IMG/VR virus record: IMGVR_UViG_3300049793_000181
Coordinates: 1-20,962 of that record
Direction: 5' to 3' (one strand)
Length of the DNA: 20,962 bases
Origin: a virus
Both the position numbers and the translations under genes were made by a program. This document shows, one piece after another, positions 1 to 20,962 of this stretch. The notes under the pieces were generated by a model that saw nothing but the letters and a program-made list of their open reading frames with translations, did not search any database and had not been told where the DNA came from. The stretch's first letter is position 1; each line of letters opens with the position of its first letter.

Positions 1-1
1 G

Positions 2-187
2 GACTGGACATTCAACCTCGGCGGGGCGAACTTGAGAAGCAGCACGATGCTCCGAAACATCAACAACAAGGACTGGGGCAAAGTCGTCAGCGAGATGCTG
101 CGATGGGATCACCAGGACGGCAAGGTCATAAAGGGCCTCACGATCCGTCGTGAGCAGGAAGCAAAACTCTGGAAAGGGGAACTGTGA
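2..187 (+). CDS. Endolysin, GH24 phage lysozyme (C-terminal part only)
   Basis: Partial gene running in from the left edge; the frame beginning at base 2 stays open for 61 codons to a TGA at 185-187. The translated tail has FNLGGANLRSST near its start, then MLRWDHQDGKVIKGL, then IRREQEAKLW. This is the characteristic C-terminal pattern of lambdoid/P22-type GH24 lysozymes (FNxGxGxxxxSTLL ... W..aGG.v..GL..RR..E..L). The enzyme cleaves peptidoglycan glycan strands at host lysis. The catalytic Glu and any signal-anchor sequence lie outside the window, so activity and secretion mode cannot be judged. The stop overlaps the next ATG (TGATG), indicating translational coupling within a lysis cassette. 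Confidence 0.85.
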   Translation, partial: DWTFNLGGANLRSSTMLRNINNKDWGKVVSEMLRWDHQDGKVIKGLTIRREQEAKLWKGEL

Positions 188-444
188 TGGCAGTCGCAAC
201 AGCCCCAGTAGCAGGGTACAAAAGCACGGAATTCTACGCAGCACTGGTTCCGATGGTAAGCATGGTGTTTGGGCTGGTGCCTGAACGCTATGCCCCGATG
301 GTCGTGGGGTTGGCTGTGTTCTACACGGCGTGCCGTACGCTGTTGAAAGCGCTGCACCAAAGTGGCATCGGGGCAGCAGTACCAGACCTGCCGGAGATTC
401 CGGCAGCAATTCAAGATGTGATAACTCAACGGGGGTCGAAATGA
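187..444 (+). CDS. Small two-segment membrane protein, holin-like
   Basis: An 85-residue protein whose ATG overlaps the stop of the endolysin gene; a GTG three bases upstream is in frame, but ATG at 187 fits the TGATG coupling. Two hydrophobic stretches, about residues 16-31 and 35-55, are separated by a short charged turn (PER). The C-terminal third is soluble, Pro/Ala/Gln-rich and ends in Arg/Lys. Small size, two probable membrane segments and its place beside an endolysin and a lipoprotein suggest a holin, which forms the lesions that release or activate endolysin. No family-specific motif is recognised, so holin is inference from topology and neighbours. Confidence 0.6.
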   Translation: MAVATAPVAGYKSTEFYAALVPMVSMVFGLVPERYAPMVVGLAVFYTACRTLLKALHQSGIGAAVPDLPEIPAAIQDVITQRGSK

Positions 445-806
445 AGAAGCAATTGAAAGTGTGGATGGCGGCGGCGATGCTGCTACTGGCAGTGGGCTGC
501 GGGTCGTTGGGCCTGCGGCCAGCGAAGGGCCTGGATCAGCAACTGGCCTATGCCGAGGGGCAAGTGACTGCGGTGAGGCTGAGTGCGGCGCAAGCCTTGA
601 CCGCAGGGACTCTGGCGCCGGAGAAGGCACAGGAAGTCTTGACAGCAACAGACACTGCGCGGTCGGCGATCGACGCGGCCAGGACATCAGAAGCGCTCGG
701 AGATACGAGCGGAGCAGCTGGGAAGCTCCAAGTCGTCACAGCAACGCTGCTGACACTGCAACAATTTCTGGCAATGAAAGCGGCACTGCCGCAGGGGAGC
801 AAATGA
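441..806 (+). CDS. Small lipoprotein of the lysis cassette
   Basis: A 121-residue protein whose ATG overlaps the upstream stop (ATGA). The N-terminus is a classic export signal: MKKQLK, a hydrophobic core (about residues 8-18), then a lipobox-like AVGC with the candidate lipidated Cys at about residue 20. The mature part is Ala-, Thr- and Gln-rich and predicted helical, without a further membrane segment. An outer-membrane lipoprotein straight after endolysin and holin-like genes would fit an o-spanin-type or other lysis function, but no overlapping inner-membrane spanin gene was found in another frame. The -3 lipobox residue is Ala rather than Leu/Val/Ile, so lipidation is probable rather than certain. 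Confidence 0.7.
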   Translation: MKKQLKVWMAAAMLLLAVGCGSLGLRPAKGLDQQLAYAEGQVTAVRLSAAQALTAGTLAPEKAQEVLTATDTARSAIDAARTSEALGDTSGAAGKLQVVTATLLTLQQFLAMKAALPQGSK

Positions 807-1024
807 TGGGTACGACTCTGGAAGCACTGAATCTGCTGGTTACGCTGACCAGTACGATGAACAACATGATGGCGAGCGCGGGGCAGATCTCGCAGATTCT
901 CGCAACGGCACAGCAACAAGGAAGGACGCAGTTGACGCCAGAGGAATGGGCGGTGGTGCAGGGCGCAGATGATATGGCTCGGCAACAGCTGGTCGCAGCG
1001 ATCTCGAAGGCTCTGCAGAAGTAA
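803..1024 (+). CDS. 73-residue phage protein of unknown function
   Basis: The ATG overlaps the stop of the lipoprotein gene (ATGA), and a second ATG follows at once. The product is mostly helical: a Met/Leu/Thr-rich amphipathic N-terminal half (LNLLVTLTSTMNNMMASAG), then LTPEEW and an Ala/Gln-rich C-terminal helix ending ISKALQK. There is no clear membrane span or signal peptide. It is the last gene of the + strand cassette; the 46-bp perfect inverted repeat begins 22 bp after its stop. Function is not recognised. Confidence 0.7.
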   Translation: MMGTTLEALNLLVTLTSTMNNMMASAGQISQILATAQQQGRTQLTPEEWAVVQGADDMARQQLVAAISKALQK

Positions 1025-1045
1025 AGGGCAGGGGGCGGGAAAAGG

Positions 1046-1091
1046 GAATTCCACCGCCGCGTTACTAGCTGGTAACGCGGCGGTGGAATTC
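1046..1091. repeat. Dispersed hairpin repeat, copy 1 (perfect 46-bp inverted repeat)
   Basis: The most complete copy: two 20-nt arms (GAATTCCACCGCCGCGTTAC and its exact complement) around a TAGCTG centre that can itself pair with one G-U wobble. It lies between the converging + and - strand units. No T tract follows on either strand. Confidence 0.95.
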
Positions 1092-1108
1092 TTGCCTGTG
1101 GGGGAGGA

Positions 1109-1222
1109 GCTGAGGGTCGATTCGACCGGCGGGAAATAGAGGCCCGCCACGGGGCGCGGCGGGAGGGGGTAGGCGAGGGTAGCCGGAGAGGGTTTGCGAG
1201 GCGTGGCGGGGTCGTTCCGGCC
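1109..1222. repeat. Diverged ~115-bp direct repeat, copy A
   Basis: Positions 1109-1146 match 18611-18648 at 36 of 38 bases, including ACCGGCGGGAAATAGAGG. The end, 1192-1222 (GTTTG..., ...CGTTCCGGCC), matches 18697-18725, while the middle has diverged. Positions 1151-1179 hold four G tracts with short loops (a G-quadruplex-type motif). The element sits in the non-coding gap between the converging units, flanked by hairpin copies 1 and 2. Confidence 0.8.
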
Positions 1223-1264
1223 CCCCAATTCGATCCGCCGGAGACGCCCCCAGCTGGCCGTTAC

Positions 1265-1309
1265 AATTCCACCGCCGCGTTACCAGCTAGTAACGCGGCC
1301 ATAGAACTA
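1265..1309. repeat. Dispersed hairpin repeat, copy 2
   Basis: Core CCGCGTTAC-CAGCTA-GTAACGCGG at 1275-1298. The outer left arm (AATTCCACCG) is preserved, but the outer right arm has drifted to the CCATAGAACT form. The stop codon of the polymerase gene (TAG on the - strand, 1307-1309) directly abuts the element. Confidence 0.92.
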
Positions 1310-3691
1310 GCCACACGATCCCCAACTCTGGGTAGAGCTCACAACTCCCACTGGAATTACCAGTGGAGTCTCGTATGGCAGTACAATCTGGCTTTCCTCC
1401 ACGATCCGACGCAGTGCCCAATCCCCATGATGGGTTTGGAATTGGCCAGCGAGAGAATCGTGTACCTGTAGCAGTACCTCGACCTCTGACAAATTGCGGT
1501 CGATGTTGACGTAGGCCCGGTTGATCAGGCAGCCCACGGTTGACTGGGGAATCCACGCCACGGCCTGATTAAAGATATTCCCCTCAATCCTGTCGAAGAA
1601 GTGGAACTTGTACCCGAACACATTTTGAATCCAGCGACGTTTCGACACTTGCTCTTTGATGTCGTCTTGCCACTGCTTAATCTCAGGGCACAAACCGTAG
1701 TACCAGCGTTGAATCCTCTCCACCTCATGCACAATCAGGCCGATACGAGGGCTGATTCCTTCGGCAGTCCCCAGGTAGTTCGTACCATGGCAGAGAGCCT
1801 TAAACATTCTATACTCCCTGGGATGTGAATTCTTGCTCATTGTCTGATCCTTGTAGTACTCCTTCATCACCTCCACATACGGTTTCCTTCCAGCCGCAAA
1901 CTGCTCAAGCATCCACTTGCATCCGCTTTCCCCAGTGACCACTCGTAAATCTGCACTATCCAAGTCGATGTCGAAGAAAGTGTGCCCTGGGTCCGGAATG
2001 TACAGAGTACGGATGTTGGGGAGTTCAAGACCTTCATCCTCCGTTTCACCTCCTTTTGGAATGTTCTGGAGGTTAGCACCTGTGCCAAAAGCATTCTTAG
2101 CGGAAGCGAAGCGATAGGTATCGGTTCCGCATACGTTGAATGATGTTCGCATGCGTCCATCAGTGTCCAATGGGGCTGAAACAAAGGTACTATGGAAGAC
2201 CCCAAGAGAACGAAGTTCAGAGATTTTCCGGGTAACTGGTGCGAGGATTGGCTCTCGGGCAGCGATACGGTGAAGGGCTTCATCATCGGTAGTTACCCCT
2301 TTTGTCTTGCGGTTGATGATGGGCTTGATGCCCATCTGGCGATAGAAGAAGTCCGCCATTTGCTTTGGGGACTTGATGTTCAGAGCAGTGCCGGTGACGT
2401 CGAGCATCCAGGCTTCGCGGGAGGCGACTTCGCGCTGGAGCTCAAAGGAGAACTCCGCACGGCGCTTCATGTCCACGCGCAGGCCCCGATTCATGGTTTT
2501 GAGGACCACGGGGGCGAGGGCTTGCTGGAAGTCATCGACAGATTGCATTCCGAGACCCTGTACGACTTTGCAGAGGACTTCCTCAATGGCCAAGGTCCGC
2601 ACGGCGTCGGTGCAATTGTAAATCCAGTACTTGTCCTCACCTTCTCCTTTGGGGCCTTCCGTCCAGTTGGTGCGGTCGTCTTTCCAGTAGAGATGATCGT
2701 CGAGGTACATGGAGGAAAGGAACGCAAGGTTCTTTTCGAGGTTGCTGAAGCACGAGTGCTGCTGGATCATCGTGTCCTTTACGGAAGGGCAGATGAAGTG
2801 CCACCAGCGGTAGAAGTACTGCGCGTCGTAGTTCCAGTTCTGGCCTACGATAGTAACCTTTTGACAGAGTTGATAGATGTCGTAGACGAGAGAAGATTCT
2901 TCGGCTTCAGTCCAATATCCGCTTGGATTACTACTTTGCATAAATGGGAGGCAGAAAGCCTCAGTGTTAGATCGGGCGAAGGCAATACAAGATATATGTC
3001 CTGCTCGGGTTTCAATGTCTCCACCAACCTTAAGACGGCGGCCTTCAGCGAGGGCGACATCTGCTTCAGCGATGTAAGCGGCAAGTTTATTTTTGGCTTC
3101 TTCATAAGAGGGCCTGATTAAGAAGTTGTACTTCGGACGTCGGATTTCAGGAAAAGCACTCTCACGCTTCGCCCTTCGCAGATCATGCACGATCAGCGGG
3201 CGCAGCCGCCATTGAATCACGGCTTGTGCCGGATTGAGCGTCGGAATAACCTTCACCCCCGGCACCAGTGTGCTATCCATGATACTGCTGCGCCAGCTAC
3301 CCGCGCCCCACTCTCCGGTCAGTGCCCAAAGAGCAAGGTTGCCGAAGGCAATAACCACGTTTGGGCGAATGCGTTCCACTTCACCACGGAGGCCTTCAAT
3401 TCCAGCCACCACAGATGGAAGTACATGCTTGCCATTGTACAGGCGGTGTTCATGGGTGATGTCCTTTCTCTTGAGGGCCATGATGGTTTCCAAGCGGGAT
3501 TGCTGGACCCGATCCTTCATGACCATTGTGACGTAGCAGTCTTCGAAGAAGAAGCCAGCTTCTTTTATCATCTTGCGGAGTTCATACCCCGGACCTCCGA
3601 CGAATGGGGCGGAGTTCAAGAGGTCTTGTTCGTGGGGGAACTCACCGACGAGCATGATGCGGGCTGAGTGCGGGCCGGTAGGTACGATCAT
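1307..3691 (-). CDS. Uracil-DNA-glycosylase-like / 3'-5' exonuclease / family A DNA polymerase fusion
   Basis: A 794-residue phage replicative polymerase. Residues ~10-180 resemble the uracil-DNA glycosylase superfamily (RIMLVGEFPHEQ, PFVGGPG, NVVIAFGNLALWAL, TLNPAQA). Residues ~220-375 form a DEDDy proofreading exonuclease: GDIET (D225/E227), NWNYDA (N285/D289) and YNCTD (Y358/D362). The rest is Pol I-like: motif A FDIDLDSADLR (~573-583), a motif B region RMFKALCHGTNY (~628-639) and motif C QVHDS (742-746). It should copy phage DNA; the N-terminal domain may sense or excise uracil, or may be structural. The canonical first glycosylase motif GEaPG reads GEFPH here, so catalysis by that domain is uncertain. 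The ATG overlaps the upstream stop (ATGA), with AAGGTG as ribosome site. It is the last gene of the leftmost - strand unit. Confidence 0.93.
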   Translation of the reverse strand: MIVPTGPHSARIMLVGEFPHEQDLLNSAPFVGGPGYELRKMIKEAGFFFEDCYVTMVMKDRVQQSRLETIMALKRKDITHEHRLYNGKHVLPSVVAGIEGLRGEVERIRPNVVIAFGNLALWALTGEWGAGSWRSSIMDSTLVPGVKVIPTLNPAQAVIQWRLRPLIVHDLRRAKRESAFPEIRRPKYNFLIRPSYEEAKNKLAAYIAEADVALAEGRRLKVGGDIETRAGHISCIAFARSNTEAFCLPFMQSSNPSGYWTEAEESSLVYDIYQLCQKVTIVGQNWNYDAQYFYRWWHFICPSVKDTMIQQHSCFSNLEKNLAFLSSMYLDDHLYWKDDRTNWTEGPKGEGEDKYWIYNCTDAVRTLAIEEVLCKVVQGLGMQSVDDFQQALAPVVLKTMNRGLRVDMKRRAEFSFELQREVASREAWMLDVTGTALNIKSPKQMADFFYRQMGIKPIINRKTKGVTTDDEALHRIAAREPILAPVTRKISELRSLGVFHSTFVSAPLDTDGRMRTSFNVCGTDTYRFASAKNAFGTGANLQNIPKGGETEDEGLELPNIRTLYIPDPGHTFFDIDLDSADLRVVTGESGCKWMLEQFAAGRKPYVEVMKEYYKDQTMSKNSHPREYRMFKALCHGTNYLGTAEGISPRIGLIVHEVERIQRWYYGLCPEIKQWQDDIKEQVSKRRWIQNVFGYKFHFFDRIEGNIFNQAVAWIPQSTVGCLINRAYVNIDRNLSEVEVLLQVHDSLAGQFQTHHGDWALRRIVEESQIVLPYETPLVIPVGVVSSTQSWGSCG

Positions 3692-3870
3692 GCCGGCACC
3701 TTCGTCTTACCACGGCATACCGGGCACACACGGCTTACGCCGAGACGTCTTTTGCCGACAAACAATGTGCCGGTGCCGTAGCAGTTCTTGCACAGCACCA
3801 GCTGCACTGGGAGGGTTCCTTCCGCGAGCTTCGAGTTGTCGTTGCTGCGGCTAGCTTGTTCGTTGCTCAT
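3688..3870 (-). CDS. 60-residue zinc-finger-like protein
   Basis: A short protein with two Cys pairs, CKNCYGTG and CPVCRGK, the CxxCxGxG pattern of DnaJ-type zinc-binding knuckles, preceded by a polar Ser/Asn-rich N-terminus. A strong ribosome site (AAGGAG) lies 9 nt before the ATG at 3870, and the stop overlaps the polymerase start by 4 nt, so the two are probably co-translated. Such peptides are common beside phage replication genes. DNA, RNA or protein binding are all possible; the specific role is unknown. Confidence 0.75.
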   Translation of the reverse strand: MSNEQASRSNDNSKLAEGTLPVQLVLCKNCYGTGTLFVGKRRLGVSRVCPVCRGKTKVPA

Positions 3871-3888
3871 TGTCGTTGCTCCTTCTGG

Positions 3889-5277
3889 TTAGCCCATCAG
3901 GCCTTTGAGTTCTGCCGCCAGTGCTCCGCCGTCTGTGACATCCCGGGGCAAGCTCAGGTCTTTGAGTCGCTGATACCCCATCGCGTAGTATTCCGGGTTC
4001 ATTTCCAGGCCAATCGCTTTGCACTTCATTTCGTCGGCCGCAGGGAAGATCGTGCCGCTGCCGCTGAAGCTGTCGAGGATGACATCGCCGGGCTTGACGC
4101 TACGCTGCAAGAGCTGCACGTACAGCCCGACAGGTTTCTGTGCGCCGTGCGTGGTGTTCGCATCGGCGTAAGAGGTGAGGACGTCCGGGTAGATCGCGGT
4201 GGTCTTTTTATGCCCCTTGATGGCATAGAGCAGGGTTTCGTACTGGCGACGCGGGCCTTCGAAAGGCAGGGGTACACGACCGCTCCCGGGTTTGGTGCAG
4301 ATAAAAGGTGTGCGGAACACATACCAGCCGGCGTTCTGCATCATCGCCTTGAGCTCGTGGAAGTTATCAATATCACAGAAGACATAGGCATGAGCTTCAC
4401 GCTTTGCGATGCGATAACTCAACGGAGCCCAGGCTGCCATCAGTGCTTTCCAGCCGTCATAGTCGTCTTTGTAGTGGTGTTCGTTGTTGGCCAGACGACC
4501 GCCGCCACCATCACCGAAAGTATCAGCACCCATACCGTAAGGAGGGTCAGTAAGAACCACATCGACGCTTTCCGCGTCCGCTGACGCCATCCACTGGAGA
4601 CAGTTGACATTGAACGCTTCGTGGATGCCGGAGGTGTGAACGGCGCCGACCGTTGCAGCGAGGCGAACGTTCTGCTGTTGGACTTCTTGCCTCTTGATGA
4701 TTTTGAATGCTTCATTGGTGTCTTTCGCTTTAGCGACTTCAGGGTTGTCGAGGTACTTCGAGACGATGATCTGGCGGCGCACGGCTTCTTGGTTGGAGCC
4801 GTCGCTGGAGCCCCGAACTTCCACGGCGGTATCAGCGACGGCGTGAACGCGGCCCTCGGCTTGGGCTTGCTGGGAACGGATGCGGTGGAGCTTGGCGATC
4901 GCAGCGGATTCTTCCTGCCACGACAGGGCTTCCCGGCGGATGTTTTCTTCGAGCTCGGCTTCTTCGGCCTGGAGGGGGGTGAGGTCGCCGAGGTTGGAGT
5001 AGGGGACGTAGCCTTCCGGGACGGCTTGGTTGTTGTAGCGCAGGGTGCCGCCGAGAGCCCAGAGGTTGGAAATGGCTTTGAGCCGGGTTTCCCCGGCGAC
5101 GAGAATTTTCCGAACGGGCTCACCAGGGGCATCACGCATCACCGGGGCGTGGAGTAGGCCCTTGGTGAGGATGCCTTCGGACATTTCCTGGATGAACTCC
5201 GGCTTGAAGTCCTTGCGCTGGCGATCACCCTCGATAATGATGTCAGTGAGCTTAATTAGTTGGGGGAGTGAGGACAC
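3889..5277 (-). CDS. ParB/KorB-like N-terminal domain fused to DNA methyltransferase
   Basis: A 462-residue fusion. Residues ~7-135 are ParB-like (DRQRKDF, then VAGETRLKAIS, an equivalent of the GERRxxA box, then EENIRREALSWQEE), followed by a probable helix-turn-helix-like stretch to ~200. Residues ~220-440 are an AdoMet-dependent amino-methyltransferase with DPPYG at 244-248 and DSFSGSG at 402-408. The catalytic motif preceding the AdoMet motif indicates the beta class, and DPPY favours N6-adenine over N4-cytosine. Such fusions are known in phages and may modify phage DNA against host restriction. GTG start at 5277 with GAAAGG about 8 nt upstream; no ATG lies near the domain start. A - strand terminator (5320-5348) lies just upstream, so expression may depend on read-through. 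Confidence 0.92.
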   Translation of the reverse strand: MSSLPQLIKLTDIIIEGDRQRKDFKPEFIQEMSEGILTKGLLHAPVMRDAPGEPVRKILVAGETRLKAISNLWALGGTLRYNNQAVPEGYVPYSNLGDLTPLQAEEAELEENIRREALSWQEESAAIAKLHRIRSQQAQAEGRVHAVADTAVEVRGSSDGSNQEAVRRQIIVSKYLDNPEVAKAKDTNEAFKIIKRQEVQQQNVRLAATVGAVHTSGIHEAFNVNCLQWMASADAESVDVVLTDPPYGMGADTFGDGGGGRLANNEHHYKDDYDGWKALMAAWAPLSYRIAKREAHAYVFCDIDNFHELKAMMQNAGWYVFRTPFICTKPGSGRVPLPFEGPRRQYETLLYAIKGHKKTTAIYPDVLTSYADANTTHGAQKPVGLYVQLLQRSVKPGDVILDSFSGSGTIFPAADEMKCKAIGLEMNPEYYAMGYQRLKDLSLPRDVTDGGALAAELKGLMG

Positions 5278-5319
5278 GAGTGGGCCTTTCAGGGACGGCG
5301 GAAAGTGGTTGGGGAAGCG

Positions 5320-5348
5320 AAAACGCCCACGAGGTTAGGCGTGGGCGT
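5320..5348 (-). terminator. Intrinsic terminator between MazG-like and ParB-methyltransferase genes
   Basis: Read on the - strand: ACGCCCACG, an 8-nt loop, CGTGGGCGT, then TTTTC. The 9-bp perfect stem followed by a short T run is a standard rho-independent form. It lies inside an otherwise co-directional cluster, so it may attenuate rather than end transcription. Confidence 0.75.
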
Positions 5349-5404
5349 CAGGGAGACTTTGAGGAGAGAGCTGGTTGCTGCGAACATGGCCAAGTGGCTT
5401 TCAT
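5348..5404 (-). CDS. Possible 18-residue leader peptide
   Basis: A tiny reading frame, ATG at 5404 to TGA at 5350-5348, with a very good ribosome site (GGAGG, 7 nt before the ATG). The product would be MKATWPCSQQPALSSKSP. Its stop overlaps the base of the terminator stem at 5320-5348, the geometry expected for a translated attenuator leader. It does not obviously encode regulatory codon runs. The strong ribosome site could also be fortuitous. Confidence 0.35.
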   Translation of the reverse strand: MKATWPCSQQPALSSKSP

Positions 5405-5453
5405 GTCAAAGCCTCCGGGGAGGCGGTGGTACGGTTACGGGGGGTTGCTGATG

Positions 5454-5540
5454 CTAGAACTTCTTGCCGCCGGCTTTCGCACGGTTGGCTGGTTTATGGT
5501 CAGCGCGCTGGGCATTGTAAGCCAGCTTCTCCGCGATCGC
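5454..5540 (-). other. Out-of-frame 3' remainder of the MazG-like gene
   Basis: In the frame one base away from the MazG-like ORF, this stretch reads on through AIAEKLAYNAQRADHKP to ...AGGKKF and a TAG at 5456-5454. AEKxAYNxxRADHKPxNR...GGK.F is the usual C-terminus of this phage MazG-like family, so this is the natural end of the upstream gene. The break lies in the run of five G (- strand) at 5544-5540; one fewer G restores a continuous frame. Confidence 0.8.
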
Positions 5541-5829
5541 CCCCGCCGAGGTCGAGGCCACTGCGGCCAGCGAGGTCAAAGACCCGGATCACGGCGTCAG
5601 CGAGTTCGACTTCGAACGACTTGCGATGCGGCAGGTGTTCGTCGTTGGCGTCCTTGCGGAAGCCTTCCATTGCTTCAGAGATTTCACTGTGCACGAGGCA
5701 GAGCTTCTCCGGGGTGTTGTAGGCTTTGAGGTTTCCGTTTTCATCCGTCCACCAGCCCGACGCGAGAGCGGCTTCATGGCAGGTACGGGTTAGGATGTCG
5801 GCGGCAGTCTGGATGTGGGCGCTGCTCAT
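5500..5829 (-). CDS. MazG-like nucleotide pyrophosphohydrolase, C-terminus frameshifted
   Basis: The uninterrupted frame gives 109 residues. The all-alpha NTP pyrophosphohydrolase signature is visible: HSEISEAMEG (ExxxE) and, about 22 residues later, VELADAVIRVFDLAG (ExxD), which together bind Mg-nucleotide. Enzymes of this type hydrolyse (d)NTPs to monophosphates and may adjust the nucleotide pool or alarmone levels during infection. The last 22 residues (after LDLGG) are unlike the family, because the normal ending AEKLAYNAQRADHKP...GGKKF is present but in another frame downstream (5540-5454). The ATG at 5829 has AAGGAA about 10 nt upstream. The catalytic core is complete, so the frameshifted product could still be active. 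A - strand terminator separates it from the unit upstream. Confidence 0.85.
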   Translation of the reverse strand: MSSAHIQTAADILTRTCHEAALASGWWTDENGNLKAYNTPEKLCLVHSEISEAMEGFRKDANDEHLPHRKSFEVELADAVIRVFDLAGRSGLDLGGGDRGEAGLQCPAR

Positions 5830-5856
5830 GGCTGGGGGGTTCCTTATGGCGGAGGG

Positions 5857-5879
5857 AAGAAACGGGGCCGAAGCCCCGT
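5857..5879 (-). terminator. Intrinsic terminator, UUCG tetraloop
   Basis: Read on the - strand: ACGGGGC-TTCG-GCCCCGT followed by TTCTT. A 7-bp GC stem with a very stable UUCG loop, located between the stop of the 148-residue protein gene and the MazG-like gene. Confidence 0.7.
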
Positions 5880-5913
5880 CGCTATTGCTACGGCTGTTGC
5901 AGCCGCTGTTGCT

Positions 5914-6360
5914 TTACAGCTTCGCTACGCCCTTGACTTCCGCGAACGTATCTTCGCCGACGATGCGATGCTGCACACTGACCTTGGCGCTCTGGCCCGG
6001 CAGGGAGTGGAAGCTGAACGATTGCGACGGATCGTTCATGCCGACGGCTTCACGCAGACGGCCCAGGCCGATATTTTTGCCTTTGGTCATGTCGAGGCCG
6101 CCGGAAGGTGCGGTGTCCAGCATGATGCCCTGTTTGCAGGTCACGGTGTCGCGGCCCAGGATGGATTTGACGTTTGCATCTTCAATCAGCCAGAAGACGT
6201 CCAGCGCGATGCCGGTTTGGGTGCCGTCTTTGGACTGCCACTGACGGGGCAGGACTTTCTCGATGATGCCTTGGTATTCGCCCATCGGGACGGGGATGAC
6301 CTTGGTATCGTTGGCACCGGTGACTGCGGAATTCAGGAACTGATCGGGATCGAAAGACAT
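5914..6360 (-). CDS. 148-residue phage protein next to a RecA-like ATPase, possible ssDNA-binding partner
   Basis: Begins MSFDPDQFLNSAVTGAND and contains WQSKDGTQTGIALDVFW and GGLDMTKGKNIGLGRLREA, a beta-rich pattern of a phage protein family I recognise only as uncharacterised. The start at 6360 is chosen because AAAGGA lies 7 nt upstream; the longer in-frame start adds residues without a ribosome site. It follows the AAA/RecA-like ATPase gene, and in many phages such ATPases are paired with a small single-strand-binding or accessory protein of similar size, so that role is plausible but inferred. A promoter-like sequence and hairpin copy 3 lie upstream and a UUCG terminator lies downstream. 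Confidence 0.8.
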   Translation of the reverse strand: MSFDPDQFLNSAVTGANDTKVIPVPMGEYQGIIEKVLPRQWQSKDGTQTGIALDVFWLIEDANVKSILGRDTVTCKQGIMLDTAPSGGLDMTKGKNIGLGRLREAVGMNDPSQSFSFHSLPGQSAKVSVQHRIVGEDTFAEVKGVAKL

Positions 6361-6464
6361 GGTGTTTCCTTTGAGGTTAAGAGCTTCGCGGTTAGGGCTA
6401 GGCAAGAGTGGGAAGGGCTATGCGGTGCGCCGTTGGTAGAGCCCCGCACGGCGCTGCGGGAGGT

Positions 6465-6496
6465 TGTATAGTGGATGAATGGGGGCCAGTGGTCAA
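6465..6496 (-). promoter_or_regulatory. Possible sigma-70-type promoter upstream of the 148-residue protein gene
   Basis: On the - strand TTGACC (6496-6491) and TATACA (6470-6465) are separated by 20 nt, longer than ideal. It lies about 105 nt before the start codon, downstream of hairpin copy 3. The transcript would begin near a CCCGCA/TGCGGG hairpin (6460-6443). Confidence 0.35.
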
Positions 6497-6530
6497 TGGG
6501 GAAGGGGTCAGTTATGCGGGGGTTTTGTGG

Positions 6531-6564
6531 CCGCGTTACTAGCTAGTAACGCGGCGGTGGAATT
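6531..6564. repeat. Dispersed hairpin repeat, copy 3
   Basis: Core CCGCGTTAC-TAGCTA-GTAACGCGG at 6531-6554 is a perfect 24-bp palindrome. The right arm continues as CGGTGGAATT and runs into the stop codon of the ATPase gene. The left arm has the TTTTGTGG form, so outer symmetry is lost. Confidence 0.95.
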
Positions 6565-7429
6565 ACGCCAGCACCCCGCCCCTGCTAATCCACTTCTTCA
6601 CAATCGGCCCAAAGTCCGACGGCTGCCCCGAAGCAATCGGGAGGTTCCGGCTCTTCACATCAGCCATCGCGCTTCCAGTATCCCAGCTGAACTTCGTGCC
6701 TTCGCGCACTGTCAGAATCACATCCGAGAACATCGGGGGGAGCTTCGGCCCCAGAGCCTTGCCCAGACTCGACAGCATGATTTTCGTACCGCCGAGCACT
6801 GCATCGGTTTCGCGCTCGACGTGGGCAAGCAGCACAAAGTGACACTTGAGCTGATTCGTCAGCATGAACAGCAGGGTTTCGACTTGCTTCTGGGCGATGC
6901 CCCAGTCGCTCTGGTTTGACACGGGCTTGCCACCGACGACGAGGCCCATCGCGGCACGGCAGAGCCCAGCCATGCCATCCACGACGAGGCAGCGGTTCGG
7001 CCCCCAGGTGTCTGCGCAGCCGAACGAGAGCCCAGTGCGATCGTCCTTGAAGGCGTTGAGGGCTTCCAGGATTTTCTCGAACTGATTGTACTTCGAGCGG
7101 TTCGGGTCGGCGAGCTTGGCGAGGGTGTCGAGTTGCATCGTGTTGACCTTTTTCGCGTTCGACAGGAGCTCGCTGAACGATGCCTTCTGGGACTCGACTT
7201 GATGCCAGTGGAGATTGTCTGGGATGGCTTTGCTGCGGTCGGTGAAGTATCCGAGCAGGGATTCCAGACCGGGTTCGAGGGCGAGGTAGAAGACTTCGAC
7301 GCCGGCATCGACAAGAGTGCCGAGGCTGTGGGTTTTGCCGGTGCCGGCCGGACCCATCAGTAGGACGTTGAAGCCATTGAGGGTGGAGCGAACAGTGGCC
7401 GCGCTGGGGGTGAGGGTAGGTTCGGTCAT
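6563..7429 (-). CDS. RecA-like AAA ATPase (AAA_24/Sak4-type recombination protein)
   Basis: 288 residues. Walker A is GPAGTGKT at 26-33; a Walker B-type strand RCLVVDGMAG lies in the middle, followed by a VLLAHVERE strand resembling the RecA-like motif after Walker B. The C-terminal third is beta-rich. The pattern fits the AAA_24 family of phage ATPases that includes Sak4-type single-strand annealing/recombination proteins, which act with a single-strand-binding partner. The ATG at 7429 overlaps the upstream stop (TGATG). The TAA at 6565-6563 touches hairpin copy 3. A recombination or replication-repair role agrees with the nearby PD-(D/E)XK nuclease and helicase, but the exact subfamily is not certain. 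Confidence 0.87.
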   Translation of the reverse strand: MTEPTLTPSAATVRSTLNGFNVLLMGPAGTGKTHSLGTLVDAGVEVFYLALEPGLESLLGYFTDRSKAIPDNLHWHQVESQKASFSELLSNAKKVNTMQLDTLAKLADPNRSKYNQFEKILEALNAFKDDRTGLSFGCADTWGPNRCLVVDGMAGLCRAAMGLVVGGKPVSNQSDWGIAQKQVETLLFMLTNQLKCHFVLLAHVERETDAVLGGTKIMLSSLGKALGPKLPPMFSDVILTVREGTKFSWDTGSAMADVKSRNLPIASGQPSDFGPIVKKWISRGGVLA

Positions 7430-7752
7430 TTTGGGTTATGCTTCAGCAAGTTATAAACATCGTCAGTTTTACTGTCGATTCGGATTTCTTCGATTTTGTA
7501 GCGCCAGACCGTGAAGCCTTGTGCCTGCAGATTCCGTGCCAAGTCACACATGCGATAGCGAAGAGCTTGGAATTCAGGCGAATGGCCTGTCATGAACGTG
7601 TCGAATTTGCTACGTTCTGGGGTGTCCTCTGGGCGCTTCTGCATGAGCAGTTCTGCGACCTTGAACCTGTACTCGCGTGCAATACGCTGGGCTAATGCTA
7701 AACGCTCATCGATTACAGGTTCGATAGTAACGTGACATTCGAAAAGTCTCAC
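7426..7752 (-). CDS. Conserved phage protein of unknown function (108 aa)
   Basis: Starts MRLFECHVTIEPV; contains VAELLMQKRPEDTPERSKF and GFTVWRYKIEEI, a pattern I recognise from uncharacterised phage proteins. GTG at 7752 is preferred because GGAG lies 6 nt upstream; the TTG at 7764 overlaps the previous gene and lacks a ribosome site. The spacing to the upstream stop is 2 nt and its own stop overlaps the ATPase start, so it is translationally coupled in the recombination operon. The fold appears mixed alpha/beta with many charged residues; there is no catalytic signature. Confidence 0.78.
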   Translation of the reverse strand: MRLFECHVTIEPVIDERLALAQRIAREYRFKVAELLMQKRPEDTPERSKFDTFMTGHSPEFQALRYRMCDLARNLQAQGFTVWRYKIEEIRIDSKTDDVYNLLKHNPK

Positions 7753-7754
7753 AG

Positions 7755-8117
7755 CTAACTCCAATCTTCATCATAAGCCTTCCAATGCAGTTCCAACTCT
7801 CTCCGCAGCACTGCTTCCGGGAAGCTCTCCGTGAAGCTCTTATCGAAGCTCAGCCAGAGGCTCCCCGGCACACGCCAGCGAGAAGGATACTTGTCGTTGC
7901 ATCGGCGGCAGTTAAGGGTAAGGCAGTTCCAGAGAAGGGGTTTGCCCTCCCCTAAAGCTACCGGGGATTTCAACCACTGCTCCCCGCAGTGCCCGCACAC
8001 AAAGCTGTAGCTGTGCGGAGGGTGCTGCTTGCCTTCGGCTTCACGGTAGCCAGCTGGGCCGGAGGCGACGAATCGCCCATCGATGAAGAAGTGGCGGGTG
8101 AAGGGGGCGTGGCTCAT
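7755..8117 (-). CDS. Zinc-ribbon-like phage protein (120 aa)
   Basis: Contains two Cys pairs, FVCGHCGEQW and LNCRRC (plus an extra Cys in WNCLTLNC), consistent with a zinc ribbon in the first two thirds, followed by an aromatic, charged C-terminus (LELHWKAYDEDWS). It is unlike its neighbours in lacking a clear Shine-Dalgarno before the ATG at 8117, so translation may depend on coupling to the gene that ends 18 nt upstream. Function unknown; zinc-ribbon peptides of this size often bind nucleic acid. Confidence 0.72.
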   Translation of the reverse strand: MSHAPFTRHFFIDGRFVASGPAGYREAEGKQHPPHSYSFVCGHCGEQWLKSPVALGEGKPLLWNCLTLNCRRCNDKYPSRWRVPGSLWLSFDKSFTESFPEAVLRRELELHWKAYDEDWS

Positions 8118-8135
8118 TGCGATGAGGGCTTGGGC

Positions 8136-8351
8136 CTAGTGCTGCTTCGGCAGGATCAGACCACTGACCGGATACTTGGCTTCCAGCCGATCACTGCGCT
8201 CCATAGCCCCTTTGCCGATTTCGTTCAGAGCGGGTTGCAGGTACGGATGGAATTGCGTCAGGATCTGAACGAGTTGGTTCAGATACCATTCGCCATCGAC
8301 AACGCGGTCGACGAGGTATTCGTGGGAGCAGTCTTCGAGAGTGCGTGGCAT
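8136..8351 (-). CDS. 71-residue phage protein of unknown function
   Basis: A small acidic, helical protein (MPRTLEDCSHEYLVDRVVDG ... LILPKQH). The ATG at 8351 lies 2 nt after the stop of the nuclease gene, with AAGGAA upstream inside that gene's end. No motif is recognised. Tight spacing places it in the same transcript as the nuclease and ATPase. Confidence 0.7.
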   Translation of the reverse strand: MPRTLEDCSHEYLVDRVVDGEWYLNQLVQILTQFHPYLQPALNEIGKGAMERSDRLEAKYPVSGLILPKQH

Positions 8352-8353
8352 GG

Positions 8354-9403
8354 TCAGGTTCCTTTCAGGAGGTCGCGGAAAGAGTCTTGCAGAGCCGCAT
8401 CGGAAGCCGGCGCTGAAAACAGATTAGAGGTTTCATCTGGCAGAGGCACGGCCCGGACGTGGCCCCAGGAGGCTTCGAATTCTTGGACCGTCACCTCTTT
8501 CCTCAATAATGGGTCCCAGACCCGACGCTCGAAGTACACCGGCAGCCAAGATTCCGGCTCGGCGCTCTTACAAACTCGCGTAAAGCTGCAACCACCGTAT
8601 TCGGTGCAGCCCCCATCGAGGGCGTAGTCCCAATAGCCTTCGCGCCAGCACTGGATCATGGCTTCGACGTCCCGGACGGTTTGCCGGTGCCAGAGATTGA
8701 TTTCATAGTCGCTGCGATACGTTGGGACTTCAAGCGTGTCGTACTTCGTCTTGAGGATGCTGACCCCTCGGACGATAGCACCAGCGGTTTTGATGCCTTG
8801 CTCACGGGCAGCCCACATGTAGCCAGTGAATTGGCCACGCATTTCCCACTGACGGGCCCACGAACCGCCGAGCGCGGAGGTTGTCTTCTCGTCGTAGACG
8901 TACACCCCGCCAGCCCGCTCGGCGATCATGTCGCTGCGGCCGGTGTAGAGAATTGGGTCGCCGGTGACAGGGTGGAGGACTGGGAGGGGTTCGGCGAAGC
9001 TGAATTCGATTCCACGTCGGCCAGATGCGAGAGTAATTGGATTAGCGCCGTCCGCTCCAAGGGGGTAAGCGTTGAAGTAGAATTCCAGTGCCCCGCACAT
9101 GCGTTCGAGGGACTTGGCACTGTCAGCGGGGCACTCAAAATCGCCGTAATGCTTGATAAGAGCGGTAAGGCCCCCAGCTTCGGCATCTTGTGGGGAGCCC
9201 CCCTCGACATAGAATACGTTACGTGCAGCCTCGATCCCGGAGGCGAATGCGCCCCCTGCCACGAGGTGAACGGACTGCGCGATCGGTTTCCAGTGTTCGA
9301 CATATTGCAGGAATGCTTTCTGGCGGCAGGACCGCCATGTGGAGAGGATCGTGCTATCAACAGTATTGGGGAACATGGGCCGTTCGAGAATGACGCTGGA
9401 CAT
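8354..9403 (-). CDS. PD-(D/E)XK nuclease, Cas4/RecB-like with probable Fe-S cluster
   Basis: 349 residues. Nuclease motifs appear in order: GRSDMI (D158), YDEKTTS (D171-E172-K173) and QFTGY (Q191...Y195, the QxxxY motif of RecB-family nucleases). Four cysteines, C26 near the N-terminus and C266, C272, C278 near the C-terminus, are placed as in AddB/Cas4-type proteins holding a 4Fe-4S cluster. It probably resects or trims DNA ends during recombination, replication or packaging. The ATG at 9403 overlaps the upstream stop (TGATG); a GTG one codon earlier is also possible. Neighbours (RecA-like ATPase downstream, helicase in the next unit) support a recombination role; nothing suggests CRISPR. 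Confidence 0.88.
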   Translation of the reverse strand: MSSVILERPMFPNTVDSTILSTWRSCRQKAFLQYVEHWKPIAQSVHLVAGGAFASGIEAARNVFYVEGGSPQDAEAGGLTALIKHYGDFECPADSAKSLERMCGALEFYFNAYPLGADGANPITLASGRRGIEFSFAEPLPVLHPVTGDPILYTGRSDMIAERAGGVYVYDEKTTSALGGSWARQWEMRGQFTGYMWAAREQGIKTAGAIVRGVSILKTKYDTLEVPTYRSDYEINLWHRQTVRDVEAMIQCWREGYWDYALDGGCTEYGGCSFTRVCKSAEPESWLPVYFERRVWDPLLRKEVTVQEFEASWGHVRAVPLPDETSNLFSAPASDAALQDSFRDLLKGT

Positions 9404-9843
9404 CACACAGCCCTCATCAGCGCCACGAGGGTGCCCATGAAGCGGGCGGACAGGGAGTGCTTGCCCTTGCCGTATTCTTTCTCGAATTCAGCCGGGACCG
9501 CTTCCGGAATGGTGTTAAGGGTCGCGTGAGCCTGCTCGATTTCGGACTCGGCGGCAGTGGCACGGTCGTTGGCGTAGATGTAGGAGGTGTTCTTGGACTT
9601 CAGGTCTGTCTCCAGCTTCTCCACCTTCGTATGGAGTTGCGCCAGATTCAGGTCCTTGCCGTCGATGGAGTCCTTGAGACTGATTACCAGTTCGTTCAGC
9701 CCGCGATTGTTGTCCTGCTCGACTTCATACGAATTTTGCAGCACCGCGAAGTCGGCTTTCTGCTGCGACAGCAGGTTGCGCAAGCCGTCGATGGTAACGG
9801 CTTGTTCGCCGACTTGATCTGCCAGGGATTTACGTTTGGTCAT
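9403..9843 (-). CDS. Coiled-coil protein (146 aa)
   Basis: After a basic N-terminus (MTKRKSLADQ) the protein has a long heptad-rich region, about residues 10-110, rich in Leu/Asn/Gln/Glu/Lys (e.g. LHTKVEKLETDLKSK), then a short tail ending FMGTLVALMRAV. This predicts a dimeric or trimeric coiled coil. A strong ribosome site (AGGAG) precedes the ATG at 9843, and the stop overlaps the nuclease start, suggesting coupled expression and perhaps partnership. No specific family is recognised. Confidence 0.78.
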   Translation of the reverse strand: MTKRKSLADQVGEQAVTIDGLRNLLSQQKADFAVLQNSYEVEQDNNRGLNELVISLKDSIDGKDLNLAQLHTKVEKLETDLKSKNTSYIYANDRATAAESEIEQAHATLNTIPEAVPAEFEKEYGKGKHSLSARFMGTLVALMRAV

Positions 9844-9886
9844 TTTGAGGCTCCTATAGCTTGGTTGTTTGGTTGTCGGTTACTGC

Positions 9887-10102
9887 TCACATCAGCCCGT
9901 CAAGCAGCGCATCGCTGTCAATCGGAGCCGCCTTGGCTTTCGCCGTTGCTGCTTTGGTTTTCGCCGTGGCGCTTACAGCAGTCGCGCCCACGCGCTCCTT
10001 GCGAATCGCTGCGACAGCGAGTCGCATTTCTTCTTGGGTGATCGTGTTGTCTCGGCACTTTTGACGCCAGAGCTGGATTTGGGAATTTATCACATCAGAC
10101 AT
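9887..10102 (-). CDS. 71-residue protein ending in the shared DSDALLDGLM tail
   Basis: A helical N-terminal half (LWRQKCRDNTITQEEMRLAV ... IRKERVG) is followed by a flexible Ala/Lys/Thr linker (TAKTKAATAKAKAA) and the extreme C-terminus IDSDALLDGLM. The same peptide, with related DNA (9890-9919), occurs near the C-termini of the proteins encoded at 16006-16611 and 19672-20286. A structured head, disordered basic linker and acidic-hydrophobic tip is the architecture of a protein-docking tail, as in SSB. The ATG at 10102 has GGGAGC upstream, and a terminator lies between it and the previous gene. Function unknown. Confidence 0.78.
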   Translation of the reverse strand: MSDVINSQIQLWRQKCRDNTITQEEMRLAVAAIRKERVGATAVSATAKTKAATAKAKAAPIDSDALLDGLM

Positions 10103-10125
10103 GGGAGGGGCTCCCGGTTAGGGTG

Positions 10126-10147
10126 AAAAGGAGCCCCCGAAGGGGCT
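10126..10147 (-). terminator. Intrinsic terminator, UUCG tetraloop
   Basis: Read on the - strand: AGCCCC-TTCG-GGGGCT, then CCTTTTC. It lies between the stop of the 150-residue protein gene and the 71-residue DSDALL-tail gene. The T run is short, so partial read-through is likely. Confidence 0.65.
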
Positions 10148-10153
10148 GGAAGG

Positions 10154-10606
10154 TTACTGCGGCTTGAGCAGGTTTTCCAGCTGCAGACGTTTGGTGTCGT
10201 CGACGCCGGACAGAATTTGCTGTGCAAAGGAGCGGCGCAGGTTGTTCTTGTAGGCTTCCGTTACGGTTTCTTCGATCACCGCATTGCGAGCTTCGTTAGC
10301 GTCGAATTCGGTCATATCGACCTTTTGCACCAGCCATTTGTACTTGATTTCGCTATTTGGCTGAATATCGACGCCGTCATCGATACTGGTAACGAAAGCC
10401 ACTTTTGGTACTGGGCTATTCGATGTCGTTACCAGCACCATATCGCCGACCTCAACCTTGAGGTAGGTCAGGTACGTGTATTGGGTTTTTGGGTCAATAG
10501 GCCCTTGCGCGGCCAGCGCACGACGCAGCTCATAAGGGGTGACGGTGAATTGTACCTTGACGGTATTGACGTCTTCACGCAATAGAGCTGCAATGTTCTT
10601 ATCCAT
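10154..10606 (-). CDS. 150-residue protein, paralog of its upstream neighbour
   Basis: A beta-rich central region with YTYLTYLKVEVGDMVLV and EIKYKWLVQKVDMTEF lines up with YTYKVPEGMAVKALDEVVV and KFEYKWLMQVVDRSG in the 114-residue protein just upstream, so the two are diverged tandem duplicates. The VxVGDxVLV/P.VAFVTS pattern suggests a small beta-barrel like those of nucleic-acid-binding domains, but this is inference. A C-terminal helical extension of about 45 residues (EETVTEAYKNNLRRSF...) is unique to this copy. The ATG at 10606 has AAGGAA upstream. Confidence 0.8.
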   Translation of the reverse strand: MDKNIAALLREDVNTVKVQFTVTPYELRRALAAQGPIDPKTQYTYLTYLKVEVGDMVLVTTSNSPVPKVAFVTSIDDGVDIQPNSEIKYKWLVQKVDMTEFDANEARNAVIEETVTEAYKNNLRRSFAQQILSGVDDTKRLQLENLLKPQ

Positions 10607-10630
10607 GACTAGAATTCCTTTATTGTGGGT

Positions 10631-10647
10631 AGGCCCCTTCGGGGCCT
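10631..10647. other. Stable hairpin between the tandem paralogs
   Basis: AGGCCCC-TTC-GGGGCCT is a perfect 7-bp stem; on the + strand it can close as C(UUCG)G. No T tract follows on the - strand, so it is a weak candidate terminator or an RNA-stabilising element between two co-directional genes. Confidence 0.45.
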
Positions 10648-10658
10648 GTTACTTCGGA

Positions 10659-11003
10659 TTAGCCGACAACTTCACCATCGACCAGTTTCAGATCGCCGAC
10701 CGGCCCTTTCAGGAACCGCGCAGCTTCTTCCCGCAGCTCGTGGCCACTGCGGTCAACGACCTGCATCAGCCATTTGTACTCGAACTTCGTGTGAGGGTCG
10801 ACGCGCTCAGGGCCGTTAACGCTCACCACACGAACGATGGCTAGGCCCTTTGGGGCTTGGACAACGACTTCGTCCAGGGCTTTGACAGCCATCCCTTCTG
10901 GGACTTTGTAGGTGTATTCCAACGGGCCGGCAGCAAATGCACACTGCGCGGTGCGGGTAAAGGTCAGGGCTTCGGCAGCTTGCTGGGGGTTTTCGATTGG
11001 CAT
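10659..11003 (-). CDS. 114-residue protein, paralog of its downstream neighbour
   Basis: Shares the central YTYKV...DEVVV...VVSV...DP.T.F.YKWLMQ.VD framework with the 150-residue protein encoded at 10154-10606. Shorter C-terminus, ending KLVDGEVVG. Predicted mainly beta. The ATG at 11003 is preceded by AAGGAA and CCAAGCC, and it is the first gene after a promoter (11074-11102) and hairpin copy 4. As the first gene of the nuclease/ATPase operon it may be an abundant DNA-binding or regulatory protein, but no function is recognised. Confidence 0.8.
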   Translation of the reverse strand: MPIENPQQAAEALTFTRTAQCAFAAGPLEYTYKVPEGMAVKALDEVVVQAPKGLAIVRVVSVNGPERVDPHTKFEYKWLMQVVDRSGHELREEAARFLKGPVGDLKLVDGEVVG

Positions 11004-11039
11004 GGCTTGGGTTCCTTGGTTGAGGGGTTGGTTTTATGG

Positions 11040-11073
11040 CCGCGTTACCGGCTAGTAACGCGACCGTGGAATT
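11040..11073. repeat. Dispersed hairpin repeat, copy 4
   Basis: Core CCGCGTTAC-CGGCTA-GTAACGCGA at 11040-11063; the outer right arm is CCGTGGAATT and the left arm has the TTTTATGG form. It lies directly downstream of a promoter, so the hairpin would form at the extreme 5' end of that transcript. Confidence 0.93.
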
Positions 11074-11102
11074 ACTATAACGAGGGGGTGGCCAGTAGTC
11101 AC
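11074..11102 (-). promoter_or_regulatory. Sigma-70-type promoter of the nuclease/ATPase operon
   Basis: On the - strand GTGACT (11102-11097), 17 nt, TATAGT (11079-11074). The expected start near 11067 falls inside the arm of hairpin copy 4. The first gene starts at 11003. Confidence 0.6.
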
Positions 11103-11108
11103 GCCAGA

Positions 11109-12485
11109 TTACGCCAGTAACAACCGAGCAGTTGGACGACTGCACGCAACGTAGAGGCATTGGAAGGCTTCCTTGCGATTGCGGTTCAGGAGAATATCCT
11201 GATAGTCCACAAACACTGTTTCGTAGGTACTGCCTTGCGACCGGTGCGCTGTGATCGCATAGCCGTACTTAATCTCGTGAAAGCAATCCTTCAGCTCCCA
11301 GAACTTCTTCCACAGCTTCCCGTTGCCCTTCGCCACGTGCGCCAACTGCTGGCAATCATCCAGCCACTGCGACTCACTCAGGGGGTGTGGCACCAGCAAC
11401 CGAATTGTCTTCCCCATTTCGTTCCGGCACTTCAGCTCGAAAGCTTTGTACTCAGGGTGGAACGGGTGAGTCGTAACGACGATCCCCTCGACAATGGCCT
11501 CGTCATCCGTCGCCAGCAGCACGTCCTCATTACCGCGCTTGCACGGGGCCGTAGCGATCACCCGGTCGCCCACGATATACCGCTCTACCACCGACGCGCC
11601 GCCGAAGATCGCACGCCGTATGAGGTCGTTATACTCGGCCACGCGGTCATTACGCCACGCGATCACCTTCGCCCGGCTACTATCCGCGAACTCGCCCCCG
11701 GCCGCCGCGTTGTACACGGCTTCCTTGAACGAAGCCTTCGTGAGCTTCCACACACCTTCCTTCGCAGCGTTATCAGACTTGATATTGATGCAGGGCGCGA
11801 AGCTCTCGATCTGCTCCCGGATAGCGGTTACGAGTTTGAGGATCTGGTTATCGTAACGCATGATCTTGGTGAGCGTGGCTTTGCTCTCGACAGCCCACAC
11901 AGGGCTGACAGGTTCGCCGACAGGCGGAAGCTGCCCCACGTCGCCCATGAAGATGATCTTGAGCTTGTGGTACTTTGCCTCATCTTGGAGCAGTCCGAAG
12001 AGCTTCTTGTTGACCATCGAAGCTTCATCGAGGACGATGATATCGATGTCGCTCAGGTCGATTGGGGCATCCCCGCCGACGAGTTCTTTGAGCTCCCCGT
12101 TCTTTTCGATGCGTAGCCCCAAGAGGGCGTAGATCGTGCAGGCTTCGCCAGTGATTGCGCGGAGGACCTTCGCGGCCTTGTTGGTGGGCGCAGTGAAGGC
12201 AAAGCGCAAGCGAGAGCGCTTGGTACGGGCAAGGACTTCGTGCATCAGGAAGGTCTTGCCAGTGCCGGCAAAGCCCGAGAGGACGAAGAACGGGGACGGC
12301 GGATCTGGGTCGACGATGAACTGGAGGATCAGGTCGAGGGCGACTTGCTGCTCTGGGTTAAGATGATGGGATGGGGGCGTAGACGTATAAGCCGACGCCA
12401 TCGGAGCGGACACAGAGTCCACCGTAGTCCCGTTGAAGGTCGCTGGCGGTTCCGTAGAGGCGATAGTAGAGCTGAGTACGTCCAT
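11109..12485 (-). CDS. RecD/Dda-like SF1 DNA helicase
   Basis: 458 residues with superfamily 1 helicase motifs in order: SGFAGTGKT (Walker A, 71-78), APTNKAAKVL (Ia), IIVLDEASMV (II), FMGDVGQLPPVG (III), YAITAHRSQGSTYETVFVD (V) and LYVACSRPT (VI). It should unwind DNA 5'-3' like RecD2/Dda, supporting replication or recombination. The first ~40 residues are low-complexity Ser/Thr/Pro. The ATG at 12485 has a good AAGGA site 8 nt upstream, but this start lies 128 nt inside the preceding DUF3310 gene in another frame; ATG at 12401 (before ASAYTSTPP) is an alternative without a ribosome site. It is the last gene of its unit. Confidence 0.9.
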   Translation of the reverse strand: MDVLSSTIASTEPPATFNGTTVDSVSAPMASAYTSTPPSHHLNPEQQVALDLILQFIVDPDPPSPFFVLSGFAGTGKTFLMHEVLARTKRSRLRFAFTAPTNKAAKVLRAITGEACTIYALLGLRIEKNGELKELVGGDAPIDLSDIDIIVLDEASMVNKKLFGLLQDEAKYHKLKIIFMGDVGQLPPVGEPVSPVWAVESKATLTKIMRYDNQILKLVTAIREQIESFAPCINIKSDNAAKEGVWKLTKASFKEAVYNAAAGGEFADSSRAKVIAWRNDRVAEYNDLIRRAIFGGASVVERYIVGDRVIATAPCKRGNEDVLLATDDEAIVEGIVVTTHPFHPEYKAFELKCRNEMGKTIRLLVPHPLSESQWLDDCQQLAHVAKGNGKLWKKFWELKDCFHEIKYGYAITAHRSQGSTYETVFVDYQDILLNRNRKEAFQCLYVACSRPTARLLLA

Positions 12486-12870
12486 TGCTTATTTCCTTTT
12501 TGTCTGTCAGGGCTGCGCCCTGGATCGATTGGGACGTAGCGGCTAGATTTTGTTCTGCCACTCGTTTTGCGCGGGCCTTTTCTTCCCCCCACTCAGAGTG
12601 GCTTTTGAGGATACTGCTGCCACAGCGTTCTGCGAGCTTGTCCATGTACCACTTGGCTTTGCCCGCGTCTTGCGGTGGTGCGTCCTTGCGGCCGAGGCGC
12701 CAGTTGTACTTGATAACCTGCCCGCGCAGGAAAGCAATGAAGCCTTCCGGACCGAGTGCGGCTTCAATTGCGTCGATACATTCCACAGCGCCACTGGTGT
12801 AATGGCTGGGGCGATGCACTGGATCGTGTCCTTGCTTAGCTTGCAGATCGTTCAGATCTTTGTTAGCCAT
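12358..12870 (-). CDS. DUF3310 (SaV-like) protein with C-terminal extension
   Basis: 170 residues. Residues ~15-75 match DUF3310: DPVHRPSHYTSGAVECIDAI, then GQVIKYNWRLGRKD and DAGKAKWYMDKL. This family is widespread in phages and sometimes annotated as a nucleotide kinase, but its biochemistry is unsettled. An added C-terminal segment with LYYRLYGTASDL and GLCVRSDGVGLYVYAP looks like a second small domain, and its last 128 nt are overlapped by the start of the helicase gene. The ATG at 12870 lies just after the upstream stop (TGAAATG). Confidence 0.85.
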   Translation of the reverse strand: MANKDLNDLQAKQGHDPVHRPSHYTSGAVECIDAIEAALGPEGFIAFLRGQVIKYNWRLGRKDAPPQDAGKAKWYMDKLAERCGSSILKSHSEWGEEKARAKRVAEQNLAATSQSIQGAALTDKKEISNGRTQLYYRLYGTASDLQRDYGGLCVRSDGVGLYVYAPIPSS

Positions 12871-12871
12871 T

Positions 12872-13081
12872 TCAGCCCCCTACAGTCAGGATTGCCGTGC
12901 GGCCATCGTCCAGCCGCTGAAAATACTCCGTCAGCAACCGATCAATCAGCAGCCCTTGAGCCCCAACCGGAACTCGGCCTTCGACCTCGCTCCAAAGCTC
13001 CAGCTCCATGCGGCTGACATTTTCAATGCTCAGTGCAACGTGCTTCTGCACTTTCGGGTTGTTACTTGCGGGCCTTGCCAT
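12872..13081 (-). CDS. 69-residue ribbon-helix-helix-like protein
   Basis: MARPASNNPKVQKHVALSI is a basic N-terminus leading into a probable beta strand, followed by two helices (SRMELELWSEVEG and GAQGLLIDRLLTEYFQRL). This is the arrangement of small Arc/MetJ/CopG-type dimeric DNA-binding proteins, and related phage peptides with this opening exist. It may be a regulator, but the assignment rests on pattern only. The start at 13081 is preferred over the longer in-frame start because AAAGGA lies at a good distance. It overlaps the frameshifted tail of the upstream gene by 20 nt. Confidence 0.72.
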   Translation of the reverse strand: MARPASNNPKVQKHVALSIENVSRMELELWSEVEGRVPVGAQGLLIDRLLTEYFQRLDDGRTAILTVGG

Positions 13082-13133
13082 ATTCAATTTCCTTTCGCAG
13101 GTGGGTTTCGGCATTGCGCAGAGCTTCCTGCAG
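13062..13133 (-). other. Out-of-frame 3' remainder of the 13341 gene
   Basis: Read one base out of phase with the 13084-13341 frame, this segment gives LQEALRNAETHLRKEIEYGK and then ARK before a TAA at 13064-13062. It looks like a normal amphipathic helix, unlike the Pro/Cys-rich tail of the annotated frame (PPAGSSAQCRNPPAKGN). The break is in five consecutive C (- strand, 13137-13133); removal of one C would restore one continuous protein of about 92 residues. Confidence 0.7.
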
Positions 13134-13341
13134 GGGGCTCGTACTGCCAGATTTCGAGGAAGGGCTTGAGGTGGTGGTCGGCTGTGGTCTGCATAGCCTT
13201 GACCTGCATCAGCGCGAAGTTGCGACGCCGGGTCTGGTCTTGCTTGTCAGTTGGGGCCCCACCGCCTTTTTCGTGGCCCTTTTTCGGGCCGTTGCCGATG
13301 GTTTCGTTCAGTGACGTATCCGTATGGAAATGCAAAGTCAT
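13084..13341 (-). CDS. Small phage protein of unknown function, C-terminus apparently frameshifted
   Basis: The uninterrupted frame gives 85 residues. It begins MTLHFHTDTSLNETIGNG and has a Lys/Gly-rich stretch (GPKKGHEKGGGAP), a basic helix (KQDQTRRRNFALMQVKAMQ) and HHLKPFLEIWQYEP, after which the sequence becomes compositionally odd. The expected helical C-terminus is found in the adjacent frame (13133-13062). The ATG at 13341 overlaps the upstream stop (TGATG), and AAAGGGG lies 7 nt before it. Function unrecognised. Confidence 0.72.
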   Translation of the reverse strand: MTLHFHTDTSLNETIGNGPKKGHEKGGGAPTDKQDQTRRRNFALMQVKAMQTTADHHLKPFLEIWQYEPPAGSSAQCRNPPAKGN

Positions 13342-13529
13342 CACAGCACCCCTTTCGTTGGCGAAGCTTCCAGCCGCGCAATGCGGGCCTTCATGGCCTC
13401 AGCTACAGCTTCGTAATATTCCAGTTGCTTGGAGGCATCCAGGAGCGTAAACTCCGCCTCCTCCAAGTCTGATTCCCGACGCTCTTCCAGCGTCATCTTA
13501 GCGAACATTCGCCGCAGAAAATTCCTCAT
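13341..13529 (-). CDS. 62-residue coiled-coil phage protein
   Basis: MRNFLRRMFAKMTLEERRES followed by a continuous amphipathic helix through LEYYEAVAEAMKARIARLEA. This is a recurring small phage family (basic N-terminus, LEE.E.DL.EA core) without known function. A very strong ribosome site (AGGAGG) lies upstream of the ATG at 13529, which overlaps the previous stop (ATGA). Probably forms a helical dimer. Confidence 0.78.
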   Translation of the reverse strand: MRNFLRRMFAKMTLEERRESDLEEAEFTLLDASKQLEYYEAVAEAMKARIARLEASPTKGVL

Positions 13530-13888
13530 GATTGTGCTGCCTCCTTTTGCTGCTCAGTGGTTATGGCATCGAGCCACAGGTCACGCACCTCTTCCCAGGA
13601 GTGCGTGTCGTTGAAAATGGTAAGGTATTCCTTGCGGCCCAGGCGGCGGTGGAGCGTGGCTTCGAGCGCGTTGTAGGCATCGCGGAACTGGGCGTTGGAG
13701 CCGTGGCTGAGGGCTCCTGTGACGCTGCGGAGAGCTCCGGAAGAGTCGTAGGTTGAGGCACGGGACCAGTCCCCCATGATGTTGTAACCGTCGCTGCGAC
13801 GAGCCCAACAGCCTTGGGTCCAGTGAGAGGGCGAAGAGATGAGGGCAAAGGCGGCAACGAGGACTTCGGAGACGGTGGAGGCTTCCAT
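13526..13888 (-). CDS. DUF6197-like phage protein (120 aa)
   Basis: The combination HWTQGCWARRSDGYNI, a central SGALRSVTGAL, FRDAYNALEATLHRRLG and IFNDTHSWEEVRDLW matches the layout of DUF6197 proteins (W-x-x-x-x-W, C/S-x-x-GAL, FND...S.EEV). That family occurs in phages and actinobacteria with no known activity. The start at 13888 is chosen for its AAGGA site and because it lies just after the stop of the metallopeptidase gene; the longer in-frame ORF from 14191 overlaps that gene. The stop overlaps the next start. Confidence 0.78.
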   Translation of the reverse strand: MEASTVSEVLVAAFALISSPSHWTQGCWARRSDGYNIMGDWSRASTYDSSGALRSVTGALSHGSNAQFRDAYNALEATLHRRLGRKEYLTIFNDTHSWEEVRDLWLDAITTEQQKEAAQS

Positions 13889-13901
13889 GGCAGCAGTTCC
13901 T

Positions 13902-14363
13902 TTAATGGGTGAGGGCGTAAGACCAAGTAGCCAATTTGTCACAGGACCGAGCATGTCCGCTGCGGCAATATCCATCAAGAAGCGGGAGGAGCTCGTCGCT
14001 AGTACTTCGGCTGAGGATGTGTGCTCCGTAATAATCGGCTTGACGTTCGTGATCGCGTCCAGGTAGTAGCGCAGGGTAATAGAGGTCTGTGACTGCATGG
14101 CCCAATTCATGGGCAATTGTGCTGTCGCGGACTGCAACTGGGTTGTCGCAGAGGGAAAGCGAGAGGCTGATAGTGTTGGTGGCTGAGTCATAGGAACCTG
14201 CGAAAGGGTAGGAAGCGGGAACGAGCAGGAGCCTCGGAGTCGCTATGAGGTACAAGCGGGAGGCTTCCGCCGCAAGGGCGGCGTGCTGGGCTGTGAGCTG
14301 TGAGTCGCAGGAAGCGAAGACGAGGCCGGAAGCGCAGAGCAGCGGAAGGGCGAGGGCACGCAT
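13902..14363 (-). CDS. Secreted lipoprotein zinc metallopeptidase (HExxH)
   Basis: 153 residues. The N-terminus is a lipoprotein signal (MRALALPLLCASGLVFASC, lipidation Cys at 19). The mature domain holds TIAHELGHAV, a gluzincin HExxH at 85-89, and DHERQADYYGA, an ExxAD motif (E106, D110) that in M48-like peptidases supplies the third zinc ligand. Four further Cys (72, 133, 141 and Cys10 of the signal) leave room for a disulfide in the periplasm. It should be anchored in a host membrane and cleave periplasmic or envelope proteins; substrate unknown. The start at 14363 has GGAGGAG 8 nt upstream and lies 4 nt after the previous stop. It is unusual in an early-type operon otherwise devoted to DNA metabolism. 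Confidence 0.82.
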   Translation of the reverse strand: MRALALPLLCASGLVFASCDSQLTAQHAALAAEASRLYLIATPRLLLVPASYPFAGSYDSATNTISLSLSLCDNPVAVRDSTIAHELGHAVTDLYYPALLPGRDHERQADYYGAHILSRSTSDELLPLLDGYCRSGHARSCDKLATWSYALTH

Positions 14364-14367
14364 TGCG

Positions 14368-14931
14368 TCACTCCTCCACTTCAAAACCGATATGCTCGGC
14401 ACAGCTCTCACAAATCTCCGCCCACGAATCTTGATACTTCGCTTCACGCGGAAGCTTGTCATCCATCGGCCGCAGGTGGCTGATCCAGCGATCAATCCCA
14501 GTATCTCGGTGGGTTTGCCGCTGGAACCAGCCAGTGAATTGCGTGCTGTAGGAATCGCAGCAGCGGCAGCGTTGGCGACTGAACATTGCAACGGCTGCGA
14601 GCGGTCGCCACTCACGGCGGGCTTCCCAGGAACGGACTTGCGCCGCAATTGCAGCAGCTTCTGCAGCCGGCAAGCCGCCTTTGGCGATTGCGGCGCGACC
14701 TGCACGGACGTGATCGGAGGCTTCACGTTCAAGCAGAGACTCGGCAAGGAGGTTGTCCAGGGAGATTGTGTCGGGTTGCTTGGTGAGAGTGGCGAGGGCG
14801 TTGAGGGAAGCTTCCCACTCAGGGGTTGAGAGGAGTGCGGGGTCCGTGCTGAGTGAAGGGGATTTGATGAAAACTTTGTCGTTGCTGAGTTTCCACTGAC
14901 GAGCCAGCTGGGCTTGTTTTGAGCTATCCAT
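14368..14931 (-). CDS. Phage protein with C-terminal Cys clusters (187 aa)
   Basis: The N-terminal half is helical and Ala/Glu/Leu-rich. The C-terminal part has [20 protein letters not shown], then RWISHL and [13 protein letters not shown], giving CxCC and CxxC pairs that could bind zinc. I recognise the layout from uncharacterised proteins of tailed phages, without functional data. The ATG at 14931 has AGAGG about 9 nt upstream, the same leader pattern (AAAGAGGCTC) as the Ala-repeat gene preceding it. Confidence 0.75.
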
Positions 14932-14966
14932 TGGGTGAGCCTCTTTGGAATGGGGGAAGGTGTTTG

Positions 14967-15743
14967 TTACTGGGAAACTTCAATCTTGGCACAGAGAAGG
15001 CGGAGCTGTTTTTCTTGCGCGGCCCGTGCGGTGGCCCCTGCGGTGGCCCCTGCGGTGGCCCGTGCGGCGGCCCCTGCGGCCCCTGCGGCCCCTGCGGCCC
15101 CTGCGGCCGCTGCGGCCCGTGCGGTGGCCCCTGCGGCCCCTGCGGCGGCCCCTGCGGCCCCTGCGGCCCATGCGGCCCCTGCGGCGGCCGCTGCGGCCCG
15201 TGCGGTGGCCCCTGCGGTGGCCCGTGCGGCGGCCCCTGCGGCCCCTGCGGCCCATGCGGCCCCTGCGGCGGCCGCTGCGGCGGCCCCTGCGGTGGCCCCT
15301 GCGGTGGCCCATGCGGTGGCCCCTGCGGCCCATGCGGCCCCTGCGGCGGCCTCTGCGGCGGCCTCTGCGGCGGCCTCTGCGGTGGCCCGTGCGGTGGCCC
15401 GTGCGGCGGCCCGTGCGGCGGCCTCTGCGGCGTCCAGTTCCTCTGCAGTCGCCCCTCCTTCGGCAAAAGATTCTGCCACAACCAGCACTCTTTTACTTCT
15501 TTCATCTGTCATCAGGTGCTCGACTTGCCGAGCACACCACACAGCATAAAGTCGAATTTCTTTGTCATGCCCCTGCACTGCCTGCAAACACCACAGCGCG
15601 TCTTCCAGCCCGTTGCTGTCGAGAACCTGTACAATGCTGACAGGAGCGTCATCTGCTGCGGTTTTACCGAGAGTGCGCAGGAGTTTTTCCCAGCCGCTTG
15701 CGCAAGGGGAACAGGCGCGAATTTGAGCGAGTGTGGTGTACAT
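14967..15743 (-). CDS. Ala-repeat phage protein with conserved N-terminal domain (258 aa)
   Basis: Residues 1-~105 form a compact domain with [32 protein letters not shown] and [18 protein letters not shown], an opening recognised from a common phage family that carries an Ala-rich tail. Residues ~106-243 are an expansion of 3- and 4-residue units ([17 protein letters not shown]), probably a long helix, followed by a polar cap ([16 protein letters not shown]). The start at 15743 has AGAGG about 8 nt upstream; the longer frame to 15797 would run across the promoter. The function of the family is unknown. The repeat DNA (about 15020-15430) lacks stop codons in other frames as well, giving spurious open frames on the + strand. 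Confidence 0.82.
15020..15431. repeat. Interspersed 9/12-nt tandem repeat array
   Basis: About 410 bp made of modules TGCGGCCCC (9 nt) and TGCGGYGGCCCC (12 nt), with S/T variants, in irregular order. All unit lengths are multiples of three, so expansion and contraction preserve the - strand frame encoding the Ala-rich tail. GC content is extreme compared with the flanks. Confidence 0.93.
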
Positions 15744-15795
15744 ATGAGAGCCTCTTTTGGGTGAGGGTGACGGCCATTCCGTCATCCATGCAACC

Positions 15796-15801
15796 ATTAT
15801 A
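15796..15801 (-). promoter_or_regulatory. Probable -10 element upstream of the Ala-repeat gene
   Basis: A consensus TATAAT followed by G on the - strand, about 50 nt before the start at 15743. No good -35 hexamer is visible 16-18 nt upstream, so it is either an activator-dependent promoter or a chance match. Confidence 0.5.
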
Positions 15802-15868
15802 CGCCCGTGTAACGGCTACGTGTTGCAGTTCGGAGGGGTATGGAGCTCAGTAGTGAGGGGTTATAGCG

Positions 15869-15900
15869 ACGCGTTACTAGCCGGTAACGCGCCGGTGGAA
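15869..15900. repeat. Dispersed hairpin repeat, copy 5
   Basis: Core GCGTTAC-TAGCCG-GTAACGC at 15871-15890; the outer right arm is CCGGTGGAA and the left arm has drifted (TTATAGCGAC). It lies beyond a separate, fully formed terminator (15914-15947), so it is not needed as the terminator here. Confidence 0.9.
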
Positions 15901-15913
15901 CTCCCCGGACAAC

Positions 15914-15947
15914 AAAAAGCCCCCAGGACAACTTTCCCTGGGGGCTT
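15914..15947 (-). terminator. Strong intrinsic terminator after the DTDALL-tail gene
   Basis: Read on the - strand: AAGCCCCCAGG, 9-nt loop, CCTGGGGGCTT, then TTT. An 11-bp perfect stem running into a T5 tract. It closes the single-gene unit 16611-16006. Confidence 0.9.
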
Positions 15948-16005
15948 CCGGCGACAGGAGAGGCTCAATTCCCTGTCACAAGCACGGTTCCCGTGCCTTG
16001 AGCGA

Positions 16006-16611
16006 TTACGCTGCCTCGGCTTCGCCTTCTGCCTCTGTCGGTGCCGAGCCGTCCAGCCCTGCCAGCAGGGCATCGGTGTCGACCTGCGGACCCTTCGGCT
16101 TCGCGTTCGCGGCCTTCTCAGCTTCCAGACGATCGATGATCGGCTTCAGGCGGCCGTTGGTGCGCAGCGCGGTCTTCTCGGCGTGCGACTTGCCGCTCAG
16201 GAAGGTCTTGACGTCTGCCTTGGTTTTGCCAGTCATTTCCATCAGGGCCTTCATCAGGACCGAGGCGCCGGACAAGCCGTTCGCGTCGCGCTTGACGTTC
16301 CAATCACCTTTTTCCAGGCGATCCAGCAGTTCGTCGATGGCAATCACGGCATCTTCGACGTCCTTGACGCCGGCGATTTCGTCGCCCAGTTTCTGCTCGG
16401 CACCATGAGCGGCGAAGCGCAACAGCAGCGACGGCGTGATGTTCAGATAGCGGGTTTCGCCGTTGATGAAGTCCAGGCGGACAACCACGGTGTTGGTTTC
16501 GGCGTCGATCTTGCTCGATTTGAGCATCTTGGCCTTGCCTGTGAATTCGATGATGTCGCCGTTGTCCATGGTGACGGTGTTGATGACTGGCTGGGTTTTT
16601 TCGGTGGTCAT
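16006..16611 (-). CDS. DTDALL-tail protein, paralog of the 19672-20286 product (201 aa)
   Basis: Begins MTTEKTQPVINTVTMDNGD and is beta-rich to about residue 65 (FTGKAKML, VVVRLDFINGETRYL), then helical (LLLRFAAHGAEQKLGDEIAG). Next come LMKALMEMTGKTKADVKTFL and VDTDALLAGL, followed by an acidic tail. The middle and end align with the 204-residue protein at 19672-20286 (AALRxNxR...IxAE...VDTDALLxGL), so the two are paralogs. It has its own promoter (16673-16701) and strong terminator, implying high or separately timed expression. A role in DNA binding or as an abundant early protein is possible but unproven. The start at 16611 has GGAGCC upstream. Confidence 0.85.
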   Translation of the reverse strand: MTTEKTQPVINTVTMDNGDIIEFTGKAKMLKSSKIDAETNTVVVRLDFINGETRYLNITPSLLLRFAAHGAEQKLGDEIAGVKDVEDAVIAIDELLDRLEKGDWNVKRDANGLSGASVLMKALMEMTGKTKADVKTFLSGKSHAEKTALRTNGRLKPIIDRLEAEKAANAKPKGPQVDTDALLAGLDGSAPTEAEGEAEAA

Positions 16612-16672
16612 GGCTGTGAGGCTCCATATGGTTTGTGGGTTGACGGCCCGCAATCGCGGTGCCGTTGGAATG

Positions 16673-16701
16673 ACTATAGCGGAAAGCAGTGAGCTGTGCA
16701 A
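16673..16701 (-). promoter_or_regulatory. Sigma-70-type promoter of the 16006-16611 gene
   Basis: On the - strand TTGCAC (16701-16696), exactly 17 nt, TATAGT (16678-16673). The clearest promoter pair in the window, giving a leader of about 55 nt before the ATG at 16611. Confidence 0.8.
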
Positions 16702-16727
16702 TCGGAAATTTCGGTTGCACGGGACAG

Positions 16728-16931
16728 TTACTTTCCGGGACGCGTTGCGAATAACAAGCAAAGGAAGATCGGCCAGAAAGCCCCACAAAACACAAGAACA
16801 ACGGTTACGAAACCCACAGAGACTTCTTTAGCGTCAGCAATGCTTTCGATGGATTCACCACAGCGCCAAAGCGAAAACGTGATGACACCAGCGGTACTGA
16901 GGGCGACCCACAGGTAGAGGGTGATGAGCAT
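16728..16931 (-). CDS. 67-residue two-span membrane protein
   Basis: Two hydrophobic segments, about residues 2-22 (LITLYLWVALSTAGVITFSL) and 38-62, are separated by a short polar, acidic loop (CGESIESIADAKE) and followed by a basic end (RPGK). This is the typical size and topology of small phage inner-membrane proteins, some of which alter host envelope or exclusion functions; none is recognised here. A good ribosome site (AAGGAAA) precedes the ATG at 16931. It is the last gene of the 18150-16728 unit. Confidence 0.75.
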   Translation of the reverse strand: MLITLYLWVALSTAGVITFSLWRCGESIESIADAKEVSVGFVTVVLVFCGAFWPIFLCLLFATRPGK

Positions 16932-16955
16932 AGCAATTTCCTTTTCTTCAAGTTG

Positions 16956-17237
16956 TCAATCGGTTTCGTCATCAGTAACTGCAGCGACATTGCCTTCAGC
17001 CGTGCGACAGATTCGCAGCAAGCCTTGCCGTTCCAGCTGGCGACGGTGTTTGAGAGTCGCAACAGCGGCTTCGGTGGTGGTGGCTGGAGCCCAATGGTCA
17101 AGGGCGTACTGGAGCTCCAGAGGGGTTGCGACTGCCCCGGACCAAGTGGAAAGGGTGAGGAAGGCACAGCGCCAGGACTGCGGGACGGGGGAGCCCCAAG
17201 AGCTTTCTCTTGCGAAAGGTAAAGCCGCCCCGCTCAC
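16956..17237 (-). CDS. 93-residue protein of unknown function
   Basis: GTG start overlapping the upstream stop (GTGA); there is no good ribosome site, so translation probably depends on coupling. The central part, LELQYALDHWAPATTTEAAV and LERQGLLRIC, looks like helices of a winged-helix-type fold (helix, turn, LERQGLL, strand RICRTAEGNVAAV), suggesting a small DNA-binding protein; this is inference. The first residues (PFARESSWG) are encoded by copy (a) of the 26-nt near-palindromic repeat. The C-terminus is acidic. Confidence 0.62.
   Translation of the reverse strand: MSGAALPFARESSWGSPVPQSWRCAFLTLSTWSGAVATPLELQYALDHWAPATTTEAAVATLKHRRQLERQGLLRICRTAEGNVAAVTDDETD
17200..17229. repeat. 26-nt near-palindromic intragenic repeat, copy (a)
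   Basis: GAGCTTTCTCTTGCGAAAGG plus TAAAGCCGCC on the + strand; related to copies at 17936, 17692 and 18110. The central CTTTC..CTTGCGAAAG is an imperfect palindrome. It lies within the start of the 93-residue gene and the end of the DUF4406 unit. Confidence 0.7.
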
Positions 17238-17560
17238 AGTAGCAACCCGTGCACCGCGAAAACTCCTTCGCGGCTGTTTTGGTGGTACACTGGGAGCTTC
17301 AAGTTAACGAACAGAGTTCGTTCAGTTTGAGCCCCCCAGCTGCTACCCCAGCCGGAAAGCATCACTACGGCGTCTGGTTTGCCCTCACCGATAAGGCGCA
17401 GAGCACTGAACATGTAGTCGAGCCAGGAAGCTTCGGGGGGGCTTTCGGCTGGGTTTAGCACAGTGTGCCCGGCCGTGCGCAAAGCAGCTGCAGCCGCGTG
17501 AAACGCGGGGTAGTTGGAATCAGGAAGGCCAGACATTGGGCCTGCGAGGTAGAGGATCAT
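17234..17560 (-). CDS. DUF4406 protein (nucleoside 2-deoxyribosyltransferase-like)
   Basis: 108 residues. YLAGPMSGLPDSNYPAFHAA is the DUF4406 N-terminal signature, followed by LRTAGHTVLNPAE and a PDAVVMLSGWGSSWGAQTE region matching the DAVVML.GWE.S.GA..E segment of nucleoside deoxyribosyltransferase-like folds. It may salvage or modify nucleotides; activity is unproven for the family. The usual Glu after GW is Gly here (GWGSS), so catalysis may be altered. The ATG at 17560 overlaps the upstream stop (ATGA). Confidence 0.87.
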   Translation of the reverse strand: MILYLAGPMSGLPDSNYPAFHAAAAALRTAGHTVLNPAESPPEASWLDYMFSALRLIGEGKPDAVVMLSGWGSSWGAQTERTLFVNLKLPVYHQNSREGVFAVHGLLL

Positions 17561-18150
17561 GGCTGTGGGCCCTCACTGTTAGTGACTGCGTTGGTGAGGT
17601 CGATGCAGAGCTGGTTGCGGCTCTCTAGTGGACCCGCTGAGCACAGGACGGAATAGACTATATCGGCTATTCCTTCACGGAAAAGGCTGATGGCTTTAGC
17701 TTTTACAAGGGAAAGTTCGGCGCGGGCCGCGTCACGCTCACCGATAACCCCTTCAAGGGCATCGGCTAGAGCCTGTAGTCGCTGAATGCTCTTTACGGCA
17801 CATTCCCGTCCGATAGAGGAGCGACTGTCCATTGCGGGATCGGCAAGCTTCAGCGCCTCCCAGACAGCGCGCCAAGCCTTTTCGCAAGACTGCAGACGGG
17901 CGACTTCGTCCTCATCGACAGGCAGTTGAGGCGCCGAACTTTCGCTTGCGAAAGCTAAGGCCGCAAGCACCGCATTGCGCCCCTGCTCAGCCCCCTCAGC
18001 CGTAAGCGCAAAAGCCACAATCAGCAAGTCATCTGCCGTTCCGATAGCGGACCCGAAATCCCCTTCAGCTTCGCGGACAGTCTTTCCGGCCACCGCGCTT
18101 TTGTGTAATGCTTTGGCTTTCGCAAGCGAAAGTTCGTGTTCAGGTGTCAT
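17557..18150 (-). CDS. 197-residue Ala-rich helical protein with internal repeat
   Basis: Highly helical, rich in Ala/Glu/Leu. HELSLAKAKALHKSA at the N-terminus and AELSLVKAKAISLF near residue 145 are copies of one segment; between them AALAFASESSAPQ is encoded by the same DNA repeat in the opposite orientation. Other parts include IGTADDLLIVAFAL and SCEKAWRAVWEALKLAD. A very strong ribosome site (GGAGG) lies 5 nt before the ATG at 18150. It is the first gene after hairpin copy 6 and the large non-coding region. No family recognised. Confidence 0.75.
   Translation of the reverse strand: MTPEHELSLAKAKALHKSAVAGKTVREAEGDFGSAIGTADDLLIVAFALTAEGAEQGRNAVLAALAFASESSAPQLPVDEDEVARLQSCEKAWRAVWEALKLADPAMDSRSSIGRECAVKSIQRLQALADALEGVIGERDAARAELSLVKAKAISLFREGIADIVYSVLCSAGPLESRNQLCIDLTNAVTNSEGPQP
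17692..17718. repeat. 26-nt near-palindromic intragenic repeat, copy (d)
   Basis: GGCTTTAGCTTTTACAAGGG plus AAAGTTC on the + strand, a diverged copy in the same orientation as copy (c). It encodes ELSLVKAKA on the - strand. Confidence 0.65.
17936..17964. repeat. 26-nt near-palindromic intragenic repeat, copy (b)
   Basis: GAACTTTCGCTTGCGAAAGC plus TAAGGCCGC on the + strand, inverted relative to copy (c). The central CTTTCGC-TT-GCGAAAG is a perfect palindrome apart from its two-base centre. It encodes ALAFASESS on the - strand. Confidence 0.78.
18110..18135. repeat. 26-nt near-palindromic intragenic repeat, copy (c)
   Basis: GCTTTGGCTTTCGCAAGCGA plus AAGTTC on the + strand; its reverse complement matches copy (b) closely. 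It encodes ELSLAKAKA at the N-terminus of the 197-residue protein. Confidence 0.78.
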
Positions 18151-18161
18151 TCAAGCCTCCA

Positions 18162-18191
18162 ATTTAGTCGTCACTGGCCCTACGAGGTCAA
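18162..18191 (-). promoter_or_regulatory. Possible promoter of the 18150 unit
   Basis: On the - strand TTGACC (18191-18186), 18 nt, CTAAAT (18167-18162), very close to the start codon at 18150. The short leader would leave only the ribosome site, so it is a tentative call. Confidence 0.35.
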
Positions 18192-18231
18192 TTCTACGGT
18201 CGCGTTACCGGCTAGTAACGCGCCGGTGGAA
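18190..18231. repeat. Dispersed hairpin repeat, copy 6
   Basis: Core CGCGTTAC-CGGCTA-GTAACGCG at 18201-18222; the outer arms AATTCTACGG and CCGGTGGAAC are only partly complementary. It lies at the left edge of the large non-coding region. Confidence 0.92.
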
Positions 18232-18376
18232 CCCTCCGGCCATGTTCAAACCCTACCCTACCGCACCCCAGCAGTCACGCTTCCGCAGCAACAACTGCGC
18301 CCGCAACCCCGCACCGCAACGCGCTCAGCCCTCGCGTGCGCTCACGCAGCGCCCAAGCGTCGCGCCGGTGCTCGCG

Positions 18377-18392
18377 CTGTTTTTAAAAACAG
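18377..18392. repeat. AT-rich perfect palindrome
   Basis: CTGTTTTTAAAAACAG, a 16-bp perfect dyad in a very GC-rich setting; a possible easily melted or protein-bound site in the candidate control region. Confidence 0.85.
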
Positions 18393-18441
18393 CCCCCTCA
18401 CCCCTAGCGAAATTGGGATTGGGCCGCACTGACTCGGCGCA

Positions 18442-18573
18442 CAGCTAACAGCAATGCGGCGACGGGGCAGCGGTGCAAAAGCTATAGCTGTAGCGCGGTG
18501 CGCCCCTCGTAACCCGGCATTCCGACGTAGCGACTTGCTATCAGCTAACAGGCGTGCGCGCGAGAGGCAGCGG
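18442..18573. repeat. Pair of ~32-nt direct repeats, 100-bp period
   Basis: 18442-18473 and 18542-18573 both begin CAGCTAACAG and end GGCAGCGG with a diverged middle. The spacing is exactly 100 bp. Confidence 0.7.
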
Positions 18574-18610
18574 CGGGGCGTGGGGGCGGTGGGGCGAGGG
18601 GAAGGGGGAG

Positions 18611-18725
18611 GCTGAGGGGCGATTCCACCGGCGGGAAATAGAGGCCCGTGGCGCGGTTTTCGGGGGTGGCTGGTAGGTCGCTATTCCCGAGGGGGCGTTT
18701 GAGGCACGGCGGGGGCGTTCCGGCC
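18611..18725. repeat. Diverged ~115-bp direct repeat, copy B
   Basis: 18611-18648 matches 1109-1146 (36 of 38), and 18697-18725 matches 1192-1222 with small gaps. Preceded immediately by a six-tract G-quadruplex-type motif (18575-18619). Confidence 0.8.
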
Positions 18726-18769
18726 GGAATTGAGGCATTGCCGCCCGCCGTCGGACCTCTGCAAACACG

Positions 18770-18789
18770 AAAACCGCCCGGAGGCGGTT
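18770..18789 (-). terminator. Intrinsic terminator after the rightmost unit
   Basis: Read on the - strand: AACCGCC-TCCG-GGCGGTT, then TTCG (a T4 run including stem bases). It closes the 20633-18808 unit before the non-coding region. Confidence 0.75.
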
Positions 18790-18807
18790 CTGCGGCCCGA
18801 TAACGCC

Positions 18808-19104
18808 TCAGCGGATAGGCAAATACACCTTTTGAGCGATTTGGCGCTTGATAGCCATAGCATACGCTAGGGCCGTCATCGAGTCCGTATGAGGGTTTGC
18901 CGTCAGGCGCTCGAGTTCGTTCATCTGCGCGATGCGGATGGGGATTACCGAAAGATGATAGACGACGGTGGCTTCTGGAAGGTCGTCTCGTAACATGAGG
19001 GCAAAATCCTTGCGAATGGCGGTGATTTTATCGGAGTCGCCCTCACAGGATTCGATGGCGTATGCGAGGGCGCGATTGACTGCGCGAGTAGTAGTAGTGG
19101 TCAT
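18808..19104 (-). CDS. 98-residue helical phage protein
   Basis: MTTTTTRAVNRALAYAIESC followed by helices (TAIRKDFALMLRDDL, VVYHLSVIPIRIAQMNELERL) and a basic end (IKRQIAQKVYLPIR). The start at 19104 has an AAGGGG site; a longer in-frame start lies before the upstream stop and lacks a site. No family recognised. Last gene of the rightmost unit, followed by a terminator. Confidence 0.72.
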   Translation of the reverse strand: MTTTTTRAVNRALAYAIESCEGDSDKITAIRKDFALMLRDDLPEATVVYHLSVIPIRIAQMNELERLTANPHTDSMTALAYAMAIKRQIAQKVYLPIR

Positions 19105-19120
19105 GGTGAGGCCCCTTCGA

Positions 19121-19357
19121 TCAAGATTGCCGCATTGCAAGCGGCGGATTGAGTGGTTTGCACGTCACGATGCGGACAGCTGCAAGGCCGCATTCGTGGA
19201 GCGTTGCGAGGGCTTCCGTCGCCTCGCCGTTGTAGTATTGCGCGGAAGGGTTGAGGAGGACGACGGCCTTATGGCGGGGGCTGGTCGCAACCGTTGAGCC
19301 GTCCGGGGTGAGACTGTCGATGTGGTACGTGACGGCGAAGGCGTATGCGGGGCGCAT
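19121..19357 (-). CDS. 78-residue phage protein of unknown function
   Basis: Begins MRPAYAFAVTYHIDSLTPDG and continues with AVVLLNPSAQYYNGEATEAL and LHECGLAAVRIVTC, an alternating strand/helix pattern (possible small alpha/beta fold). The ATG at 19357 lies 2 nt beyond the upstream stop, with GGAG inside the preceding gene. The longer ORF to 19528 is a shadow of the upstream gene and is rejected. Function unknown. Confidence 0.7.
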   Translation of the reverse strand: MRPAYAFAVTYHIDSLTPDGSTVATSPRHKAVVLLNPSAQYYNGEATEALATLHECGLAAVRIVTCKPLNPPLAMRQS

Positions 19358-19359
19358 GG

Positions 19360-19590
19360 CTAGCGGACTCCGGGGGTGTGTGACGGTGGGAAAGGCCAGT
19401 GGCCCGTGAGGATGAACAACGCGGCTTCGATGCTCCATCCGCGAGTGCGGAGATAGCGGGCTGCGGTTGCAGTACTGTAGCGGCGTGCGAGGCTGCGGGC
19501 CGTGGGGATGTGCGCGGAGCGGCGGCAATGCATTGGAGGGAGGGCTGAGGTTGCCACGACAGCGGCCCGGACGGATGCGAGAGGGGACAT
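19360..19590 (-). CDS. 76-residue phage protein (TAARYLRTRGWSIEAAL family)
   Basis: An Arg/Ala-rich N-terminus (MSPLASVRAAVVATS ... ARSLARRYSTA) leads to AARYLRTRGWSIEAALFILTG, a C-terminal motif seen in other small phage proteins and resembling a UBA-like or helix-turn-helix bundle (A..YL...GW....A...L). The start at 19590 has AGGAG 9 nt upstream; the longer frame would run through hairpin copy 7. Possible DNA- or protein-binding adaptor; unproven. Confidence 0.72.
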   Translation of the reverse strand: MSPLASVRAAVVATSALPPMHCRRSAHIPTARSLARRYSTATAARYLRTRGWSIEAALFILTGHWPFPPSHTPGVR

Positions 19591-19615
19591 GGTTGAAGCT
19601 CCTAGGGTTAGGTGT

Positions 19616-19652
19616 AGTTCCATGGCCGCGTTACGGCGTGGTAACGCGGCGG
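19616..19652. repeat. Dispersed hairpin repeat, copy 7 (divergent centre)
   Basis: Core CCGCGTTAC-GGCGTG-GTAACGCGG at 19626-19649. Both stem arms are exact, while the six-base centre differs from the xRGCYx form of the other copies. Located between two - strand genes. Confidence 0.92.
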
Positions 19653-19671
19653 TCAAATGGGGGTGTGCGTG

Positions 19672-20286
19672 TTAGCCTTGCGAGGCCGAGGGGTCACCTG
19701 TGCCGTCGTCGGATTCGGATTCGTCGTAGCCATCATCGCCACCGTTCGCGCCTTCCATCAGCCCGTCGAGCAATGCATCGGTGTCCACTTTCGAAGTGTC
19801 CGTCCGTTCAGCTTGGATCAGTCGCATCAGATCGGCCACGCGGGGATTCTTGCGCAATGCGGCGACTTCTTCTTTTGACAACTTCGCCAGATACGACTCG
19901 ATGTCATCGCGGCTCTTCGTCGTCATGCGCATCAACGCCGTGACGAACACACCGCCCTTCACATTGCCTCCGGTGCCTTCTCCGCCCCGGACCTTGTTCC
20001 ATGCGGGTTCAGTGGCGTGCGTGATGCGGCTGTAGATGTCCGCCACGGCATCGTATTTGTCATCGATTGTGGCGGTGCGGCCGGTTTCAGGGTCGCGGGC
20101 GATTGCCGCGCCATCTATGAGCTTTTGCTTCAAGCCGTGCATCATTGCGGCGTGGCGGATCGCGGGGCTGAGCGCCTTCGCGTCAACGGTCAGCACGCGT
20201 TGGTTGGCGAACGTGAGAATCAACAGCGAATCGCTGATTGCGGCTGCGACGGCGGTAGAGGTTTTCTTTGGGGCTGCGGTTGCCAT
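19672..20286 (-). CDS. DTDALL-tail protein, paralog of the 16006-16611 product (204 aa)
   Basis: After MATAAPKKTSTAV comes LLILTFANQRVLTVDA and LSPAIRHAAMMHGLKQKLID, then FVTALMRMTTKSRDDIESYL, EVAALRKNPRVADLMRLIQA and VDTDALLDGLM, ending in an acidic Gly/Asp/Glu/Ser tail. The order and spacing match the 201-residue protein at 16006-16611, so they are paralogs with diverged N-termini. AGGAG lies 11 nt before the ATG at 20286. An abundant early nucleoid- or replication-associated protein is one possibility; the function is not known. Confidence 0.83.
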   Translation of the reverse strand: MATAAPKKTSTAVAAAISDSLLILTFANQRVLTVDAKALSPAIRHAAMMHGLKQKLIDGAAIARDPETGRTATIDDKYDAVADIYSRITHATEPAWNKVRGGEGTGGNVKGGVFVTALMRMTTKSRDDIESYLAKLSKEEVAALRKNPRVADLMRLIQAERTDTSKVDTDALLDGLMEGANGGDDGYDESESDDGTGDPSASQG

Positions 20287-20385
20287 GATTGTGATGCTCC
20301 TATAGCTATAGCGCGGGGCGCTGGGGTTGAGTGAGGCCGCTACGCGATGGGCGAGGGCGGCGAGTCACGCGAGGGCAGGATTGCC

Positions 20386-20425
20386 CGGTTAGCCTCACGC
20401 GTTACGGCGATGCGCTGGCTAACCG
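20386..20425. repeat. 9-bp inverted repeat with 22-nt loop
   Basis: CGGTTAGCC (20386-20394) and GGCTAACCG (20417-20425). The loop contains GCGTTACGGCG, which resembles the left half of hairpin copy 7. It lies just downstream of the 65-residue gene on the - strand, with no T run; possible RNA structure or protein site. Confidence 0.6.
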
Positions 20426-20435
20426 TGCGGCCCTG

Positions 20436-20633
20436 TTACTTGGCGATGCGGAATCCGTCATCACCCACTCGTACAATGTGGCCCTCATTGAGCAGATCGT
20501 GCACCGCCGTCATGTAGGCATACGAATCATAGCCATCGACATTCAGTCGGCACATGTGTTTGAGGTCGTCCGATTCCATTGAGCCTTTGATGGTCAATTG
20601 ATCGATGATGCAGGATTGGCAGGGGTAGTTCAC
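20436..20633 (-). CDS. 65-residue winged-helix-like protein, first gene of the rightmost unit
   Basis: GTG start at 20633 with TAGGAG 8 nt upstream. An N-terminal CxxC (YPCQSC), then ESDDLKHMC, TAVHDLLNEGHIVRVGDDGF, the helix-LxxxGxIxRxGxxxFxxA pattern of the recognition helix and wing of small winged-helix proteins. Its position directly behind the strongest-looking upstream promoter and a dyad suggests an early regulator, possibly self-regulated; this is inference. Confidence 0.72.
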   Translation of the reverse strand: MNYPCQSCIIDQLTIKGSMESDDLKHMCRLNVDGYDSYAYMTAVHDLLNEGHIVRVGDDGFRIAK

Positions 20634-20672
20634 GGCAGCTCCTAGTTGCTCAACCGGCCTGATTGCCTAGTC

Positions 20673-20708
20673 GATGTATCCATTATGAGTTATCTCGCCG
20701 CCGAATGC
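20673..20708 (-). promoter_or_regulatory. Sigma-70-type promoter of the rightmost unit
   Basis: On the - strand TTGCAT, 17 nt, CATAAT, just upstream of GGATACATCG. The leader to the GTG at 20633 is about 40 nt. Good hexamers with ideal spacing. Confidence 0.7.
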
Positions 20709-20719
20709 AACCAGTTCTT

Positions 20720-20737
20720 TTAGAGTATCCCCTCTAA
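20720..20737. promoter_or_regulatory. Operator-like dyad above the promoter
   Basis: TTAGAG-TATCCC-CTCTAA, two perfect 6-bp arms around a 6-bp centre, lying immediately upstream of the -35 region. Typical layout for a dimeric regulator site. Confidence 0.45.
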
Positions 20738-20794
20738 TTTGGCGCCCCCACGGTCGCCGAGGCTAGTTCTAGGGGCTGTGACCCCCAGGCAGCC

Positions 20795-20837
20795 ATTCCA
20801 CCGCCGCGTTACTAGCTGGTAACGCGGTCGCCGAACT
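20795..20837. repeat. Dispersed hairpin repeat, copy 8
   Basis: Core CCGCGTTAC-TAGCTG-GTAACGCGG at 20804-20827; left outer arm ATTCCACCG preserved, right outer arm drifted (TCGCCGAACT). It lies upstream of the rightmost promoter. Confidence 0.93.
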
Positions 20838-20962
20838 CCCGGCCCCCCCGGCCCATGCTACGCGACGAGGTCAGGTCGCGTGATGGGGGAGTGGGGGAGA
20901 GGGACGTGGGGCATGACCGCACCACCGCCCCCCCCCCCTCCCTAATCCAACACCGCGCCCGC
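20838..20962. other. Non-coding right edge with G and C tracts
   Basis: No gene is visible. Positions 20885-20911 contain four G tracts with loops of 3-4 nt (a G-quadruplex-type motif on the + strand), followed by an 11-C run at 20928-20938. It resembles the G-rich non-coding regions at 1.1 and 18.6 kb and may be the start of another control region beyond the window. Confidence 0.6.

Follow-up and report, generated by a model that had tools for sequence, protein, structure and literature searches.

A syntenic intergenic region, probably a transcription boundary, in the apparent early arm of a podovirus-like uncultured phage

The intergenic region at positions 18150-18808 of the window (the whole stretch of DNA that was analysed, a virus record of 20,962 bases) is probably, if not securely, a transcription boundary and control region between two operons of a leftward early arm. 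The anatomy of the region, its synteny, two copies of a conserved box, a conserved promoter-like spacing and a family of dyads were observed directly in the sequences compared, from which promoter activity, binding of a regulator and a role in termination are predicted. The sequence-only reading had proposed a replication origin or a master control region at this place. The latter holds in a modest sense, namely as a syntenic, conserved early-operon boundary with a terminator-like hairpin, a promoter-like site and a start-linked dyad. Control region and origin are not strictly exclusive, and one site can be both. The features considered are the following.

18150-18808, minus strand: full extent of the intergenic control region in the leftward early arm (synteny and blastn)
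18190-18235, minus strand: start-linked dyad TTAC-N6-GTAA with imperfect arms of about 16 nt, upstream of the ATG at 18150
18250-18278, minus strand: promoter-like site GTGACT-N17-TAGGGT of the leftward operon (conserved motif and spacing)
18442-18473, plus strand: first copy of a direct repeat (CAGCTAACAGCAATGCGG...), partly conserved in G004
18542-18573, plus strand: second copy of the direct repeat, 100 bp off, not conserved in G004
18575-18614, plus strand: G-tract cluster with a G-quadruplex motif; the early-sense strand is C-rich
18612-18733, minus strand: box copy 1 (nhmmer E 2e-22 with a model that includes this copy; sequence model R1)
18772-18789, minus strand: terminator-like hairpin of the upstream early operon (fold and counterparts in relatives)
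1110-1230, minus strand: box copy 2, in the convergent late/early junction, adjoining the 3' end of pol
1307-3691, leftward: PolA-type DNA polymerase gene (pol)

The record is probably a phage fragment and resembles the early arm of an uncultured podovirus-like phage, the early-arm assignment being taken from the gene order of the annotated relative MW202489 (W01). Short rightward genes occupy the left edge (184 to 1024), after which leftward genes take over. Besides pol, these encode a methyltransferase with a weak ParB-like N-terminus (PF02195, score under its cut-off), a pyrophosphatase, a Sak4-like protein, a PD-(D/E)XK nuclease, a Dda-like helicase and small early proteins. The proteins scanned, which cover the window except for a few short ORFs, included no recognisable initiator, DnaB-type helicase, primase or helicase loader; the rest of the genome lies outside the window. 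The leftward gene at 14967-15797 contains a long periodic repeat of 9 and 12 nt encoding an Ala-rich stretch, and falls in PHROG 18326, of unknown function. For an early family of 204-aa proteins, comparison of an AlphaFold model (pLDDT 79) with the PDB gave no significant match.

Megablast of the whole window against known phages gave no match, and the control region as query gave short matches only (E 0.05). Relatives recognised by their polymerase include G004 (46.5 kb), G002 (48.4 kb) and G001 (47.5 kb). The contigs of these three carry terminal repeats of 123-127 bp, which suggest circular, near-complete assemblies. Gene calls outside the annotated records came from a simple codon-usage script that missed the rightward genes at 184-1024, and some junction details hinge on it; the alignments rest on few sequences. 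The right end of contig G010 (L039) shares sequence with positions 20918-20962 of the window up to a poly-C/G tract of differing length, and the dyad arms of G010 are those of the window. On this sequence evidence, G010 probably represents the opposite flank of the same phage or of a near-identical one.

The control region is bordered by the start codon of a 197-aa gene (17557-18150) and the stop codon of the gene at 18808-19140. Syntenic regions were located in the three apparently complete relatives of 46-48 kb (G004 3785-4397, G002 34880-35455 and G001 26741-27430). The blastn match to G004 reached 73% over 238 bp (E 1e-29), and in alignment with G004 the region is conserved along most of its length. 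Read in the sense of the early transcript, the order common to the relatives is a terminator-like hairpin, a box of about 115 bp, a C-rich stretch, the element GCTGTTTTTAAAA placed at the switch from C-rich to G-rich DNA, a G-rich stretch, a GTGACT promoter-like site, a dyad, a ribosome site and the ATG. On the plus strand the hairpin reads AACCGCC-CGGA-GGCGGTT; on the minus strand it is followed by TTTTCGTGTTT, and the minus-strand stretch folds with -16.6 kcal/mol. Counterparts occupy the same place in G004, G001, L048, L056 and L057; the hairpin is clear in the window, G004 and G001 but hard to discern in G002. A generic promoter and terminator scan did not report the hairpin and returned no sigma-70 promoter on the minus strand of the control region. 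L048 keeps hairpin, box and dyad, without the AT element and the GTGACT promoter.

The box consists of a core, GGGCCTCTATTYC, flanked by GCCGCCACGG-like repeats, and its two copies in the window share the same orientation. A profile built from seven copies recovers all seven, including both of the window and both of G004. Copy 1 is also present in G004, G002, G001 and L048, and outside the model in L056 (E 3e-11) and L057 (E 7e-7). Extension of the model to these two (model R1) gave second copies in G011, the contig of L048, directly after pol, and in G018, the contig of L056, along with weak matches elsewhere. In the window, G004 and G011 the second copy adjoins the end of the pol operon, and in G018 it lies upstream of pol, beside a terminator-like hairpin; in G001 and G002 all that is left near the convergent junction is a degenerate core. 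The copies are 17.5 kb apart in the window and about 17, 15 and 13 kb in G004, G011 and G018, respectively (overall range 13-21 kb). At the threshold of the sequence model the box was not found in MW202489, PP438425 (W02), G007, G008, G009 or G012, and the 22-base core pattern had no exact match in cellular genomes, taken one per species from 84,980 species. In most copies examined, a terminator hairpin or a gene end directly precedes the box. When segments of the early-sense strand of the window were ranked by excess of C over G, ranks 1 and 2 were exactly the two boxes. Depending on the copy, the paired GCCGCCACGG-like motifs form a direct or an inverted arrangement, which fits DNA binding sites better than a stem; as a genome-wide iteron, GCCGCCACGG showed no enrichment outside the box. 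A small ORF on the plus strand of the box, with a GTG behind AGAGG, was dismissed by eye, as it stops after a few codons in G002 and second copies are devoid of the GTG.

The motif GTGACT[AG]CTG occurs twice each in the window, G002 and G001 at syntenic places, and once in exact form in G004, the second site of which has the variant GTGACA. Each site is followed 16-17 nt on by a -10-like hexamer and then by a dyad. The -10 boxes of the control region are poor in the window (TAGGGT) and in G004 (TAGTGT); the sister site at 11074-11102 of the window, GTGACT-N17-TATAGT, displays a better one. The dyads, collected by their TTAC-N6-GTAA core, measure 46 bp. Eight were counted in the window against 0.12 expected (cores at 1062, 1280, 6536, 11045, 15874, 18205, 19631 and 20809), and each complete relative has 14-16. 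Their arms are genome-specific, and their placement is syntenic despite the changed arms. A start codon could be assigned to 48 dyads, and 30 of these sit 34-55 bp before it. A hairpin in the sense RNA was considered and rejected: A.C mismatches (103) exceed G.U pairs (57) in the sense orientation, so that pairing of the sense RNA is not what is kept.

On these grounds, leftward transcription of the first early genes would terminate at the 18772-18789 hairpin and within the C-rich box that follows it. It would start again, toward the replication genes, at a regulated promoter of the GTGACT-N17-TATAxT class, of which the window has two sites. The dyad, which would coincide with the transcription start or lie shortly downstream of it, may be the binding site of a phage-specific regulator. 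The box and the further copy close to the pol operon end would most likely bind a phage or host protein at the boundaries, for insulation or termination. Several observations argue for a transcription boundary: synteny and conservation in G004, G002 and G001, the hairpin or gene end upstream of most boxes, the C-over-G peaks at both boxes of the window, the paired syntenic GTGACT[AG]CTG sites before hexamer and dyad, the narrow placement of 30 of 48 dyads, and the lack of a strong conserved fold in the box. Against it stand the poor -10 boxes of the window and G004 together with the empty sigma-70 scan, a box core conserved beyond the need of a terminator or Rho site, a length of 600 bp, which is long for terminator plus promoter, the loss of AT element and GTGACT promoter in L048, and the second copy of G018 placed upstream of pol instead of after it.

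All the features on which the sequence-only reading had built its proposal exist, further palindromes included. The AT palindrome GCTGTTTTTAAAAACAGC was found at 18376-18393, at the switch from C-rich to G-rich DNA; a palindrome of at least this length turns up in 0.3% of shuffles that preserve the dinucleotides of the region. It is perfect only in the window and G004, while G002 and G001 keep only its left part, CTGTTTTTAAAA. The two direct repeats are indeed spaced by exactly 100 bp, with 72% identity over 32 nt and 10 nt exact. A 32-mer match this good arises in 2.7% of shuffles and a 10-nt exact repeat in 32%, and the repeat is thus only mildly unusual. The switch on the plus strand is located near 18450; it is the strongest local one in the window, in G004 (4070) and in G002 (35150), and the fifth in G001. 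Strand switch and perfect palindrome are unusual. The close G tracts include the G-quadruplex motif at 18575-18601, which has no equivalent in the control regions of G004, G002 or G001. The flanks are also as described, with the terminator-like hairpin in the leftward sense on one side and, on the left, a hairpin copy at 18201-18222, one of eight in the window. Across the sequences compared, conservation does not track the emphasis placed on these elements: the perfect palindrome, the 100-bp-spaced repeats and the G-quadruplex motif are not conserved. What catches the eye in a single genome, here the palindrome, the 100-bp repeat and the G tracts, is not what has been conserved.

As a replication origin, the region would have the box as its initiator-binding site and the AT element of the strand switch as the place of melting; the second box would be a second origin or a fork barrier, by analogy with oriL and oriR of SPP1. 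This is possible but rather unlikely. It is favoured by the two box copies of equal orientation 13-21 kb apart in the window, G004, G011 and G018 (degenerate in G001 and G002), by a C-to-G switch that is locally strongest in three of four genomes, by an AT element kept in four genomes, and by GCCGCCACGG-like motifs that are direct or inverted by copy, as binding sites can be. The occurrence of the box twice per genome, somewhat like oriL and oriR, makes an origin possible. Several results speak against one. Cumulative GC skew, proposed as a check for the whole genome and run on the relatives, placed the extrema of G004, G002 and G001 kilobases away from the region (after detrending and counted from the convergent junction, minimum at 35-42 kb, maximum at 20-27 kb, region at 17-21 kb). 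The AT content over 60 bp is ordinary in the window, where the maximum of the region (47%) is matched or exceeded by 26% of positions; the regions of the relatives attain 57-60%, reached by 0.6-2.3% of their genome positions. The control region of the window gave no match to a DnaA box, IHF site or parS. There is no iteron array, and repeated 9-mers are at shuffle level in the window and G004 (shuffle fractions 0.24 and 0.30, with 0.013 in G002 and 0.08 in G001). Furthermore, no initiator, DnaB or primase was recognised among the proteins scanned, the box was not found at the model threshold in pol relatives such as G007, G008, G009, W01 and W02, and the divergent early/late region of the relatives is richer in repeats, with a conserved AT box in some. 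That region (G002 38776-40023, G001 22132-23253, L048 4810-6128) holds many repeated 9-mers, and also poly-C tracts in G002, G001, L051 and G010 and the AT box TTGTGGAAAATTTGCAAAAATC in G002, G001 and L051. It is a competing origin candidate, at least as origin-like as the control region. Two parS-type palindromes were seen in the early region of G002 (36138-36157 and 38172; AGTGTTCCACGTGGAACACT) and of G001 (24154 and 25794-25813; AGTGTTTCACGTGAAACACT), and none in the window or G004. It is unlikely that the duplicated box binds an unrecognised initiator and marks two replication control sites, with a primary origin on one side of much of the replication-gene module and a second origin or fork barrier on the other. 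If true, this would concern a group of uncultured podovirus-like phages without recognised replication-initiation components. The boxes offer two concrete conserved cis sites to test in uncultured phages that have no recognised initiator.

Other explanations of the box were weighed on the same data. It is distinctly unlikely that the C-rich box serves mainly in Rho-dependent termination, as a rut site that supports the intrinsic terminator where leftward transcripts end. The top early-sense C-over-G segments of the window coincide with both boxes and a terminator hairpin or gene end precedes most copies, but the sequence of rut sites is degenerate, while the box core is near-invariant across distant phages. 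A structured noncoding RNA is very improbable. RNAalifold on both strands and single folds gave a structure that was weak at best: the consensus energy is -4 kcal/mol for the early-sense strand and -10 for the other, with few compensatory changes (3 of 7 pairs in one orientation, 6 of 11 in the other), and single-sequence z-scores are mostly near 0. The second copy of G004 folds stably on both strands (z -3.5 and -2.9), but for most sequences the fold is no more stable than that of their shuffled versions, the arrangement of the paired motif varies between inverted and direct among the copies, and Rfam had no match in the whole window at the gathering threshold. A packaging site (pac/cos) is extremely improbable. 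The box is conserved phage intergenic DNA and the terminal repeats of 123-127 bp were considered in its favour, themselves consistent with circular assemblies; against it, there are two copies per genome, one adjoining pol, and the terminase lies in the late arm of annotated relatives.

Three known systems can be compared with the region. Phage SPP1 has two similarly organised, non-contiguous origins 12-13 kb apart in a genome of about 44 kb (PMC3485210; PMC6316719). The two similar sites are the likeness, the boxes here being 13-21 kb apart. The sites of SPP1, in contrast, are direct repeats bound by gp38 together with an AT-rich unwinding element, oriL lying inside gene 38; here there is no recognised initiator or helicase loader, no clear repeat array and ordinary AT content in the window. 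A literature search on the P4 ori/crr gave nothing usable. With the intergenic operon boundaries of phages the region shares the order of terminator-like hairpin, promoter-like site, operator-like dyad and start codon, and it differs by the extra conserved box of about 115 bp, duplicated elsewhere in the genome. The dyads resemble the ESAS (extended start-associated sequences) of cluster K mycobacteriophages. These are imperfect inverted repeats that precede the starts of many genes, and their consensus varies between related phages while their placement is kept (PMC3203893). Imperfect inverted repeats upstream of many start codons are found in both phage groups. The 13-bp SAS, GGGATAGGAGCCC, was not seen between dyad and start for the dyads listed. 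Unlike ESAS, the dyads here have a fixed 6-nt spacer and a TTAC/GTAA core, and some lie in the convergent junction with no start codon after them. If confirmed, these start-linked, genome-specific dyads would represent ESAS-like regulation outside mycobacteriophages.
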